Source: Burkholderiales bacterium
GTDB taxonomy: Bacteria; Pseudomonadota; Gammaproteobacteria; Burkholderiales; Burkholderiaceae_C
Reading direction: 5' to 3'
DNA length: 64,000 nt
Assembly (NCBI GenBank): GCA_016185015.1
Contig: JACPOI010000036.1
Coordinates: forward strand, 186,001 to 250,000
Shown: positions 1-64,000 of the stretch, in pieces
Layout: each line of letters starts with the position of its first letter
Numbering within the stretch: the first letter of the stretch is position 1
Position numbers and translations under genes: made by a program
The notes under the pieces: model-generated
What the model was told of the DNA's origin: nothing
Seen by the model: the letters and a program-made list of their open reading frames with translations, nothing else
Database searches by the model: none

Positions 1-1
1 C

Positions 2-529
2 ATCGGCACCTTTGTCGTGGGCCTGGGCTATGGCGCGGCGTTTCGCATCGGGCCGGAGCAGATCGCCACCCTGCATGATGTGATCGCCGTGCTGGAGCTG
101 CGCATCGGCCTGGAGACCGAGGCCGCCGCCCTGGCCGCGGCGCGGCGCACCGAGCGCAACCTGGTGGAAATGCGTTCGGCGCTCGATGGTTTTGCCGCCG
201 CCCTGGCCGAGGGGCGTGATGCCGTGGGCCCCGACTTCCAGTTCCACCAGGAAATCGCCCGCGCTACCCAGAACCCCCACTTTGCCGAGCTCATGAGCAC
301 GCTGGGCGCCATGATCATTCCGCGCGCGCGCCTGGGGGCGGCCGAGGGGGTCAGCGAGGCCCAGCGCAGCTACCTGCTGCGGGCCAATGCCGAGCACGAG
401 AACATCTTCGACGCCATCGCCAACCGGGATTCGGATGCGGCTCGCGCGGCCATGCGCACGCACCTGGCCAACAGCCGGGAGCGCCGCCGCCGTGCGGCCG
501 CGCTGTCGGCCGACCCCGCTGGCAAGTAG
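2..529 (+). CDS. GntR/FadR-family transcriptional regulator, 5'-truncated
   Basis: The reading frame is open from the first bases, so the N-terminal winged-helix DNA-binding domain lies outside the window. The first visible residues (IGTFVVG) look like the end of a GntR wing. The remaining ~175 residues are all-helical, with the FCD-type pattern (LELRIGLETEAAALAA near the start, FHQEIARATQNP in the middle) that binds small carboxylic acids in FadR-subfamily regulators. The gene ends 127 bp before a glucarate-degradation operon on the same strand. A 7-bp inverted repeat overlaps the -10 box of that operon, so this protein is the natural candidate for its glucarate- or galactarate-responsive repressor. 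Family assignment is firm; ligand and target are inferred. Confidence 0.85.
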   Translation: MGTFVVGLGYGAAFRIGPEQIATLHDVIAVLELRIGLETEAAALAAARRTERNLVEMRSALDGFAAALAEGRDAVGPDFQFHQEIARATQNPHFAELMSTLGAMIIPRARLGAAEGVSEAQRSYLLRANAEHENIFDAIANRDSDAARAAMRTHLANSRERRRRAAALSADPAGK

Positions 530-570
530 CTTTTCTGCTGTATTCCGGGATCCCGGTAGCCGAAAAGGGC

Positions 571-611
571 TTGGACAAGATGCTTCTATGTTGTATGATG
601 ACTGACAACAT
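571..611 (+). promoter_or_regulatory. sigma70 promoter with overlapping operator, glucarate operon
   Basis: TTGGAC (571-576) and TATGAT (594-599) are separated by 17 bp, a near-consensus housekeeping promoter. An inverted repeat, ATGTTGT (588-594) and ACAACAT (605-611) with a 10-bp centre, covers the -10 box and the expected start site at about 606. A protein bound there would block RNA polymerase. The half-site is of the TTGT/ACAA kind used by many FadR-subfamily GntR regulators, and such a gene lies immediately upstream. Confidence 0.7.
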
Positions 612-656
612 AAGATCTGTTCTGTCTTTTATTGCCCTGACTTCCGGAGACTCACC

Positions 657-1568
657 ATGCAAGCCCAAGAACTCAAATCCATCATGTCCAGCGGACTGCT
701 GTCCTTTCCGCTGACCGACTTTGACGCGCAGGAAAACTTCAACCCCAAGGGTTACGCCGCCCGCCTGGAGTGGCTGGCCCCCTACGGCGCCAGCGCCCTG
801 TTCGCCGCCGGCGGCACGGGGGAGTTCTTCTCGCTGACGGGTGACGAGTACACCCGCATCATCAAGACCGCGGTCGACACCTGCCGCGGCAAGGTGCCCA
901 TCATCGCGGGCGCCGGTGGCCCCACGCGTTTTGCCATCCAGTGCGCACAGGATGCCGAGCGCGCCGGTGCCCACGGCATCCTGCTGCTGCCGCACTACCT
1001 GACCGAAGCCGGCCAGGAAGGCCTGATCGCCCATGTGGAGCAGGTCTGCAAGAGCGTGAAGTTCGGTGTCATCGTCTACAACCGCAACGTCTGCCGCCTC
1101 ACGCCCGACTCCCTGGCCATCCTGGCCGAGCGCTGCCCCAACCTGATCGGCTTCAAGGACGGCATCGGCGACATCGAGCTCATGTCCTCCGTCTACATGA
1201 AGATGGGTGACCGTTTTGCCTATCTGGGCGGCCTGCCCACGGCCGAGGTCTACGCCGCAGCCTACAAGGCCCTGGGCACGCCGGTGTATTCCTCGGCGGT
1301 GTTCAATTTCATCCCCAAGACCGCGATGGACTTCTATCATGCAGTGGCCAAGGACGACATGGCCACCCAGCATCGCCTGTTGCGGGAATTCTTCATGCCC
1401 TACCTGCAGATCCGCAACAAGGGCCAGGGCTATGCCGTGAGCATCGTCAAGGCCGGCGCCAAGCTGGTCGGCCACGATGCCGGCCCCGTGCGTGCGCCGC
1501 TGACCGACCTGAAACCGGCCGAGATGGAAGAATTGGCCGCGCTGATCAAGAAGCTGGGCCCGCAGTAA
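657..1568 (+). CDS. kdgD: 5-dehydro-4-deoxyglucarate dehydratase
   Basis: A 303-residue protein of the DapA/NAL class I aldolase superfamily. It has the GTGE loop (53-56), the VYNRN tyrosine (Y141) and the Schiff-base lysine in IGFKDG (K167). The overall sequence matches KDG dehydratases (EC 4.2.1.41), which dehydrate and decarboxylate 5-keto-4-deoxyglucarate to 2,5-dioxovalerate. It is the first gene of a four-gene operon with glucarate dehydratase and the semialdehyde dehydrogenase, so the substrate is well supported by context. ATG follows a CGGAGA ribosome-binding site. The promoter/operator at 571-611 leaves a leader of about 50 nt. Confidence 0.95.
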
Positions 1569-1600
1569 ACCCGTTCCCCATCACAACGAAGGAGACCACC

Positions 1601-2551
1601 ATGAAAAAGTTTCTGTCCCTGCTGGTACTGACCGCTGCCACCTGCAGCGCCTGGGCCTGGCCCGACAAGCCTGTCACGCTGCTCGTGCCCTTCCCGCCGG
1701 GCGGCTCGACCGATCTGATCGCCCGCACCCTGGCGCCCAAGCTGCAGGAAAAACTGGGTGGCACCTTTGTGGTGGACAACAAGGCCGGCGCGACAGGCTC
1801 TATCGGTGCCGGCCAGGTGGCCCGCTCGGCGCCCGACGGCCACACCCTGCTGGTGGCCTCGCTCGGCCCCTACGTGATCACGCCGCACCTGATCAAGGTG
1901 CCCTATGACGCGCTCAAGGACTTCGACTACATCACGGTCGCCGTGCAGGCGCCCAACGTGCTCGTGGTGCCCGCCGCCTCGGCGCACAACTCGCTGGCCG
2001 ACGTGCTGGCCTACTTGCGCGCCAACCCGGACAAGATGACCTTCGCCTCCTCGGGCAACGGCAGCAGCGACCACCTCACCGCCGAACTGTTCTGGCAGCA
2101 GACCAAGACCACCGGCATCCACATCCCCTACAAGGGCGGCGGCCCGGTGATGAACGACCTGCTGGGCAACCAGGTGGATTCGTCCTTCATGAACATCAAC
2201 ACCGCCATGCCGCAGATCAAGGCGGGCAAGCTCAAGGCCCTGGCCATCACCAGTGCCCAGCGCTCGCCGCTGCTGCCCAATGTGCCCAGCCTGGAAGAGT
2301 CCGGCATCAAGGACGCCAACGTCTATTCCTGGCAGGCCATCGCCGCGCCCAAGGGTCTGCCGGCCGACGTCAAGGCCAAGTTGCACGCCGCCATCGTGGC
2401 CGGCCTGAATGACCCGGCCGTCAAGCCCAAGCTGCTGGACCTCGGCTTCGAGATCGTAGGTAGCACGCCGGCGCAGTTCACGGCCTACCAGGCCGCGGAA
2501 TTCGCGCGCTGGAAGCAGCTCATCACGAGCCGCAAGATCTCCGCCGATTGA
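1601..2551 (+). CDS. Bug/TctC-family periplasmic substrate-binding protein
   Basis: A 316-residue secreted protein. A Sec signal peptide of about 19 residues ending at CSAWA is followed by the [16 protein letters not shown] motif typical of the Bug family (tripartite tricarboxylate transporter receptors). Other family marks are GGSTDLIAR and the IPYKGGGP segment. The gene starts 32 bp after kdgD behind a GAAGGAGA ribosome-binding site. Its place between the two dehydratase genes suggests it binds glucarate or galactarate in the periplasm. No TctA or TctB membrane subunits occur in the window, so it either uses a shared TctAB pair elsewhere or acts as a sensor. Specificity is inferred from context only. 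Confidence 0.9.
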
Positions 2552-2623
2552 TCCCGGCCCGCGTGCGCCCGCCCTGGCCGGGGCGGGCGCACGCGGCCTG
2601 TTCCTGTTTTTGCGATTGCCCTC

Positions 2624-3967
2624 ATGTCCAACGCCTCCACTCCCCTGGTCACCGAGCTGCGCGTCATTCCCGTCGCCGGCCGTGACGGCATGTTGCTCAA
2701 CCTCAGCGGCGCCCATGCCCCCTTCTTCACCCGCAACCTGCTGATCCTGCGCGACAGCGCCGGCCACACCGGCGTGGGCGAAGTGCCCGGCGGCGAGAAG
2801 ATCCGCCAGACCCTGGAGGACGCGCGCGCGTTGGTCGTTGGCCAGCCCATCGGCGCGCACCAGCGCGTGCTGCAGCAGGTGCATCAGAAGTTCGCCGATC
2901 GCGATGCCGGTGGCCGCGGTCTGCAGACCTTTGACCTGCGCACCACCATCCATGCCGTGACGGCCGTCGAGTCTGCGCTGCTGGACCTGCTGGGCCAGCA
3001 CCTGGATGTTCCGGTGGCGGCCCTGCTCGGTGAAGGCCAGCAACGTGATGCGGTGGAGATGCTGGGGTATCTCTTTTTCGTGGGCGACCGCAAGAAGACC
3101 GATCTGCCGTACGTGGATTCGGCGAGCGAGCCCGAAACAGCCGATGGCTGGTTCCGTCTGCGCCACGAAGAGGCCATGACGCCCGAGGCCGTGGTGCGCC
3201 TGGCCGAAGCCGCGCGCGAGAAATACGGCTTCAACGACTTCAAGCTCAAGGGCGGTGTGATGCGCGGCGACGAAGAGGTCGACGCCGTGATCGCGCTGCA
3301 CGAACGTTTCCCGCAGGCGCGCGTGACGCTGGACCCCAATGGCGGCTGGTTGCTGAAAGACGCCATCCGCCTGGGCCAGCGCATGCGTGGTGTGGTCGCC
3401 TACGCGGAAGACCCCTGTGGTGCCGAAGACGGCTTTTCAGGCCGCGAGGTCATGGCCGAATTCCGCCGCGCCACCGGCCTGCCCACGGCGACCAATATGG
3501 TGGCGACCGACTGGCGCCAGCTCGCGCACGCGCTCTCGCTGCAAAGCGTGGACATCCCGCTGGCCGACCCGCATTTCTGGACCATGGCCGGCTCGGTGCG
3601 CGTGGCGCAGACCTGCCGCGACTGGGGCCTGACCTGGGGCTCGCACTCCAACAACCACTTCGACGTTTCGCTGGCCATGTTCACCCATGTGGGCGCGGCC
3701 GCGCCCGGCAAGGTCACGGCCATCGACACGCACTGGATCTGGCAGGACGGCCAGCGCCTCACCAAGGAGCCGCTGCAGATCGTGGGCGGCCACGTGCAGG
3801 TGCCCAAGAAGCCGGGCCTGGGCGTGGAACTCGACATGGTCGAGGTCGAGAAGGCGCACCAACTCTATCTGCAGCACGGCCTGGGCTCGCGCGACGACGC
3901 CACGGCCATGCAGTACCTGATCCCCGGCTGGAAGTTCGACAACAAGCGTCCCTGCATGGTGCGCTGA
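2624..3967 (+). CDS. gudD: glucarate dehydratase
   Basis: A 447-residue enolase-superfamily enzyme that dehydrates D-glucarate (often also L-idarate) to 5-keto-4-deoxyglucarate (EC 4.2.1.40). Catalytic and metal positions are in place: the K207-L-K209 base motif, D237 and N239 (LDPNGG), E262 (AEDPCG), N291, the D315 region and H341 in GSHSNNHFD. This spacing matches characterised bacterial GlucD enzymes with a two-residue offset. The product feeds KdgD encoded upstream. The start ATG lies 72 bp after the binding-protein gene, and the gap carries a GC-rich inverted repeat (gggcgcacgc type) that may stabilise mRNA. Full length with no missing key residue. Confidence 0.95.
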
Positions 3968-3982
3968 TTTTCCGAGACAAAC

Positions 3983-5476
3983 ATGAGCACCCACTTTTCT
4001 TCCTACAACGCGCGCACCGGTGAGGTGCTGGGCACGCTGACGGCTTCCACGGCTGCTGACATCGACGCGGCCGCCAATGCCGCGGCCGCCGCCTTCCCGC
4101 TCTGGCAGGCCAGCAGCGGTGCCCAGCGCGCCACGCTCTTGCGCGCCCTGGCCGCAGGTCTGGAAACTGGTCGTGAAGCCCTCGTGGCCCTGGCCGACCA
4201 GGAAACCGCACTGGGCCCGGTGCGCCTCAATGGCGAACTCGATCGCACGGCTTTCCAGTTGCGCCGTTTTGCCGACATCGCCGAGCGCGGTGTGCCTTTC
4301 GATTACCTCGACGACCCCGCCGTGGCCGGTGCGCCGCCCGCGGGCCATCCCGCCATGCAGCGCTGGTCTGTGCCCCTGGGCCCGGTGGCCATGTACGCGG
4401 CCAGCAACTTCCCCTTTGCCTTCTCGGTGCTCGGCGGTGACACCGCGGCCGCGCTGGCTGCCGGTTGCCCGGTGGTGATCAAGGGCCATCCGGGCCATCC
4501 GCAGCTCACACGCCAGACCTGGGCGCTGATCCAGCAGGTGCTGACCGCGCAGAACCTGCCGGCCGGCCTCGTGGGTCTGGTGCAGGGTGCGAGCAATGAC
4601 GTGGGTGTGCAACTCGTGCGCCACCCAGCCATCGCAGCAGCGGCCTTCACGGGGTCCACGCGCGGCGGTGCCGCGCTGGCGGCCGAAGCCGCGGCGCGTC
4701 CGCGCCCGATTCCTTTCTTCGGCGAGCTGGGTTCGATCAACCCCGTGATCGCGCTGCCCGCCGAGCTGAAGGCCAAGGGGGCCGAGCTGGCCACCACGCT
4801 GGCCGGCTCCATCACCCTGGGCTGCGGGCAGTTCTGCACCAACCCCGGTGTGATCGTGCTGCTCGACGCCGGGCTGGCCGATGCCCAGGCGGTCAACGAT
4901 GCCTTCGTGCAGCAGTTGGGTCAGGCCCTGGCCGGCCAGAACCCGCATGCCATGCTCACGCATGGCATGCGCAAGAACTTCGATGCTGGTGTGGCCCATT
5001 GGGGTGAGGCCGGTGCCACTTTCGTCGTGCACGAGGTCTCCGCCTCAGGACAGCCGCCGCGTCCGGTGCTGGCGCAGGTGAGCGCAGAGGCTTTCATGAC
5101 CAAGCTGGCCTTGCGTGAAGAGGTCTTCGGCCCCAGCAGCCTCGTGGTGCGCGCGGCCAGCGTGGCCCAGGCCCTGCAGTTGCTGCAGGCCGTGGGCGGT
5201 TCGCTGACCGTCACGGTATGGGGTGCGCAGGCTGAGAGCGCCGATGTGCAGGCGCTGGTGCGCGGTGCCATGGCCATAGCCGGCCGGGTGCTGTTCGCCG
5301 GTGTGCCCACGGGCGTGGCCGTCACGGCCGCCCAGCAACACGGCGGCCCCTGGCCCAGCAGCACGCGGCCCGAGAGCACCTCGGTCGGTGATGCGGCACT
5401 GGTTCGTTTCCTGCGCCCGGTGTCGCTGCAGGATGCGCCGGCCTGGCTGCTTGCGCGCCAGGGCCGGCCGCTCTGA
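3983..5476 (+). CDS. 2,5-dioxovalerate (alpha-ketoglutarate semialdehyde) dehydrogenase
   Basis: A 497-residue aldehyde dehydrogenase of the NADP-dependent KGSADH type. Visible residues are N142 (SNFPFAF), K167 (VVIKGHP), the general base E248 (FGELGS) and the nucleophile C285 (CGQFCTNPG). It would oxidise 2,5-dioxovalerate to 2-oxoglutarate (EC 1.2.1.26), the last step of glucarate catabolism. It is the fourth gene of the operon, 15 bp after gudD. Together kdgD, gudD and this gene form the complete three-enzyme route from glucarate into the TCA cycle. The reaction is assigned from family plus pathway context. Confidence 0.92.
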   Translation: MSTHFSSYNARTGEVLGTLTASTAADIDAAANAAAAAFPLWQASSGAQRATLLRALAAGLETGREALVALADQETALGPVRLNGELDRTAFQLRRFADIAERGVPFDYLDDPAVAGAPPAGHPAMQRWSVPLGPVAMYAASNFPFAFSVLGGDTAAALAAGCPVVIKGHPGHPQLTRQTWALIQQVLTAQNLPAGLVGLVQGASNDVGVQLVRHPAIAAAAFTGSTRGGAALAAEAAARPRPIPFFGELGSINPVIALPAELKAKGAELATTLAGSITLGCGQFCTNPGVIVLLDAGLADAQAVNDAFVQQLGQALAGQNPHAMLTHGMRKNFDAGVAHWGEAGATFVVHEVSASGQPPRPVLAQVSAEAFMTKLALREEVFGPSSLVVRAASVAQALQLLQAVGGSLTVTVWGAQAESADVQALVRGAMAIAGRVLFAGVPTGVAVTAAQQHGGPWPSSTRPESTSVGDAALVRFLRPVSLQDAPAWLLARQGRPL

Positions 5477-5491
5477 TCACTCTGATCTGAT

Positions 5492-6253
5492 TCAGCCCCA
5501 GGTCCGCGCCAGGGCCTGGGCTGCTTGCTGCAGCCGCGGCAGCTTTTCGATCGCCTGCGCCAGCGACATGCGGGCCACCGGGGCCTGCAGGGCCACCGCG
5601 CAGCGCGCGCCTTGGCCGTCCGGGCCGCGCACCGGCACGGCCACGCAGACCAGGCCTTCGACGAACTCCTCCGCGTCCACCGAATAGTCCTCCTTGCGGA
5701 TGCGCTTGAACTCGGCGTCGAGCGCGGCGCGTGTGGTCAGCGTGGTCGCGGTGTGGCGTTCCAGCGGCAGGCCGTCGAGCAGGGCGTTGCGCTGCGCGGC
5801 GGGCAGATGGGCCAGCAGCAGCTTGCCGCTGGCCGAGCAGTGGATGGGCACGCGCGTGCCCGGCCGCAGATTGAGCTGCAGCGGAAAGGCCGATTCGATG
5901 CGGTCCAGGTAGAGCACCTCGCTGCCCGAGAGCGCGGTGAAGTTGCAGCTCTCGCCCACATCGGCCACCAGCTGGCGCAGCACCGCGTGGCGCACCCCCT
6001 GCTGCGTGCTGCCGGCCAGCGCGCCCTCGGACAGGCGCAGCAGGCGCGGCGCCAGCGCATAACGGCGCCCGTCGGGTTCGCGCACCAGCAGCTCACCGGC
6101 CTCCAGCTGCGCGAGCATGCGGTGCACCGTGGGCTTGGGCCAGCCGCTGGCGGCGACGGCCTCGGCCAGGGTCAGCGCGCGCCCTTCCCGCACCAGCACT
6201 TCGAGCAGGTCGAAGAGGCGCAAGCCGGGGGAGGGGGTTGATTTTTCCGTCAT
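5492..6253 (-). CDS. IclR-family transcriptional regulator
   Basis: A 253-residue regulator with an N-terminal helix-turn-helix (GLRLFDLLEVLVREGRALTL..., then SGWPKPTVHRML) and a C-terminal IclR effector domain (LNLRPGTRVPIHCSASGKLLLA, EEFVEGLVCVAVPV). The start is placed at 6253 (MTEKSTPSPG); the frame stays open upstream, but the added 46 residues do not look like protein and would cover the palindrome at 6283-6298. It is transcribed divergently from the SDR-monooxygenase operon and convergently with the glucarate operon, whose last gene ends 16 bp away. It most likely controls the SDR operon; glucarate genes are a second possibility. Confidence 0.9.
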   Translation of the reverse strand: MTEKSTPSPGLRLFDLLEVLVREGRALTLAEAVAASGWPKPTVHRMLAQLEAGELLVREPDGRRYALAPRLLRLSEGALAGSTQQGVRHAVLRQLVADVGESCNFTALSGSEVLYLDRIESAFPLQLNLRPGTRVPIHCSASGKLLLAHLPAAQRNALLDGLPLERHTATTLTTRAALDAEFKRIRKEDYSVDAEEFVEGLVCVAVPVRGPDGQGARCAVALQAPVARMSLAQAIEKLPRLQQAAQALARTWG

Positions 6254-6282
6254 GAATCTCTGATTTCGAGACGATTTAATAA

Positions 6283-6298
6283 AATATTCCGGAATATT
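6283..6298. promoter_or_regulatory. 16-bp perfect palindrome, candidate IclR operator
   Basis: AATATTCCGGAATATT is a perfect 8+8 palindrome in an AT-rich patch of otherwise GC-rich DNA. It lies 30 bp upstream of the IclR start and about 87 bp upstream of the divergent SDR operon. IclR-type regulators bind short palindromes in such divergent spacers, so autoregulation plus operon control is a natural reading. Confidence 0.6.
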
Positions 6299-6384
6299 CT
6301 CGCACTCTCTTACAGTCCAGCACAAGACCTGAACGGCCCGCATCTTGCTGGCCGCATAAAAAAGAACACTGTTCCGGAGACCCC

Positions 6385-7212
6385 ATGCCATCCCTGCCGT
6401 TTCGCAATGCCGTGATCACGGGCGCCTGTGGTGGCCTGGGCCAGGCCCTGGCGCGCGAGCTGCTGGGGGCGGGCGCGCAGGTGGCTCTGGTGGGGATGAA
6501 CCGCGACGTGCTCGAAGCGCTGGCGGCTTCGGCCCCGGGCCGCTGCGCCATCTACACCCCCGACGTCGCCGACAGCGTGGCCATGCAGGCCCTGGCGGCG
6601 GACTGGATACAGCGCGCCGGCCTGCCTGACCTGGTGATCGCTAATGCCGGTGTGGCCGGTGGTTTCGAGACGGCCGAGGCCGGTGACCTGGCCGTGATGC
6701 GTCGCATGCTGGAGATCAACCTGCTGGGCCCGGCCACCACCTTCCAGCCTTTTGTGGCGGCCGTGCGTGCGCAGCCGCAGGCGCGTTGCGCCCTGGTTGG
6801 TGTGGCCAGCATCGCGGGCTGGCGCGGGATGCCCGGCAACGGCGCCTATTGCGCCAGCAAGGGCGGCCTGATCCGTTACCTGGAGAGCCTGCGCGCCGAA
6901 TGCCGCGGCAGCTCCCTGAGCGTGCACACGGTCAGCCCCGGTTACCTGCGCACCGCCCTCACGGCCGGCAACCGCTTCGCCATGCCCGGGCTCATGTCGG
7001 CCGAAGACGCTGCGCATGCGCTGTTGCTGGGTGTGGCGCGCGGGCGCGAGCACATCGTGCTGCCCCGGCGCATCGGCTGGCTCGCACGCCTGCTGTCCTG
7101 TCTGCCGGCGCGCTGGCACGACCATCTGCTGCGCGGCCAGCCGCGCAAGCCGCGGGTGGGCGAGGCCGGTGCCACCGCCATCCCCGGCCTGAATCCGCCG
7201 CCCCGGCCTTGA
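6385..7212 (+). CDS. short-chain dehydrogenase/reductase (SDR)
   Basis: A 275-residue classical SDR with the TGxxxGxG nucleotide-binding motif (TGACGGLG, 12-19), NAG (ANAGV, ~87-90), catalytic S142 and Y155/K159 (YCASK). It oxidises or reduces an alcohol/carbonyl pair using NAD(P)H. The C-terminal ~60 residues (RRIGWLARLLSCLPARW...) form a hydrophobic and basic tail that may attach it to the membrane, as in some lipid-active SDRs. It is the first gene of the operon divergent from the IclR gene, with an FMO next. Substrate unknown. Confidence 0.85.
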   Translation: MPSLPFRNAVITGACGGLGQALARELLGAGAQVALVGMNRDVLEALAASAPGRCAIYTPDVADSVAMQALAADWIQRAGLPDLVIANAGVAGGFETAEAGDLAVMRRMLEINLLGPATTFQPFVAAVRAQPQARCALVGVASIAGWRGMPGNGAYCASKGGLIRYLESLRAECRGSSLSVHTVSPGYLRTALTAGNRFAMPGLMSAEDAAHALLLGVARGREHIVLPRRIGWLARLLSCLPARWHDHLLRGQPRKPRVGEAGATAIPGLNPPPRP

Positions 7213-7256
7213 GCCGGCCGTACCATTTCCCAGAACGACAACGAGACACCTAGCCC

Positions 7257-8588
7257 ATGCCTGCAGCTTCCCCCGCCTCCGTTCCCACGCAAGAGATGAT
7301 CGCGCTCATCGGCGCCGGCCCTTCCGGCCTGGCGGGCGCACGCAATCTGCAAAAACTTGGTATTCCCTTCCAGGGTTTCGAGGCCTACTCCGATGTGGGT
7401 GGCTTGTGGAACATCGACAACCCGCGCTCCACCGTCTATGAATCGGCGCACCTGATCTCCAGCAAGCGCACCACCGAGTTCACCGAGTTCCCCATGCCCG
7501 AGGGCACGGCCGACTACCCCGGCCACCGCGAACTCTGCCGCTACTTCAGCGACTTCGCCGACCACTTCGACCTGCGCCGCCATTACCGTTTCGGCGTGCG
7601 CGTGCTGAAGGTCGAACCCGTCAGCGAGCGCCCCGACACCTTGTGGCGTGTAACCATCGATGCCGGCGACGGCCGGCAGGAGAGCGCCGAGTACAAGGGT
7701 GTGATCATCGCCAACGGCACGCTGGCCGAACCGAACATGCCGCGCTTCGAGGGAAAGTTCGACGGCGAGCTGCTGCACACCTCGGCCTACAAACACGCCC
7801 GGCAGTTCACGGGCAAGCGCGTGCTCATCGTGGGTGCCGGCAACTCGGGCTGCGACATCGCGGTGGACGCGGTGCATTACGCGCAGAGCGTGGACATCTC
7901 GGTGCGACGCGGTTATTACTTCGTGCCCAAGTACGTCTTCGGCAAACCGGCCGACACCCTGGGCGGCAAGCGCCCGCTGCCGGCCTGGCTCAAGCAGAAG
8001 GTCGACAGCACCGTGCTCAAGTGGTTCACGGGCGACCCCACGCGTTTCGGTTTCCCCAAGCCCGAGTACAAGATGTACGAGTCGCACCCCGTGGTGAACT
8101 CGCTGATCCTGCACCACCTGGGCCATGGTGACATCCACGTCAAGCCCGACATCGCGCGTTTCGAAGGCCGCACCGTGCATTTCAAGGATGGCAGCCAGCA
8201 GGACTACGACATGGTGCTCGCCGCCACCGGTTACACCCTGCATTACCCCTTCATCGCGCGCGAGCACCTGAACTGGCAGGGCATGGCGCCGCAGCTTTAC
8301 CTCAACATCTTCGCGCCGCGTTTCCAGCGCCTGGCCGTGCTGGGCATGATCGAGGCCAGCGGTATCGGCTGGCAGGGCCGGTATGAACAGGCCGAACTGG
8401 TGGCGCGCTATTTCAAGGCGCTGGACGGGCAGAAACCACAGGCCCGCGCCCTGCAGGCCGCCATGGCCGGACCCGCGCCCGATATGTCGGGCGGCTACAA
8501 ATACCTCAAGCTCGAACGTATGGCCTACTACGTCCACAAGGACACCTACCGCGCCGCCGTGCGCCAGGCTGCGGCGGCACTGGCCTGA
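7257..8588 (+). CDS. flavin-containing monooxygenase (class B)
   Basis: A 443-residue NADPH- and FAD-dependent oxygenase. It shows the FAD Rossmann motif GAGPSG (19-24), GLWN after the first domain, the NADPH motif GAGNSG (193-198), and between them an FMO-like fingerprint FDGELLHTSAYK (168-179). That fingerprint ends in Y-K rather than the W-P/D of Baeyer-Villiger enzymes, so N- or S-oxygenation is as likely as ketone oxidation. The ATG follows the SDR gene by 44 bp. With an SDR, a BASS-type transporter and an epimerase in the same operon, it probably acts in breakdown or modification of an imported organic acid. The substrate cannot be told from sequence. Confidence 0.88.
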   Translation: MPAASPASVPTQEMIALIGAGPSGLAGARNLQKLGIPFQGFEAYSDVGGLWNIDNPRSTVYESAHLISSKRTTEFTEFPMPEGTADYPGHRELCRYFSDFADHFDLRRHYRFGVRVLKVEPVSERPDTLWRVTIDAGDGRQESAEYKGVIIANGTLAEPNMPRFEGKFDGELLHTSAYKHARQFTGKRVLIVGAGNSGCDIAVDAVHYAQSVDISVRRGYYFVPKYVFGKPADTLGGKRPLPAWLKQKVDSTVLKWFTGDPTRFGFPKPEYKMYESHPVVNSLILHHLGHGDIHVKPDIARFEGRTVHFKDGSQQDYDMVLAATGYTLHYPFIAREHLNWQGMAPQLYLNIFAPRFQRLAVLGMIEASGIGWQGRYEQAELVARYFKALDGQKPQARALQAAMAGPAPDMSGGYKYLKLERMAYYVHKDTYRAAVRQAAAALA

Positions 8589-8613
8589 TCACACGGATCA
8601 CAGGGAGACACAC

Positions 8614-9537
8614 ATGCTGCCGGTCGACGAGATACGCCTGAACTTCAACCCCGCCTCGCTGATGGTGCTCAACGCCGTGCTGGGTTTCCTGATGTTCGGC
8701 ATTGCGCTGGACACCCGGGTGGAAGACTTCAGGCGCGTGGCCCGCATGCCCTGGGCCATGACCGTGGGCATCGCCGCGCAGTTCATCGTGCTGCCCGCGG
8801 TGACCTATGTGCTGACCCTGCTGCTGGATGTGGGCCCCAGCATCGCCCTGGGCATGATCCTGGTGGCCTGCTGCCCGCCGGGCAATGTGAGCAACATTCT
8901 CACGCACCGCGCGCGCGGCAACGTGGCGCTGTCGGTCTCCATGACGGCCATCTCCAATGCGATTGCCATCGTGGTCATGCCACTGAACTTCGCCTTCTGG
9001 GGCAGCCTGCACCCCGAGGCCTCGGCCCTGCTCAAGACCATCGCGCTGGACCCGGGCGAGATGGTGGGGCATATCGTGGCCATCATCGGCCTGCCCTTTG
9101 TGCTGGGCCTGCTGTGTGCGCACCAGCTGCCCAACTTCACGCAGCGCGTGAAGAAGACCGTGCGCATCGTGAGCTTCCTGGCGCTCATCGCATTCATCAT
9201 CGGCGCCATCGCCGGCAACTGGCGCTTTTTCCTGGACTACGTGGGCCTGGTGCTGCTGGCCGTGGTCCTGCACGATACTCTGGCCTTCGGCACCGGCTAC
9301 GTCTGCGCGCGCCTGACCGGCCTGCAGGACTACGACCGCCGCGCCGTGAGCATCGAGGTCGGCATCCGCAATGCCGGCCTGGGCCTGGTGTTGATCTTCA
9401 GCTTCTTCGGTGGCCTGGGCGGCATGGCCGTGGTGGCCGGGGTCTGGGGTTTCTGGGACATCATCGCCGGCCTGGCCCTGGCCAGCTGGTGGGGGCGCCG
9501 CGCGCCGGTGCCGGCCCCGGAGGACTTGCGTCCATGA
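8614..9537 (+). CDS. bile acid:sodium symporter (BASS) family transporter
   Basis: A 307-residue integral membrane protein with about 9-10 hydrophobic segments. It carries the BASS hallmark region GMILVACCPPGNVSNILTHRARGNVALSV and a later helix with EVGIRNAGLGLVL, which form the sodium-binding crossover in structurally known members. The family imports organic anions (bile acids, pantoate, pyruvate-like acids) with sodium. The start at 8614 is preceded by CAGGGAGA. Its stop overlaps the next start (ATGA at 9534). It is the likely uptake system for the substrate of the neighbouring SDR and FMO; specificity unknown. Confidence 0.88.
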   Translation: MLPVDEIRLNFNPASLMVLNAVLGFLMFGIALDTRVEDFRRVARMPWAMTVGIAAQFIVLPAVTYVLTLLLDVGPSIALGMILVACCPPGNVSNILTHRARGNVALSVSMTAISNAIAIVVMPLNFAFWGSLHPEASALLKTIALDPGEMVGHIVAIIGLPFVLGLLCAHQLPNFTQRVKKTVRIVSFLALIAFIIGAIAGNWRFFLDYVGLVLLAVVLHDTLAFGTGYVCARLTGLQDYDRRAVSIEVGIRNAGLGLVLIFSFFGGLGGMAVVAGVWGFWDIIAGLALASWWGRRAPVPAPEDLRP

Positions 9538-10541
9538 GCATGAACACCACAACGCGCGCCCGACGCATCCTGGTCACGGGCGCCGACGGTTTCCTGGGGC
9601 GGGGTGTGGTTGCCGCCCTGTCGCGGCGACCGGATACCGAGAAGGTGCTGGCGCTGGACGTGCGTGACGTGCCCATGAAACGGCGCGAGGCCGGCGTGGC
9701 CTACCGCCAGCAGGACGTGCGCGACCCGGCGCTGCGTGCCACGCTGCGCGAACACGCGATCGACACCGTGGTGCACCTGGCCTCCATCGTCACGCCCGGG
9801 CGCGACTCCAACCGGGCCTTCGAGTACGACGTGGACGTGAACGGCACGCGCAATGTGCTGCAGGCCTGCGTGGACGAGGGCGTGCGCCACGTGCTGGTGT
9901 CTTCCAGCGGCGCGGCCTACGGTTACCACGCGGACAACGCGCCCTGGCTCACCGAAATGCATGCGCTACGCGGCAACGAAAGTTTTGCCTACGCGCACCA
10001 CAAGCGCCTGGTCGAGGAGATGCTGGCCGACTGGCGCCAGAAACACCCGGAGCTGGCGCAAACCGTCTTTCGCATCGGCACCATCCTGGGCGAGCGGGTC
10101 GACAACCAGATCACCGCGCTCTTCGAGAAACCCCGCCTGCTGGCCGTGCGCGGCAGCGACAGCCCCTTTGTCTTCATTTGGGACGAAGACGTGACGGGCG
10201 CCTTTCTCCATGCCCTGGAAGGCTCGGAACCCGGTTGCTACAACCTGGCCGGTGACGGCGCGCTCACCATTCACCAGATCGCCCTGCGCCTGGGCAAGCG
10301 CACGCGCGAACTGCCGGCCTGGCTGCTGATGACCGCGCTGGCCATCGGCTCGCGGCTGGGCCTGACCCGCTACGGCCCCGAGCAGCTGGACTTCCTGCGT
10401 TACCGGCCCGTGCTGCTCAACACCGCCCTCAAGCAGCGTTTTGGTTATGTGCCGCGCAAGACCAGCGCCCAGGCACTGGACGCCTTCATCGCCGCGCGGG
10501 AGCGCCAGGGGCGCCCGGTGACGCGGAGCGAAGCCGCGTGA
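9534..10541 (+). CDS. NAD-dependent epimerase/dehydratase (extended SDR)
   Basis: A 335-residue extended SDR with the Rossmann motif TGADGFLG (15-22), a VHLAS segment, the serine region VSSSGAAYG and a YxxxK pair (YAHHK). This is the pattern of sugar-nucleotide epimerases and related 3-beta-hydroxysteroid or dihydroflavonol-type dehydrogenases. The ATGA overlap with the transporter gene argues for translational coupling and a shared role. The start at 9534 is chosen because the upstream open frame is only the transporter gene read in another frame. Exact reaction unknown. Confidence 0.82.
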   Translation: MSMNTTTRARRILVTGADGFLGRGVVAALSRRPDTEKVLALDVRDVPMKRREAGVAYRQQDVRDPALRATLREHAIDTVVHLASIVTPGRDSNRAFEYDVDVNGTRNVLQACVDEGVRHVLVSSSGAAYGYHADNAPWLTEMHALRGNESFAYAHHKRLVEEMLADWRQKHPELAQTVFRIGTILGERVDNQITALFEKPRLLAVRGSDSPFVFIWDEDVTGAFLHALEGSEPGCYNLAGDGALTIHQIALRLGKRTRELPAWLLMTALAIGSRLGLTRYGPEQLDFLRYRPVLLNTALKQRFGYVPRKTSAQALDAFIAARERQGRPVTRSEAA

Positions 10542-11440
10542 CGCAGCGTGCCCTCTCCACCGGGGACCTGCTGCGGGTCCTGGGCGTGGTCGTCATCTGG
10601 GGCCTGAATTTCGTGGTCATGAAGATGGGCCTGCAGTCGCTCAGCCCTATGCTGCTGGGCGCGCTGCGTTTCACGGCGGCGTCCCTGCCTTTCCTGCTTT
10701 TCGTGCCGCGGCCGAACCTGCCCTGGACCTACGTCGTCGCCTACGGCCTGGCGCAGGGCGTAGGCCAGTTCGGCCTGCTGTTCCTCGGGCTGAAGCTGGG
10801 CATGACGGCGGGCATGGCTTCGGTGGTGATCCAGACCCAGGCGCTCTTCTCGCTGTTGATGGCGGTGATGCTGCTGGGCGAGCGCGCGCGCTTGTCGCAA
10901 TGGCTGGGCCTGTGCATTTCCCTGGTGGGGCTGTTCATGATCGCCAGCGCGCATGGCGAAGGCGCGCAGCAGATGACGCTGGCAGGTTTCGTGCTCACGC
11001 TGGGCGCGGCCTTCATGTGGGCGGTCTCCAACCTGGTGGCTCGCAAGGCCGCGCAGGCAGGGCACTACGACGCTTTCCCCTTCATCGTCTGGAGCAGCCT
11101 GGTTCCGATCCTTCCCTTCTTCGCGCTGTCCTGGTGGGTGGACGGTCCGCAGCAGATGGGTGCGCAGCTGCTGGCCTTCGACGGCAAGGCCCTGTTCGCC
11201 GTGCTCTACCTGGCCCTGCTGGCCACGCTGCTGGCCTACAGCCTGTGGACGCGCCTGCTACAACGCCACCCGGCGGGTCGTGTCACCCCCTTCTCGCTGC
11301 TGGTGCCCGTGGTGGGCCTGGTAGCTGCCATGGCCCTGCTGGGCGAACAGCCCAGCGCACTGCAGTGGGCCGGCACCGTGGCCGTGCTCTGCGGCATGCT
11401 GGTCAACCAGATGGGCGGCTGGTGGGCGGGGCGGCGCTGA
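10538..11440 (+). CDS. EamA/DMT-superfamily transporter
   Basis: A 300-residue membrane protein with ten predicted hydrophobic helices in two repeated five-helix halves, typical of the drug/metabolite transporter superfamily (RhaT/YdcZ-like exporters). It starts with GTG at 10538, overlapping the previous stop by 4 bp (GTGA), so it is the last cistron of the SDR-FMO-BASS-epimerase operon. A hairpin follows 11 bp after its stop. Family members export amino acids or metabolites; here it may export a product or toxic intermediate of the pathway. Substrate unknown. Confidence 0.87.
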   Translation: MTQRALSTGDLLRVLGVVVIWGLNFVVMKMGLQSLSPMLLGALRFTAASLPFLLFVPRPNLPWTYVVAYGLAQGVGQFGLLFLGLKLGMTAGMASVVIQTQALFSLLMAVMLLGERARLSQWLGLCISLVGLFMIASAHGEGAQQMTLAGFVLTLGAAFMWAVSNLVARKAAQAGHYDAFPFIVWSSLVPILPFFALSWWVDGPQQMGAQLLAFDGKALFAVLYLALLATLLAYSLWTRLLQRHPAGRVTPFSLLVPVVGLVAAMALLGEQPSALQWAGTVAVLCGMLVNQMGGWWAGRR

Positions 11441-11451
11441 GGCTGTGGCTG

Positions 11452-11471
11452 TATCCCCCGTTTGGGGGATA
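11452..11471 (+). terminator. hairpin after the IclR-linked operon
   Basis: TATCCCCC (11452-11459) and GGGGGATA (11464-11471) form an 8-bp stem with a 4-nt loop, 11 bp after the EamA stop. Only a short T-containing run follows (GGTTTATTC), so it is a weak intrinsic terminator or an mRNA-end stabiliser. The symmetric C5/G5 motif could also be a protein-binding site for the next gene. Confidence 0.5.
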
Positions 11472-11556
11472 GGTTTATTCAGGAGTGAATCCTAGAATTC
11501 GACGGCTGTGGTCGTTTTCTCCGCAAGTGCTGCGGTCTAAATTAGGCTGGAATTGC

Positions 11557-12033
11557 ATGGACACCTTACTCAACATCGCTGGAGTTGTTGCCCTTCTCTT
11601 TCATTGGAGGATTGCGCTAGGTTTCGCCGTTTCGTTTGCTGCTGCCCTTTTTCTGTCGGATACGCTGGCTTGGTTCACTGCGGGATATTGCGTGATGCTG
11701 GTCTTGGTCGGCACTACTTTCGGAATGATCTGGAACAGCCGCGTGGAAGCTCGGCGTCATCCAGGGAAGCCACTTCCTGAGGAGCCGATTTCAAAGCCAG
11801 TCGCTTTCCTGGGCTTTGTTTTTATCGGTTTCTTTTGGGGAGGTGCCGCCCTGTTTGTCGTGCACTCTCCCGTGCTTGCTGGCCTTTTGCTTGTTGCTTC
11901 AGTTGCGTTTGTCGGGGCGTGGCACCGGTTCTATCTCGGTCATATTGCGTCTCTCGGATATCTCGTCGTGACGACTGCCTCACTGCTATTGGGTTATGCC
12001 GCATTGCTCCTGTTGCTGAATGCCAATGCGTAG
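11557..12033 (+). CDS. hypothetical membrane protein
   Basis: Not recognised. The frame is open from a GTG at 11485, but the ATG at 11557 has a better ribosome-binding site (AGGCTGG) and begins directly with a hydrophobic helix, giving 158 residues. Four to five hydrophobic segments are visible (around residues 5-22, 28-48, 76-96, 100-116 and 130-155), with one polar loop (SRVEARRHPGKPLPEEP). Base composition is lower in GC than the flanking operons and codon use is less biased, like the next two small genes, which suggests an accessory origin. No partner or function can be assigned. Confidence 0.6.
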   Translation: MDTLLNIAGVVALLFHWRIALGFAVSFAAALFLSDTLAWFTAGYCVMLVLVGTTFGMIWNSRVEARRHPGKPLPEEPISKPVAFLGFVFIGFFWGGAALFVVHSPVLAGLLLVASVAFVGAWHRFYLGHIASLGYLVVTTASLLLGYAALLLLLNANA

Positions 12034-12138
12034 GGCGCAACTAACCTTTCATTCGGCTGGATCTGTGCAAGAAGCCTTGCAATCTGGTGGATTCAAACGT
12101 TAAATCGCATGGGTCAACTCTCCGGGAGCTAACTGTTC

Positions 12139-12441
12139 ATGACAAGCCCAGACACCCCAAAGGATGGAGATTTCGCGTCTTACCTGGAGGCGAAATCTCG
12201 GACTCAATCGACCATCTCGCCTGCGCAGGGTGGAGAACTGAACATTCAAGCCGATGTCCCCGTCGCAGCACCTCCGCGTCAGACGATCCAGCAAGTGCTG
12301 GTTGACGGCGAAGAGCCCAGTGATGAGTTCCTCGAAGAGTGGAACGCACTTGGAAATGCGCCAGAGCTTTCGGACGAGGAACTCGAAAAGCAGGCGCTGA
12401 GTGCCCCGGGTGACGACGGCGACACGCGGACCCCCGAGTGA
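12139..12441 (+). CDS. small acidic hypothetical protein
   Basis: A 100-residue soluble protein, strongly acidic in its C-terminal half (DGEEPSDEFLEEWN..., ELSDEELEKQ). It is poor in predicted structure and has no cysteine, signal peptide or membrane segment. A GGGAG motif about 13 nt upstream serves as ribosome-binding site, and its stop overlaps the following start by 4 bp (GTGA), so the two are coupled. Not recognised; an adaptor or antitoxin-like role cannot be excluded but has no direct support. Confidence 0.55.
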   Translation: MTSPDTPKDGDFASYLEAKSRTQSTISPAQGGELNIQADVPVAAPPRQTIQQVLVDGEEPSDEFLEEWNALGNAPELSDEELEKQALSAPGDDGDTRTPE

Positions 12442-12755
12442 TCTGGCAAATGGAACTTGAACCTAAAAGCCTGAACATCCCGCTCCGGAAGCGGTCATGG
12501 CTCTCGCCCCAGATCGCAGCCGGGGCCATGCTCGTGGGTTGGCTATGGCATCGCCCGACAGAACTCCCGCAAGTCCTGGTTTCTTGTTTTCTGGGTGGCG
12601 TAGTGGTCTGGCTCTGCCTAGCTTCTCCTATCGTACTGCTCGGCAGCTCGCATCGGGTGCCGCTGGTCCGAGGCATTACCGTCGTGGCAGCTATCGCTGG
12701 CCTCGTCTTTTTTATGCAAAAGGTCATGCCTTATGCGCACAAGCTAGTCGCATAG
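12438..12755 (+). CDS. small hypothetical membrane protein
   Basis: A 105-residue protein starting at GTG 12438 (an ATG at 12450 is an alternative). It has three hydrophobic stretches (about residues 24-38, 46-68 and 77-93) after a basic N-terminal segment (LRKRSW). It overlaps the acidic upstream gene by 4 bp. The pairing of a small acidic soluble protein with a small membrane protein may mean they act together. No family recognised. Confidence 0.55.
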   Translation: MIWQMELEPKSLNIPLRKRSWLSPQIAAGAMLVGWLWHRPTELPQVLVSCFLGGVVVWLCLASPIVLLGSSHRVPLVRGITVVAAIAGLVFFMQKVMPYAHKLVA

Positions 12756-12790
12756 TTACCTGTCAGATCAGTGAAAACGCCTGCGCCCGT

Positions 12791-13594
12791 ATGACTCCAT
12801 CTCCGGACGATCTCGCCGACGCCAACCTGCTGCAAGCCCTGCGCGAACATGCGCGTTGGCAGGAACCCTGCACCTGCGTGGAACAGAGGGGCGTAATGAT
12901 GATGGCGGGGGCGAATGCCTTTCCAGGCGCGTTCCGCAACTGCGTGGTGCGCGTGGACGGGAGCGTGCCGGCCGCCGAGGTGTTGCAACGGGCGCAAGCT
13001 TTCTTCTCTGAACGCGGCCGGGGCTACTCGCTGCTGGCACGGGCCAGCCGTGATGCCGACCTGATCGCCGCGCTACAGGGTGCCGGGATGACACCGCTGG
13101 CCGACAGCCCCTGCATGCTGATCGAGCAAGCCGTGGCAGAACCCAAAGTGCCGGCCGGTATTCGTATCGAGCGCATGACGGAGCTGCGCCATGTGCTGGA
13201 CGCCGTGGCCATCAACGCCGAGGCCTACGAGGCGCTCAAGCTGCCGGCGGCCGAGACTCGGGTGTTTTTCGGGCGGCCGCAGGACGTGCTGTCGCCCCGC
13301 ATCGTCGGGTTTATCGCCTACCGCGACGGCGTGCCGCTGTCCACGGCGCTGACGCTGCTCAGTGGCGAGGGGGCGGGGGTGTACTGGGTGGGCACGGCGG
13401 CCGCGGCGCGGCGCTCGGGCCTGGGGGAGTTGTGCACACGACTGGCGACCAATGCGGGCTTCGCTGCCGGTGCGCGCGTGGTGACGCTGCAGGCCAGCCC
13501 CTTTGGCGAGCCGATCTACCAGCGGCTCGGTTACCGAACCTATGACCGGCAGCTGCGTTTCCGTTTACCGGCGCCGGTCAGCGCAGCCAACTGA
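12791..13594 (+). CDS. GNAT-family N-acetyltransferase
   Basis: A 267-residue protein whose C-terminal half carries the GNAT fold signature: the beta4 segment GVYWVGTAAAARRSGLGELCTRLATNAG with the acetyl-CoA pyrophosphate loop (AARRSGLGE), then LQASPFGEPIYQRLGYRTYDRQLRF, a typical GNAT end. The N-terminal half (1-125) is probably a degenerate second GNAT-like domain. The start at 12791 is the first ATG giving a clean N-terminus; the frame is open further upstream only through overlap with the membrane gene. It converges on yqeY with adjoining stops. Substrate unknown. Confidence 0.8.
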   Translation: MTPSPDDLADANLLQALREHARWQEPCTCVEQRGVMMMAGANAFPGAFRNCVVRVDGSVPAAEVLQRAQAFFSERGRGYSLLARASRDADLIAALQGAGMTPLADSPCMLIEQAVAEPKVPAGIRIERMTELRHVLDAVAINAEAYEALKLPAAETRVFFGRPQDVLSPRIVGFIAYRDGVPLSTALTLLSGEGAGVYWVGTAAAARRSGLGELCTRLATNAGFAAGARVVTLQASPFGEPIYQRLGYRTYDRQLRFRLPAPVSAAN

Positions 13595-14041
13595 TCAGCC
13601 GGCCAGCGCGGCCTTCACGGCGGCGGAGACCTGGCCCATTTCGGCCTTGCCGGCCAGGCGGGTCTTGACCACGCCCATGACCTTGCCCATGTCGCCCGGG
13701 CCCTTGGCGCCGAGTTCTGCCACGATGGCGCGCACTGAGGCCAGCACTTCGTCGGCCGAGAGACGCTGGGGCAGGTAGGCCTCCAGCACTTTGATCTCGG
13801 CGCTTTCCTTGTCGGCCAGGTCCTGGCGCGCGGCCTGCACATAGGCGGCCACCGAGTCCTTGCGCTGCTTGATGAGCTTGTCGATGATGCTGACGACGTT
13901 GGTGTCATCCAGCGTGACGCGCTCGTCGACTTCCTTCTGCTTCATGGCGGCCAGCAGCAGGCGGATGGTGCCCAGGCGCTCGCTGTCCTTGGCGCGCATG
14001 GCGGCCTTCATGTCTTCAGTGATCTGGTCTTTGAGGGACAT
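13595..14041 (-). CDS. yqeY: GatB/YqeY domain-containing protein
   Basis: A 148-residue protein of the YqeY family (MSLKDQITEDMKAAMRAKD..., then TIRLLLAAMKQKEVDER, VLEAYLPQRLSADE, and GPGDMGKVMGVVK near the C-terminus). The family resembles the tail domain of GatB, the amidotransferase subunit that acts on mischarged tRNA, but its stand-alone role is not settled. It follows rpsU on the same strand, a common order in proteobacteria, although an intrinsic terminator lies between them. The start at 14041 has a strong CCGGAGATAGAT ribosome-binding site. Confidence 0.9.
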   Translation of the reverse strand: MSLKDQITEDMKAAMRAKDSERLGTIRLLLAAMKQKEVDERVTLDDTNVVSIIDKLIKQRKDSVAAYVQAARQDLADKESAEIKVLEAYLPQRLSADEVLASVRAIVAELGAKGPGDMGKVMGVVKTRLAGKAEMGQVSAAVKAALAG

Positions 14042-14050
14042 ATCTATCTC

Positions 14051-14092
14051 CGGAAAAAACAAAACCCGCGCCTGGCGTCCCGAGCGCGGGTT
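14051..14092 (-). terminator. intrinsic terminator between rpsU and yqeY
   Basis: On the minus strand a 9-bp stem, AACCCGCGC (14092-14084) with GCGCGGGTT (14071-14063), is followed by TTTTGTTTTTT. This is a strong Rho-independent terminator 37 bp after the rpsU stop and just upstream of the yqeY ribosome-binding site. yqeY is therefore expressed by read-through or from its own promoter. Confidence 0.85.
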
Positions 14093-14128
14093 GTCTGATG
14101 TGCAGTGAGGTCGGGGACCCCAGGACGA

Positions 14129-14341
14129 TCAGTACAGCTTCTTGGGCAGCTGCATCGAGCGGATGCGCTTGTAGTTGCGCTTGACGGCGGCAGCCTTCTT
14201 GCGCTTGCGCTCGGACGTCGGCTTTTCGTAGAACTCGCGGGCGCGCAGGTCGGTCAGCAGGCCCAGTTTCTCGATGGTGCGCTTGAAGCGGCGCAGAGCC
14301 ACGTCAAACGGCTCGTTTTCTTTAACACGGATGGTCGTCAT
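14129..14341 (-). CDS. rpsU: 30S ribosomal protein S21
   Basis: 70 residues, the usual S21 length. The sequence starts [21 protein letters not shown] and has a highly basic C-terminal helix ([17 protein letters not shown]). S21 binds the 3' end of 16S rRNA in the small subunit and promotes initiation. The start at 14341 is certain from family alignment, although the frame stays open upstream. It has its own promoter (14469-14496) and an untranslated leader of about 120 nt containing a 7-bp stem, CCCCGCC (14417-14423) with GGCGGGG (14442-14448), which could act in autogenous control. Confidence 0.97.
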
Positions 14342-14468
14342 TACGTCATGGTTTCCGAAATGTGCGGACAGAGGGTGGGCAGGAGATCGGGCCTGCACGC
14401 CGTGAATCGCGAAGTGCCCCGCCTGTAACTAGTATTTGGCCGGCGGGGCTATGCCAGCAAAGTCAAGC

Positions 14469-14496
14469 ATTATAGCGGGTTAAGCCAGTCGGGCAA
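14469..14496 (-). promoter_or_regulatory. sigma70 promoter of rpsU
   Basis: Reading the minus strand, TTGCCC (14496-14491) and a perfect TATAAT (14474-14469) are separated by 16 bp, placing the start near 14461 and a leader of about 120 nt before the rpsU ATG at 14341. Confidence 0.7.
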
Positions 14497-14512
14497 CCCG
14501 GCCGGCGGCCGG

Positions 14513-14569
14513 GGCCACGCCCAGGCGTGGCCTGCCCCTGGAGGGGCAGGCGCCCCACACGCAGTGGGG
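14513..14569. repeat. three tandem GC-rich hairpins
   Basis: Three perfect inverted repeats follow each other with almost no gap: GGCCACGCC/GGCGTGGCC (14513-14532, 2-nt loop), CCTGCCCC/GGGGCAGG (14531-14550, 4-nt loop) and CCCCAC/GTGGGG (14553-14569, 5-nt loop). They lie between the 3' end of the HI0933-type flavoprotein gene and the rpsU promoter. No T-run follows in either direction, so this looks more like a REP-type palindromic unit or mRNA 3' stabiliser than a standard terminator. Confidence 0.6.
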
Positions 14570-14585
14570 GCCGCCGGGGGGAAGC

Positions 14586-15809
14586 CTAGTTTGGCCCCTG
14601 GGCTTGGGCGACGGCCATGCCTACGGCATGGCCGCTCGCCCAAGCCCATTGAAAGTTGTAACCGCCCAGCCACCCCGTCACATCCACCACTTCCCCGATG
14701 AAATACAGCCCTGGCTGCTTCTGCGCCTCCAGGGTCTGGCTGGACAGTTCCCGCGTGTCCACCCCGCCGGCCGTGACCTCGGCCTTGGCGTAGCCCTCGG
14801 TGCCGGTGGGCGTGAGTTCCCAGCGGCTGAGCTTCTCGGCCAGGGCGGCCAGGGCCTTGTCGGCCGCCTCGTTGATGGGGCGTGCCCAGGCCGGGTCCTG
14901 GCTGGCCCAGGCCTCCGCCAGGCGGCTCGGCAGCAGGGTGGCCAGTTCATTGACGATGAGCTTGCGCGAACGCAGCTTGGCGTCCTGCAGCAGGGGCAGC
15001 AAGTCGCGGTCCGGCGCCAGGTTGATGCGGATGGGGGTCTGCGGCTTCCAGTAGCTGGAGATCTGCAGCACGCCCGGGCCCGAGAGGCCGCGGTGCGTGA
15101 ACAGCAGGTCTTCGAGAAAGGCCATGCGCTCCTTTTTGGTACCGGTCTCGATCTGCACCGGCAGGGCCAAACCAGCCAGGCTGGCATAGGGCGCCCAGGC
15201 GGCGCCGTCAAAGGTCAGCGGCACCAGGGCCGGGCGGGTCTCGATGATCTTCAGGCCGAACTGGCGGGCGATGCGGTAGCCGAAATCGGTGGCGCCGATC
15301 TTGGGGATGGACAGGCCGCCGGTGGCGATGACCAGCGACTTGCAGGCGACGGGGCCCTGGTCGGTGTCGAGCTCGTAGCCCGCGCCCCCGTGGCGCACGG
15401 CCTGCACCCCGCAGGGCTGCCAGCGCATGACACCGCCTTTGTCGCATTCGCGCAGCAGCAGCTGGATCACATCGTCGGCCGAGCGGTCGCAGAAGAGCTG
15501 GCCCTTATGTTTTTCGTGGAAGGCGATGCCGTCGCGCTGCAGCAGGGCGATGAAGTCGGCCGGCGTGTAGCGGCTGAGCGCCGAGCGGCAGAAGTTCGGG
15601 TTCTCGCTGATGAAGTGCTTGTGCGGCTGGCGCACATCAATGTCGCGGTTGGTGAAGTTGCAGCGCCCGCCGCCCGAGATGCGGATCTTTTCCGCCACCT
15701 TGGGGGCGTGGTCGATGAGCAGCACCGTGGCCCCGCGCTGGCCGGCCACACCGGCACAAAAAAGGCCGGCGGCGCCGGCCCCGATCACGACGACGTCGAA
15801 ACTTTGCAT
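14586..15809 (-). CDS. HI0933/YhiN-family NAD(P)/FAD-dependent oxidoreductase
   Basis: A 407-residue flavoprotein with the N-terminal FAD motif GAGAAG (10-15), the family-specific ISGGGRCNFTN (44-54), and the C-terminal family end TAGGVDTRELSSQTLEAQKQPGLYFIGEVVDVTGWLGGYNFQWAWASG. Members (E. coli YhiN, H. influenzae HI0933) have solved structures but no agreed function. The start at 15809 is set by the GAGAAG motif; the stop of the upstream sterol-desaturase gene overlaps it by one base (TGATG), so the two are co-translated. No Fe-S or membrane segment is seen. Confidence 0.92.
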   Translation of the reverse strand: MQSFDVVVIGAGAAGLFCAGVAGQRGATVLLIDHAPKVAEKIRISGGGRCNFTNRDIDVRQPHKHFISENPNFCRSALSRYTPADFIALLQRDGIAFHEKHKGQLFCDRSADDVIQLLLRECDKGGVMRWQPCGVQAVRHGGAGYELDTDQGPVACKSLVIATGGLSIPKIGATDFGYRIARQFGLKIIETRPALVPLTFDGAAWAPYASLAGLALPVQIETGTKKERMAFLEDLLFTHRGLSGPGVLQISSYWKPQTPIRINLAPDRDLLPLLQDAKLRSRKLIVNELATLLPSRLAEAWASQDPAWARPINEAADKALAALAEKLSRWELTPTGTEGYAKAEVTAGGVDTRELSSQTLEAQKQPGLYFIGEVVDVTGWLGGYNFQWAWASGHAVGMAVAQAQGPN

Positions 15810-16933
15810 CAGCCTTTCCAGGTGAACGGAAACTTCAGCTGCTTGAAGAAGCCGTTGGGCACGTAGTCGCCCAGCACGCCGTAACGTTCGGGCCAGAGCT
15901 TGGTGCTCTTGACGGCGGTGCCGAAGAGGTAGTCCAGGAAGGCGAAATGCGCGGCGTAGTTGCGGTCCAGCGCTTCCTTGTCCTGGCTGTGATGCCAGTG
16001 GTGGAAGTTGGGTGTGACGATGATGTAGCGCAGCGGGCCCAGGCGCACGCTGACGTTGGCGTGGTTGAACACGGCCTGGAAACCGACGATCACGATGTAG
16101 GTGTCGATGACTTCCTTGGAGAAGCCCAGCACGAAGATGGGTGCCAGCACCAGGGTGCGGGTGATCAGCAGCTCCAGGATGTGCTGGCGCGAGCCGGCCA
16201 GCCAGTCCATGCTCTTGGCGCTGTGGTGCACGGCGTGCAGGCGCCACAGCAGCGGCACCTCATGGTAGGCGCGGTGCGTCCAGTACTGCACGAAGTCCGA
16301 TACCAGCAGGATCAGCAGCACCGCGGCCACGAAGGGCAGGTCGCGCACCCAGGCCTGGATGCCGTCGGCCGCGGCCCAGCCGAACAGGCGGTGCACCAGC
16401 AGGTTGGTGGCCAGCAGGATGAAACCCACCACCATGTGGTTCACGATGAAGTGGTGCAGGTCGGTCTGCCATTCGGGGCGGAAGACGGGCTGGTCCTTGC
16501 GCAGGGCGAAGAGCTTCTCGACGAAGATGAAGATCAGCGAAGAGCCCAGCAGGTCCAGGATGAACCAGTCCAGCCCGATGTAGGGCGTGTGGTCGGCAAA
16601 GTCGTTCACCGGCACCTTGTGGCCGCCCAGCAGCGCGGTCAGCGCCACCAGCAGGAAGGCAAAGGCCGAGAGCCAGCGCGAACGGTTGAAGAGCACGTTG
16701 ACCAGCGACAGGCCGCCAGCCACCACCATGGCGATGAACATGATGGTGCGCACCGTCTCCACGTTGTAGCTGCGGCGCAGCTCCGGCGTGGTCAGGTACT
16801 CGGGGAAAAGGAAGGCCAGCACGCCCAGGAAACAGAGGAAAGCCAGCGCCAGGGCGATGACACCAGTGACCAGGCCGGAGCCGGGTTTGAGTTCGCCGGC
16901 GCCCTCGGCGAGTTCGTTGAGCTCTTTCAGCAT
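15809..16933 (-). CDS. sterol desaturase / fatty acid hydroxylase family membrane protein
   Basis: A 374-residue integral membrane protein with about six to seven hydrophobic helices. It carries the histidine clusters that bind the di-iron centre in this superfamily: HRAYHE, HAVHHS and FHHWHHS, plus an earlier LHHFIVNH. Members hydroxylate or desaturate lipids, sterols or alkyl ethers using oxygen. The N-terminal ~120 residues, with three hydrophobic segments, precede the catalytic domain. It is followed with a 1-bp overlap by the HI0933-type flavoprotein, which could supply electrons, though that is only inference. Substrate unknown. Confidence 0.88.
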   Translation of the reverse strand: MLKELNELAEGAGELKPGSGLVTGVIALALAFLCFLGVLAFLFPEYLTTPELRRSYNVETVRTIMFIAMVVAGGLSLVNVLFNRSRWLSAFAFLLVALTALLGGHKVPVNDFADHTPYIGLDWFILDLLGSSLIFIFVEKLFALRKDQPVFRPEWQTDLHHFIVNHMVVGFILLATNLLVHRLFGWAAADGIQAWVRDLPFVAAVLLILLVSDFVQYWTHRAYHEVPLLWRLHAVHHSAKSMDWLAGSRQHILELLITRTLVLAPIFVLGFSKEVIDTYIVIVGFQAVFNHANVSVRLGPLRYIIVTPNFHHWHHSQDKEALDRNYAAHFAFLDYLFGTAVKSTKLWPERYGVLGDYVPNGFFKQLKFPFTWKG

Positions 16934-17035
16934 GTCGGTCTCCCCCTGTGGTGTGTGGCCGCGGCGCTCACCACGGCTTTGGGCAGCAGTGTAGCGCCGG
17001 CCCGGGGCCGGGCGAGTCGCCTGGGCGCGGCGCCT

Positions 17036-17743
17036 TCAGGCGGCCAGCTTGTTGCGATCGGCCAGCACCGCGGCCTTGCGCGTGAGGCCGTCGATCTCGC
17101 CCGTGATGTCCGACAGCACGTTGGCCACCACGGCAAATTCTCGGCCGTGCTGGCCGGCGCGCGCGGCCATGATCTGGGCGTTGAAGCTCACCACCTTGGC
17201 CTCCTTGGCCACGCTCTGGATGTCGCCCACGATACCGGCCAGTTCCTTCATCATGGCGTCGGACTTGGCCCGGGTGATGTCGTCGAAGGCCGTGGTCGCG
17301 GTGTTGAGCGCCTCCAGGATGCGGTCGGTGAAGCCGACCAGCTCGATCAGCGATTCGGACACACGCGGTGCGCGCCGCTCGATCTGCTCCAGCGTGCTGT
17401 GCATGAGCTGCATGAAGCCTTCAATGACGGGACCCACACCGCGCGGGCCGTGGTAGGTGGCCGCTATCTTCTGCGCGCTGGCCGGCTCCAGCTGGCGGGG
17501 CGTGGCCAGCAGGTGCGACTGGCTCTCGGTGAAGATCTGCAGGCTGCGCCGGGCCTCGGCCAGCCGCTGGCCATCATCGCGCGCGGCCAGCAGGGTCTGC
17601 AGGATCATGCGTTGCGAGAGCATGCGCTGGCGCGCTGCCAGGTTGACCAGCGACAGGCCGTTGATGTGGGCCGGCAAGGCCTGCGTGCTGATGGGCGCGC
17701 GCGGGGTGAAGGGTGTGACAGCGTTGGTGGGTTGGTGGTTCAT
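17036..17743 (-). CDS. cytoplasmic P-box/MCP-like protein of the nitrate operon
   Basis: A 235-residue protein with no signal peptide or membrane helix. Residues 34-46 (NLAARQRMLSQRM) match the P-box-like motif of NarX/PilJ-type sensor domains (consensus NxAGxxRMxSQRM). The C-terminal ~90 residues resemble a short methyl-accepting signalling helix (DIQSVAKEAKVVSFNAQIMAARAGQHGREFAVVANVLSDIT), the conserved hairpin tip of chemotaxis receptors. It is the last gene of the nirB-nirD-nasA-cobA operon, 36 bp after cobA. It may be a soluble nitrate/nitrite sensor rather than a chemoreceptor. A related but secreted protein with two such motifs is encoded at 21851-22630. Domain identity is good; role inferred. 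Confidence 0.75.
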   Translation of the reverse strand: MNHQPTNAVTPFTPRAPISTQALPAHINGLSLVNLAARQRMLSQRMILQTLLAARDDGQRLAEARRSLQIFTESQSHLLATPRQLEPASAQKIAATYHGPRGVGPVIEGFMQLMHSTLEQIERRAPRVSESLIELVGFTDRILEALNTATTAFDDITRAKSDAMMKELAGIVGDIQSVAKEAKVVSFNAQIMAARAGQHGREFAVVANVLSDITGEIDGLTRKAAVLADRNKLAA

Positions 17744-17779
17744 GTCGGGGGCCTGCAGGGCGGGACCCGATGGCCCCGT

Positions 17780-18568
17780 TCAGGTACCCCATGCAAGCCT
17801 TGGGCCAGCCTGCTGCAGCTGCAAGACGCCTTGCAGCACGTCGCCCACGACGATGACGCAGGGGCTGCCGAGTTCTTCACGCACCAGTGTGGCGTGCAAC
17901 TGGTCCAGTGTGGTGAGCGCATGACGCTGCGTGGGCAAGGAGGCGTGCTGCACCAGGGCCACCGGCGTGTGGCCGGGCAGGCCGCACAGCAGGCCCTGCT
18001 CGATCTGCAACGCACCGCTCACGCCCATGTAGATCACCAGCGTGAGACGGGCGGTGTGTGCGGTGGCGGCGATGCTGGCCCAGTCCGGGCCGCTGGCGCC
18101 GGGTTTGGCGTGTCCGGTGAGGAAGATCACGCCCTGCGCATGTTCGCGGTGCGTCAGCGGCACGCCCAGACTGGTGACGGCCGCCAGGCCCGAGGTGATG
18201 CCGTTGACCACGTCCACGTGGATGCCGGCTTGCTGCAGGTGTTCCACTTCTTCGCCGCCGCGGCCGAAGATGAAGGGGTCGCCGCCCTTGAGGCGCACCA
18301 CGTGCTCGCCTTCCTGCACGGCGGTGATCATGAGCTTTTCGATGAAGGACTGCGGGGTGGAGGTGCAGCCCCCGCGTTTGCCCACGTGCACGATGCGCGC
18401 GGTGGGCGCGGCATGCGCCACGATGGCCTCGTTGACCAGGTCGTCGACCAGCAGCACGGTGGCGCGCTGGATGGCTTTCAGCGCCTTGAGCGTGAGCAGC
18501 TCGGGGTCGCCGGGGCCGGCGCCCACGAGCGTGCAGGAACCGGTGAGGGGCAAGGTGTTCGTGTGCAT
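17780..18568 (-). CDS. cobA: uroporphyrinogen-III C-methyltransferase
   Basis: A 262-residue SAM-dependent methyltransferase (SUMT, EC 2.1.1.107) with VGAGPGDPELLTLKA at the N-terminus, VHVGKRGG, the RLKGGDPFIFGRGGEE motif and GITSGLAA. It makes precorrin-2, the first dedicated step to siroheme, which is the prosthetic group of the nitrite reductase NirB encoded in the same operon. It lacks the CysG N-terminal dehydrogenase/ferrochelatase domain, so later siroheme steps must come from another gene. The ATG at 18568 is preferred over an in-frame TTG at 18583. It starts 18 bp after the nasA stop. Confidence 0.93.
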   Translation of the reverse strand: MHTNTLPLTGSCTLVGAGPGDPELLTLKALKAIQRATVLLVDDLVNEAIVAHAAPTARIVHVGKRGGCTSTPQSFIEKLMITAVQEGEHVVRLKGGDPFIFGRGGEEVEHLQQAGIHVDVVNGITSGLAAVTSLGVPLTHREHAQGVIFLTGHAKPGASGPDWASIAATAHTARLTLVIYMGVSGALQIEQGLLCGLPGHTPVALVQHASLPTQRHALTTLDQLHATLVREELGSPCVIVVGDVLQGVLQLQQAGPRLAWGT

Positions 18569-18586
18569 GTCCTGGCCTTGCAAGTT

Positions 18587-21457
18587 TCAGGCCGCCTGTT
18601 TGAGCGGCACGACGCGGCGCACCAGGCGCTGCAGTTCGGGCACGCAGGAGCCGCAGTTGGTGCCGCACTTCAGGGTCTGCTGCAGTGCGCTCAGGCGTTG
18701 ACTCTCGCTGCCGCTGCATGAGGCCAGCGTGGCTTCGATGGTGTTCTCGCTGACGTTGAAGCAGGTGCAGACCTGGCGGCTGCGCGCGGGTACGGCCACC
18801 GGGGCCTGAGCGCCGGGCAGCAACAGCAGGCGGCCGTAACTCTGGGCCGGCAGTTCCTGCTGCAGCAGGGAACGTATCCAGGCCTCGGCGCGCGTGTCGC
18901 CGGCCAGCAGCACGGCCTGCAGCGTGGTCTGTTCGCCCTCGCGCTGCAGGCGCGCGGCGCGGTGCTGGCCGCGCTTGCGGTCGGCGTAGCGCAGCGTACC
19001 GGCTGCGTCCAGGCCCAGCAGTTGTTCGATCTCGGCCAGCAGTTCATCGGGCACGGCTTCGTGGGCGGCGGCTCGGAACAACACGCCGGTGCGCTGCGCG
19101 CCGCCGCTGCCGTCCAGCGGCGCGGCATTGCCAAAAGGCACGCAGCTGGCAAAAGGAAAACGCACCATCAGGCGGCGCAGCGCCTCGCGCGCGGCCAGGG
19201 CCCGCTCGGCGGGCAGCCAGGCCATGGCCAGCAAGGTCCAGGGCAGCTCGGCCTTGAGGATCTTGACGGCCGCGTGCTTGAGTTCAGGCTGTTTCGAACT
19301 GGGGCAGAAGGCCGAGGTGGTCAGCGCGTTGACGCCGGCCAGGGGCAGGCCGGCGCTGCTCATGCCGCTGAGGTATTCCGCGCCCCAGTGCATGGCCATG
19401 AAGGCCTGGCCGCTGGCCAGTTCCTCGCTGGCCTGCAGCGGCACCAGGATGGAGCCGCGTTTGCTGGTCACGTGCACCAGCTCGCCTTCGGTGAACCCGC
19501 GGCGTGTCATGTCGCCGGGGCTCATCTGCACGCAGGGTTCGGCCACGTGGCCGAAGAGGCGGCCCAGGGTGCCGGTGCGGCTCATGCCGTGCCACTGGTC
19601 GCGCAGGCGGCCCGTGGTCAGTGCAAAAGGGTAGCGCGATTCGCGCGGCTCGGCAACGGGCTGGTAGACCGTGTTGGCAAAACGCGCGCGGCCGTCGTCG
19701 GTGGGGAAGATGCCGTCTTCGTAAAGGCGCTTCTTGCCGACGACTGGCGCCGAGGCCGGCGACGCGGTCGCGTTGCCGTTCGTTTTGCCGCCGCTGGCCG
19801 GGTCCGCAGGACACGGCCACTGCTGGGGCGCTCGTTCGATCTGCGCGTAGCTCATGCCGGTGATGTCCAGGTCGCGCCCGCGGGTCGATGCACGGTGTTC
19901 GTTCCAGACGGCTTCGGGCGTTTCATAGGCGAAGAGCCCGGTGCGCGGGCCGATGCCCAGCGCCTCGAGCCGGCGCGCGAAGTCCACTCCGATCTGCCAG
20001 TCGTGCCGCGCCTCACCGGGCGCGGGCACGGCCGGGCGCACGCGGCTGATGCGGCGCTCGCTGTTGGTCACGGTGCCGTCCTTCTCGCCCCAGGTGCTGG
20101 CGGGCAAGAGCAGGTCGGCGTAGTCGCAGGTGGTGGGGGTGGCAAAGGCTTCCTGCACCACCACGAACTCGGCGCGCTCCAGCGCGCGGCGCACGGTGGC
20201 CAGGTCGGGCATGCTTTGCGCGGGGTTGGTGCACGCTATCCACAGCGCCTTGATCTCGCCGTCGGCGGCGGCCTGGAACATCTCCACCGCAGTCTTGCCC
20301 GGTTTCTCGGGCACGGTGGGCACGCCCCACAACGCCGCCACTTCGGCGCGGTGCTGCGGATTGGCCAGGTCGCGGTGCGCGCTCAGCAGATTGGCCAGGC
20401 CGCCGACCTCGCGCCCGCCCATGGCATTGGGCTGGCCGGTCAGCGAGAAGGGGCCGGCACCGGGTTTGCCGATCTGGCCTGTGGCCAGGTGCAGGTTGAT
20501 GAGCGCGGCGTTCTTGGCCGTGCCGCTGCTGCTCTGGTTCAGGCCCTGGCAGTAGAGGCTCAGCGTGGCCTTGGACGTGGCGAACAGGCGCGCCGCCTCG
20601 TAGAGCGTTTCCTTGGCGATGCCGCAGGTCTGCACCACCATGTCGGGCGTGTAGTCGCGCACCGTGGCCTTAAGTTCCTCGAAGCCGCGCGTGCGCGTGC
20701 TGATGTAGTTGCTGTCGGTCCAGCCTTCCCACAGCATAAGGTGCAGCATGCCGTTGAAGAGGGCCACGTCGGTGCCGGGCTGGATCTGCACAAACAGGTC
20801 GGCCGTGCCAGCGGTGTCGGTGCGGCGCGGGTCCACCACCACGATCTTCAGGCCGGGGCGTTTCTTCTTGGCTTCCTCGATGCGGCGAAACAGGATGGGG
20901 TGGGCCCAGGCGGCGTTGGAGCCGGCGATGAAGAGACAGTCGGCGTGGTCCACGTCCTCGTAGCAGGCCGGCGGCGCGTCGGCGCCCAGGGTCTGCTTGT
21001 AGCCGGCCACCGCGCTGCTCATGCACAGGCGCGAGTTGGTGTCGATGTTGTTGGTGCCGATCAGCCCTTTGGCCAGCTTGTTGAAGACGTAGTAGTCCTC
21101 GGTCAGCAATTGCCCGCTGACGTAAAAACCCACGGCGTCGGGGCCGTGCGTGCGTATGGTGTCAGCAAAACGCGTGGCGGCCAGGTCCAGCGCGGCGTCC
21201 CAGCCCAGGGGCTGCGGCGCTGCGCCGCGCTGCAGGCGCTGCATGGGTTGCAGCAGGCGGGTCTGCGCGATGACCTCGGGTGTGGCCGTCAGGTGCAGGG
21301 TCGAACCCTTGGAGCACTGGCGCCCGAAGTTGGCCGGGTGGTCCGAGTCGCCGCGCACGCCGATGATCTGCTCGCGTCGCGATTCGATGATGACGCCACA
21401 GCCCACCCCACAGTAGGGGCAGGTTGATTTCGTCTCCCTGACCGCCGCGTCGCTCAT
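18587..21457 (-). CDS. nasA: assimilatory nitrate reductase catalytic subunit
   Basis: A 956-residue molybdopterin oxidoreductase that reduces nitrate to nitrite in the cytoplasm. The N-terminal [4Fe-4S] ligands are C13-x2-C16-x3-C20-x27-C48. The Mo-bis-MGD domains follow (SRLCMSSAV, AHPILFRRI, VTNSERRISRVRPA). The C-terminus has a BFD-like [2Fe-2S] domain (VCTCFNV...CGTNCGSC), as in Klebsiella-type NasA, which receives electrons from a reductase partner. A low-complexity Ala/Ser/Gly/Asn linker at about residues 545-575 separates the catalytic core from the C-terminal Mo-cofactor domain and is probably not functional. The start overlaps the nirD stop by 4 bp. Regulated with nirB through the shared leader at 25121-25268. 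Confidence 0.95.
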   Translation of the reverse strand: MSDAAVRETKSTCPYCGVGCGVIIESRREQIIGVRGDSDHPANFGRQCSKGSTLHLTATPEVIAQTRLLQPMQRLQRGAAPQPLGWDAALDLAATRFADTIRTHGPDAVGFYVSGQLLTEDYYVFNKLAKGLIGTNNIDTNSRLCMSSAVAGYKQTLGADAPPACYEDVDHADCLFIAGSNAAWAHPILFRRIEEAKKKRPGLKIVVVDPRRTDTAGTADLFVQIQPGTDVALFNGMLHLMLWEGWTDSNYISTRTRGFEELKATVRDYTPDMVVQTCGIAKETLYEAARLFATSKATLSLYCQGLNQSSSGTAKNAALINLHLATGQIGKPGAGPFSLTGQPNAMGGREVGGLANLLSAHRDLANPQHRAEVAALWGVPTVPEKPGKTAVEMFQAAADGEIKALWIACTNPAQSMPDLATVRRALERAEFVVVQEAFATPTTCDYADLLLPASTWGEKDGTVTNSERRISRVRPAVPAPGEARHDWQIGVDFARRLEALGIGPRTGLFAYETPEAVWNEHRASTRGRDLDITGMSYAQIERAPQQWPCPADPASGGKTNGNATASPASAPVVGKKRLYEDGIFPTDDGRARFANTVYQPVAEPRESRYPFALTTGRLRDQWHGMSRTGTLGRLFGHVAEPCVQMSPGDMTRRGFTEGELVHVTSKRGSILVPLQASEELASGQAFMAMHWGAEYLSGMSSAGLPLAGVNALTTSAFCPSSKQPELKHAAVKILKAELPWTLLAMAWLPAERALAAREALRRLMVRFPFASCVPFGNAAPLDGSGGAQRTGVLFRAAAHEAVPDELLAEIEQLLGLDAAGTLRYADRKRGQHRAARLQREGEQTTLQAVLLAGDTRAEAWIRSLLQQELPAQSYGRLLLLPGAQAPVAVPARSRQVCTCFNVSENTIEATLASCSGSESQRLSALQQTLKCGTNCGSCVPELQRLVRRVVPLKQAA

Positions 21458-21840
21458 GCGCAGGCCGTCTTGCGCGTGCAGGGGCCGGCCACGGGCGGCT
21501 GGATGTCCAGCGCCAAGGTGCTGAGCTCCTGGCCGTCCAGGTGCACCACGCCGTCTTCCACCTTCACGGCAAAACGCGGCGTGCTGCCCTCATCGGGCGC
21601 GCGGGCACAGCCCGTGTCCAGGCCTATGGTCCAGTTGTGCAGGGGGCAGGCCACGCTGGTGCCGAAGACGATGCCTTGCGAGAGCGGGCCGCCCTTGTGC
21701 GGGCAGCGGTCGAGCAGGGCAAAGACCTGGTCCTGGTCGTTGCGGAACACGGCCACGGCCATGCCCTCGGGGCGGGCCACACGGCGCGAACCGAGCACAG
21801 GGATGTCGTCGACGCGGCAGATGGGTTTCCAGTCACTCAT
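21454..21840 (-). CDS. nirD: nitrite reductase small subunit (Rieske type)
   Basis: A 128-residue protein with a Rieske fold and intact [2Fe-2S] ligands: C46-P-H48 and C65-P-L-H68. E. coli NirD lacks these ligands, so this belongs to the iron-sulfur-containing NirD group. It is the small partner of NirB in NADH-dependent nitrite-to-ammonium reduction. It is separated from nirB by a secreted P-box protein gene, an unusual insertion, and overlaps nasA by 4 bp. A GAGCAAGAA motif serves as ribosome-binding site. Confidence 0.93.
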   Translation of the reverse strand: MSDWKPICRVDDIPVLGSRRVARPEGMAVAVFRNDQDQVFALLDRCPHKGGPLSQGIVFGTSVACPLHNWTIGLDTGCARAPDEGSTPRFAVKVEDGVVHLDGQELSTLALDIQPPVAGPCTRKTACA

Positions 21841-21850
21841 TTCTTGCTCC

Positions 21851-22630
21851 TCAAGCTTTCAGGCCGGCATAGAGGCCGGTGATGCGGTCCATGACACTCA
21901 GCAGGTTCTCGCTGGTCACGAACATGTCGGACAGGGCCTTCGGCCCGGCGCTGTTGATCTCTTTCAGAGCCAGGTCGAAGAACAGCCACTGGTTGTCGGC
22001 CAGGACCAACTGATCCTTGATGCCGTTCGTTGCTTCGGGTGCGTTGCGCAGCAGCTCCATGGCCGAGAGGAATTCGGTGCGCGCCTTGGTGATTTCGGCC
22101 TGGGCCTGCGCCGGCTCCACCTTCAGGGCCGCGGCATAGAAGTACTTGGCCATGCGCTGCGAGAGCATGCGCTGGCGGCCGGCCACGTTGACCAGGCGGC
22201 CGACCGGCTTGCTCGTCACGGCCTCGTACTGCACCGTGCCCTGGTGGGCCATGGCCAGTACGCGGGCGTCGGTGTCGAGCAGGCCGCCCACACCGTCGCG
22301 GCTGGGGTGCTTGCCCACGAGCGCGCCCTTGTACTCGCTCCAGGCGCCTTCGAGGTCTGCATAGGTCTTGCGCAGTTCGGCGTTGGGCGCGTAGGACTTC
22401 AGTTCGGCCAGCTGGCGGTCGAACAGGGCCATGGAGCGGTCCAGGATCTGCTGGGCCGCGCCGCTTTCGGTCTTGTGCACCATGGCCAGCCAGGCCTTGG
22501 CCATGCGCTGCGAGAGCATGCGCTGGCGACCAGCCTTGTTGATGGCGTCGTTCACGTCCAGCACCTGGGCCTGTGCACCCAGACCCAGGCCGGCGGCGCC
22601 GCTGAGGACGAGCAGGTCGCGGCGCTTCAT
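21851..22630 (-). CDS. secreted protein with two NarX/PilJ-like P-box motifs
   Basis: A 259-residue protein that starts MKRRDLLVLSGAAGLGLGAQAQ, a twin-arginine-like export signal of about 22 residues. The mature part is all-helical and duplicated: residues 31-45 (NKAGRQRMLSQRMAK) and 148-162 (NVAGRQRMLSQRMAK) are near-identical P-box motifs, the element that contacts nitrate in NarX/NarQ sensors and also occurs in PilJ. The two motif regions share an identical 33-bp DNA stretch (22145-22177 and 22496-22528). The gene lies between nirB (4-bp overlap) and nirD, so it is made with the nitrite reductase. Likely a periplasmic nitrate/nitrite-binding protein; function inferred. Confidence 0.8.
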   Translation of the reverse strand: MKRRDLLVLSGAAGLGLGAQAQVLDVNDAINKAGRQRMLSQRMAKAWLAMVHKTESGAAQQILDRSMALFDRQLAELKSYAPNAELRKTYADLEGAWSEYKGALVGKHPSRDGVGGLLDTDARVLAMAHQGTVQYEAVTSKPVGRLVNVAGRQRMLSQRMAKYFYAAALKVEPAQAQAEITKARTEFLSAMELLRNAPEATNGIKDQLVLADNQWLFFDLALKEINSAGPKALSDMFVTSENLLSVMDRITGLYAGLKA

Positions 22631-25086
22631 GCCGTGACTCCTTCGACCTTGATCGGGATGAACTGACGCGTGTCGACGCGGGCCTTCTCGCCCTCGAACC
22701 AGGGATCGGGCTCGCCGTCCAGCGCAAACTGCAGGCGCTCCCACAAGGCCTTGCGGCCCTCGTGGTCGTCCAGGATCTTCTTCTTCACGTAGTCCAGGCC
22801 CACGCGGTTCACGTAGTGCACCGTGCGCTCCAGGTACCAGCCTTCCTCGCGGTAGAGCTGCATGAAGGCGCCGGTGTACTCCAGCACTTCCTCGGCTGTC
22901 TTGAGCTTGGTGAAGAAATGCGCCACCTCGGTCTTGATACCGCCGTTGCCGGCGATGTGCATTTCCCAGCCCGAGTCCACACCGATGATGCCCACGTCCT
23001 TGATGCCAGCCTCGGCGCAGTTGCGCGGGCAGCCCGAGACGGCGAACTTCACCTTGTGCGGGGCGTACATGCGCCACATGGCGCGCTCCAGGTCCTTGCC
23101 CATCTGCGTGCTGTCCTGCGTGCCCATGCGGCACCATTCGCTGCCCACGCAGGTTTTCACCGTGCGCAGGGCCTTGGCGTAGGCGTGCCCGCTGGGCATG
23201 CCGATGTCGTTCCACACGGCCTGCAGGTCTTCCTTCTTGACGCCCAGCAGGTCGATGCGCTGGCCGCCGGTGACCTTGACGGTGGGGATCTTGTACTTGT
23301 CCACCGCGTTGGCGATGCGGCGCAGCTCGTCGGCCGTGGTCTCGCCGCCCCACATGCGCGGGATCACGCTGTAGGTGCCGTCCTTCTGGATGTTGGCGTG
23401 GCTGCGTTCGTTGATGTAGCGGCTTTGCGGATCGTCCTTGGCCTCCTTGGGCCAGCTGGAGATCAGGTAGTAGTTGACGGCCGGGCGGCAGCTGGCGCAG
23501 CCGTTGGGGGTCTTCCAGTTCAGGGTCTTGAAGACATCACCGATGGTCAGCAGCTTGCTCGCCACGATGGCCTCGCGCACGGCCTGGTGGCCGTGTTCGG
23601 TGCAGCCGCACATGGCCTTGGTCTTGGGTGTGGCCGAGTAGTCGCCGCCGGCCGTGAACATCAGGATCTGTTCCACCAGGCCGGTGCAGGAGCCGCACGA
23701 CGCGCTGGCCTTGGTGTGCTTGCGCACCTCATCCAGCGTGAACAGGCCTTTTTCCTTGATGGCCTTGCAGATGGTGCCCTTGGTCACGCCGTTGCAGCCG
23801 CAGACTTCGTCGCTGTCGGCCATGGAGGCCGCCTTGCTGTGGCCTTCGTGGCCGGCGTCGCCGATGTTCGATTCGCCGAACATCAGGCGGTCGCGGATGT
23901 CGCCCACGCTGCGGCCGTCGCGCAGCAGCTTGAAGTACCAGCTGCCGTCGACCGTGTCGCCGTAGAGGCAGGCGCCCACCAGCTTGTCGTCCCGGATGAC
24001 CAGCTTCTTGTAGACGCCGCCGGCGGGGTCGCTCATCACGATCTCTTCGGTGTTCTCGCCGCCCATGAAGTCGCCGGCGCTGAACAGGTCGATGCCCGTG
24101 ACCTTGAGCTTGGTGGAGGTCAGCGAGCCGGTGTAACGGCCGATGCCGAACTGCGCCAGGTGGTTGGCCAGTACCTTGCCCTGCTCGAACAGGGGAGCCA
24201 CCAGGCCGTAGGCGATGCCGCGGTGCGCGGCGCATTCACCCACGGCGTAGATGCGCGCGTCGGTGGTGGTCTGCAGCGTGTCGCTGACCACGATGCCGCG
24301 GTTCACGTGCAGCTTCATGCTCTCGGCCAGCGCCGTGTTGGGGCGGATGCCCACGGCCATCACAACCAGGTCGGCCGGCACTTCGCTGCCGTCCTTGAAC
24401 TTCACGCTCTTGACGCGGCCGTCTTCGCCGCCCACCAGCTCCTGCGTCTGCGCGCCGATCAGGAAGCTCATGCCGCGGTCTTCCAGCGACTTCTGCAGCA
24501 TCTTGCCGGCCACGTCGTCGAGCTGGCGTTCCATCAGCCAGGGCATCACGTGCACCACGCTGACCGTCATGCCGCGTTTCATCAGGCCGTTGGCCGCTTC
24601 CAGGCCCAGCAGGCCGCCGCCGATGACCACCGCATGCTTGTATTTGGCGGCGGCTTCGATCATGGCCTCGGTGTCGGCGATGTCGCGGTAGGCCAGCACG
24701 CCTTTGAGCTCCTTGCCCGGCACAGGCAGGATGAAGGGGTTGGAGCCGGTGGCCAGGATCAGGCGGTCGTATTCGGCGCTGATCGTCTCGCCCTTGGCGT
24801 TCTTCGCGTGCACCACGCGCTTGATGCGGTCCACCTCGGCCACGGTCCAGCCGGCGTGCAGGGTGATGCCGTTTTCCTGGTACCAGGCCCAGTCGTTGAG
24901 GACGATATCTTCGAGCTTCTGCTCACCGGCCAGCACCGGCGAGAGCAGGATGCGGTTGTAGTTGGGGTGGGGCTCGGCGCCGAAGACCGTGATCTCGTAC
25001 AGCTCGGGCGCAATCTTCAGCAGTTCTTCGAGCGAGCGCACGCCGGCCATGCCGTTGCCGATCATCACCAGTTTGAGTTTTTTCAT
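22627..25086 (-). CDS. nirB: nitrite reductase (NADH) large subunit
   Basis: An 819-residue siroheme enzyme. The domain order is an FAD/NAD(P) reductase domain (GNGMAGVRSLEELL near the start, then VVIGGGLLGLEAANGL), a BFD-type [2Fe-2S] domain (CGCNGVTKGTICKA...CGSCTGLVEQ), a second CGC/CASC cysteine set, and the nitrite/sulfite reductase domain with [4Fe-4S]-siroheme ligands TCVGSEWC and SGCPRNC. It reduces nitrite to ammonium using NADH in the cytoplasm. ATG at 25086 is chosen (a GTG one codon earlier is possible) behind CGGAGC. Expression depends on the sigma54 promoter and antitermination leader at 25121-25268. Confidence 0.96.
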   Translation of the reverse strand: MKKLKLVMIGNGMAGVRSLEELLKIAPELYEITVFGAEPHPNYNRILLSPVLAGEQKLEDIVLNDWAWYQENGITLHAGWTVAEVDRIKRVVHAKNAKGETISAEYDRLILATGSNPFILPVPGKELKGVLAYRDIADTEAMIEAAAKYKHAVVIGGGLLGLEAANGLMKRGMTVSVVHVMPWLMERQLDDVAGKMLQKSLEDRGMSFLIGAQTQELVGGEDGRVKSVKFKDGSEVPADLVVMAVGIRPNTALAESMKLHVNRGIVVSDTLQTTTDARIYAVGECAAHRGIAYGLVAPLFEQGKVLANHLAQFGIGRYTGSLTSTKLKVTGIDLFSAGDFMGGENTEEIVMSDPAGGVYKKLVIRDDKLVGACLYGDTVDGSWYFKLLRDGRSVGDIRDRLMFGESNIGDAGHEGHSKAASMADSDEVCGCNGVTKGTICKAIKEKGLFTLDEVRKHTKASASCGSCTGLVEQILMFTAGGDYSATPKTKAMCGCTEHGHQAVREAIVASKLLTIGDVFKTLNWKTPNGCASCRPAVNYYLISSWPKEAKDDPQSRYINERSHANIQKDGTYSVIPRMWGGETTADELRRIANAVDKYKIPTVKVTGGQRIDLLGVKKEDLQAVWNDIGMPSGHAYAKALRTVKTCVGSEWCRMGTQDSTQMGKDLERAMWRMYAPHKVKFAVSGCPRNCAEAGIKDVGIIGVDSGWEMHIAGNGGIKTEVAHFFTKLKTAEEVLEYTGAFMQLYREEGWYLERTVHYVNRVGLDYVKKKILDDHEGRKALWERLQFALDGEPDPWFEGEKARVDTRQFIPIKVEGVTA

Positions 25087-25120
25087 CACAAGCTCCGTCG
25101 ATCCAAATCAAGCAAGAAAC

Positions 25121-25173
25121 AAAAAAGGCGTCCACACGGTGCCTGCTGGGTGCAGTGCACGTGGGGACGCCTT
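25121..25173 (-). terminator. leader terminator upstream of nirB
   Basis: On the minus strand AAGGCGTCC (25173-25165) pairs with GGACGCCTT (25133-25125) and the transcript continues as a T6 run then GTTTC. It is a strong intrinsic terminator 35 bp before the nirB ATG and directly after two hexaloop hairpins, so it is the off-switch of an antitermination leader. Confidence 0.88.
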
Positions 25174-25184
25174 CGTCCTGAGAT

Positions 25185-25234
25185 CATCCGCTGCGCCGTT
25201 GCACCGGATGAGTGAATGAGGGCCAGCTTTGGCC
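25185..25234 (-). promoter_or_regulatory. ANTAR-type double hexaloop RNA element, nirB leader
   Basis: Two stem-loops with six-base loops lie between the promoter and the leader terminator. Hairpin 1 (25234-25221) is GGCC, loop AAAGCT, GGCC. Hairpin 2 (25210-25185) is CATCCG-G-TGC, loop AACGGC, GCA-G-CGGATG, with one G-G mismatch. Both loops have A at position 1 and G at position 4, the established recognition pattern for ANTAR antiterminators such as NasR/NasT. The ANTAR gene at 35125-35769 is the likely partner. Confidence 0.82.
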
Positions 25235-25250
25235 GGGTACGCCTGAAGCG

Positions 25251-25268
25251 ATGCAAGGGTCGTGCCAG
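25251..25268 (-). promoter_or_regulatory. sigma54 promoter of the nirB operon
   Basis: The minus strand reads TGGCACG, four bases (ACCC), then TTGCA, an exact match to the -24/-12 consensus of sigma54 (RpoN) promoters. The predicted start is near 25240, just before hexaloop hairpin 1. It implies control by an enhancer-binding protein such as NtrC. Confidence 0.85.
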
Positions 25269-25336
25269 CTTGCTTGCTAGAGAAGCGGGGGCGCAGAATG
25301 CACCATCACGGGCATCAATCTTGCGGAACGGTCAGC

Positions 25337-27091
25337 ATGAGCTTTGAAATGGACATCGGCTACACCTCGCTGGCAGGTGCCAAGGCCGTCAATGAAGACT
25401 TTGCCGGCGCCATGCTGCCCGAAGACGGGCGCGAGGACATGGGCGTGATCGCCGCCATTGCCGATGGTGTCAGCGCCGGCGGCCTGGGCCAGGAGGCGGC
25501 CCAGACCACGGTGGCCACATTGGTGCGTGATTACTACAGTACGCCCCAAACCTGGGATACCACGGTCGCGCTGGACCGCCTGATCGCTGCGCAGAACACC
25601 TGGCTGGCCGCCACCAACCGCCGGCGCGCCCCCGCCACCGGCATGACCACGCTCACCGCACTGGTGCTGCGCGGGCATTCCTACACCCTGGCCCATGTGG
25701 GCGACACGCGGGCCTACCTGCTGCGCGAAGGGCAGGTGACCCAGCTCACGGTGGATCACGTCATGCCCCACCCCGATTTCCGCCACCAGCTCATGCGCGT
25801 GGTGGGCGCGGAAGACCGCCTGGTGGTGGACTACATCCAGGGCGACCTGCAGGTGGGCGACGTCTTCATCCTGCTGAGCGACGGCGTGCACGGCTCGCTG
25901 CGCCTGCGCCTGCTGGCGGAGATGGCCGAGCTGGCCAATGCGCAGCGCATCAGCGAAAGCCTGGTGCAGGCCGCCATCAAGGCCGGCAGCAACGACAACG
26001 CCACCGCCCTGGTGGTGCGTGTGCTGGGCCTGCTGGACGCCACGCTGCAGGACGTGAGCCGCAGCGCCCAGGCCCTGCCGGTGCCGGTGCGCCTCAAACC
26101 CGGCGAGGTGATCGACGGCCTGCGCGTGGAAGAGGTGGCCGCCGACAACGGCATCAACCTGATCTACCGGGTACGCGACGCGCACACCCACACCGACTAC
26201 GCTCTCAAGACCCTGCACCCTTCGCGCGCGCACGACCCCGAGGAATGCGCTGCCCTGGCCCACGAGGCCTGGCTGGCGCAATGCATGCAGACCTCACGCG
26301 CGGCCGAGCACCTGGTGCGCCTGCACGAGAAGCCGCCCGCGGGCAAGGGGCAGACGGCGTTTTACCTGCTGTACGACTGGCACGCCGGCGAAACCCTGCA
26401 GCAGATGCTGGCGCGCCAGCAGCGTTTCAGCCCGGCCCAGGCCGTGGCCCTGGCCACCCAGGTGCTCAAGGCCCTGGGCCGCCTGCACCGCCAGAGCGTG
26501 GTGCACCGCGACATCAAACCCGCCAACCTGCACCAGGGCGACGACGGCGTGCTGCGCCTGCTGGACCTGGGCGTGGCCCTGAGCGGGCGCGAGCCCGAGG
26601 CCATGCGCCGCCTGCACGCGGGCACGCCCAGCTACGTCAACCCCGAGCAGTGGGGCTTTACCGTGCGCGCCGGCGGCATCGACACCAATGTGCCACCCGA
26701 AGACCCCGACGCCATGAGCGACCTCTTCGCCCTGGGCGTCACCTTCTACCAGCTGCTGGCCGAGGGCAAGCTGCCCTACGGTGAAGTGCTGCCCTACCAG
26801 AGCGGCCGTTATTACCGCGACCCCACCCCGCCCAGCCGTCACAACCCCGAGGTGCCCATCTGGCTCGACCACGTGGTGCTCAAGGCCGTGGCGCGCGACA
26901 AGCGCCAGCGCTTCGAGACGGCCGAGGAGTTCCTGCTGGCGCTGGAGCGCGGGGCGTCACGCCCTCTCACCGCGCCGCCGGCCTCGCCGCTGCTGCAGCG
27001 GGACCCGACCTTTGTGTGGAAGCTGCTGTTCGGGGTGAGTGCGCTGTTCAATGTGCTGTTGATCTACTGGCTGTTGTTTTTGCCCAAGTAA
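25337..27091 (+). CDS. PP2C phosphatase - Ser/Thr kinase fusion, membrane anchored
   Basis: A 584-residue bifunctional signalling protein. The N-terminal PP2C domain (about 1-235) has the metal-binding aspartates in IADGVS (D43), VGDTRAY (D123), LLSDGVH (D182) and GSNDNAT (D220). The kinase domain (about 262-530) has the ATP-site lysine in YALKTL (K291), catalytic HRDIKPAN (D392, K394, N397) and DLG (410-412) in place of DFG; the glycine-rich loop is degenerate. One C-terminal transmembrane helix lies at about 558-582. It is divergent from the nirB operon. The same pairing of a PP2C/kinase fusion with nirBD and nasA is known in Pseudomonas. Start at 25337 (MSFEMDIGY). Confidence 0.9.
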   Translation: MSFEMDIGYTSLAGAKAVNEDFAGAMLPEDGREDMGVIAAIADGVSAGGLGQEAAQTTVATLVRDYYSTPQTWDTTVALDRLIAAQNTWLAATNRRRAPATGMTTLTALVLRGHSYTLAHVGDTRAYLLREGQVTQLTVDHVMPHPDFRHQLMRVVGAEDRLVVDYIQGDLQVGDVFILLSDGVHGSLRLRLLAEMAELANAQRISESLVQAAIKAGSNDNATALVVRVLGLLDATLQDVSRSAQALPVPVRLKPGEVIDGLRVEEVAADNGINLIYRVRDAHTHTDYALKTLHPSRAHDPEECAALAHEAWLAQCMQTSRAAEHLVRLHEKPPAGKGQTAFYLLYDWHAGETLQQMLARQQRFSPAQAVALATQVLKALGRLHRQSVVHRDIKPANLHQGDDGVLRLLDLGVALSGREPEAMRRLHAGTPSYVNPEQWGFTVRAGGIDTNVPPEDPDAMSDLFALGVTFYQLLAEGKLPYGEVLPYQSGRYYRDPTPPSRHNPEVPIWLDHVVLKAVARDKRQRFETAEEFLLALERGASRPLTAPPASPLLQRDPTFVWKLLFGVSALFNVLLIYWLLFLPK

Positions 27092-27328
27092 GGCCAGCCG
27101 GCGACTCAGCCGGTTTTGTTATTGGGGTTCCATTTCGGGGAAATCCATCCACGTCTTTGATGGGCTTGGACTATCTGTGACTTGCGCCGCCTTTGTTAAT
27201 CTTCAGCCGACCTTGTGAGTCAGACAGGGTTGTTGGGTTACAAGGGTTTGTTCATGGTTCTTCCGATAGGGAAAAACGCTGGGAACCCGATATATTTCAA
27301 GCACTTGAATCGAAAAACGGGAGGAACC

Positions 27329-27373
27329 ATGAACTTTGTTAAGCAGACAGGTTTGCTGTCTATATCAAGTTAA
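27329..27373 (+). CDS. possible 14-residue leader ORF
   Basis: A 14-codon frame (MNFVKQTGLLSISS) starts at ATG 27329 behind a strong GGGAGGAACC ribosome-binding site and stops 5 bp before the ATG of the next gene. The site is better than the one in front of the larger gene, so translational coupling is possible. The peptide shows no attenuation-type codon run. It may be a coincidence. Confidence 0.3.
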   Translation: MNFVKQTGLLSISS

Positions 27374-27378
27374 GAGCC

Positions 27379-27978
27379 ATGTTGACCACCAAGCCTCTGA
27401 GAGCTGCGCTTTGGGCGGCGCTCCTAAGCGCTTCGCCTTCGCTGTTCGCGGCAGACGTCGCGAATGGGTCAAAGATGGCACAAGCACTGTTTGACTACCT
27501 TGTTGCGCCAAGAACCGATATTGGAGCTGACACAGTGGCTCAAGAACGATGGCTCGCTCCTGACCTAAGAAGCGAGCTGGGTCAGACAGTCGAGCTGGTA
27601 ACAAAGGCGAGACAACTTCCGGAGATGGATGGTCCGGATCCGGCGGTACCCGACAACACTCTATTTCTTAGTTCCTGGGACCTACCGACCAAGTGCGAAG
27701 TGTCCCGCGAGGATGGGGCTGACCATAAGGTGGTGCTGATGTTGTGTCGATGGGGACCGAAGACGGACTATCCTGGCGCATCGAGAAGATATTCAGTACG
27801 ACTGAAAAGGGAAGGCAATGCCTATTTGGTGACGGATATCCTTGCACACCCGAGTAAATACGCGTCGCAAGAGACTTTGCTCACTCGAGAACTCCGCAAT
27901 TTGCGCGCGGAGGCAAGGGATTGGCTGACGAGGCGATATAAGCAAAATTCAAGTGAGTCCCACGACCGGAGGCGGTGA
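27379..27978 (+). CDS. secreted hypothetical protein
   Basis: A 199-residue protein with a clear Sec signal peptide (MLTTKPLRAALWAALLSASPSLFA, cleavage at about 24-25). The mature part is of mixed composition with two cysteines (KCEVSRED and LMLCRWG) that could form a disulfide, and a strongly basic C-terminus (TRRYKQNSSESHDRRR). GC content and codon use are clearly lower than in the neighbouring kinase and nitrate genes, so it is probably an acquired accessory gene. The 287 bp before it hold no other gene except the 14-codon frame at 27329. No family recognised. Confidence 0.65.
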   Translation: MLTTKPLRAALWAALLSASPSLFAADVANGSKMAQALFDYLVAPRTDIGADTVAQERWLAPDLRSELGQTVELVTKARQLPEMDGPDPAVPDNTLFLSSWDLPTKCEVSREDGADHKVVLMLCRWGPKTDYPGASRRYSVRLKREGNAYLVTDILAHPSKYASQETLLTRELRNLRAEARDWLTRRYKQNSSESHDRRR

Positions 27979-28078
27979 TTGAGTGCTTATGGTGGTTTAC
28001 TAATGGTTCGGGATGGCCTTAACGTCAGTCAATCGCTCTACCCCCTGACACTTCCGCCTAACTCCACTGGTAAGCGGC

Positions 28079-28489
28079 ATGCCGAGCGTCATTCTTGAAA
28101 CGGTGGGCAGATTCTTGGTCGAGTACGGCCTGCTCGGCGTTTTGGTGACCATGCCACCCGCAATGCTTCTGACCCTGGGCTTTAGGATGAAGCGTCGTTG
28201 GACGCTCTTCCCCAGTGGAGGCCTGTTGCTGTCTGTTGGGTGTGCCATTTTGGGGCTGACTCTTGAGGGCATCAGCACGGGAGAAGTACTGGCGCTGTCG
28301 CGATCAACCCTGACAGTGGCACAGGCTGGCCATCCTGTTTTCTTCTGGGTATCGACCACGGCTTTTTTGCTTGGCTCTTTGGCCATCGCTGGCCTCGGCC
28401 TTTTTCTTTTGGGTCGAGCATGTTTTCCATTGAACAACCCAGCCCACTCTGATCCGGCAAAGGCCGACCGCAGCCCATTGCGCCCATAA
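28079..28489 (+). CDS. hypothetical membrane protein
   Basis: A 136-residue protein with three to four hydrophobic helices (about residues 10-35, 46-66 and 85-112) and a short polar C-terminal tail rich in Pro, Asp and Arg. No usual ribosome-binding site stands out before ATG 28079, so the start is uncertain. Composition is intermediate between the flanking GC-rich genes and the secreted hypothetical upstream. Not recognised. It ends directly at a strong bidirectional terminator. Confidence 0.5.
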   Translation: MPSVILETVGRFLVEYGLLGVLVTMPPAMLLTLGFRMKRRWTLFPSGGLLLSVGCAILGLTLEGISTGEVLALSRSTLTVAQAGHPVFFWVSTTAFLLGSLAIAGLGLFLLGRACFPLNNPAHSDPAKADRSPLRP

Positions 28490-28524
28490 AAAAGCCGGCC
28501 TCCCGTTCGGGAGGCCGGCTTTTT
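28489..28524. terminator. bidirectional intrinsic terminator
   Basis: AAAAAGCCGGCCTCCCG (28489-28505) and its perfect complement (28508-28524) form a 17-bp stem with A5 on one side and T5 on the other. It serves the hypothetical membrane gene on the plus strand and azoR on the minus strand. Confidence 0.92.
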
Positions 28525-28538
28525 AACGCTGTCGCGTA

Positions 28539-29186
28539 TCAAGCCGCGATGGCTGCCTGGTCCTGGTTGGCGGCCTTGCGGGTGGCGGCCTTGAGCTGCA
28601 GGGTGGCGCTGTCCAGGGCTTCGGCCTTCTTGGCCTCGCCCATGGCCACGCCTTCGGCGCGCACATAACGCACGTCGGTGATGCCGAAGAAGCCGAACAC
28701 CGTCTGCAGGTAGCTTTCCTGGTGTTCCATGGCGCGGCCACCTTCGCTGGTGGAGTACACGCCGCCGCGGGTGGAGGCCACGATCACCGTCTTGCCGCCG
28801 GCCAGGCCCACGGGGCCGGTCTCGGTGTACTTGAAGGTGCGGCCCACCTGGGCGACACGGTCGATCCAGGCCTTGAGCTGGCTGGGGATGCTGAAGTTGT
28901 ACAGCGGCGCGCCCACCACGATCACGTCGGCGGCCAGGAACTGGCTCACCAGCGCTTCGGACACGGCGTTTTCACGGCGTTGTGCGTCCGTCAGGGTGGC
29001 GGTGGCCGGCAGGCGGAAACCCAGGGATTCGGCGCTCAGGTGGCTGGGGGCCTCGGCGGCCAGGTCCAGGTAGTCCACCGTGGTGCCCGGGTGCTGGGCC
29101 TGCCATTCGGCCACGATGGTACGGGTCAGCTGGCGCGAAACGGAGTTGTCGCTCAGGATGCTGGAGTCGATGTGCAGAACTTTCAT
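28539..29186 (-). CDS. azoR: FMN-dependent NADH-azoreductase
   Basis: A 215-residue flavodoxin-fold quinone/azo reductase ([21 protein letters not shown]..., [27 protein letters not shown]). AzoR enzymes carry out two-electron reduction of quinones and azo compounds with NADH and FMN, protecting against electrophilic stress. Start at 29186 is preferred over an in-frame ATG four codons earlier because a GAGGACC ribosome-binding site precedes it. It is divergent from a LysR regulator, the usual arrangement in which the LysR protein activates azoR in response to quinones. Confidence 0.92.
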
Positions 29187-29270
29187 GGGGGTCCTCATAA
29201 AGCAGGTTGTCGATGTTGTTATTCTGAGGATGATGCGAATTAATGACTAGTCGGCTTTATTGAGTTACAT

Positions 29271-29288
29271 TGTCCTGAAAATAGGACG
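29271..29288. promoter_or_regulatory. candidate LysR binding site
   Basis: GTCCT (29272-29276) and AGGAC (29283-29287) form an interrupted inverted repeat with a T-N11-A type spacing in the azoR/LysR divergent spacer, 14 bp upstream of the LysR start. This is the size and place of a LysR-type autoregulatory box. Confidence 0.5.
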
Positions 29289-29301
29289 ATAGAGGGCCCA
29301 C

Positions 29302-30234
29302 ATGCAGGATCTCAACGACATGCTGTATTTCGCCGAGGTGGCCGAGCGCGGTGGTTTTGCCGCGGCCAGCCGGCAGCTGGGCATCCCCAAATCCAAGCTC
29401 TCGCGCCGGGTAGCCGAACTCGAAGGCCGCCTGGGCGTGCGCCTGCTGCACCGGACCACGCGCAAGCTTTCGCTGACCGACGTGGGCGAGCATTACCTGC
29501 GCCATTGCCTGGCCATGCGCGATGCGGCCGAGGCCGCCACCGAAGCGGTAGAGCAGGTGCAGACCGAGCCGCGCGGCACGGTGCGCGTGGCCTGCCCGGT
29601 GACGCTGGCGCAGACCACGGTGGGGCCCATCCTGCCGGCCTTCCTGGCGCGTTACCCGCAGGTGCGCGTGGATATGCGCGTCAGCAACCGCGTGGTCGAT
29701 CTGGTCGAAGAGGGTTTTGACGTGGCGCTGCGTGTGCGCGTGAGCCTGGAGGAGAGCCGCAGCCTGGTGGTCAAGCACCTGGGGCTGACGCAGACCGTGC
29801 TGGCGGCCAGCCCCGCGCTGCTCCAGCGCCAGGGCCGGCCCGAGAAGCCGGAAGACCTGGCGCGCATGGACACGGTGGCCATGTCGGGCGTGGATGGGCG
29901 GGCCACGCTGGTGCTGCAGGGGCCGCAGGAGCAAACCTTCACGCTGGCGCATACCCCGCGCCTGCTGGCCGACGACCTGCTGACGCTGAAGTTCGCGGTG
30001 GTGCAGGGCACGGGCATGGGTTTCCTGCCGGACTACATGTGCCGCGAGGAACTGCAGGACGGGCGCCTGGTGAAGGTGCTGCCGGACTGGGCGCCCCAAC
30101 CCGGCATCTTTCACGCGGTGTATCCCTCGCGCCGGGGCATGGTGCCTGCGGTGCGGCGTTTTCTGGATTTCCTGGGCGACTTCATCGAGGCCGAAGGCGA
30201 CCCCTTCGCCGTGTCGGCCGCGACGGTGCGTTGA
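29302..30234 (+). CDS. LysR-family transcriptional regulator
   Basis: A 310-residue regulator with an N-terminal winged helix (MQDLNDMLYFAEVAERGGFAAASRQLGIPKSKLSRRVAELEGRLGVRLLHRTTRKLSLT) and a C-terminal periplasmic-binding-protein-like effector domain (GTVRVACPVTLAQTTVGPILPAFL, GMGFLPDYM). It belongs to the AaeR/DntR-like group that often sits next to quinone or azo reductases. Divergent from azoR with the inverted repeat at 29271-29288 between them, so it likely controls azoR. Effector unknown. Confidence 0.92.
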   Translation: MQDLNDMLYFAEVAERGGFAAASRQLGIPKSKLSRRVAELEGRLGVRLLHRTTRKLSLTDVGEHYLRHCLAMRDAAEAATEAVEQVQTEPRGTVRVACPVTLAQTTVGPILPAFLARYPQVRVDMRVSNRVVDLVEEGFDVALRVRVSLEESRSLVVKHLGLTQTVLAASPALLQRQGRPEKPEDLARMDTVAMSGVDGRATLVLQGPQEQTFTLAHTPRLLADDLLTLKFAVVQGTGMGFLPDYMCREELQDGRLVKVLPDWAPQPGIFHAVYPSRRGMVPAVRRFLDFLGDFIEAEGDPFAVSAATVR

Positions 30235-30299
30235 GGGCGCGCGATCAGCTGCTGCGCGCTCTCCCACCTTTGTGTCTACGGCCGCCCGCTACGCGGTCT

Positions 30300-30398
30300 T
30301 AACTTCGCTGCGCGAAGTTAGCCTCGACGAAAGGGAGGCCAAGCGCTGCGCGCTTGATCGGCTTGCGCCGATCACGCACTTCGTGCGCGGCCTCCCTT
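30300..30398. repeat. branched palindromic element
   Basis: A stem-loop TAACTTCGC/GCGAAGTTA (30300-30320) is followed by a larger fold. The outer stem AAGGGAGGCC (30331-30340) pairs with GGCCTCCCTT (30389-30398). Inside are three hairpins: AAGCG/CGCTT (30341-30355), GATCGGC/GCCGATC (30356-30373) and CGCAC/GTGCG (30375-30387). The right arm covers the last codons of the narK-like gene. It may end transcription of both converging genes (TTTT follows at 30397-30400), but its cloverleaf form resembles a mobile palindromic repeat. Confidence 0.65.
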
Positions 30399-31586
30399 TT
30401 CCGCCCAAGTCCTCGTCCAGCGCAGTTGCATCACGCGTGTCATGCCCAGCACCAGGAGCGAGAGCAGGGCGAACAAGGCGAAACCCCAGAAGTAGCTGCC
30501 GGTGTATTGCTTGGACAGACCCATGGCGTTGGGCACCAGGCCGCCGCCCAGAGCTCCGATCTCGCCGATCATGGAGCCGGCCACGGCGGTGCTCAGCGGC
30601 CAGCGCAGCGGCACCAGCTGGAACAGCGCGCCGTTGCCCGCACCCAGCGCGGCGAAGCACAGCATCATGAGCAGGGTGGTGAGCACCAGCGAACCGCCGG
30701 CCAGCCCGCACAGCAGCAGGGTGATGGTGACGATGACTAGTACGGCGGTCAGCGTGTTGATGCCGCCCCAGTGGTCGGAGATCCAGCCGCCGAAGATGCG
30801 CAGCGCCGCGCCCATGAAAGCGGCCAGCATGGTGAGCTGGCCGGCCTGCACCTTGCTCACGCCGAACTGGTCGTAGTAATAACTCGGCAGGAAGGTGGTC
30901 AGGCCGATGAAACCGCCGAAGGTGATGGCGTAGATGATGCTGAAGGCCCAGCCGTCTTTCTCGAACAGGCAGGCGATGTGGTCGCGGAAGCTGGCGTGTT
31001 TGTCCACGTCGTCGGGTTCGCGCGCGATGAAGACCATCACCAGCACGGGCAGCAGCAGGCCGATGGCCGCGATGCCGTAGACGGCTTTCCAGCCGTAGGC
31101 CTGGGCCAGCTGCGGCGCCAGCAGGGCCGAGATGGAGGTGCCCACGTTGCCGGCGCCCACCAGGCCCATGGCCAGGCCCTTGTAGCGGGCGGGGAAGGAA
31201 CCCGAGCCCAGCGAGAGCGCCACGCCGAAGCTGGCGCCGGCGATGCCCAGCAGCACGCCCATGGCCAGCAGGTCGTTGAAGGTTTCGACGAAGAAGTAGC
31301 CGTAGAGCAGGGCGATGGCAATGCCGCCCATTTCCACCAGGGTGGCGTTCTTGCGCCCGATGTACTGGGCCAGGATGCCCAGGGGAAAGCGCATGAGCGC
31401 GCCGGCGAAGATGGGGATGGAGAGCATCAGCCCGATCTGCGCGGGGCTGAGCTGCAGCGATTCCTTGATGAAGGGCGCCATGGCGCCGTTGGTCACCCAG
31501 ACGCCGCAGCAGTAGGTGAAGTACACAAAGGAGGCCAGCAGCGTGGGGCTGTGGCCGGAGCGGAGGAAAGTGCGCAAGCTGTTCAT
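30372..31586 (-). CDS. NarK/NasA-type nitrate/nitrite MFS transporter
   Basis: A 404-residue major facilitator protein with about 12 hydrophobic helices. It shows the nitrate/nitrite porter patterns: PFIKESLQLSPAQIGLMLSIPIFAGALMRFPLG in helix 2, and the glycine-rich nitrate signature GNVGTSISALLAPQLA in helix 5. It imports nitrate (or exports nitrite) for the assimilation pathway. The start at 31586 (MNSLRTFLR) lies downstream of its own sigma54 promoter and antitermination leader; the frame upstream runs through the leader hairpins and is not coding. The last residues (GGRARSA) are encoded by the palindromic element at 30331-30398, which may have changed the C-terminus. Confidence 0.9.
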   Translation of the reverse strand: MNSLRTFLRSGHSPTLLASFVYFTYCCGVWVTNGAMAPFIKESLQLSPAQIGLMLSIPIFAGALMRFPLGILAQYIGRKNATLVEMGGIAIALLYGYFFVETFNDLLAMGVLLGIAGASFGVALSLGSGSFPARYKGLAMGLVGAGNVGTSISALLAPQLAQAYGWKAVYGIAAIGLLLPVLVMVFIAREPDDVDKHASFRDHIACLFEKDGWAFSIIYAITFGGFIGLTTFLPSYYYDQFGVSKVQAGQLTMLAAFMGAALRIFGGWISDHWGGINTLTAVLVIVTITLLLCGLAGGSLVLTTLLMMLCFAALGAGNGALFQLVPLRWPLSTAVAGSMIGEIGALGGGLVPNAMGLSKQYTGSYFWGFALFALLSLLVLGMTRVMQLRWTRTWAEKGGRARSA

Positions 31587-31605
31587 CGTCGTGTCCAAGG
31601 GCCCA

Positions 31606-31661
31606 TAAAAAAAGGCGTCGACACGTGCATGGCAGCAGGGCTGCGCACGTGTGGACGCCTT
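31606..31661 (-). terminator. leader terminator upstream of the narK-like gene
   Basis: On the minus strand AAGGCGTC pairs with GACGCCTT (8 bp) and, after one mismatch, ACACGTGC with GCACGTGT (8 bp), followed by a T7 run. It ends 20 bp before the ATG. The outer stem is almost identical to those before nirB and nrtA. Confidence 0.88.
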
Positions 31662-31675
31662 CGTCTGGAACGATC

Positions 31676-31723
31676 CGGTGCGCCTTTGCACCGAATGCGG
31701 GATTTCAGGCCGGCTTTGGCCTG
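31676..31723 (-). promoter_or_regulatory. ANTAR-type double hexaloop RNA element, narK leader
   Basis: Hairpin 1 (31723-31706) is CAGGCC, loop AAAGCC, GGCCTG. Hairpin 2 (31693-31676) is CGGTGC, loop AAAGGC, GCACCG. Both stems are perfect six-base-pair helices and both loops have A1 and G4. This is the cleanest of the three ANTAR targets in the window. Confidence 0.87.
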
Positions 31724-31736
31724 TTCATCTCAATGC

Positions 31737-31753
31737 AAGCAATATCTGCGCCC
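31737..31753 (-). promoter_or_regulatory. sigma54-type promoter of the narK-like gene
   Basis: The minus strand reads GGGCGCAGATATTGCTT, with the invariant GG and GC at the correct 10-bp spacing and a TTGCTT -12 box; the -24 box deviates from TGGCACG at three positions. It lies only 30 bp after the nrtC stop, so the transporter can be expressed alone or by read-through. Confidence 0.6.
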
Positions 31754-31782
31754 GGACTTGGGGCGGCTGAGGCAGGGCACCG

Positions 31783-32619
31783 TCACGCGGCTTTTTCCAC
31801 GTGCGCCTGGCGCGTGTAGAGGAAGTCGATCACGGCCTTGCGACAGTTGATGTAACGCGGGTCTTCGGCCAGCTCCACGCGCTTGCGCGGGCGCGGCAGG
31901 TCCACCGTCAGCACCTCGCCGATGGTGGCGGCCGGGCCATTGGTCATCATCACGATCTTGTCGGAGAGCAGCACGGCTTCATCGACGTCGTGCGTGACCA
32001 TGACCACGGTGCTTTTCGTGCGCGCCACGATCTCCAGCAGTTCGTCCTGTAGCTTGGCGCGGGTCAGCGCGTCCAGCGCGCCGAAGGGTTCGTCCATCAG
32101 CAGCACCTGGGGCTCCATGGACAGGGCGCGGGCGATGCCCACGCGCTGTTTCATGCCGCCCGAGATCTCGCCGGGGCGCTTCTGCGCGGCGGGAGTCAGG
32201 CCCACCAGGGCCAGGGCGGCCTCGGTGCGGGCCTTGAGCTGGGCCTTGTTCTCGGCGGCCGCGCCCGTGCTCTTGCTGCCGGCGCCGAAGACGCGTTCCA
32301 CCGCGAGGTAGACGTTCTCGTAGCAGGTCAGCCAGGGCAGCAGCGAATGGTTCTGGAACACTACCGCGCGCTCGGGGCCGGGGCCGGCGATCTCGCGGTT
32401 GGCACACAGCAAGGTGCCGTTGGTGGGCGTGGTCAGGCCGGCGATCAGGTTGAGCAGGGTGGACTTGCCGCAGCCCGAATGGCCGATCAGCGCCACGAAC
32501 TCGCCCTTGGCGACCGTGAGGTTGATGTCGCGCAGCGCGGGGAAGGAGCCCTTCGCGGTCTTGAAGGTCTGCTCGACACCCTGGACCTCGATGTACTTGG
32601 TGCTCAGTGATTCGTTCAT
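31783..32619 (-). CDS. nitrate ABC transporter ATP-binding protein
   Basis: A 278-residue ABC ATPase of the NrtD/CmpD/SsuB group: Walker A GHSGCGKST, Q-loop FQNHSLLPW, signature ISGGMKQR, Walker B VLLMDEPFGALD, H-loop VTHDVDEA. The C-terminal segment (DLPRPRKRVELAEDPRYINCRKAVIDFL) is the family's usual end. It energises import of nitrate/nitrite (or a related anion) with the permease and binding protein upstream. It starts 10 bp after the permease stop, and the three genes form one operon behind the leader at 34833-34987. Confidence 0.9.
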   Translation of the reverse strand: MNESLSTKYIEVQGVEQTFKTAKGSFPALRDINLTVAKGEFVALIGHSGCGKSTLLNLIAGLTTPTNGTLLCANREIAGPGPERAVVFQNHSLLPWLTCYENVYLAVERVFGAGSKSTGAAAENKAQLKARTEAALALVGLTPAAQKRPGEISGGMKQRVGIARALSMEPQVLLMDEPFGALDALTRAKLQDELLEIVARTKSTVVMVTHDVDEAVLLSDKIVMMTNGPAATIGEVLTVDLPRPRKRVELAEDPRYINCRKAVIDFLYTRQAHVEKAA

Positions 32620-32629
32620 GACGGACTCC

Positions 32630-33538
32630 TCAGTTCTTGACTTCTTCGAAGGTGAAGGCGGTGGCGAGCTTGATCAGCGCGTACTCCAGCACCAGGCCCA
32701 CGATGCCGATCACGAAGATGGCGATGATGATGTTCTTGACGTTGAGGTTGTTCCACTCGTCCCAGACCCAGAAGCCGATGCCCACGCCGCCGGTCAGCAT
32801 TTCGGCCGCGACGATCACCAGCCAGGCTGTGCCGACGGCCAGGCGCACGCCGGTCAGCATGTAGGGCAGCACGGCGGGGAAGAGGATCTTGGTGACGATC
32901 TTCCATTCCGAGAGCTGCAGCACACGCGCCACGTTCATGTAGTCCTGCGGCACGCGCTGCACGCCCACCGCGGTGTTGATGATCATGGGCCAGATCGAGC
33001 AGATGAAGATGGTCCAGATGGCCGCCGGGTTGGCGCCCTTGAAGACCAGCAGGCCGATGGGCAGCCAGGCCAGCGGCGAGACCGGGCGCAGCAGGCTGAT
33101 CAGCGGGTTGAACATGCGGCTCAGGAAGGTGAAGCGCCCGATCATGAAACCGGCCGGGATGCCGACGATGGCCGCCAGGCCGAAGCCCAGCGCCACACGC
33201 TCCAGCGACATCAGCACGTTCCAGCCCACACCCTGGTCGTTCGGGCCCTTGCGGTAGAACGGGTCGCTGAAGACGTCGAGCGCCTGCTTGAAGGTCTCGA
33301 CCGGGCTGGGGATGCTGCCCTTGCTGGTGAGCGACACCAGGGCCCAGATCCCGATCAGCAGGGCCAGGCCCAGCACCGGCGGGATCACGCGCTGCCACAG
33401 GCCGCGCCAGTCGTAGCCCGGCGTCTTGACGGCCTCCACGGCGGGGGCTGCCGGGGTCGCTGCCTTTTTCCCGCCGGTGGGCGGGAGGGGAACGGGGGTC
33501 GCCCGTTCCAGGGGGGTATGAAACACGGCGCTGACCAT
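32630..33538 (-). CDS. nrtB: nitrate ABC transporter permease
   Basis: A 302-residue inner-membrane permease of the NrtB/SsuC type with about six helices after a Pro/Ala-rich cytoplasmic N-terminus (about residues 1-45). The EAA-like loop that contacts the ATPase is visible (YMNVARVLQLSEWKIVTKILFPAVLPYMLTG). Start at 33538 (MVSAVFHTPLE); the upstream open frame overlaps the binding-protein gene and is not used. It lies between nrtA and the ATPase gene. Confidence 0.9.
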   Translation of the reverse strand: MVSAVFHTPLERATPVPLPPTGGKKAATPAAPAVEAVKTPGYDWRGLWQRVIPPVLGLALLIGIWALVSLTSKGSIPSPVETFKQALDVFSDPFYRKGPNDQGVGWNVLMSLERVALGFGLAAIVGIPAGFMIGRFTFLSRMFNPLISLLRPVSPLAWLPIGLLVFKGANPAAIWTIFICSIWPMIINTAVGVQRVPQDYMNVARVLQLSEWKIVTKILFPAVLPYMLTGVRLAVGTAWLVIVAAEMLTGGVGIGFWVWDEWNNLNVKNIIIAIFVIGIVGLVLEYALIKLATAFTFEEVKN

Positions 33539-33560
33539 GATGGCTTCCTTTGCTCGGCCC

Positions 33561-34805
33561 TCAGGCCTTGATCTTGAAACTGTCGGCGTACTTCTTCGGG
33601 TCCTTGCCGTCCCAGACCACACCGTCGATCATCTTGCTGGTGCGCATCACGTCCTTGGGCACGGAGGCCTTGGCGGCGGTGGCGGCCTGCTTGTAGATGT
33701 CGATCTGGTTGATCTGCTTGGCCACGGCCAGGTAGTCCGGGTGCTCTTTCAGCAGGCCCCAGCGCTTGTGCTGGGTGAGGAACCACATGCCGTCGGAGAG
33801 GTAGGGGAAGCTCGCCTTGCCGTCGTTGTAGAACTTCATGTGGTTGGCGTCGTCCCAGGTCTTGCCCATGCCGTCCTGGTAGCGGCCCAGGATGCGCTGG
33901 TTGATCGCGTCCACGCTGGTGTTGACGTAGCTCTTGTCGGCCACGGTCTCGGCCATCTTCATCTTGTTGGACAGGCTCGCATCGATCCACTGGCCGGCTT
34001 CGATGATCGCGGCCGTGACAGCGCGCGCGGTGTTCGGGTACTTCTTGACGAACTCGCCGGTGGTGCCCAGCGCCTTCTCCGGGTGGTCCTTCCAGATGTC
34101 CTGCGTGGTGACCGCGGTGACGCCGATGCCGTCGATGATGGCGCGGTGGCCCCAGGGCTCGCCCACGCAGTAGCCGTCCATATTGCCTACGCGCATGTTC
34201 GCCACCATCTGGGGCGGCGGCACGGTGATGACCTTGGCGTCCTTCATGGGGTTGATGCCGGCCGAGGCCAGCCAGTAATAAAGCCACATGGCGTGTGTGC
34301 CGGTGGGGAAGGTCTGGGCGAAGGTGTATTCGCGCTTGTCCGTGGCCATGAGCTTGGCCAGGCTGGTGGCGTCCACCGCGCCCTTGTCCGCCAGCTTCTT
34401 GGACAGGGTGATGGCCTGGCCGTTGTTGTTCAGGCTCATCAGGATGGCCATGTCCTTCTTGGGGCCGGAGACACCCAGGTGCACGCCGTAGATCAGGCCG
34501 TAGAGCACGTGGGCCATGTCCAGTTCGCCGTTGACCAGCTTGTCGCGCACGCCGGCCCAGCTGGCTTCCTTGCTGGGGATGATCTTCACGCCGTACTTCT
34601 GGTCGATGCCCAGCACCGAGGCCATGACCACGCTGGCGCAGTCGGTCAGCGGGATGAAGCCGATCTTCACTTCCTTCTTCTCGGGCGCATCCGAACCGGC
34701 GGCGTAGACGGCGGCACGCAGGGCGGGGTCGATGCCGACGGCGCCGACGGCAGCGGTTTGCAGCACGGCGCGGCGGCTGAGTTTGGCGTTCAGAAGATCA
34801 GGCAT
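33561..34805 (-). CDS. nrtA: nitrate-binding ABC transporter periplasmic protein
   Basis: A 414-residue binding protein of the NrtA/CmpA family. It begins with a twin-arginine-like signal (LSRRAVLQTAAVGAVG), followed by KIGFIPLTDCASVVMAS, the family's first binding-site strand. Other family marks are WAGVRDKLVNGELDMAHVL, GTHAMWLYYWLASAGINP, VGNMDGYCVGEPWGHRAI and LWFLTQHKRWG-like text near the end. It captures nitrate in the periplasm. The export signal argues against its being the cytoplasmic sensor NasS, which is a homologue. The AAGGAG ribosome-binding site fits ATG 34805. It is the first gene of the operon controlled by the leader at 34833-34987. Confidence 0.92.
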   Translation of the reverse strand: MPDLLNAKLSRRAVLQTAAVGAVGIDPALRAAVYAAGSDAPEKKEVKIGFIPLTDCASVVMASVLGIDQKYGVKIIPSKEASWAGVRDKLVNGELDMAHVLYGLIYGVHLGVSGPKKDMAILMSLNNNGQAITLSKKLADKGAVDATSLAKLMATDKREYTFAQTFPTGTHAMWLYYWLASAGINPMKDAKVITVPPPQMVANMRVGNMDGYCVGEPWGHRAIIDGIGVTAVTTQDIWKDHPEKALGTTGEFVKKYPNTARAVTAAIIEAGQWIDASLSNKMKMAETVADKSYVNTSVDAINQRILGRYQDGMGKTWDDANHMKFYNDGKASFPYLSDGMWFLTQHKRWGLLKEHPDYLAVAKQINQIDIYKQAATAAKASVPKDVMRTSKMIDGVVWDGKDPKKYADSFKIKA

Positions 34806-34832
34806 GAAAACTCCTTGTGGCGATGAAGAAAA

Positions 34833-34899
34833 CAAGAAAGGCGTCCTCACCGAGCCGCCACGTCTGGATGACGCGGCCATGCTCCGTGGGGACGCCTTT
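34833..34899 (-). terminator. leader terminator upstream of nrtA
   Basis: On the minus strand AAAGGCGTCC (34899-34890) pairs with GGACGCCTTT (34846-34837). The T-tract after it is interrupted (TTTCTTGTTTT), so termination may be less complete than in the nirB and narK leaders. Same outer stem sequence as the other two leaders. Confidence 0.82.
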
Positions 34900-34916
34900 G
34901 TCCGTACCGTTGGCCA

Positions 34917-34957
34917 CATCCGCCGTTGGACGGGCTGCCGGTTGACCTGGAGTGGTC
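34917..34957 (-). promoter_or_regulatory. ANTAR-type hairpin pair, nrtA leader
   Basis: Hairpin 1 (34957-34944) is GACC, loop ACTCCA, GGTC; the loop has six bases and A1 but C at position 4. Hairpin 2 (34932-34917) is CGTCC, loop AACGGC, GGATG with one G-T pair; the loop is identical to that of the nirB leader and has A1/G4. Position between the sigma54 promoter and the terminator matches the other two leaders. Confidence 0.72.
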
Positions 34958-34970
34958 TTGTTAACTGCTA

Positions 34971-34987
34971 CGCAAAGGGCGTGCCAG
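34971..34987 (-). promoter_or_regulatory. sigma54 promoter of the nrtABC operon
   Basis: The minus strand reads TGGCACG, CCCT, TTGCG: exact -24 and -12 elements with 4-bp spacing. The predicted start is near 34960. Within the 319-bp gene-free stretch 34806-35124, this promoter, the hairpin pair and the leader terminator occupy the nrtA-proximal part; the rest (34988-35124) shows only a TGCACC-type NtrC half-site at 35096-35101. Confidence 0.85.
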
Positions 34988-35124
34988 CTTCGGGGGTTTT
35001 GGGGCGCTACTGATTTCGTAGCTTTAAACCCATGTCTATCAATGGGTTATGGAGGTCCGTGCGCTGCAGGGGGGTGATGCGCCGGAATGGTGCGGTGCAC
35101 CAAAAGGAGATGCTGTGCGCTGCT

Positions 35125-35769
35125 CTAAAGCAGATCGGCCACGTCGAGCATGCGCTGCGCGACCTCGGCCAGTTTCATGCCCTTGTCCATGGCGGTCTTG
35201 CGCAGCTTCTCGTAGGCCAGCTGTTCGCTCAGGCCCTGGCGCTGCATGAGCAGGCCCTTGGCGCGGTCGATGGTCTTGCGGTCCTTGAGCTCGGCGCTGA
35301 GCTCGTCGAGCTCGTTGCGTGTCTCGGCCAGTTCATGGCGCAGGGCCTGCTCGTGCTGGAACCGCGCCAGGGCCACGTCCAGGATGGGACGGATGCGCTC
35401 GGCCGAGAGACCGGCCACGATATAGGCCGTCACGCCTGCGGCCACGGCGGCGCGCACGTGCGAGGTGTCCTGGTCGTTGGTGAACATGACGATGGGGCGC
35501 GGCGCATCGCGCGTGGCCATCACCACGTGCTCCAGCGCGTCGCGCGCGTCGCTCTCGGCGTCGACGATCACCATATCGGGTTGCAGCTGCGCCAGGCGCT
35601 CGTTGAGGAAAACGTCGGCCGGCAGCGAGGCGACCAGGTTGAAGCCGCTCTCCAGCAGACCGATGCGCAGGCTGCGCGAGCGCTCGGCCTGCTGCAGGGC
35701 GTCTTCGTCCCCGGGGTCACCGACCCCCAGGTCCGAAGTCACCACCACGATACGCAAGGCTTCATTCAT
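35125..35769 (-). CDS. nasT: ANTAR-domain antitermination regulator (NasT-like)
   Basis: A 214-residue response-regulator-like protein. The N-terminal receiver domain (about 1-130) has a central D70 (MVIVDAESD). A coiled helix (135-165) leads to the ANTAR RNA-binding domain (about 158-212: LKDRKTIDRAKGLLMQRQGLSEQLAYEKLRKTAM...). NasT proteins bind two hexaloop hairpins in leader RNA and prevent termination when nitrate or nitrite is present. Three matching leaders occur in this window (before nirB, narK and nrtA). In Pseudomonas and Paracoccus NasT is held inactive by the sensor NasS; no nasS is next to this gene. ATG 35769 has only a weak ribosome-binding site. Confidence 0.88.
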   Translation of the reverse strand: MNEALRIVVVTSDLGVGDPGDEDALQQAERSRSLRIGLLESGFNLVASLPADVFLNERLAQLQPDMVIVDAESDARDALEHVVMATRDAPRPIVMFTNDQDTSHVRAAVAAGVTAYIVAGLSAERIRPILDVALARFQHEQALRHELAETRNELDELSAELKDRKTIDRAKGLLMQRQGLSEQLAYEKLRKTAMDKGMKLAEVAQRMLDVADLL

Positions 35770-35840
35770 AGAGGGATCAACTTGCAAGAAATGCGCCAAA
35801 ACACGGCGGCAGGTTTGCCGCTTGGCATAGAATTATCCCT

Positions 35841-35930
35841 GCTCCGGGGTGTCGTCCACGCAAGTGGAGGGCTGAGATGGTCGAACCGAACCCGTGAACT
35901 TGACTCGGATCATGCCGACGTAAGAAGAGC
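35841..35930 (+). promoter_or_regulatory. TPP riboswitch (THI element)
   Basis: The aptamer core is recognisable in order: P1 strand GCTC (35841-35844) pairing with GAGC (35927-35930); GGGGT (35846-35850) pairing with ACCC (35890-35893); a variable P3 hairpin TCCAC-GCAA-GTGGA (35855-35868); the invariant CTGAGA (35872-35877); and the pyrophosphate arm GTGAACTTGACTCGG with ATCATG loop and CCGACG (35894-35919). It senses thiamine pyrophosphate and normally shuts off thiamine synthesis or uptake genes. It lies 70 nt before a LuxE-like gene, and a nested helix at 35957-35995 can hide that gene's ribosome-binding site. Confidence 0.9.
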
Positions 35931-35956
35931 TGTTTGCCAGGCCCCCGCCTCGCCAC

Positions 35957-35995
35957 ACCTTTCGGAGCACGCGCCGCCGGCGCACCAGGAAAGGT
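35957..35995 (+). promoter_or_regulatory. ribosome-binding-site sequestering hairpin of the TPP riboswitch
   Basis: ACCTTTC (35957-35963) is the exact complement of GAAAGGT (35989-35995), which contains the AGGAAAGG ribosome-binding site of the GTG start at 36000. An inner stem GCGCC (35971-35975) with GGCGC (35979-35983) closes the loop. This is a translational off-state platform placed 26 nt after the aptamer. No T-run is present, so control is by translation rather than termination. Confidence 0.75.
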
Positions 35996-35999
35996 CATC

Positions 36000-37106
36000 G
36001 TGGCAGAAGCAGTACACCCATCGTCGCAGCAGGCAGCCGCTCTGGTTTCGGAGCTGTTGGCGTTCATCGCGCGACCGGACGAGGACGATCACAGCTTCAA
36101 TGCCCTGGCCCTGCGCCTCTTCGCCCATCAGTTCCAGCACAACACGGCTTTCCAGAAGTTCTGCCAGCAGCGCGGCCGCACGCCGCGTTCGGTGAGGCAC
36201 TGGCGCGACATCCCGGCCGTGCCCATCAACGGTTTCAAGGACCTGACACTGAGCTGCACGCCGCCCGAGGCCTGCGAACGTGTGTTCATGACCAGCGGCA
36301 CCACGCGCGGCGATGTGAAAGGCCGGCACTACCACCCGCAGCTGCAGGTCTATGACCTGTCGATGACGCAGAACTTCCGCCAGCGTTTCATGGCCGGCCG
36401 TGAACGCATGCGCATGGGCATCCTGTTTCCCAGCGAACAGCTCATGCCCAACTCCTCGCTGGCGCATTACCTGGCGCTGGCCCTGCACCAGTTCGGTACG
36501 CCCGAGAGCCGTTATTACCTGAACACCGAGGGTCTGCAGCTGGACGCGCTCTGCACCACGCTGGCGCAGGTGCAGGCCAGCGGCGAGCCGTTTGCCTGGC
36601 TGGGCGCGAGCTACAGCTTCGTGCACCTGATGGATGCGCTGCAGGCACGCGGCCTGAGCTTTCGTTTGCCCGTCGGCAGCCGCCTGCTCGATACCGGCGG
36701 CTTCAAGGGCCAGTCGCGCGAGATGGACATGGACGCCTTCTACGCATCCCTTGCCTCGACTTTCGGTGTGCCGCGCAGCGCCTGCATCAATATGTATGGC
36801 ATGACGGAACTCAGCACGCAGTTCTACGACGCGGGCAACGCCCAGCTGCCGGCTGTCAAGTCCGGCCCGCACTGGATTCGCACGCGGGTACTGGACCCGC
36901 TCACGGGGCAGGAGATGCCCGAGGGTGAACGCGGCATCCTGGCGCACACGGACCTGGGCAACTTCAATTCCGTCACCACCATCCTCACCGAAGACGTGGG
37001 CATGGCCGTGGCGGGCGGTTTCCTCTTGCTGGGCCGCGCCCAGGGCGCGCAGGCCAAGGGCTGCTCGCTGGCGGTGGACGAATTCCTGCGGGCGGCACAG
37101 TCATGA
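36000..37106 (+). CDS. LuxE-like acyl-protein synthetase under TPP control
   Basis: A 368-residue member of the LuxE/acyl-protein synthetase family (adenylate-forming fold). It has an ATP-binding serine/threonine loop (FMTSGTTRGDVKGRHYH), MYGMTELSTQF, HTDLGNFNSVTTILTEDVG, and a C-terminal cysteine in AKGCSLAVDEFL (C355), the position of the acyl-accepting cysteine in LuxE. In luminous bacteria LuxE activates a fatty acid as acyl-AMP and passes it through this cysteine to LuxC. No luxAB is present, so luminescence is excluded. The GTG start at 36000 has the sequestered AGGAAAGG site; it overlaps the LuxC-like gene by 4 bp. The true substrate is unknown, probably a carboxylate linked to thiamine. 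Confidence 0.88.
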   Translation: MAEAVHPSSQQAAALVSELLAFIARPDEDDHSFNALALRLFAHQFQHNTAFQKFCQQRGRTPRSVRHWRDIPAVPINGFKDLTLSCTPPEACERVFMTSGTTRGDVKGRHYHPQLQVYDLSMTQNFRQRFMAGRERMRMGILFPSEQLMPNSSLAHYLALALHQFGTPESRYYLNTEGLQLDALCTTLAQVQASGEPFAWLGASYSFVHLMDALQARGLSFRLPVGSRLLDTGGFKGQSREMDMDAFYASLASTFGVPRSACINMYGMTELSTQFYDAGNAQLPAVKSGPHWIRTRVLDPLTGQEMPEGERGILAHTDLGNFNSVTTILTEDVGMAVAGGFLLLGRAQGAQAKGCSLAVDEFLRAAQS

Positions 37107-38554
37107 AAATCACCGCGGGTTATCTGCCGGGCCTGAAATCCAGCGAGGTGCAGTGGCACACGCTGGGCTTTGGCGCCGGTGCACAGCAGGTTGATGTGCT
37201 GGTGCCGCAACTCATGCCGGCCCAGCTGCACACTCTGGCCGCGCATGTGCGTAGCCAGGGGCGCACGCAGCTCAAGCCCATGCCGGTGTCGCAGATCATC
37301 GCCGCGATCGACCGCGCCATCGAGCGCCTGCTCAACCCGGCCGATCCCTATCGCCTGGAGCTGGAACTGCTGCTGCCGCGCATCTCCGGCTTCGACGCGG
37401 AGATGGTGCGCCTGGGCCTCAACGCCTACCTCAAGACCTTCCGCGCGCCGCAGCTGCAGCGTTTCGTGGCCGAGGACTTCAGCAACCCCAAGCTGCTTGA
37501 CGAATTCCAGCCACGCGCCAAGGGCGGCATGGCGCGCGCGCTCGGCCCCGAGCTGCTGGTGCACGTCTGGGCCGGCAATGTGCCGGGCCTGCCGCTGTGG
37601 AGCCTGGTCTGCGGCCTGCTGGTCAAGGCGCCGGCCATCGGCAAGGTGGCCAGTGCCGAACCCCTGTTCGCTTCGCTGTTCGCGCGCCTGCTGGCCGAGG
37701 TGGAGCCGCGCCTGGCCGAGGTGCTGGCCATCGTCTGGTTCAAGGGCGGCGACACGGCCAGCGAGCGAGCGTTGTTTGCTGAAGCCGACACGGTGCTGGC
37801 CTATGGCGGCAACGACACGCTGACAGCGCTCAGGCAGCAGGTGCCGGTGAGCACGCGTTTCCTGCCGCACGGCCACAAGCTCAGCGTAGGGCTGGTGTCG
37901 GCCGCTGCGCTCGACGTGGCCCGTGCCCCGGCCACGGCACGCGCCGCCGCGCTGGACGTGGTGCGTTACGAGCAGCAGGGCTGTTATTCGCCGCACACCT
38001 ATTACGTGGCACGCGGCGGCCGCGTCACGCCGCGCGAGTTCGCACAGCAACTGGCCGGTGAGCTCGCCGCGCTCCAACATAAGTTTGCGCGCCGCACGCT
38101 CACGCTGGAAGAGTCCGCCAGCGTGGCTGGCTGGCGCCAGGGCCAGGAGCTGCAAGGTTTTGCTGGCGCTGGCGTGGAACTGCTGGGGGATGCCAGTGCC
38201 GCCTGGTGTGTGGCCTATGCCGAACAGGCCAGCGCCTTGCTGCCGGGCGCATTGAACCGCACGGTGCAGGTGCAGGCTGTGGACCATCTGACAGACACGC
38301 TGCCCCTGCTGGCTGCACAACGCGAGGTGCTGCAGACCGTGGGCCTGGCCGCCGCGCCGCAGGAACTGCATGCGCTGGCCGAACGACTGGGCGCGGCCGG
38401 TGCCACGCGCATCTGCGCCCTAGGCCAGATGACCGCGCCTGAAGCCGGCTGGCACCACGACGGGCGTTTCAGCCTGCTGGACCTGGTGCGCATGGTCGAG
38501 CTGGAACAGTCGGCCGAGGACGCGGCCGAGGCCTACGCGCCGTACAGAGATTGA
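37103..38554 (+). CDS. LuxC-like acyl reductase
   Basis: A 483-residue protein of the LuxC/acyl-CoA reductase family (aldehyde-dehydrogenase fold). It has the nucleotide-site segment VWAGNVPGLPLW (GNVPG 158-162) and the catalytic cysteine in YEQQGCYSPHTYYV (C294), equivalent to the LuxC acyl cysteine in DQQACSSP. LuxC takes an acyl group and reduces it with NADPH to the aldehyde. The ATGA overlap with the LuxE-like gene fits a two-subunit carboxylic acid reductase. Followed by ABC importer genes. The acyl chain or ring it reduces is not known. Confidence 0.88.
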   Translation: MKITAGYLPGLKSSEVQWHTLGFGAGAQQVDVLVPQLMPAQLHTLAAHVRSQGRTQLKPMPVSQIIAAIDRAIERLLNPADPYRLELELLLPRISGFDAEMVRLGLNAYLKTFRAPQLQRFVAEDFSNPKLLDEFQPRAKGGMARALGPELLVHVWAGNVPGLPLWSLVCGLLVKAPAIGKVASAEPLFASLFARLLAEVEPRLAEVLAIVWFKGGDTASERALFAEADTVLAYGGNDTLTALRQQVPVSTRFLPHGHKLSVGLVSAAALDVARAPATARAAALDVVRYEQQGCYSPHTYYVARGGRVTPREFAQQLAGELAALQHKFARRTLTLEESASVAGWRQGQELQGFAGAGVELLGDASAAWCVAYAEQASALLPGALNRTVQVQAVDHLTDTLPLLAAQREVLQTVGLAAAPQELHALAERLGAAGATRICALGQMTAPEAGWHHDGRFSLLDLVRMVELEQSAEDAAEAYAPYRD

Positions 38555-38556
38555 TC

Positions 38557-39315
38557 ATGAGTACCGCGCCCTTCCTCGACATGCGGCAGGTGAGTTACAC
38601 CTTCCCCAGCTGGCCGCCGGTGGTGCAGGGCGTGGACTGGGACATTGCGCCCGGCGAGTTCCACTGCCTGGTGGGGCGCAGCGGCTGCGGCAAGACCACG
38701 CTGCTCAAGCTCGCGGCCGGCCTGCTGCAACCCGACGAGGGCACGGTGAGTCTGCAGGGGCAGGCTATCCGCAAGCCCGGCCCCGGTACGGGCTTTGTGT
38801 TCCAGCAGCCCACGCTGCTGGAATGGCTCACTGTGCTGGACAACGTGCTCTTGCCGCTCACCCTGCAGCGCACGCCCACTGACGCCGACCGCGCACGCGC
38901 TGAACAGCTGCTGGCGCAGATGGGCCTGAGCGCCTACCTGCGTCACCATCCGCGCCAGCTCTCGGGCGGGCAGCAGAGCCGCGTCGCCATCGCGCGCGCG
39001 TTGCTGCTCGATCCGCCCATCCTGCTGATGGACGAGCCCTTCGCCGCGCTCGATGCCATCACGCGCGAGGAGCTGCAGGACGAGTTGCAGGCCATGTGTC
39101 GTGCGCGCGGCACCTCGGTGTTTTTTGTCACGCACGACATCGCCGAGGCGGTGTACCTGGCCGACCGCGTGGCGGTGATGGACGCCGGGCGCATCCGCCA
39201 CGACATCCGCGTGGACCTGCCGCGCCCGCGCGGGCGTGAGCTGCGCTATGGCGCGGCTTTCAACGCGATCTGCGCCGAGCTGCGGCAGGCCATGGACGGG
39301 GAGGGGGCTGAATGA
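38557..39315 (+). CDS. ABC transporter ATP-binding protein (thiamine-precursor type)
   Basis: A 252-residue ABC ATPase of the ThiZ/SsuB/TauB group: Walker A GRSGCGKTT, Q-loop FQQPTLLEW, signature LSGGQQSR, Walker B ILLMDEPFAALD, H-loop VTHDIAEA. ATG at 38557 is two codons inside an open frame beginning at TTG 38551 and is preferred. It overlaps the permease gene by 4 bp. In TPP-riboswitch operons this subfamily usually powers uptake of pyrimidine precursors of thiamine. Confidence 0.88.
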   Translation: MSTAPFLDMRQVSYTFPSWPPVVQGVDWDIAPGEFHCLVGRSGCGKTTLLKLAAGLLQPDEGTVSLQGQAIRKPGPGTGFVFQQPTLLEWLTVLDNVLLPLTLQRTPTDADRARAEQLLAQMGLSAYLRHHPRQLSGGQQSRVAIARALLLDPPILLMDEPFAALDAITREELQDELQAMCRARGTSVFFVTHDIAEAVYLADRVAVMDAGRIRHDIRVDLPRPRGRELRYGAAFNAICAELRQAMDGEGAE

Positions 39316-40073
39316 TCCGCTACCCGCGTCTTCTCGCTTTCGCCTTGCTGATCGTCCTGCTGCTGGCCTGGGAATGGGCTGTGTCGGCCTTCAGGTTTTC
39401 GCCGCTGGTGCTGCCTGCGCCCAGCGTGATCGGCGCGGCGCTGCTGCGCGGTCTGCAGACGGGTTACCTCTGGCCGCACATCGCGCAGACCCTGCTGGAA
39501 CTGGGCCTGGGCCTGGCGCTGGGTGTGGCTCTGGGTTTTGCCGGGGGCGTGCTGCTGGGCGAGTCGGCCGTGCTGCGCCGTGTGCTCATGCCCTATGTGG
39601 TGACCAGCCAGGTGATCCCGAAGCTGGCGCTGGTGCCGCTCTTCATCGTCTGGTTCGGCTTCGGCACCGTGCCCACCGTGGTCATCACCGCGCTGATCTG
39701 CTTCTTCCCGCTGCTGGAAAACACGCTGACCGGCATCGCCCAGGTGGACACCGCGCGGCTGGAGCTCTTCCGCATGCTGGGCGCGACCCGCCGGCAGACC
39801 CTGTGGCGGCTCAAGGTCCCCGCCGGCCTACCCGCCATCCTAGCCGGCCTGCGTGTGGCCGTGGTGCTGGCCCTGGTGGGCGCCGTGGTGGGCGAGTTCA
39901 TCGGCGCCAGCAAGGGCCTGGGCGCGCTGATCATCGCCGCCCAGGGCTCCATGGACACGCCCCTGATGTTCGCCGTGCTGCTGCTGATCACCGTCATCGG
40001 CCTGCTGCTGTACGAGGCCACGCTCTGGATCGAGCATCGCTTGCTGCAACCCTATTCCCAATCTTTCAATTGA
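39312..40073 (+). CDS. ABC transporter permease (ThiX/SsuC-like)
   Basis: A 253-residue permease with about six hydrophobic helices and an EAA-type loop (LELFRMLGATRRQTLWRLKVPAGLPAILAG) for docking the ATPase. Same family as sulfonate, taurine and hydroxymethylpyrimidine-precursor permeases. It overlaps both flanking genes, so it is made with them. Start ATG 39312 overlaps the ATPase stop (ATGA). Confidence 0.88.
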   Translation: MIRYPRLLAFALLIVLLLAWEWAVSAFRFSPLVLPAPSVIGAALLRGLQTGYLWPHIAQTLLELGLGLALGVALGFAGGVLLGESAVLRRVLMPYVVTSQVIPKLALVPLFIVWFGFGTVPTVVITALICFFPLLENTLTGIAQVDTARLELFRMLGATRRQTLWRLKVPAGLPAILAGLRVAVVLALVGAVVGEFIGASKGLGALIIAAQGSMDTPLMFAVLLLITVIGLLLYEATLWIEHRLLQPYSQSFN

Positions 40074-40087
40074 TGAGGACGACCAAA

Positions 40088-41074
40088 ATGAAACGACATT
40101 TCCTGCGCACCCTTGCTGCGCTTGCACTCAGTGCCCTGTGCACCGGCGCCTGGGCCCAGGCCAAGCTGGACAAGGTGACGATTGCCGGCTGGAGCGGCCC
40201 CATCTCCGAGGTCACCAACCTGCTGGTCGAGCCCGACAAGGGCTTCTTCCGCGCCCAGGGCATCGACATGGTCTACATGCCCGGCGCTGGTGGTGGCGAT
40301 GCCGTGCGCAACCTGCTCAGCGGCCAGGCCGACGTCGCCTTCACCGACCCCGGCTCGCTCTACGCCGCGCTGGACAAGGGCGAGAAGCTGCGCGTGATCT
40401 ACGACATCTACCCGCAGAACATCTTCAACGTGGTGGCGCTCAAGAGCAGCGGCATCAGCAAGCCTGCGGACCTCAAAGGCAAGAAGATCGGCGTCTACAG
40501 CCTGTCCAGCGGCACGCTGACCAATCTGCAGCTGCTGCTGAACCAGGCCGGCCTGAGCGAAAAGGACGTGACCATCGTCGTCACCGGCCTGCTGAACTTC
40601 GCACCGCTGATGCAAGGCCAGGTGGACGCCACCGCCGCCACCGACACTGGCCTGCTGGTGGCCCGCGCCAAGGGCGTGGGTGAGGTCAACGTGATGGAAG
40701 TGCGCACCTCGCTCAACGTTTCCAGCGACATCTTCGTGGTGCGCGAGGAGACCTTCCAGCAGAAGAAGGCCGTGCTCAAACGCTTCCTGGCAGCCTACCG
40801 CGACAGCATGTCATGGATGATGACCCAGCCGCAGGAAGCCGCCGCGTTGGCGGTCAAGCGCGCCATCAATGGCCAGAACGAAGCCGTGAACCTGGAAGTC
40901 ATCAAGCTGCGCAATGCCTCCAGCGTCTCGCCGCTGACGCAACAAAAAGGCCTGGGCGCCATCGACGTGGAGGCCTTGCAGAAGGGCGCCGACGCCTGGA
41001 AGAAGATCGGCCTGATCCAGCGCGATCTGAAGATGAAGGACGTGGTGAGCAGCGAGCTGCTGCCAGGTAAATAA
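40088..41074 (+). CDS. ABC transporter substrate-binding protein (NMT1/THI5-like)
   Basis: A 328-residue secreted binding protein with a Sec signal peptide (MKRHFLRTLAALALSALCTGAWA, cleaved at about 23) followed by KLDKVTIAGWSGPISEVTNLLVEPDKGFFRAQGIDMVYMPGAGGGDAVRNLLSGQADVAF, the NMT1/THI5-like fold used by ThiY. The family binds formylaminopyrimidine or related thiamine precursors but also sulfonates and nitrate. ATG 40088 is preferred over an in-frame ATG at 40073 because a GAGGAC site precedes it. With the riboswitch it indicates uptake of a thiamine-related molecule. Confidence 0.87.
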   Translation: MKRHFLRTLAALALSALCTGAWAQAKLDKVTIAGWSGPISEVTNLLVEPDKGFFRAQGIDMVYMPGAGGGDAVRNLLSGQADVAFTDPGSLYAALDKGEKLRVIYDIYPQNIFNVVALKSSGISKPADLKGKKIGVYSLSSGTLTNLQLLLNQAGLSEKDVTIVVTGLLNFAPLMQGQVDATAATDTGLLVARAKGVGEVNVMEVRTSLNVSSDIFVVREETFQQKKAVLKRFLAAYRDSMSWMMTQPQEAAALAVKRAINGQNEAVNLEVIKLRNASSVSPLTQQKGLGAIDVEALQKGADAWKKIGLIQRDLKMKDVVSSELLPGK

Positions 41075-41076
41075 GC

Positions 41077-41844
41077 ATGAACTTCCAGGGCCAGGTCATC
41101 CTCGTCACCGGCGCCAGCCGCGGCATCGGCGCGGCCATCGCGCAGGCCTTCGCGGCCGAGGGCGGTTTTGTGGTCGTCAACTACCTGCGCAACGAGGCCG
41201 CCGCCGACGCGGTGGTGGCGCAGTGCAAGGCCGTGGGTGGTGATGCCTGGGCCATCCGTGCCGATGTCAACGATCCGGCCCAGGTGCAGGCCCTGGTGGC
41301 GCAGGTGCAGGCCGAACTGGGCCGCATCGACGTGCTGGTCAACAACGCCTTCGCGCCCTACCGCTTCGACCCCGAGCAGCGCAAGCGCTTCTGGGAAACG
41401 GATTGGGCTGACTACCAGACCCAGTTCGACGGCGCCGTGCACGCGACCTACAACGTCTGCCAGGCCGTGCTGCCCGGCATGCGCCAGCGCGCGCAGGGCT
41501 GCATCGTCAACCTGGCCAGTGACCTGGTCGAGCGGCCCGTGGTGCCCTACCACGACTACGCCACAGCCAAGTCCGCCTTGGTGGGTTTCAGCCGCAACCT
41601 TGCGGCCGAACTCGGCCCGCTGGGCATCCGCGTGAACTGTGTGGCGCCGGGCCTGGTCTACCCCACCGACGCCAGCCGCGCGACCAAGGAGGACGTGAAA
41701 GAAGCCATCGTGGCGCAGACGCCTTTGCGGCGCATCGCCCGGCCCGAAGACGTGGCGGGGCCCGTGCTCTTCCTCGCTTCGGACTGGAGCCGGTTCATGA
41801 CCGGGCAGGTGCTGGTGGTGGATGGCGGCCTGGTCATGAAGTGA
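41077..41844 (+). CDS. short-chain dehydrogenase/reductase (FabG-like)
   Basis: A 255-residue classical SDR with TGASRGIG at the N-terminus, NNAF, and the catalytic Y-x3-K in YHDYATAKS; the C-terminus ([20 protein letters not shown]) is the family's usual end. It is the last gene of the TPP-riboswitch operon, 2 bp after the binding-protein stop. After LuxE- and LuxC-like steps give an aldehyde, an SDR could reduce it to an alcohol, so the operon would encode carboxylate-to-alcohol reduction. This reaction is inferred from gene order. Confidence 0.82.
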
Positions 41845-41863
41845 TGGCCTAAACTTGCCGGAT

Positions 41864-42919
41864 ATGTCCGACACCGCGCCCCTGATCCTGGGCATCGAAT
41901 CTTCCTGCGACGAAACCGGCGTGGCCCTGGTGCAAACCGATGGCAGCCCGGTGCCGCAGCTGCTCTCGCACGCGCTCTACAGCCAGATCGAGATGCACCA
42001 GGCCTATGGCGGTGTGGTGCCTGAACTGGCCAGCCGCGACCATATCCGCCGTGTGCTGCCCTTGACCACGCAGGTCATGCAGGAGGCGGGCAAGTCCTTG
42101 AAAGACATCGACGTGGTGGCCTATACGCGCGGCCCCGGCCTGGCCGGTGCGCTGCTGGTGGGCGCCGGTGTGGCCTGTGCCCTGGGTGCAGCCTTAGGCA
42201 AACCGGTGCTGGGTGTGCACCACCTTGAAGGCCATCTGCTCTCGCCCTTCCTGAGCGCCGATCCCCCCGAGTTCCCCTTTGTCGCGCTGCTGGTCTCCGG
42301 TGGCCACACGCAGCTCATGCGCGTGGACGGGGTGGGGCGTTACGAGATTCTGGGCGAGACCATCGACGACGCGGCCGGTGAGGCCTTCGACAAATCTGCC
42401 AAGCTCATGGGCCTGCCCTATCCTGGCGGCCCGGGGCTGGCCAAATTGGCGGAGCAGGGCGACGGCGCAGCCTTCAAGCTGCCGCGCCCGCTGCTGCACA
42501 GCGGCAACCTCGATTTCTCTTTTGCCGGGCTCAAGACCGCGGTGCTCACGCAGGCGCAGCGCCTGGGCAGCGAGCTGGAAGCGCGCAAGGCGGACCTCGC
42601 GGCTTCGACGCAGGCCGCCATCGTGGAAGTGCTGGTGAAGAAATCGCTGTCCGCGCTGAAAGAGACGGGTTTGAAGCGCCTGGTGGTGGCCGGCGGCGTG
42701 GGCGCCAACCGTCTGTTGCGCGAGCAGCTCAATGCGCATTGCCAGAAGCTCAAGGTGCGTGTGCACTACCCCGAGCTGCACCTGTGCACCGACAACGGCG
42801 CCATGATCGCCATGGCCGCCGCCATGCGCCTGCAGGCCGGCATGCAGGAAGCCACCCGCGCCTACACCTTCGAGGTCAAGCCGCGGTGGCCGCTGGATGC
42901 GATCAGTCAGTCGGTCTGA
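41864..42919 (+). CDS. tsaD: tRNA N6-adenosine threonylcarbamoyltransferase
   Basis: A 351-residue Kae1/TsaD protein ([14 protein letters not shown] at the N-terminus, the metal-binding [16 protein letters not shown] and the C-terminal [13 protein letters not shown]). It transfers threonylcarbamoyl to A37 of tRNAs that read ANN codons, working with TsaB and TsaE (not in the window). Full length. ATG at 41864 is preferred over an upstream in-frame TTG. It follows the TPP operon by 19 bp; whether it is co-transcribed is not clear. Confidence 0.96.
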
Positions 42920-43002
42920 GCTTCGTGCCAATCGAGTCCGCTCAGGCCTAAGAATCAGGCGTAATCGCGGGATATGCAGATCGCCAATATGGGAGACAAA
43001 GA

Positions 43003-43257
43003 ATGGAAATTGGCGGAGTCGGTGCAGTACTCATAGTCGTGGGGCTGGGTATCTTGCTGATGGCGATGGTCACGGCACTGATGGATAGTCTTCCGCCGCG
43101 TTCTGATCAATTAGCGGAAATCGCGCGAAAACGAGCTGCGGGTGAGCGGCTCACTAACAACGAGAGCGTTGAGGACACGCAGGCAAAGTTCGAAGGCGTG
43201 ATGCCGTGGCTGGCAGGAGGATGCCTCCTCCTTGGACTGATCCTTGTTGCGGTTTAG
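43003..43257 (+). CDS. small hypothetical membrane protein
   Basis: An 84-residue protein with two hydrophobic helices (about residues 4-27 and 66-84) separated by a charged loop (RSDQLAEIARKRAAGERLTNNESVEDT). It has a good GGGAGACAAAG ribosome-binding site. Not recognised. The 148 bp between it and the PH-domain gene hold a degenerate copy of a terminator hairpin (43320-43343) and no other gene. Confidence 0.55.
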   Translation: MEIGGVGAVLIVVGLGILLMAMVTALMDSLPPRSDQLAEIARKRAAGERLTNNESVEDTQAKFEGVMPWLAGGCLLLGLILVAV

Positions 43258-43405
43258 GGCGTCCATATTTCCCTTGGATGACATTCGTCCATCACGTCGG
43301 GCGCTCCGTTGAACAGCGCAAAAAAGGCCGCGAGATTTGCGGCATTCGCAGCGCTGAAAGCCTCGGAGTACTAGACTCTGCCCTTGTACAGAACCTGGGA
43401 ACCCC

Positions 43406-43828
43406 ATGACGAGTTATGTTGAAGACGCCTTGGTCAAGGACGAAAGAATCGTCCATCTCGGGCACATCAGCCTCTGGTCCCTCTGGCATCTGATCGCGCT
43501 GGGGATCGTTCTGCTGCCAGCCTACGGCCTGGGCCTCATTTTTCTGGTCATGGCCTACGTGAAGTACAGGACCACCGAGCTGGCCATCACCAACAAGCGG
43601 GTGATTGTGAAGACCGGCTTCATCCGGCGCAGCACGATCGAGATCAACATCAACAAGGTCGAGAGCCTGCAGGTTGATCAAGGGGTGCTCGGTCGCATGT
43701 TCAATTTCGGCACCTTGATCATTTCAGGGGCCGGCACGCCGCAAGCGCCTGTCGCCGGCATCTCGGGGCCCATGGCGTTCCGCAAGGCCTTCATCGAAGC
43801 GCAAGACCAGTCGAAGTCAGGCGTCTGA
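43406..43828 (+). CDS. bacterial PH-domain membrane protein
   Basis: A 140-residue protein with two adjoining hydrophobic helices (SLWHLIALGIVLLPAYGLGLIFLVMAYVKY) and then a bPH2-type pleckstrin-homology domain (TTELAITNKRVIVKTGFIRRSTIEININKVESLQVDQGVLGRMFNFGTLIISGAG). This short single-domain form of the YdbS/YdbT family is common in proteobacteria; the role is unsettled and may concern membrane or envelope maintenance. It ends 54 bp before a strong bidirectional terminator. Confidence 0.85.
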   Translation: MTSYVEDALVKDERIVHLGHISLWSLWHLIALGIVLLPAYGLGLIFLVMAYVKYRTTELAITNKRVIVKTGFIRRSTIEININKVESLQVDQGVLGRMFNFGTLIISGAGTPQAPVAGISGPMAFRKAFIEAQDQSKSGV

Positions 43829-43882
43829 CGTGCCAATCGAAATCGGGGCGCCTGTGGCTTCGGCCCATCGCCAACGTTGAAG

Positions 43883-43923
43883 CCAAGAAAAAAGGCCGCG
43901 AATTTCGCGGCCTTTTTTCTTGG
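43883..43923. terminator. bidirectional intrinsic terminator
   Basis: CCAAGAAAAAAGGCCGCG (43883-43900) and its perfect complement (43906-43923) make an 18-bp stem with a 5-nt loop and A6/T6 tracts on both sides. It separates the PH-domain gene (plus) from hsp20 (minus). Confidence 0.93.
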
Positions 43924-43933
43924 GGGGTGAGGA

Positions 43934-44293
43934 TCAGTTGATCGTCAGCTTGACGGTCTTGTCCGCCGGCTGCACCTTGACCAGCTTGAGCGTGAGCACG
44001 CCGTTGTCCAGCTTGGCTTCGCTCTTGGCGACGTCGATGTCCTGCGGCAGTTCGTAGGCGGCCTTGTACTGGCGCTTGGCTTCGGGCAGGGTTTCAATGC
44101 GGATCACATTGCCTTCGATGCCGATGGACAGCTGCTCGCGGCTGACGCCGGGCACGTCGAAGCTCAGCTCATAGGCCTTGTCTTCGGCAGCGCTGGCCGG
44201 CTGCTCGGCCGGTGCGGACTCGCTGAAGAAGCGGTCGAAAGCACGCAGCGAGGGGGAGAAGGCGGAACGGCGGATGACGGGAACAAACAGCAT
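43934..44293 (-). CDS. Hsp20/alpha-crystallin small heat-shock protein
   Basis: A 119-residue protein with an alpha-crystallin domain (ELSFDVPGVSREQLSIGIEGNVIRIE..., LPQDIDVAKSEAKLDNGVLTLKLVKV). The N-terminal arm (MLFVPVIRRSAFSPSLRAFDRFF) is of the beta-proteobacterial small Hsp20 type. It holds unfolding proteins for refolding by other chaperones. Start at 44293; the frame upstream runs through its promoter. A sigma32-like heat-shock promoter lies 65 bp upstream (44358-44386). Confidence 0.93.
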   Translation of the reverse strand: MLFVPVIRRSAFSPSLRAFDRFFSESAPAEQPASAAEDKAYELSFDVPGVSREQLSIGIEGNVIRIETLPEAKRQYKAAYELPQDIDVAKSEAKLDNGVLTLKLVKVQPADKTVKLTIN

Positions 44294-44357
44294 GGTTGAA
44301 CTCCTGTGGTGTAAACGGTGGACTCGGTGTGCGGGGGCACTGCCGGCCGCAGGGCAT

Positions 44358-44386
44358 AACTGGGAACGGGCCAGGAAGTTTTCAAG
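44358..44386 (-). promoter_or_regulatory. candidate sigma32 heat-shock promoter
   Basis: The minus strand has CTTGAAA (44386-44380) and, after 15 bp, CCCAGTT (44364-44358), close to the RpoH consensus CTTGAAA N11-15 CCCCATNT. It is the expected promoter type for a small heat-shock gene. Confidence 0.65.
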
Positions 44387-44508
44387 GCCCGCAGCCCGCG
44401 GCAAATTTTTAGCGACTAGGTCTTGAAAACATCGGGGCTGTCTCTATGGCGGGCCGCTGCACCCGTGCCGGCCACGCGGCACAATCGATCCCTTGCGATG
44501 GAGAAAAC

Positions 44509-45666
44509 ATGCGCCAGGTGATCCGTGACCTCGAAGAATCCAAAATCCGCGAAGTGGCCAACGCCGGCCTGGGGCGCAGCGATGTGCTGGCCTTCTGGTT
44601 TGGCGAGGGCGATGAGGTCACGCCCGACTTCGTGCGCCAGGCGGCCATAGATTCCCTGCAAAAAGGTGAGACCTTCTACAGCCACAACCTGGGCCTGCCC
44701 GAGCTGCGCGCGGCCATCGCCCAGCACCTGAGCCGTCTGCACGGTACCGTGACGCCGGATCGCCTTGCCGTGACCTCGGGTGGTGTCAACGCGCTGATGA
44801 TCGCCATGCAGGCCCTGCTGGAGGCGGGCGACGAGGTGGCCATCGTGACCCCGGTCTGGCCCAACCTGACGGCGCAGCCGCTTATCCTGGGCGCGCGCCT
44901 CAAGCCCATCCCCCTCAAGCCCGTGGCGGGCGCCTGGACGCTGGACCTGGAAGCGCTGCTGGCCGCGGTGACCCCGGCGACCAAGGTGCTGATCCTCAAT
45001 GCGCCCAGCAACCCGACGGGCTGGACGCTCACGCGCGAGGAGCAGCAGCGCATCCTGGGCCACTGCCGCCGCACCGGCACCTGGATCGTGGCGGACGAGG
45101 TTTATTCCCAGCTTTTTTATGAAGCCTCGCCCAATGGCTGCGCGCCCAGTTTCCTGGACATTGCTTCTTCCGAAGACCGGCTGGTGGTGGTGCACAGCTT
45201 TTCCAAGAGCTTTCTCATGACGGGCTGGCGCCTGGGCTGGCTGGTGCTGCCCTCTGCCATCACGCACGACGTGGGCAAGCTCATCGAGTTCAACACCTCC
45301 TGCGCCAGCGTCTTCACCCAGCGCGCCGGCGTGGTGGCCCTGCAGCGGGCCGGCGAGATCACGCCCCGGGTGGTGGCCCACCTCAAGACCTGCCGCGATA
45401 CCCTGGTGCCGCTGTTGCAGGCCCTGCCCGGGGTGGAGCTGGCCCGCCCGGCGGCCGGCATGTACGCCTTTTTCCGCCTGGCCGGGCACGACGATTCTCT
45501 GGCCACGGCCAAACGCCTGGTACGCGAGGCCGGCCTGGGCCTGGCCCCGGGCGAGGCCTTTGCCCCCGAGGCCCAGGGCTGGCTGCGCTGGTGTTTTGCG
45601 TCCAAAGACCCGCAGCGCCTGGTGCTGGGGGTGGAGCGGCTCCAGAAATGGCTGGGAAGTAAGTAG
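44509..45666 (+). CDS. class I/II pyridoxal-phosphate aminotransferase
   Basis: A 385-residue fold-type I aminotransferase (AspC-like family). It has TPVWPN and NAPSNPTGW, the PLP lysine in HSFSKSFLMTGWRLGW (K233), and the C-terminal arginine region LRWCFASKDPQRL. Members transfer amino groups between amino acids and 2-oxoacids. The exact substrate cannot be read from sequence. ATG at 44509 follows GGAGAAAAC; the frame is open 63 bp upstream without a better start. It ends 25 bp before the -10 box upstream of rpsO. Confidence 0.9.
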   Translation: MRQVIRDLEESKIREVANAGLGRSDVLAFWFGEGDEVTPDFVRQAAIDSLQKGETFYSHNLGLPELRAAIAQHLSRLHGTVTPDRLAVTSGGVNALMIAMQALLEAGDEVAIVTPVWPNLTAQPLILGARLKPIPLKPVAGAWTLDLEALLAAVTPATKVLILNAPSNPTGWTLTREEQQRILGHCRRTGTWIVADEVYSQLFYEASPNGCAPSFLDIASSEDRLVVVHSFSKSFLMTGWRLGWLVLPSAITHDVGKLIEFNTSCASVFTQRAGVVALQRAGEITPRVVAHLKTCRDTLVPLLQALPGVELARPAAGMYAFFRLAGHDDSLATAKRLVREAGLGLAPGEAFAPEAQGWLRWCFASKDPQRLVLGVERLQKWLGSK

Positions 45667-45690
45667 GCGCTCCGCTGGTCTGGTTTGGGC

Positions 45691-45696
45691 TATAAT
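45691..45696 (+). promoter_or_regulatory. -10 box upstream of rpsO
   Basis: A perfect TATAAT lies 134 bp before the rpsO start, with no good -35 box at 16-18 bp. rpsO normally has its own promoter and a structured leader used for S15 autoregulation; the 130-nt leader here fits, but the promoter strength is uncertain. Confidence 0.4.
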
Positions 45697-45829
45697 TCCA
45701 TGGTTCTGCGGTCCGCAAGGGCTTGCAGAGCGCACGTCAGTAGCAGTTCCAGCTGCTGACGCAAGTTGTAAACCCTGGGACGTCCCGACCGAAAGCGGCC
45801 GGTTTCGTCCCGCATGACAGGAAATAGAA

Positions 45830-46096
45830 ATGATCGCCACCAGCATCAAGGCCGAAGTTGTCAAGGCCAATGCCCGTTCCGCTACCGACACCGGCAGCCC
45901 GGAAGTCCAGGTCGCCCTGCTGACCGCCCGCATCAACGAACTGACCACGCACTTCAAGACCCACGCCAAGGACCACCACGGCCGTCGCGGTCTGCTGCGC
46001 ATGGTGAGCCGTCGCCGCAAGCTGCTGGACTACCTGAAGTCCAAGGACTTCGACCGTTACAGCGCGCTGATCACCAAGCTGGGTCTGCGCAAGTAA
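45830..46096 (+). CDS. rpsO: 30S ribosomal protein S15
   Basis: 88 residues, exactly the usual S15 length. The sequence has AAA-free N-terminus [12 protein letters not shown], then [35 protein letters not shown] and [13 protein letters not shown], which bind the 16S rRNA central domain. Followed by a terminator-like hairpin (46118-46151) and pnp, the conserved rpsO-pnp order. Confidence 0.98.
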
Positions 46097-46117
46097 TCGC
46101 CCCGGACAGATGAATAG

Positions 46118-46151
46118 AAGCGCCTGAGTTGGTCCGCTAGCTCAGGCGCTT
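46118..46151 (+). terminator. rpsO-pnp intergenic hairpin
   Basis: AAGCGCCTGAG (46118-46128) and CTCAGGCGCTT (46141-46151) form an 11-bp stem with a 12-nt loop, followed by only TTTGTAC-type sequence. A leaky terminator or rpsO mRNA-end hairpin is likely. Confidence 0.7.
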
Positions 46152-46189
46152 TGTACTTCGGAGCAGACAGGAACAGAGCGAAGCTGTGT

Positions 46190-46235
46190 CATTCCAGAGG
46201 AAATTGGGCGAATTTCCTCGACTTTCTCTGGAATG
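46190..46235 (+). promoter_or_regulatory. long pnp leader hairpin, candidate RNase III site
   Basis: CATTCCAGAG (46190-46199) pairs with CTCTGGAATG (46226-46235), and alternatively GAGGAAATT (46197-46205) with AATTTCCTC (46211-46219). This double-stranded element lies 77 bp before the pnp start. In E. coli a comparable leader stem is cut by RNase III and allows PNPase to repress its own synthesis; the same role is inferred here. Confidence 0.6.
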
Positions 46236-46311
46236 GCATCGTGTTCTGTGATGTGGCTTCGGGCCCTAGGGGAGGCGGCTTAGACCTCCCTTGATCCATA
46301 AGGAGAAACAC

Positions 46312-48435
46312 ATGACCATGTTCAACAAAGTCAGCAAGACCTTCCAGTGGGGCCAGCACACGGTCACCATGGAAACCGGCGAAATCGCCCGCCAGGCCAC
46401 CGGCGCCGTGCTGGTCAACATCGACGACACCGTGGTGCTGGCCACCGTGGTGGCGACCAAGAGCGCCAAGCCCGGCCAGGACTTCTTCCCCCTGACCGTC
46501 GACTACACCGAGAAGTCCTACGCCGCCGGCAAGATCCCGGGCAGCTTCTTCAAGCGTGAAGGCCGTCCCAGCGAGCTGGAGACCCTGACCTGCCGCCTGA
46601 TCGACCGTCCGATCCGTCCGCTGTTCCCCGAAGGCTTCTACAACGAAGTCCAGGTGATCGTGCACGTCGTGAGCCTGAACCCTGAAGTGCAGGCCGACAT
46701 CGCCGCCATGATCGCCACCAGCGCCGCGCTGAGCGTCAGCGGCATCCCCTTCAGCGGCCCCATCGGCGCTGCGCGCGTGGGTTACATCAATGGCGAATAC
46801 GTCCTGAACCCGGGCCAGACCCAGCTCAAGGACAGCCAGATGGATCTGGTCGTTGCCGGTACCGAATCCGCCGTGCTGATGGTGGAATCCGAAGCGCAAC
46901 AGCTGTCGGAAGAGATCATGCTGGGCGCCGTGGTCTTCGGCCACGAGCAGGGCAACATCGCCATCAACGCCATCCACGACCTGGTGCGTGACGCCGGCAA
47001 GCCGGCCTGGGACTGGAAGGCCCCGGCCAAGGACGAGGCCCTGATCGCCAAGGTCAATGCGCTGGCCGAAGAGAAGCTGCGCGCCGCCTACCAGATCCGC
47101 AACAAGCAGGCCCGTACTCACGCCTGCCGCGAGACCTATGCCGTCGTGATGGCCGATCTGAAAGAGTCCGGCGTCGAGTTCGACAGCGTCAAGGTCGAAG
47201 GCATGCTGTTCGACATCGAAGCGCGCATCGTGCGCAGCCAGATCCTGGCTGGCGAGCCGCGCATCGACGGCCGCGACACGCGCACTGTGCGCCCCATCGA
47301 GATCCGCAACGGCGTGCTGCCCCGTACCCACGGTTCGGCCCTGTTCACGCGTGGTGAAACCCAGGCCCTGGTGGTTGCCACGCTGGGCACCGAGCGCGAC
47401 GCGCAGCGCATCGACGCGCTGGCCGGCGAGTTCGAAGACCGCTTCATGCTGCACTACAACATGCCTCCCTTCGCCACCGGCGAAGCCGGCCGTTTCGGCA
47501 CCCCGAAGCGCCGCGAGATCGGCCACGGCCGTCTGGCCAAGCGTGCCCTGGTGGCCTGCCTGCCGAGCAAGGAAGAGTTCCCCTACACCATGCGTGTGGT
47601 GTCCGAGATCACCGAGTCCAACGGCTCCTCGTCGATGGCTTCCGTCTGTGGCGGCTGCCTGTCGCTGATGGACGCCGGCGTGCCGATGAAGGCCCACGTG
47701 GCCGGCATCGCCATGGGCCTGATCAAGGAAGGCAACCGCTTCGCCGTGCTGACCGACATCCTGGGTGACGAAGATCACCTGGGCGACATGGACTTCAAGG
47801 TGGCCGGTACCACCAACGGCATCAACGCCCTGCAGATGGACATCAAGATCCAGGGCATCACCAAGGAAATCATGCAGGTCGCCCTGGCCCAGGCCAAGGA
47901 AGCCCGCATGCACATCCTGGGCAAGATGCAGGAAGCCATGGGCGAGGCCAAGACCGAGGTGAGCAACTTCGCGCCCAAGCTCTTCACCATGAAGATCAAC
48001 CCCGAGAAGATCCGTGACGTGATCGGCAAGGGCGGCGCTGTCATCCGCGCGCTGACCGACGAGACCGGTTGCCAGATCAACATCGAGGAAGACGGCACCA
48101 TCACCATCGCCGCCACCGACGCCACCAAGGCCGAGGAAGCCAAGCGCCGCATCGCCGAGATCACCGCCGAAGTCGAAATCGGCAAGGTCTACGAAGGCCC
48201 GATCACCAAGATCCTGGACTTCGGTGCCCTGGTCAACCTGCTGCCCGGCAAGGACGGCCTGCTGCACATCAGCCAGATCGCCCACGAGCGCGTCGAGAAG
48301 GTCACGGACTACCTGTCCGAAGGCCAGATCGTCAAGGTCAAGGTGCTGGAGACCGACGAAAAGGGTCGCGTCAAGCTGTCCATGAAGGCGCTGCTGGACC
48401 GTCCGGCCCAGAACAACGGCGGCGAACAGGGCTGA
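46312..48435 (+). CDS. pnp: polyribonucleotide nucleotidyltransferase (PNPase)
   Basis: A 707-residue phosphorolytic 3'-5' exoribonuclease. Two RNase PH-like domains surround a helical linker (the second contains [11 protein letters not shown] and [14 protein letters not shown]), followed by a KH domain ([15 protein letters not shown]) and a C-terminal S1 domain ([33 protein letters not shown]). It degrades mRNA and joins RNase E in the degradosome. The start at 46312 is chosen for its AAGGAG site (46300-46305); the ATG 6 bp later is a close alternative. Confidence 0.97.
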
Positions 48436-48510
48436 TCGAGCGGTTTCGACCTGCTCTTGTATCGACGGTGTCCTGCGGCTGGTCCGCAGGCACTGTCGGA
48501 GCGAAAGACC

Positions 48511-49530
48511 ATGAAAGCCATCGAAATCACTTCCTACGGTGCGCCCGAGGTGTTGCGTCTGGGCCAGCGCCCCGACCCGGTGCCGGGCGCGGGTGAACTG
48601 CTGATCCGCGTGGCGGCCAGCGGCATCAACCGGCCCGACGTGTTCCAGCGCACCGGCAACTACCCGGTGCCGCCGGGTGCTTCCGATATTCCCGGCCTCG
48701 AAGTGGCCGGCACGGTCGTGGGCGGCCATGCCGCGGAACTGGCGCAGGCCGGGCTCAAGCTGGGCGACAAGGTGTGTGCGCTGGTTGCCGGCGGCGGTTA
48801 CGCCGAGCTGTGCACCGCGCCGATTGCGCAGTGCCTGCCGTATCCGAAAGGCCTGAGCGATGTCGAGGCTGCCTCGCTGCCCGAGACCTTCTTCACCGTC
48901 TGGAGCAATGTGTTTGATCGCGGCCGCCTGCAGGCCGGCGAGACGCTGCTGATCCAGGGCGGCTCCAGCGGCATCGGCGTCACCGCCATCCAGCTGGCCA
49001 AGGCCATGGGTGCCAAGGTGATCGTGACGGTGGGCAGTGACGAGAAGTGCGCCGCCTGCATCAAGCTGGGCGCCGACCATGCCATCAACTACAAGACGCA
49101 GGACTTCAAGGAAGAGGTCAAGCGCCTGACGGACGGCAAGGGTGTGGACGTGATCCTCGACATGGTGGGCGGCGAGTACGTCGCGCGCGAGGTCGAGAGC
49201 CTGGCCGAGGATGGCCGCATCGTCATCATCGCCGTACAGGGCGGCACCAAGAGCAGCTTCAACGCCGGCCTGGTACTGCGCAAGCGCCTGACCATCACCG
49301 GCTCCACATTGCGCCCGCGCCCCATCGCCTTCAAGCAGGCGATCGCACAGGCCTGCCTGAAACACGCCTGGCCCCTGATCGAAGCCGGCAAGGTCAAGCC
49401 GGTGATCCACAGCACCTACGCGGCCGTGGACGCCAAGGATCCCACCGGTAGCGGTGCCGCACGTGCGCATGCGCTGATGGAATCGAACCAGCACATCGGC
49501 AAGATCGTGCTGACCTGGAGTGGTGCATGA
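48511..49530 (+). CDS. NAD(P)H quinone oxidoreductase (PIG3/Qor-like)
   Basis: A 339-residue medium-chain dehydrogenase/reductase without zinc ligands. It has the catalytic-domain start [40 protein letters not shown], and the nucleotide-binding [21 protein letters not shown]. The sequence is of the PIG3 quinone oxidoreductase group. It overlaps tpiA by 4 bp (ATGA), so the two are co-translated. Start at 48511; the upstream 54 bp of open frame are not coding. Confidence 0.92.
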
Positions 49531-50267
49531 AAAAGCTGATTGCTGGTAACTGGAAGATGAATGGCAGCCTGGCCGCCAACCAGGCGCTGCTCAAGGGCCT
49601 GCTGTCCGGTCTGAAGGATCCGGCCTGCGACATCGCGGTGTGCGTCCCGACGCCTTATCTGGCCCAATGCCAGGCGCTGCTTGCAACCAGCCCGGTCGAG
49701 CTGGGCGCGCAGGATGTCTCCCAGCACGAGCTGGGCGCCTACACGGGCGAGGTCTCGGTGGGCATGCTCAAGGATTTCGGCGTGCGTTACGCCATCGTCG
49801 GCCATTCGGAGCGCCGCCAGTACCATGGCGAGACCGATGCGGTCGTGGCGGCCAAGGCGCAGCGCGCACTGGCCAACGGTGTGACCCCCATCGTCTGCGT
49901 GGGCGAGACCCTGGCCGAGCGTGAAGCGGGCAAGACGGAAGAGGTGGTCAAGCGCCAGCTGGCTGCGGTGATCCACCTCAATGGCCACTGCATCAGCGAG
50001 ATTGTCGTGGCCTACGAGCCCGTCTGGGCCATCGGCACCGGCAAGACCGCCAGTCCCGAACAGGCGCAGCAGGTGCATGCCGTGCTGCGCGCGCAGCTCA
50101 AGGCAGCCACGCCGCAGGCGGACCGCATCAAGCTGCTGTATGGCGGCAGCATGAATGCGGCCAACGCCGCGCAGCTGCTGGCCCAGGGCGATATCGACGG
50201 CGGCCTGATCGGCGGCGCTTCGCTCAAGGCCCCGGATTTTCTCACCATCATCGCGGCAGCTGGCTGA
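49527..50267 (+). CDS. tpiA: triosephosphate isomerase
   Basis: A 246-residue TIM-barrel enzyme with the active-site lysine in AGNWKMNG, histidine in IVGHSERRQ, glutamate in [15 protein letters not shown] and phosphate loop [12 protein letters not shown]. It interconverts dihydroxyacetone phosphate and glyceraldehyde-3-phosphate. Upstream of secG, tRNA-Leu and nuoA, an order conserved in Burkholderiales. Confidence 0.97.
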
Positions 50268-50303
50268 TACAGCTGCCCGATTGCTACGAATTTAGGAGTA
50301 AAC

Positions 50304-50714
50304 ATGAGTTTCATCGTCACCATCATCCTCACGGTGCAGATCGTCACGGCCGTGGCCATGATCGGCCTCATCCTGATCCAGCACGGCAAGGGCGCCGACA
50401 TGGGCGCCGCCTTCGGCAGCGGCTCCTCGGGCAGCCTGTTCGGCGCCAGCGGCAGTGCCAACTTCCTTTCGCGCACCACGGCCGTGCTGGCCACGGTGTT
50501 CTTCGTCAGCACGCTGCTGCTGGCCTATTTCAGCAATGCCCGCCCGGCCAGCACGGGCAGCGTGCTCGAAGGCAGCGCGGTGACCGCGCCGGCACCCGCC
50601 GCGCCCGAGACCGCTGCACAGATTCCGGGCACGTCGGCACCGGTCGATGCCGCTCCCGCATCCGCCCCCGCGGCACCTGTCGCCCCTGGCCCGGCACAGA
50701 TTCCGGCGCGATGA
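50304..50714 (+). CDS. secG: preprotein translocase subunit SecG
   Basis: A 136-residue SecG with two membrane helices (about residues 3-22 and 54-75) around the conserved loop LIQHGKGADMGAAFGSGSSGSLFGASGSANFLSRTT. The C-terminal ~55 residues are an Ala/Pro-rich tail (APAPAAPETAAQIPG...) that is long compared with E. coli SecG (110 aa) and probably disordered. The AGGAG site fits ATG 50304. It assists the SecYE channel. Confidence 0.96.
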   Translation: MSFIVTIILTVQIVTAVAMIGLILIQHGKGADMGAAFGSGSSGSLFGASGSANFLSRTTAVLATVFFVSTLLLAYFSNARPASTGSVLEGSAVTAPAPAAPETAAQIPGTSAPVDAAPASAPAAPVAPGPAQIPAR

Positions 50715-50826
50715 CCTGAGTCAATAAATCCGGAATTTCTCCCCGGGGCGAGGGGGGAATTCGGAGTAAACTCCAAGGCTTGCCGGGTGAGCTATCAGAC
50801 CCTCATGCAAGCCTGGCAACAGAGAC

Positions 50827-50911
50827 AAGCCGTCGTGGTGAAATTGGTAGACACGCTATCTTGAGGGGGTAGTGGCGAAAGCTGTGCGAGTTCGAGTCTC
50901 GCCGACGGCAC
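50827..50911 (+). tRNA. tRNA-Leu (anticodon GAG)
   Basis: The 85-nt gene has the acceptor stem GCCGTCG (50827-50833) with CGACGGC (50901-50907), an anticodon stem CTATC/GGTAG with the GAG anticodon at 50861-50863, a long variable arm as expected for Leu, and TTCGAGT in the T-arm. The CCA end is encoded (50909-50911). It lies between secG and nuoA. Confidence 0.97.
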
Positions 50912-50968
50912 CAGATAAATGACCGTCCGGGTACAGCCCGGGCGGCCCAACGGTGATCAGCATTCAAG

Positions 50969-51328
50969 ATGAGCCTCGATCAGTACCTTCCCGTCCTTCT
51001 GTTCATCTTGGTCGGCATTGCCGTCGGGGTCATCCCCCAGGTCATCGGCTATGTCCTGGGCCCCAATCGGCCCGATGCGGCCAAAAATTCTCCCTACGAG
51101 TGTGGTTTCGAAGCGTTTGAAGACGCGCGCATGAAATTCGACGTGCGCTACTACCTCGTGGCCATCCTCTTCATCCTGTTCGACCTGGAAATCGCCTTCC
51201 TCTTCCCCTGGGCCGTGGCGCTCAAGGAAGTGGGTGCGGTGGGTTTCTGGGCGGCCATGGTGTTCATCGCTATCCTCGTCGTGGGTTTTGCCTACGAGTG
51301 GAAAAAGGGCGCCCTCGATTGGGAATGA
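50969..51328 (+). CDS. nuoA: NADH dehydrogenase subunit A
   Basis: A 119-residue membrane subunit of complex I with three helices and the conserved [40 protein letters not shown]. It starts the nuo operon 58 bp after the tRNA-Leu gene. Part of the proton-pumping membrane arm near the quinone site. Confidence 0.97.
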
Positions 51329-51355
51329 ACTGACTTACCGACAAGGATCGCTGCC

Positions 51356-51835
51356 ATGATTGAAGGCGTGATGAAAGAAGGCTTCGTCACCACCAGTTAC
51401 GACACGGTGGTGAACTGGGCCAAGACCGGCTCGCTCTGGCCCATGACCTTCGGCCTGGCCTGCTGCGCGGTCGAGATGATGCATGCGGCCGCCGCACGCT
51501 ACGACATCGGCCGCTTCGGCGCCGAGGTGTTCCGTGCCAGCCCGCGCCAGTCCGACCTGATGATCGTGGCTGGCACGCTGTGCAACAAGATGGCGCCGGC
51601 CCTGCGCAAGGTCTACGACCAGATGAGCGAGCCGCGCTGGGTCATCTCCATGGGCTCCTGCGCCAACGGTGGCGGTTATTACCACTACAGCTACTCTGTG
51701 GTGCGTGGCTGCGACCGCATCGTGCCGGTCGACGTCTACGTGCCGGGCTGCCCGCCCACGGCCGAGGCGCTGATCTACGGCATCATCCAGCTGCAGCAGA
51801 AGATCCGCCGCACGCAGACCATCGCCCGCGTCTGA
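51356..51835 (+). CDS. nuoB: NADH dehydrogenase subunit B
   Basis: A 159-residue peripheral subunit that binds the N2 [4Fe-4S] cluster. The cysteines are in [16 protein letters not shown] and [10 protein letters not shown]2 passes electrons to ubiquinone. 27 bp after nuoA in the nuo operon. Confidence 0.97.
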
Positions 51836-51845
51836 GGAATCACTG

Positions 51846-52454
51846 ATGACTGCTTTTGCCGTAAATCCCGAAGCCACCAAGGACGCCGTGGCTGCCGCTC
51901 TGGGCGGCAAGGCCCGCCGTATCGACGTCAAGCTGGGTGAAGTCACCGTCGAGGTCGCACCCCAGGACTACCTGGCCGCGGCCCGCGTCCTGCGTGATGC
52001 GCCTGGCTGCCAGTTTGAGCAATTGATCGACCTGTGCGGTGTCGATTACTCCGCCTGGGGCGAGGGCGCCTGGGAAGGTGCACGCTTCTGCGTGGTGTCG
52101 CACCTGCTGTCGGTCAGCCTGAACCAGCGCGTGCGCCTCAAGGTCTTCGCGACCGATGACGATTTCCCGGTGGTCGATTCGCTCACCGACGTCTGGCACG
52201 CGGCCAACTGGTACGAGCGCGAGGCCTTCGACCTCTACGGCATCGTCTTCGAAGGCCACGACGATCTGCGCCGCATCCTGACCGACTACGGCTTCATCGG
52301 CCACCCCTTCCGCAAGGACTTCCCCCTGTCCGGTCACGTCGAGATGCGCTACGACGCAGAGCTCAAGCGCGTGATCTACCAGCCGGTGAGCATCGAGCCG
52401 CGCGAGATCACGCCCCGCATCATCCGTGAAGACAACTACGGCGGATTGAAATAA
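51846..52454 (+). CDS. nuoC: NADH dehydrogenase subunit C
   Basis: A 202-residue 30-kDa-type subunit of the complex I connecting part, with the family motif [49 protein letters not shown]. In E. coli nuoC and nuoD are fused; here they are separate, as usual in beta-proteobacteria. 10 bp after nuoB. Confidence 0.97.
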
Positions 52455-52456
52455 TC

Positions 52457-53710
52457 ATGGCCGAAATCAAGAACTACACCCTCAACTTCGGCCCGCAGCA
52501 CCCGGCTGCCCACGGCGTGCTGCGCCTGGTGCTCGAGCTCGACGGCGAAGTCGTCCAGCGTGCCGACCCGCACATCGGCCTGCTGCACCGCGCCACCGAG
52601 AAGCTGGCCGAGAGCAAGACCTACATCCAGTCGCTGCCCTATATGGACCGCCTGGACTACGTCTCGATGATGTGCAACGAGCAGGCCTACTGCCTGGCCA
52701 TCGAGAAGATGCTGGGTATCGAGGTGCCGCTGCGCGCCAAGTACATCCGCACCATGTTCGGTGAGATCACGCGCCTGCTCAACCATCTGATGTGGCTGGG
52801 CTCGCACGGCAACGACTGCGGCAGCTCCACCATCCTGATCTACACCTTCCGCGAGCGCGAAGACCTGTTCGACATGTACGAGGCCGTCTCCGGCGCGCGC
52901 ATGCACGCAGCCTACTTCCGTCCGGGCGGCGTCTACCGCGACCTGCCCGACAGCATGCCGCAGCACAAGGTCAGCAAGATCCGCAACGCCAAAGCGATCG
53001 CCGGGATCAACGCCAACCGCCAGGGTTCACTGCTGGACTTCATCGACGACTTCTGCGCGCGTTTCCCCAAGTGCGTGGACGAGTACGAGACCCTGCTGAC
53101 CGACAACCGTATCTGGAAGCAGCGCACGGTCGGCATCGGCGTGGTCACCGCCGAGCGCGCCCTGAACCTGGGCATGACCGGCCCCATGCTGCGCGGCTCG
53201 GGCATCGCCTGGGACCTGCGCAAGACCCAGCCCTACGATGCCTACGACCGGGTCGACTTCGACATCCCGGTGGGCAAGACCGGCGACAGCTACGACCGCT
53301 ACCTGGTGCGCGTGCAGGAGATGCGCGAGTCCAACCGCATCATCCAGCAGTGCTCGGCCTGGCTGCGCGCCAACCCCGGCCCGGTGATCACGGACAACCA
53401 CAAGGTGGCGCCGCCGGCCCGCGAGGCGATGAAGTCCAACATGGAAGAGCTGATCCACCACTTCAAGCTCTTCACCGAAGGTTTCCGCGTGCCCGCCGGC
53501 GAGGCCTATGCCGCCGTCGAGCACCCCAAGGGCGAGTTCGGCATCTACATGGTGAGCGACGGTGCCAACAAACCCTATCGCCTCAAGATTCGTGCCCCGG
53601 GCTTTGCCCACCTGGCCACGCTCGATGAGCTCGCCCGCGGCCACATGCTGGCCGACGCGGTGGCCATCATCGGCACCCTGGATATCGTGTTTGGAGAGAT
53701 TGACCGATGA
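52457..53710 (+). CDS. nuoD: NADH dehydrogenase subunit D
   Basis: A 417-residue 49-kDa-type subunit that with NuoB forms the quinone site. Family marks are [32 protein letters not shown], the [17 protein letters not shown] segment and the C-terminal DIVFGEIDR. Begins 2 bp after nuoC and overlaps nuoE by 4 bp. Confidence 0.97.
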
Positions 53711-54195
53711 TCTCTGAGTCCATCAAAGCGCGCTTCGCCAAGGAAGTCGCCAAATACCCGGCCGAGCAGAAGCAGTCTGCCGTCATGGCCTGCCTGGCCA
53801 TCGTGCAGCAGGAGTTCGGCCACGTCAGCACCGACAGCGAGGCCGAAGTTGCCAGCTATCTCGGCATGCCGGCCATGGCCGTGCATGAGGTGACGACCTT
53901 CTACAACATGTACAACCAGCGTCCGCTGGGCAAGTACAAGCTCAACGTCTGCACCAACCTGCCGTGCCAGTTGCGTGATGGCCAGAAGGCCCTGCACCAC
54001 CTGGAGCGCAAGCTGGGCATCAGCATGGGCGAGACCACGGCCGACGGCCTGTTCACGCTGCAGCAGAGCGAATGCCAGGGCGCCTGCGCCGATGCGCCGG
54101 TGTTGCTGGTCAACGACCGCACCATGTGCAGTTTCATGAGCAACGACAAGCTGGACCAGCTGATCGACGGCCTGAAGGCTGGAGGGGCCAAGTGA
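53707..54195 (+). CDS. nuoE: NADH dehydrogenase subunit E
   Basis: A 162-residue 24-kDa-type subunit that carries the N1a [2Fe-2S] cluster. The cysteines are in CTNLPCQL and CQGACADAP. With NuoF and NuoG it forms the NADH-oxidising tip. Overlaps nuoD by 4 bp and nuoF by 1 bp. Confidence 0.96.
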
Positions 54196-55547
54196 TGTCG
54201 GTTGAAAAACTTCTTTCGCAGTTCGCCGCCACCGGCGCCGAGACCTGCTTCCACAACCGCCACATCGAACCCCAGATCTACGCCGGCCTCAACGGCAGCA
54301 ACTGGCACCTCAAGGACTACGAGGCACGCGGCGGCTACCAGGCCCTGCGCAAGATCCTGGGCAAGGACGGCGGCGAAGGCCTCACGCAAGACCAGGTGAT
54401 TGCCACCGTCAAAGAGTCCGCCCTGCGCGGCCGTGGCGGCGCCGGTTTCCCCACCGGCCTGAAGTGGAGCTTCATGCCGCGGCAGTTCCCGGGTCAGAAG
54501 TACCTGGTGTGCAACTCCGACGAGGGCGAGCCCGGGACCTGCAAGGACCGCGACATCCTCATGTACAACCCGCACATCGTGATCGAGGGCATGGCCATCG
54601 CGGCCTACGCCATGGGCATCACGGTGGGCTACAACTACATCCACGGCGAGATCTTCCAGGTCTATGACCGTTTCGAGGCTGCGCTGGAAGAGGCGCGTGC
54701 CGCCGGCCTGCTGGGTAACAACATCGCGGGCAGCAACTTCAGCTTTCAGCTGCATGCGGCCCACGGTTTCGGCGCCTACATCTGCGGCGAAGAGACCGCG
54801 CTGCTCGAATCGCTCGAAGGTAAGAAGGGCCAGCCGCGTTTCAAGCCGCCGTTCCCGGCCAGCTTCGGCCTCTACGGCAAGCCGACCACGATCAACAACA
54901 CCGAGACCTTCGCGGCCGTGCCCTGGATCATCCGCAACGGCGGCCAGGCCTACCTCGAGTGCGGCAAGCCCAACAACGGCGGCACCAAGATCTATTCGAT
55001 CAGCGGTGACGTCGAGCGCCCGGGCAACTACGAAATCCCCATGGGCACGCCCTTTGCCAAGCTGCTGGAGCTCGCCGGTGGCGTGCGCGGCGGCAAGAAG
55101 CTCAAGGCCGTGATCCCCGGCGGTTCCTCCGCCCCGGTGCTGCCGGCCGACATCATGATGCAGTGCACGATGGACTACGACTCCATCGCCAAGGCCGGCT
55201 CCATGCTGGGCTCGGGTGCCGTCATCGTGATGGACGAGACGCGCTGCATGGTCAAGGCGCTGCAACGCCTGAGCTACTTCTACATGCACGAGTCGTGCGG
55301 CCAGTGCACGCCCTGCCGCGAAGGCACGGGCTGGCTCTCGCGCGTGGTCGACCGCATCGAAAACGGCCAGGGCCGTCCGGAAGATCTGGACCTGCTGGAC
55401 AACGTCGCCGAGAACATCCAGGGCCGCACCATCTGCGCGCTGGGCGACGCGGCGGCCATGCCGGTGCGCGCCATGATCAAGCACTTCCGTCCCGAATTCG
55501 AACATCACGTGGCCCACAAGACCTGCCTGGTCCCGGCCTACGTCTGA
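54195..55547 (+). CDS. nuoF: NADH dehydrogenase subunit F
   Basis: A 450-residue 51-kDa-type subunit that oxidises NADH. It has the glycine-rich NADH/FMN site [30 protein letters not shown] and the N3 [4Fe-4S] ligands [12 protein letters not shown] plus a later cysteine. Start at 54195 overlaps the nuoE stop (TGATG); the open frame upstream is only the nuoE gene. Confidence 0.97.
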
Positions 55548-55569
55548 GCGACATAGCGAGCATACGAAC

Positions 55570-57681
55570 ATGGTTGAAATCGAACTCGACGGCAAGAAGG
55601 TAGAGATCCAGGAAGGCAGCATGGTCATGCATGCGGCCGAGAAATCCGGCGTCTACATTCCGCATTTCTGCTACCACAAGAAACTCAGCATCGCGGCCAA
55701 CTGCCGCATGTGCCTGGTGGACGTGGAGAAGGCGCCCAAGCCCATGCCGGCCTGCGCCACCCCCGTCACGCAGGGCATGATCGTGCGCACCAAGACCGAC
55801 AAGGCCCTCAAGGCCCAGAAGTCGGTCATGGAGTTCCTGCTGATCAACCACCCGCTGGACTGCCCCATCTGTGACCAGGGCGGCGAGTGCCAGCTGCAGG
55901 ACCTGGCCGTGGGCTACGGTGCTTCCGCCTCGCGCTACGAGGAAGAGAAGCGCGTGGTTTTCCACAAGGACGTGGGCCCGCTGATCTCCATGGAAGAGAT
56001 GAGCCGCTGCATCCACTGCACGCGCTGCGTGCGCTTCGGCCAGGAAGTCGCCGGCGTGATGGAGCTCGGCATGAGCCACCGCGGCGAGCATTCCGAGATC
56101 GAGACCTTTGTCGGCCATTCGGTGGATTCCGAACTGTCGGGCAACATGATCGACATCTGCCCGGTGGGCGCGCTCACCAGCAAGCCTTTCCGTTACCAGG
56201 CCCGTACCTGGGAGCTGGGCCGCCGCAAGTCGGTCAGCCCGCATGACTCCACCGGCGCCAACCTGATCGTGCAGGTCAAGAACAACCGGGTCCTGCGTGT
56301 CGTCCCCCTGGAAAACGAAGACGTCAACGAGTGCTGGATCGCCGACCGCGACCGCTACTCCTACGAAGCCCTCGACAGCTCCGACCGCCTGAGCAGCCCC
56401 ATGATCAAGCAGGGCGGCCAGTGGCAGGAAGTCGATTGGCAGACCGCGCTCGAGTACGTCGCCAACGGCCTGAAGACCATCAAGAACGACCACGGTGCCA
56501 ACAGCATCGGTGCCCTGGTCAGCCCGCACAGCACGCTCGAAGAGCTCTACCTGGCCGCCGGCCTTATGCGCGGCCTGGGCAGCGACAACATCGACTACCG
56601 CCTGCGCAACGCCGAGTTCGGCAAGGCCGAAGGGGTTCGCTGGCTGGGCCTGCCCATCGCCGCACTCACGCAGCTGCAGCGCGTGCTGGTCGTCGGCAGC
56701 AACCTGCGCAAGGACCATCCGCTGTTCGCGCAGCGCATCCGCCAGGCCGTGCGCCACGGCGCACAGCTCAGCACCATCACCTCCAAGAGCCTGTACCAGA
56801 GCGCCGACGCCTGGGCCATGAAGGTGGCCAATGCACAGGTGGCGCCGGCTGCACAGTGGGCACAGGCCCTGGCCAATCTGGCTGCGGCCATCGCGGCAGA
56901 GAAGGGCGTCACCGCCCCGGCCGCCGGCCAGGCCACGCCCGAAGCCAAGGCCATCGCATCCTCGCTGCTCGGTGGCGAGCGCAAGGCTGTGCTGCTGGGC
57001 AATGCCGCCGCACACGCTGCCAACGCCTCCAGCCTGCTGGCCCTGGCCAACTGGATCGGTGCCCAGACGGGCGCCAGCGTCGGTTACCTGACCGAAGCCG
57101 CCAACACCGTGGGCGCGCAATGGGTCGGTGCCCAGCCGCAGGCTGCAGGCCTGAACGCCGCGCAGATGCTGGGTGGCAAGCTCAAGGCCGCCTTGCTGCT
57201 GGCCGTCGAGCCCGAATACGACACGGCTGCCGGCCAGGCCGCTGCGGCCGCGCTGGACCAGGCCGAGATGGTCGTCACGCTCAGCCCCTTCAAGACCAAC
57301 CTGGCCTTCAGCGACGTGCTGCTGCCCATCGCACCGTTCAGCGAGACCTCGGGCAGCTTCGTCAACGCCGAAGGCCGCCTGCAGAGCTTCCACGCCGTGG
57401 TCAAGCCCCAGGGCGAGACGCGCCCGGCCTGGAAGGTGTTGCGTGTGCTGGGCAATCTGCTGGGCCTGCCCGGCTTCGAGTTCGAATCCTCGCAGGACGT
57501 GCTGGCTGCGGCCACCGCCCAGCCCGCGAAGCTCTCCAACGCCACGCAGGCAACCATCAACGTCGCTGCCACCGCGGGTGAGCCGGTGGTCGCTTCCATC
57601 TACCAACTCGACGGCCTGGTCCGTCGCGCGCCGTCGCTGCAATTGACGGCCGACGCCCGTGAACAAGGGGTAGCCGCATGA
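55570..57681 (+). CDS. nuoG: NADH dehydrogenase subunit G
   Basis: A 703-residue 75-kDa-type subunit. The N-terminal ferredoxin-like domain holds cysteines for N1b ([15 protein letters not shown]), N4 and N5 ([25 protein letters not shown]). The rest is a molybdopterin-oxidoreductase-like domain without Mo. The C-terminal half is Ala-rich ([21 protein letters not shown]). Overlaps nuoH by 4 bp. Confidence 0.96.
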
Positions 57682-58760
57682 TCGATGCGTTTTACAACGG
57701 CGGCCTGAACCTGATCGCCGCCAGCTGGTGGGCCACGATGGCCTGGCCGGTGCTCTGGATCCTGATCAAGATCGTCTGCGTGCTCGCGCCGCTGATGGGT
57801 GCCGTGGCTTACCTGACGCTGTGGGAGCGCAAGCTGCTGGGTTTCATGCAGGTGCGTTTTGGCCCCAACCGCGTGGGCCCCTTCGGCCTGCTGCAGCCCA
57901 TCGCCGATGCGCTCAAGCTGCTGACCAAGGAAATCATCCAGCCGACCGCGGCCGCCAAGGGTCTGTTCGTGCTCGGCCCCATCATGGCCATCATGCCGGC
58001 GCTGGCTGCCTGGGTGGCGATTCCCTTCGGGCCGGATGTGGCGCTGACCAACATCAACACCGGCCTGTTGCTGATCATGGCGATCACCTCGATCGAGGTC
58101 TACGGCGTCATCATCGCGGGCTGGGCTTCCAACTCCAAGTACGCCTTCCTGGGCGCACTGCGCGCCTCGGCGCAGATGGTGAGCTACGAGATCGCCATGG
58201 GCTTCTGCTTCCTGGTGGTGCTCATGGTCTCGGGCAGCATGAACCTGACCGACATCGTGCTGGGGCAGGGCGAGGGCTACTTCGCCGACAAGGGCCTGGG
58301 CATCCTGTCCTGGAACTGGCTGCCGCTGCTGCCGATCTTCCTGGTCTACCTGATCTCCGGCGTGGCCGAGACCAACCGTCACCCCTTCGACGTGGTCGAG
58401 GGTGAGGCCGAGATCGTGGCCGGCCACATGGTCGAGTACTCGGGCATGGGCTTTGCCATCTTCTTCCTGGCCGAATACGCCAGCATGTGGCTGGTCTCCA
58501 TCCTGGCCGTGATCATGTTCCTGGGCGGCTGGCTGTCGCCGATCGACAGCGCGCTGTTCAACTGGATTCCGGGCTGGATCTGGCTGGGCCTCAAGACGTT
58601 CGTCGTGGTGTCCATGTTCATCTGGATCCGCGCCACCTTCCCGCGTTTCCGCTACGACCAGATCATGCGTCTGGGCTGGAAGATCTTCATCCCGGTCACC
58701 CTGGTGTGGCTGCTCGTCGTCGGCATCTGGATGCAGACGTCGTGGAACATCTGGAACTAA
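57678..58760 (+). CDS. nuoH: NADH dehydrogenase subunit H
   Basis: A 360-residue ND1-type membrane subunit with about eight helices that shapes the quinone tunnel. Family marks are [37 protein letters not shown] and [19 protein letters not shown]. Overlaps nuoG by 4 bp. Confidence 0.97.
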
Positions 58761-59279
58761 ATGGGTCACGACATGGCTGCTGCTGCTTCGACCTTTTCCC
58801 TCAAGGACTTCTTCAAGAGCTTCATGCTCGTGGAGCTCTTCAAGGGCATGGCCCTGACGGGCCGTTACGCGTTCGCCCGCAAGGTGACGATCCAGTACCC
58901 CGAAGAGAAGACCCCGCTGTCGCCGCGCTTCCGCGGCCTGCATGCCCTGCGCCGTTATGACAATGGCGAGGAGCGCTGCATCGCCTGCAAGCTCTGCGAG
59001 GCCGTGTGCCCGGCCATGGCCATCACCATCGAGTCCGAAGTGCGCAAGGACGGCAGCCGCCGCACCACGCGCTACGACATCGACCTGACCAAGTGCATCT
59101 TCTGCGGCTTCTGCGAAGAAAGCTGCCCGGTGGACTCCATCGTCGAGACCCACATCCTCGAATACCACGGCGAAAAGCGCGGTGACCTGTACTTCACCAA
59201 GGACATGCTGCTGGCCGTGGGTGACCGCTACGAGACCGAGATCGCTGCCGCCCGCGCGGCCGATGCGAAATACCGCTGA
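58761..59279 (+). CDS. nuoI: NADH dehydrogenase subunit I
   Basis: A 172-residue TYKY-type subunit with two classic ferredoxin motifs, [12 protein letters not shown] and [12 protein letters not shown], for the N6a and N6b [4Fe-4S] clusters. It starts directly after the nuoH stop; an ATG at 58773 is a possible alternative start. Confidence 0.96.
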
Positions 59280-59306
59280 GCCGCCAGGAAACACCAAGAA
59301 ACGATC

Positions 59307-59954
59307 ATGGACGTCAAAACCGGCTTCTTCTTCCTGTTCTCCGTTGTGCTGCTGTTCGCAGCCTTCCGGGTCATCACGGCACGCAATCCCGTGCACGCCG
59401 TGCTCTTCCTCATGCTGTCCTTCTCGCAGGCCTCGGCCATCTGGCTGCTGCTGAAGGCCGAGTTCCTGGCCATCACCCTGGTGCTGGTCTACCTCGGTGC
59501 GGTGATGGTGCTCTTCCTCTTCGTGGTCATGATGCTCGACATCAAGATCGACCAGCTGCGCCAGGGCTTCTGGAAGCACCTGCCGCTGGCCGTGACCCTG
59601 GGCGCCGTCGTGGTGCTGGAGATGGCCGCTGTGCTGCTGACGGGCTTTCGCGTCAGCGACGAACCGGCCGTGGCCCAGGTCATCGGCCAGCCGGCGGCGA
59701 ATGTCGACAACGCCAAGGAGCTGGGTATCCTGCTCTACACCGAATACGTCTACCCGATCCAGGTGGCCGCCTGCATCCTGCTGGTGGCCATGATCGCCGC
59801 CATCGCGCTCACGCTGCGTCAGCGCAAGGACAGCAAGGCCATCGACCCGTCCATCCAGGTGCGCGTGCGCGCCAGCGAGCGCATGTCCATCGTGAAAGTC
59901 GAGACCACCCGCGCCGCGCCCCCGGCCGCCGCGCCCGAGGAGAACAAGCCATGA
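59307..59954 (+). CDS. nuoJ: NADH dehydrogenase subunit J
   Basis: A 215-residue ND6-type subunit with five predicted helices ([51 protein letters not shown]). A hydrophilic C-terminal tail (about residues 165-215) ends in Ala/Pro/Glu. Overlaps nuoK by 4 bp. Confidence 0.95.
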
Positions 59955-60259
59955 CCCTGACCCTGGGACACTACCTGACGCTGGGCGCCGCGCTGTTCGC
60001 CATCGCGGTGGTCGGCATCTTCCTGAACCGCAAGAACCTGATCGTGCTGCTGATGGCCATCGAGCTGATGCTGCTGGCGGTCAACCTGAATTTCGTGGCC
60101 TTCTCGCACTATCTGGGCGACATGCACGGCCAGGTCTTCGTGTTCTTCATTCTTACCGTGGCAGCGGCCGAGTCGGCCATCGGCCTGGCCATCCTGGTGC
60201 TGCTGTTCCGCAACAAGTCCAGCATCAATGTGGACGAACTCAACACGCTCAAGGGCTGA
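59951..60259 (+). CDS. nuoK: NADH dehydrogenase subunit K
   Basis: A 102-residue ND4L-type subunit with three helices and the conserved glutamates in [16 protein letters not shown] and [13 protein letters not shown] that belong to the proton path. Confidence 0.96.
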
Positions 60260-60287
60260 ACCCGCAGGTTCATCAAGGTACTAGAAG

Positions 60288-62342
60288 ATGAGTCAAACCC
60301 TGAATGCATCCACCCTGCTGGCCGTGCCGCTGGCGCCGCTGGTCGGTTCCGTGCTGGCCGGTATTCTCGGCACCCAGCTGGGCGGCAACTGGATCGGCCG
60401 CCGCCTCTCGCACAGCTTCACCATCCTGGGTGTGCTGGTGGCCTTCATCATCTCCGCCATGACGCTCAAGAGCGTGGCCATGGACGGTGCGCGCTTCAAC
60501 GAAACCATCTACGAGTGGATGGTGGTTGGCGGCCTGAAGATGGAAATCGGCTTCATGGTCGACGGCCTGACCGCCATGATGATGTGCGTGGTGACCTTCG
60601 TCTCGCTGATGGTGCACATCTACACCATCGGCTACATGGAAGAGGACGAGGGCTACAACCGCTTCTTCGCCTACATCTCCCTGTTCACCTTCTCCATGCT
60701 CATGCTGGTCATGAGCAACAACCTGCTGCAGCTGTTCTTCGGCTGGGAGGCGGTGGGCCTGGTGTCCTACCTGCTGATCGGCTTCTGGTTCAACAAGCCC
60801 ACGGCCATCTTCGCCAACATGAAGGCCTTCCTGGTCAACCGGGTGGGTGACTTCGGCTTCATCCTGGGCATCGGCCTGATCGCCGCCTACGCCGGCACGC
60901 TGAACTACATCGAAGTCTTCGCCAAGGCCACCGAGCTCGGCGCCATCGAGTTCCCCTGGTACATCCTGGGCCAGGACGCCATGCTGATCACCGTGATCTG
61001 CATCTGCCTGTTCATCGGCGCCATGGGCAAGTCGGCCCAGTTCCCGCTGCACGTCTGGCTGCCCGACTCCATGGAAGGCCCCACGCCCATCTCCGCGCTG
61101 ATCCACGCCGCCACCATGGTGACGGCCGGCATCTTCATGGTCGCGCGCATGTCACCGCTGTTCGAGCTGTCGGACACGGCCCTGAGCTTCATCATGGTGA
61201 TCGGCGCCATCACGGCCCTGTTCATGGGCTTCCTGGGCATCATCCAGAACGACATCAAGCGCGTGGTGGCCTATTCCACGCTCTCGCAGCTGGGTTACAT
61301 GACGGTGGCCCTGGGCGCCTCGGCCTACTCTGTCGCCGTGTTCCACCTGATGACGCACGCCTTCTTCAAGGCCCTGCTGTTCCTCGGCGCGGGCTCGGTC
61401 ATCATCGGCATGCACCACAACCAGGACATCCGCTGGATGGGCGGCGTGCGCAAGTACATGCCCATCACCTGGATCACCTCGCTGCTCGGTTCGCTGGCCC
61501 TGATCGGCACGCCGCTCTTCGCCGGCTTCTATTCCAAGGACAGCATCATCGAGGCGGTGCATGAGAGCCACCTCTGGGGTGCCGGTTTCGCCAACTTCGC
61601 GGTGCTGGCCGGTGTCTTCGTGACGGCCTTCTACTCCTTCCGCATGTACTTCCTGGTCTTCCACGGCAAGGAGCGCTACGACCAGAACCCCGATGCGCAC
61701 CATGACGACCATGGCCACCACGGCCATGACGATCACCATGAGCCGCACGAGTCGCCCTGGGTGGTGACAGTGCCGCTGGTGTTGCTGGCCATCCCCTCGG
61801 TGGTCATCGGTTACCTGACCATCCAGCCCATGCTGTACGGCGACTTCTTCAAGGACGCCATCTTCGTGGACGCCACCAAGCACCACGTGATGGTCGAGCT
61901 GGCCGAAGCCTTCCACGGCCCGCTGGCCATGGCCGCGCACGCCTTCAGCACGCTGCCTTTCTGGCTGGCGGTGGCCGGCGTGGCCACGGCGTATTACATG
62001 TACATGGTCAACCCGGCCGTGCCGGCGGCCATCAAGCGCGCCGTGCAACCGATCTACACCCTGCTGGAAAACAAGTACTACCTGGACTGGTTCAACGAGA
62101 ACGTCCTGGCGCGCGGCGCACGCATGCTGGGCATCGGTCTTTGGAAGGGTGGCGACCAGGCCGTGATCGACGGTACCCTGGTCAACGGTTCCTGGAAGTT
62201 GGTGGGCTGGGTGGCTGGCGTGGTGCGCTGGTTCCAGTCGGGTTACCTCTACCACTACGCCCTGGCCATGATCCTGGGCATCGTGGTCCTGATGACGTAT
62301 TTCGTGACCTGGCCCATGCTGGCCCAGTGGCTCGGCCGCTAA
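60288..62342 (+). CDS. nuoL: NADH dehydrogenase subunit L
   Basis: A 684-residue ND5-type antiporter-like subunit at the end of the membrane arm. Typical segments are FFGWEAVGLVSYLLIGFW, MGKSAQFPLHVWLPDSMEGPTPISALIHAATMVTAG and KRVVAYSTLSQLGYM. A His/Asp-rich loop at about residues 469-489 (HHDDHGHHGHDDHHEPHE) faces the solvent and may bind metal. The C-terminal part contains the lateral helix that runs along NuoM and NuoN. Confidence 0.96.
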   Translation: MSQTLNASTLLAVPLAPLVGSVLAGILGTQLGGNWIGRRLSHSFTILGVLVAFIISAMTLKSVAMDGARFNETIYEWMVVGGLKMEIGFMVDGLTAMMMCVVTFVSLMVHIYTIGYMEEDEGYNRFFAYISLFTFSMLMLVMSNNLLQLFFGWEAVGLVSYLLIGFWFNKPTAIFANMKAFLVNRVGDFGFILGIGLIAAYAGTLNYIEVFAKATELGAIEFPWYILGQDAMLITVICICLFIGAMGKSAQFPLHVWLPDSMEGPTPISALIHAATMVTAGIFMVARMSPLFELSDTALSFIMVIGAITALFMGFLGIIQNDIKRVVAYSTLSQLGYMTVALGASAYSVAVFHLMTHAFFKALLFLGAGSVIIGMHHNQDIRWMGGVRKYMPITWITSLLGSLALIGTPLFAGFYSKDSIIEAVHESHLWGAGFANFAVLAGVFVTAFYSFRMYFLVFHGKERYDQNPDAHHDDHGHHGHDDHHEPHESPWVVTVPLVLLAIPSVVIGYLTIQPMLYGDFFKDAIFVDATKHHVMVELAEAFHGPLAMAAHAFSTLPFWLAVAGVATAYYMYMVNPAVPAAIKRAVQPIYTLLENKYYLDWFNENVLARGARMLGIGLWKGGDQAVIDGTLVNGSWKLVGWVAGVVRWFQSGYLYHYALAMILGIVVLMTYFVTWPMLAQWLGR

Positions 62343-62355
62343 GGAGAATAAGAAC

Positions 62356-63831
62356 ATGGGTTTGTTGAGCCTTGCCATCTGGATGCCGATTGCCATCGGT
62401 GTGCTGCTGCTCGTCCTCGGGCGTGACGACCAGGCGCGTGTGGTGCGCTGGGTTGCGCTGGTCGGGGCGACCGCCAGCTTCCTGGTCACGCTGCCGCTGT
62501 ACACGGGCTTCAAGCTCGGCACGGCGGCCATGCAGTTCGTCGAGAAGATGCCCTGGATGGAGCGCTTCAATGTGCACTATCACGTGGGCCTGGACGGCAT
62601 CTCCTTCTGGTTCGTGCTGCTGACGGCCTTCATCACGATCATCGTCGTGATCGCGGCCTGGGAAGTGATCACCAGCCGCGTCAACCAGTACATGGGTGCC
62701 TTCCTGATCCTCAGCGGCCTGATGATCGGCGTGTTCTCCGCGCTCGACGGCGTGCTGTTCTACGTCTTCTTCGAAGCCACGCTGATCCCGATGTACCTGA
62801 TCATCGGCATCTGGGGCGGCCCCAACAAGATCTACGCGGCGTTCAAGTTCTTCCTCTACACGCTGCTGGGTTCGCTGCTGCTGCTGATCGCGCTGATCTT
62901 CCTGTACACCAAGTCGGGTGGCAGCTTCGACATCGCCACCTGGCATGCCCTGCCGCTGGACAGCAGCACGCAGACGCTGATCTTCTTCGCCTTCTTCGCG
63001 GCCTTCGCCGTGAAGGTCCCGATGTGGCCGGTGCACACCTGGCTGCCCGACGTGCACGTGGAAGCGCCCACCGGCGGCTCCGCCGTGCTGGCGGCCATCA
63101 TGCTCAAGCTGGGCGCCTACGGTTTCCTGCGGTTCTCCATGCCGATTGCCCCCGACGCCGCGCGCGAATGGGCCTGGCTGATGATTGCCCTGTCACTGAT
63201 CGCCGTGATCTACGTGGGCCTGGTCGCGATGGTGCAGCAGGACATGAAGAAACTGGTGGCCTACTCGTCTGTGGCCCACATGGGTTTCGTCACCCTGGGT
63301 TTCTTCATCTTCAACGACCTCGGCGTGGCCGGCGGCCTGGTGCAGATGATCGCCCACGGCTTCGTCTCGGGCGCCATGTTCCTGTGCATCGGCGTGCTCT
63401 ACGACCGCGTGCATTCGCGTGAGATTGCCAGCTACGGCGGTGTGATCAACACCATGCCCAAGTTCACGGCCTTTGCCCTGCTGTTCGCCATGGCCAACTG
63501 CGGCCTGCCCGCCACCGCCGGTTTTGTCGGCGAGTGGATGGTGATCCTGGGGGCCATCAAGGCCAACTTCTGGCTGGGCCTTGCGGCCTCCACGGCGCTG
63601 ATCTTCGGAGCCGCCTACACGCTGTGGATGTTCAAGCGCGTCTACCTCGGCCCCGTGGCCAATGAGGACGTCAAGGGCCTGGAGGACATCAACAGCCGCG
63701 AGTTCCTGATGCTCACGCTGCTGGCGATCGCCGTGCTGTGGATGGGCGTCCATCCCAAGCCCTTCACCGACGTGATGGACAGCTCGGTGGCCGAGTTGCT
63801 CAAGCACGTGGCGCAGTCGAAGCTGAACTGA
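62356..63831 (+). CDS. nuoM: NADH dehydrogenase subunit M
   Basis: A 491-residue ND4-type antiporter-like subunit with about 14 helices (KVPMWPVHTWLPDVHVEAPTGGSAVLAAIMLKLGAYG, KLVAYSSVAHMGFVTLG). The conserved lysines and glutamates of the proton channel are in these helices. The GGAGAA site precedes ATG 62356. Confidence 0.96.
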   Translation: MGLLSLAIWMPIAIGVLLLVLGRDDQARVVRWVALVGATASFLVTLPLYTGFKLGTAAMQFVEKMPWMERFNVHYHVGLDGISFWFVLLTAFITIIVVIAAWEVITSRVNQYMGAFLILSGLMIGVFSALDGVLFYVFFEATLIPMYLIIGIWGGPNKIYAAFKFFLYTLLGSLLLLIALIFLYTKSGGSFDIATWHALPLDSSTQTLIFFAFFAAFAVKVPMWPVHTWLPDVHVEAPTGGSAVLAAIMLKLGAYGFLRFSMPIAPDAAREWAWLMIALSLIAVIYVGLVAMVQQDMKKLVAYSSVAHMGFVTLGFFIFNDLGVAGGLVQMIAHGFVSGAMFLCIGVLYDRVHSREIASYGGVINTMPKFTAFALLFAMANCGLPATAGFVGEWMVILGAIKANFWLGLAASTALIFGAAYTLWMFKRVYLGPVANEDVKGLEDINSREFLMLTLLAIAVLWMGVHPKPFTDVMDSSVAELLKHVAQSKLN

Positions 63832-63847
63832 ATTAAAGAGACTGAAG

Positions 63848-64000
63848 ATGACAGACACCATCAGCTGGATCGCGGTATTCCCCGAGGTCGTCCTGCTCGT
63901 CATGGCCTGCGCCATCACGCTGCTGGACCTGGCCGTCAAAAGCCGCCTGCGCACCACCACCTACCTGATCACCCTGCTGACGCTGGCCGCCGTGGCCGTG
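63848..64000 (+). CDS. nuoN: NADH dehydrogenase subunit N, 3'-truncated
   Basis: The first 51 codons (MTDTISWIAVFPEVVLLVMACAITLLDL...) match the N-terminal helices of the ND2-type subunit NuoN, in the expected place after nuoM. The rest lies beyond the window. The ATG follows an AAAGAGACTGAAG site. Confidence 0.9.
   Translation, partial: MTDTISWIAVFPEVVLLVMACAITLLDLAVKSRLRTTTYLITLLTLAAVAV

Follow-up and report, generated by a model that had tools for sequence, protein, structure and literature searches.

Why a thiamine pyrophosphate (TPP) riboswitch should stand in front of genes for LuxE- and LuxC-family enzymes, which are best known from long-chain acids and bioluminescence, is the question raised by a locus in the window, a 64,000-nucleotide stretch of a Burkholderiales bacterium contig (JACPOI010000036.1, positions 186,001 to 250,000). 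Rfam and profile matches confirm that a TPP aptamer is followed here by six tightly coupled genes, coding in order for LuxE, LuxC, an ATPase, a permease, an NMT1-type binding protein and an SDR (Table 1). The genes overlap or are separated by at most 14 bases, the start of luxE is probably a GTG at 36000, and the gene at 41855, which from its sequence we take to be tsaD-like, is outside the operon.

Table 1. Features of the riboswitch-linked operon (positions in the window)
Feature	Position	Strand	Evidence
TPP riboswitch aptamer (THI element)	35835..35943	+	RF00059 54.8 bits, gathering 54.3
Likely expression platform	35952..36004	+	pairing in minimum-free-energy fold
LuxE-family ATP-dependent acyl-protein synthetase (ANL superfamily), 368 aa	36000..37106	+	PF04443 81.8 bits, cut-off 24.9
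LuxC-family acyl-thioester reductase, 483 aa	37103..38554	+	PF05893 298.8 bits, cut-off 21
ABC importer ATPase	38557..39315	+	PF00005 120.7 bits
ABC importer permease	39312..40073	+	PF00528 107.2 bits
NMT1/THI5-type substrate-binding protein, ThiY-like	40088..41074	+	PF09084 164.9 bits
FabG-like SDR, proposed aldehyde-to-alcohol reductase	41077..41844	+	PF13561 218.4 bits; NF006393 305.4 vs cut-off 292

The aptamer aligns with the full Rfam model (positions 1-105, E 5.5e-8), its score exceeding the gathering threshold, and begins at 35835 rather than at 35841 as first noted; the 4.02 Mb genome of the window has three TPP matches, this one included. It scores 85.6 bits against a covariance model built from relatives, of which the window is itself one of 24 seed rows. 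In relatives the same operon is preceded by aptamers of several sequence types: operon-linked aptamers score 56.6-85 bits against RF00059, 7 of 18 loci with an aptamer by the relatives-built model score below the RF00059 threshold, and a Priestia aptamer, at 49 bits, is likewise below it. Some of the relatives' aptamers have short P3 arms, and some sit before thiD. On sequence grounds, the window aptamer is predicted to be a TPP-binding control element. Downstream of it, the segment GCCAC-ACCUUUC (35952-35963) can form base pairs with the Shine-Dalgarno sequence GAAAGGU (35989-35995) and with GUGGC (36000-36004) at the start codon. This pairing would hide the luxE start and is the likely expression platform. 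The whole-region fold is no more stable than its shuffles (z 0.29), so the case for a translational switch comes down to the pairing of Shine-Dalgarno and anti-Shine-Dalgarno segments. A TTCGGAG-like element is also seen 3' of the aptamer in 34 of the 43 loci examined.

The association of riboswitch and operon is no local accident. A check proposed in the preliminary description, whether the riboswitch-luxE-luxC-ABC-SDR order recurs in other genomes, bore it out. Of 80 related loci that were fetched, 74 include upstream DNA, and in 72 of these an aptamer (counted with a wide motif and the covariance model) precedes luxE or thiD-luxE; 21 of the 72 are seed rows of the aptamer model that match by construction and 51 are not. 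All six genes are intact in 67 of the 68 loci that extend far enough downstream. Holders of the operon include Comamonas testosteroni. Two alphaproteobacterial loci (L058 and L092) are without an aptamer, and the Pantoea plasmids examined, together with L126 and L078, are without an importer gene in the operon. LuxE matches in 398 genomes of the same phylum fall into two classes, one of 6 genomes scoring above 580 bits (the window's own included) and one of 14 at 67.5 bits or less; an aptamer precedes LuxE in all five high-scoring genomes other than the window and in none of the 14 low-scoring ones. The remark that no thi genes are adjacent holds at the window locus and fails in relatives: in 10 of the 80 loci (and also in L135) the operon opens with thiD, placed between the aptamer and luxE, and thiG- and/or thiE-like genes lie 3' of the SDR in several.

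Examination of the enzymes reveals conserved residues in all three. Cys355 of LuxE, presumably the acylated C-terminal cysteine of the known LuxE site, is conserved in 85 of 85 rows. Cys294 of LuxC is conserved in 88 of 88 rows and aligns with the cysteine of the QQAC motif in the LuxC structure 7xc6, and the Tyr161-x3-Lys165 pair of the SDR is at least 97% conserved (73 rows) and also occurs in those Bacillota copies that were examined. The nearest folds to the LuxE model are PaaK-type aryl-acid ligases, 7xc6 being absent from the best 50 matches. The names of the families and the labels from automatic annotation ('long-chain fatty acid--CoA ligase', 'acyl-CoA reductase', 'acyl-CoA reductase (bioluminescence)') would suggest that LuxE and LuxC reduce fatty acids and that their link to the riboswitch is incidental. 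This is extremely improbable, as the two proteins score far below the equivalog cut-offs of the bioluminescence fatty-acid reductase (67.9 of 550 bits for LuxE, NF052244; 92.1 of 750 bits for LuxC, NF052251) and the aptamer is conserved with the operon across both Pseudomonadota and Bacillota. The same scores led us to reject a bioluminescence LuxCE system.

The importer genes have the layout of ThiXYZ systems, an NMT1-type binding protein with a permease and an ATPase behind a TPP riboswitch. In phmmer searches the binding protein best matches 3qsl, a putative exported protein (3.5e-13), followed by THI5 (7e-9) and ThiY (2.2e-4). Its structural model (pLDDT 89.9) finds as best PDB folds 4nmy (thiamin-bound) and 3ix1 (ThiY), then 3qsl, SsuA and THI5; the two closest solved proteins are 18-20% identical to it in sequence. 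By its likeness in fold to ThiY and a thiamin-binding protein, it may bind a thiamine pyrimidine. As the modelled fold is closest to the thiamin-bound structure, a different cargo might also be considered, namely thiamine acetic acid, a known metabolite (cited in PMC7575681), whose thiazole side-chain acid would be reduced to thiamine and then phosphorylated by an unrecognised kinase. We regard this as unlikely, since thiD lies within the operon in the loci counted above and, as described next, the importer can be exchanged for one of another kind.

In three Bacillota plasmids an NCS2 nucleobase permease takes the place of the ABC importer beside luxE-luxC-SDR under TPP riboswitches, TPP-(thiW-)NCS2-luxE-luxC-SDR operons being found in Niallia, Lactiplantibacillus and Levilactobacillus. 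Permeases of the NCS2 type transport compounds resembling nucleobases. The same three enzymes thus occur with three import arrangements (ABC, NCS2 and none in the operon), which could also point to a ThiC-independent supply of 4-amino-5-hydroxymethyl-2-methylpyrimidine (HMP) from some other acid, heteroaromatic or resembling a nucleobase, that does not stem from thiamine breakdown and is converted by way of further unknown steps. The frequent occurrence of the operon alongside thiC (see below) would fit such a supply, but no further enzyme constantly tied to the operon was seen in the gene maps and annotated regions of relatives, and a simple reduction of acid to HMP needs none; we think it improbable. 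The Niallia operon also carries ThiW, a family that is a predicted thiazole transporter component. This would favour salvage of the thiazole half, in which reduction of 4-methylthiazole-5-acetic acid would supply ThiM with hydroxyethylthiazole; the side chain requires exactly such an acid-to-alcohol reduction. We consider it very unlikely, given that only 7 of 59 operon genomes carry a full-length ThiM (other ThiM matches being weak and partial) whereas 58 of 59 carry a full-length ThiG, which makes the thiazole. Retention of ThiG would equally be needless if thiamine itself were salvaged from thiamine acetic acid.

The thi gene content of these genomes was compared with that of 80 same-family controls. 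The 59 operon handles correspond to 58 genomes (G014 and G125 have identical coordinates), leave out G093 (55% complete, match at a contig edge) and stand for a set in which 32 of the 80 loci lie outside the genome searches; from the controls 28 of 107 no-match genomes were left out, and G028, with a distant LuxE (28% identity) and a ThiC, was counted in. The expectation that the operon tracks with missing thiC did not hold in its simple form: thiC is absent from 13 of 59 operon genomes against 36 of 80 controls (p 0.007), so that its loss is rarer with the operon and simple co-loss was rejected. The 46 thiC holders include the window's own genome, G144 (L062), which has a 30-residue ThiC scrap, and G140 (L058), whose ThiC is in four pieces and was scored positive. 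However, among thiC-less genomes a full-length ThiG is kept in 12 of 13 with the operon against 2 of 36 controls (Fisher p 1.2e-8, uncorrected for kinship), the pattern expected of HMP salvage; a 59-residue ThiG piece at a contig edge in G041 was scored as not full length. On a LuxC tree, which holds operon genomes alone (the controls having no operon to place) and in which L062 is coded thiC-less, thiC state changes at least 7 times among operon holders, with several long branches. Record titles mark at least 7 of the 13 operon genomes without thiC as metagenome bins, in which absence of the gene may reflect incompleteness. The thiC-less bacteria include several Ramlibacter isolates.

The enzyme known for pyrimidine salvage, TenA, is matched in 28 of 58 operon genomes and is without a match in that of the window; of the 13 thiC-less ones, 9 show no TenA match, 3 have a full TenA and one gives a partial match. 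No TPK match was found in any of the 59 operon genomes, which speaks against a route ending in thiamine, nor in any of the 36 thiC-less controls, which speaks for it, since another route of thiamine use probably exists in the same family. TPK absence was therefore dropped as proof against thiamine as the product, a reading that we hold to be unlikely on the other grounds given.

The idea that the operon imports a thiamine-linked carboxylate and reduces it to an alcohol, the core of the preliminary description, is well supported by the riboswitch linkage in two phyla, the thiD and other thi genes in the operons, the ThiY-like fold and the replacement by a nucleobase permease. The description as a whole stands in part: among the three substrates it offered, the carboxylated pyrimidine is the preferred one; the ThiG and ThiM counts speak against the thiazole acid, and thiamine acetic acid is unlikely too, though less firmly so. 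We consider it probable that this is a TPP-repressed operon for salvage of the thiamine pyrimidine half, the acid likely being 4-amino-2-methylpyrimidine-5-carboxylate, which has been reported as a thiamine metabolite (Neal and Pearson 1964, as cited in PMC7780320). The riboswitch match, gene families, operon conservation, thi link, transporter swap and thiC-less, thiG-holding pattern are computed results; ligand binding, substrate, order of reactions, cofactor and product are what we infer. At low TPP the riboswitch would permit translation of luxE, and the ABC importer with its ThiY-like binding protein would take up the pyrimidine carboxylate. LuxE would adenylate the acid and bind it through a thioester to its own C-terminal cysteine, LuxC would accept it on Cys294 and reduce it with NADPH to the aldehyde, and the SDR would convert the aldehyde to HMP, from which ThiD could form HMP-PP for ThiE.

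There is perhaps an even chance that thiC-less bacteria, several Ramlibacter isolates among them, depend mainly on LuxE-LuxC-SDR for their thiamine pyrimidine, that environmental pyrimidine carboxylate is an unrecognised B1 vitamer, and that the three enzymes form a mobile cassette with exchangeable importers, which replaces ThiC and has been passed horizontally between Bacillota and the Alpha-, Beta- and Gammaproteobacteria. Thiamin genomics was reportedly the subject of a study by Rodionov in 2002. No link of LuxE or LuxC to thiamine or to a TPP riboswitch was found in the titles and opening lines of abstracts of the open-access papers searched, and the term 'LuxE' is absent from the main text of Sun 2013 (PMC3766115), as judged by a term search; in this literature we found no account of acid reduction as a route to the B1 pyrimidine precursor. 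The operon would indicate a chemically new step in B1 salvage, in which Lux-family enzymes reduce a carboxylic acid to the alcohol that serves as precursor. If this is true, oxidised thiamine breakdown products treated as waste would be usable vitamin sources, predictions of vitamin auxotrophy for many bacteria that live in soil, in fresh water or with plants would need revision, and the ligase and bioluminescence reductase names given by automatic annotation would mislead for the riboswitch-linked LuxE/LuxC family.

Comparison with known systems helps to place the operon. With the LuxC-LuxE fatty acid reductase (7xc6) it shares the PF05893 and PF04443 families, the gene pairing and the reactive cysteines; unlike that system, its six genes include no luxA, luxB or luxD, its scores are under the equivalog cut-offs, its LuxE model is nearest to PaaK aryl-acid ligases, and it has a TPP riboswitch, an importer, an SDR and thi links. 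Salvage of formylaminopyrimidine (FAMP) by ThiXYZ/ThiY and TenA resembles it in the NMT1-type binding protein (3ix1 being the second-best fold), the ABC importer, TPP control and the logic of pyrimidine salvage, but the window operon is without TenA or YlmB and would use acid reduction instead of deformylation and deamination. The fungal HMP-P synthase THI5/NMT1 shares its fold and Pfam family with the binding protein, whereas the latter has a signal-like N-terminal stretch (by eye) and adjoining permease and ATPase genes, and is for these reasons taken to be a transport protein and not an enzyme. Finally, the ThiV pyrimidine auxotrophs of the Pelagibacterales, as described in PMC10881298, are similarly thiC-less and thiG/thiE-holding, with TPP-linked uptake of pyrimidine vitamers, there named as HMP, AmMP and FAMP, whereas the window operon implies an acid and three enzymes to reduce it.

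Examination of the window bore out the arrangement read in the preliminary description, namely a TPP aptamer followed by luxE, luxC, an ABC ATPase, a permease, an NMT1/THI5-like binding protein and an SDR, with the six genes tightly packed behind the RF00059 match (table below).

Features of the TPP-luxE operon in the window
Feature	Coordinates	Strand	Remarks
TPP riboswitch aptamer	35835-35943	+	RF00059, 54.8 bits (gathering 54.3), E 5.5e-8
LuxE	36000-37106		first gene of six, 56 bases past aptamer
LuxC	37103-38554		second gene
ABC ATPase	38557-39315		third gene
Permease	39312-40073		fourth gene
NMT1/THI5-like binding protein	40088-41074		fifth gene
FabG-like SDR	41077-41844		sixth gene

In the predicted fold of the region, the Shine-Dalgarno sequence GAAAGGU (35989-35995) is able to pair with ACCUUUC (35957-35963), and the luxE start region GUGGC with GCCAC, both partners lying 3' of the aptamer; of 43 loci, 34 have a TTCGGAG-like element after the aptamer. 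The total fold of the aptamer-luxE region is no more stable than that of shuffled sequences. Control of the operon is likely exerted by a translational switch. Just upstream lies a gene for an ANTAR-domain regulator (35125-35799, minus strand), adjoined by a nitrate-type ABC permease (TIGR01183, 252.9 bits) and an NMT1_2-type binding protein (32630-34919, minus strand); this group is likely an ordinary nitrate assimilation cluster. The source genome (4.02 Mb, 66 contigs) contains three TPP matches: that of the luxE operon, one upstream of thiC and one with no gene behind it. This orphan (1501-1605 of locus L001; C47:37904-38008 of the genome) has a ferredoxin-NADP-reductase-like gene on one side and, on the other, the 3' end of an opposite-strand thiD. 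As the luxE operon occupies exactly this position in L049-type relatives, the aptamer looks like a remnant left after loss or movement of the operon.

We ran a covariance model seeded with 24 aptamers, 23 preceding this operon and the orphan, over 80 loci, the top-ranking ones among 284 relatives in a LuxC scan of named genomes. Among these best-scoring loci, the aptamer precedes luxE or thiD-luxE in 72 of the 74 with upstream DNA (21 seed rows, 51 non-seed); the other six end before that region, with a partial aptamer still visible in one. The model found no aptamer upstream of the operon in L058 and L092, two loci from alphaproteobacterial bins with complete six-gene operons; in the L058 genome (G140), ThiC is split into four overlapping pieces, and one of them contains an internal stop. 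Of the 68 loci that extend 6.3 kb or more downstream, 67 have all six genes whole and in order; the exception (L078) has luxE-luxC-SDR only. Aptamers preceding the operon fall into several types among betaproteobacteria, whereas Azospirillum and other alphaproteobacteria have a type whose P3 arm is longer; therefore, the same operon has been retained behind unlike TPP aptamers. LuxE matches in 398 same-phylum genomes exceed 580 bits in 6 (the source included) and reach at most 67.5 bits in 14; the aptamer lies upstream of 5/5 high-scoring loci other than the window and 0/14 low-scoring ones, a count omitting a 12-bit match in L118 (E 0.15). On a Pseudomonas silvicola plasmid (CP093281.1, 367858-368887) LuxE aligns in three pieces, possibly a decayed copy.

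LuxE Cys355 is invariant (85/85 rows), as is LuxC Cys294 (88/88 rows), which aligns with the QQAC-motif cysteine in LuxC of the LuxC-LuxE complex 7xc6. This complex is the best match of LuxE by sequence and is absent from the best 50 fold matches listed; the folds nearest to the LuxE model (pLDDT 88.4) are PaaK phenylacetate-CoA ligases and other small-acid adenylating enzymes. Both proteins score far under the bioluminescence equivalog cut-offs, and we accordingly rejected their membership in the bioluminescence fatty-acid reductases. The model of the binding protein (pLDDT 89.9) most resembles a thiamin-bound binding protein (4nmy) and ThiY (3ix1), at 18-20% identity, followed by the unassigned 3qsl, SsuA-type and THI5 proteins; by sequence its best match is 3qsl (3.5e-13).

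Plasmid records extend the cassette beyond Pseudomonadota. Priestia megaterium has the six-gene form, behind an aptamer whose 49 bits fall short of the gathering score (E 1.7e-8 when 751 bases are searched), and two Pantoea plasmids and genome G538 carry TPP-luxE-luxC-SDR. In Niallia taxi two tandem TPP switches (L140, 5781-5889 and 5968-6077) precede ThiW, an NCS2 permease, luxE, luxC and SDR. The arrangement on a Lactiplantibacillus plasmid is TPP-NCS2-luxE-luxC-SDR, and a mobilizable Levilactobacillus plasmid encodes the same proteins, preceded by a TPP match scoring 67.6 bits. These Lactobacillaceae cassettes (L143 2947-7878 and L141 1390-6321) sit on small plasmids, one of 21 kb and mobilizable, the other of 10 kb, with identical protein accessions across the two genera, which points to recent transfer of this putative vitamin salvage cassette. 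The NCS2-position permeases score above the cut-offs of PF00860 and the NCBIfam 'purine/pyrimidine permease' subfamily and below those of xanthine and uracil permease models. Bacillota proteins share 41-59% (LuxE), 37-51% (LuxC) and 52-67% (SDR) identity with those of the window, and retain the reactive cysteines and the SDR Tyr/Lys. That a nucleobase-type permease takes the importer's place speaks for a substrate whose ring is pyrimidine-like.

Genes of thiamine synthesis also adjoin the operon. In 10 of 80 loci, mostly from Ramlibacter, and in L135, thiD (HMP/HMP-P kinase) lies between aptamer and luxE, with thiG- and/or thiE-like genes 3' of the SDR in several. A further group (6 of 80 loci and L133) has thiD past the SDR on the opposite strand; thiG and thiE lie farther on in five of the six and in L133, whereas L042 ends there.

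Genome-wide, we profiled 59 operon genomes (58 distinct) and 80 same-family controls lacking the operon. ThiC is present in 46/59, full-length ThiG in 58/59 and ThiM in 7/59; TenA matches occur in 28/58. The check proposed earlier, whether the operon tracks with missing thiC, failed in its simple form: ThiC is absent from 13/59 operon genomes versus 36/80 controls (p 0.007, in the opposite direction), so that loss of thiC does not mark out operon genomes. Record titles identify at least 7 of the 13 ThiC-less holders as metagenome bins; the 13 include Ramlibacter montanisoli, R. lithotrophicus, R. cellulosilyticus and R. alkalitolerans. ThiG is kept in 12 of these 13 (the exception is G154, the L078 genome) versus full-length in only 2/36 ThiC-less controls, 34 lacking the full-length protein (Fisher p 1.2e-8, uncorrected for kinship; thiC status switches at least 7 times along the LuxC tree); thus, loss of thiC in controls nearly always goes with absence of the thiazole branch, whereas operon holders keep it. 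Such a contrast is the pattern of a gap in pyrimidine supply that the operon fills. The thiamine pyrophosphokinase-type family PF04263 is found in 0/59 operon genomes; it is also absent from all 36 ThiC-less controls, so its absence is uninformative on thiamine use. PF04263 therefore does not account for TPP formation in those controls.

The genes, riboswitch match, conservation, linkage and genome pattern were observed; in the pathway that we propose, a pyrimidine carboxylate, most likely 4-amino-2-methylpyrimidine-5-carboxylate, would be imported and adenylated by LuxE, forming a thioester on that enzyme; the acyl group would pass to LuxC for reduction to the aldehyde, which the SDR would reduce to HMP (4-amino-5-hydroxymethyl-2-methylpyrimidine) for ThiD and then ThiE. 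Ligand, substrate, cofactors and product are those we infer. Going by an entry in the reference list of PMC7780320 (Neal and Pearson 1964), the acid has been reported as a metabolite of thiamine; the available sections of a recent survey (PMC10881298) name HMP, AmMP and FAMP as pyrimidine vitamers, and no acid. In the open-access literature, to which our search was confined (subscription papers lay outside it), and in the available sections of PMC3766115, we found no report that connects LuxE/LuxC with thiamine or TPP riboswitches. We classify the operon as a variant of the TPP-controlled precursor salvage systems, with a proposed acid-reducing chemistry that we did not find described for it, and do not place it among the bioluminescence fatty-acid reductases.
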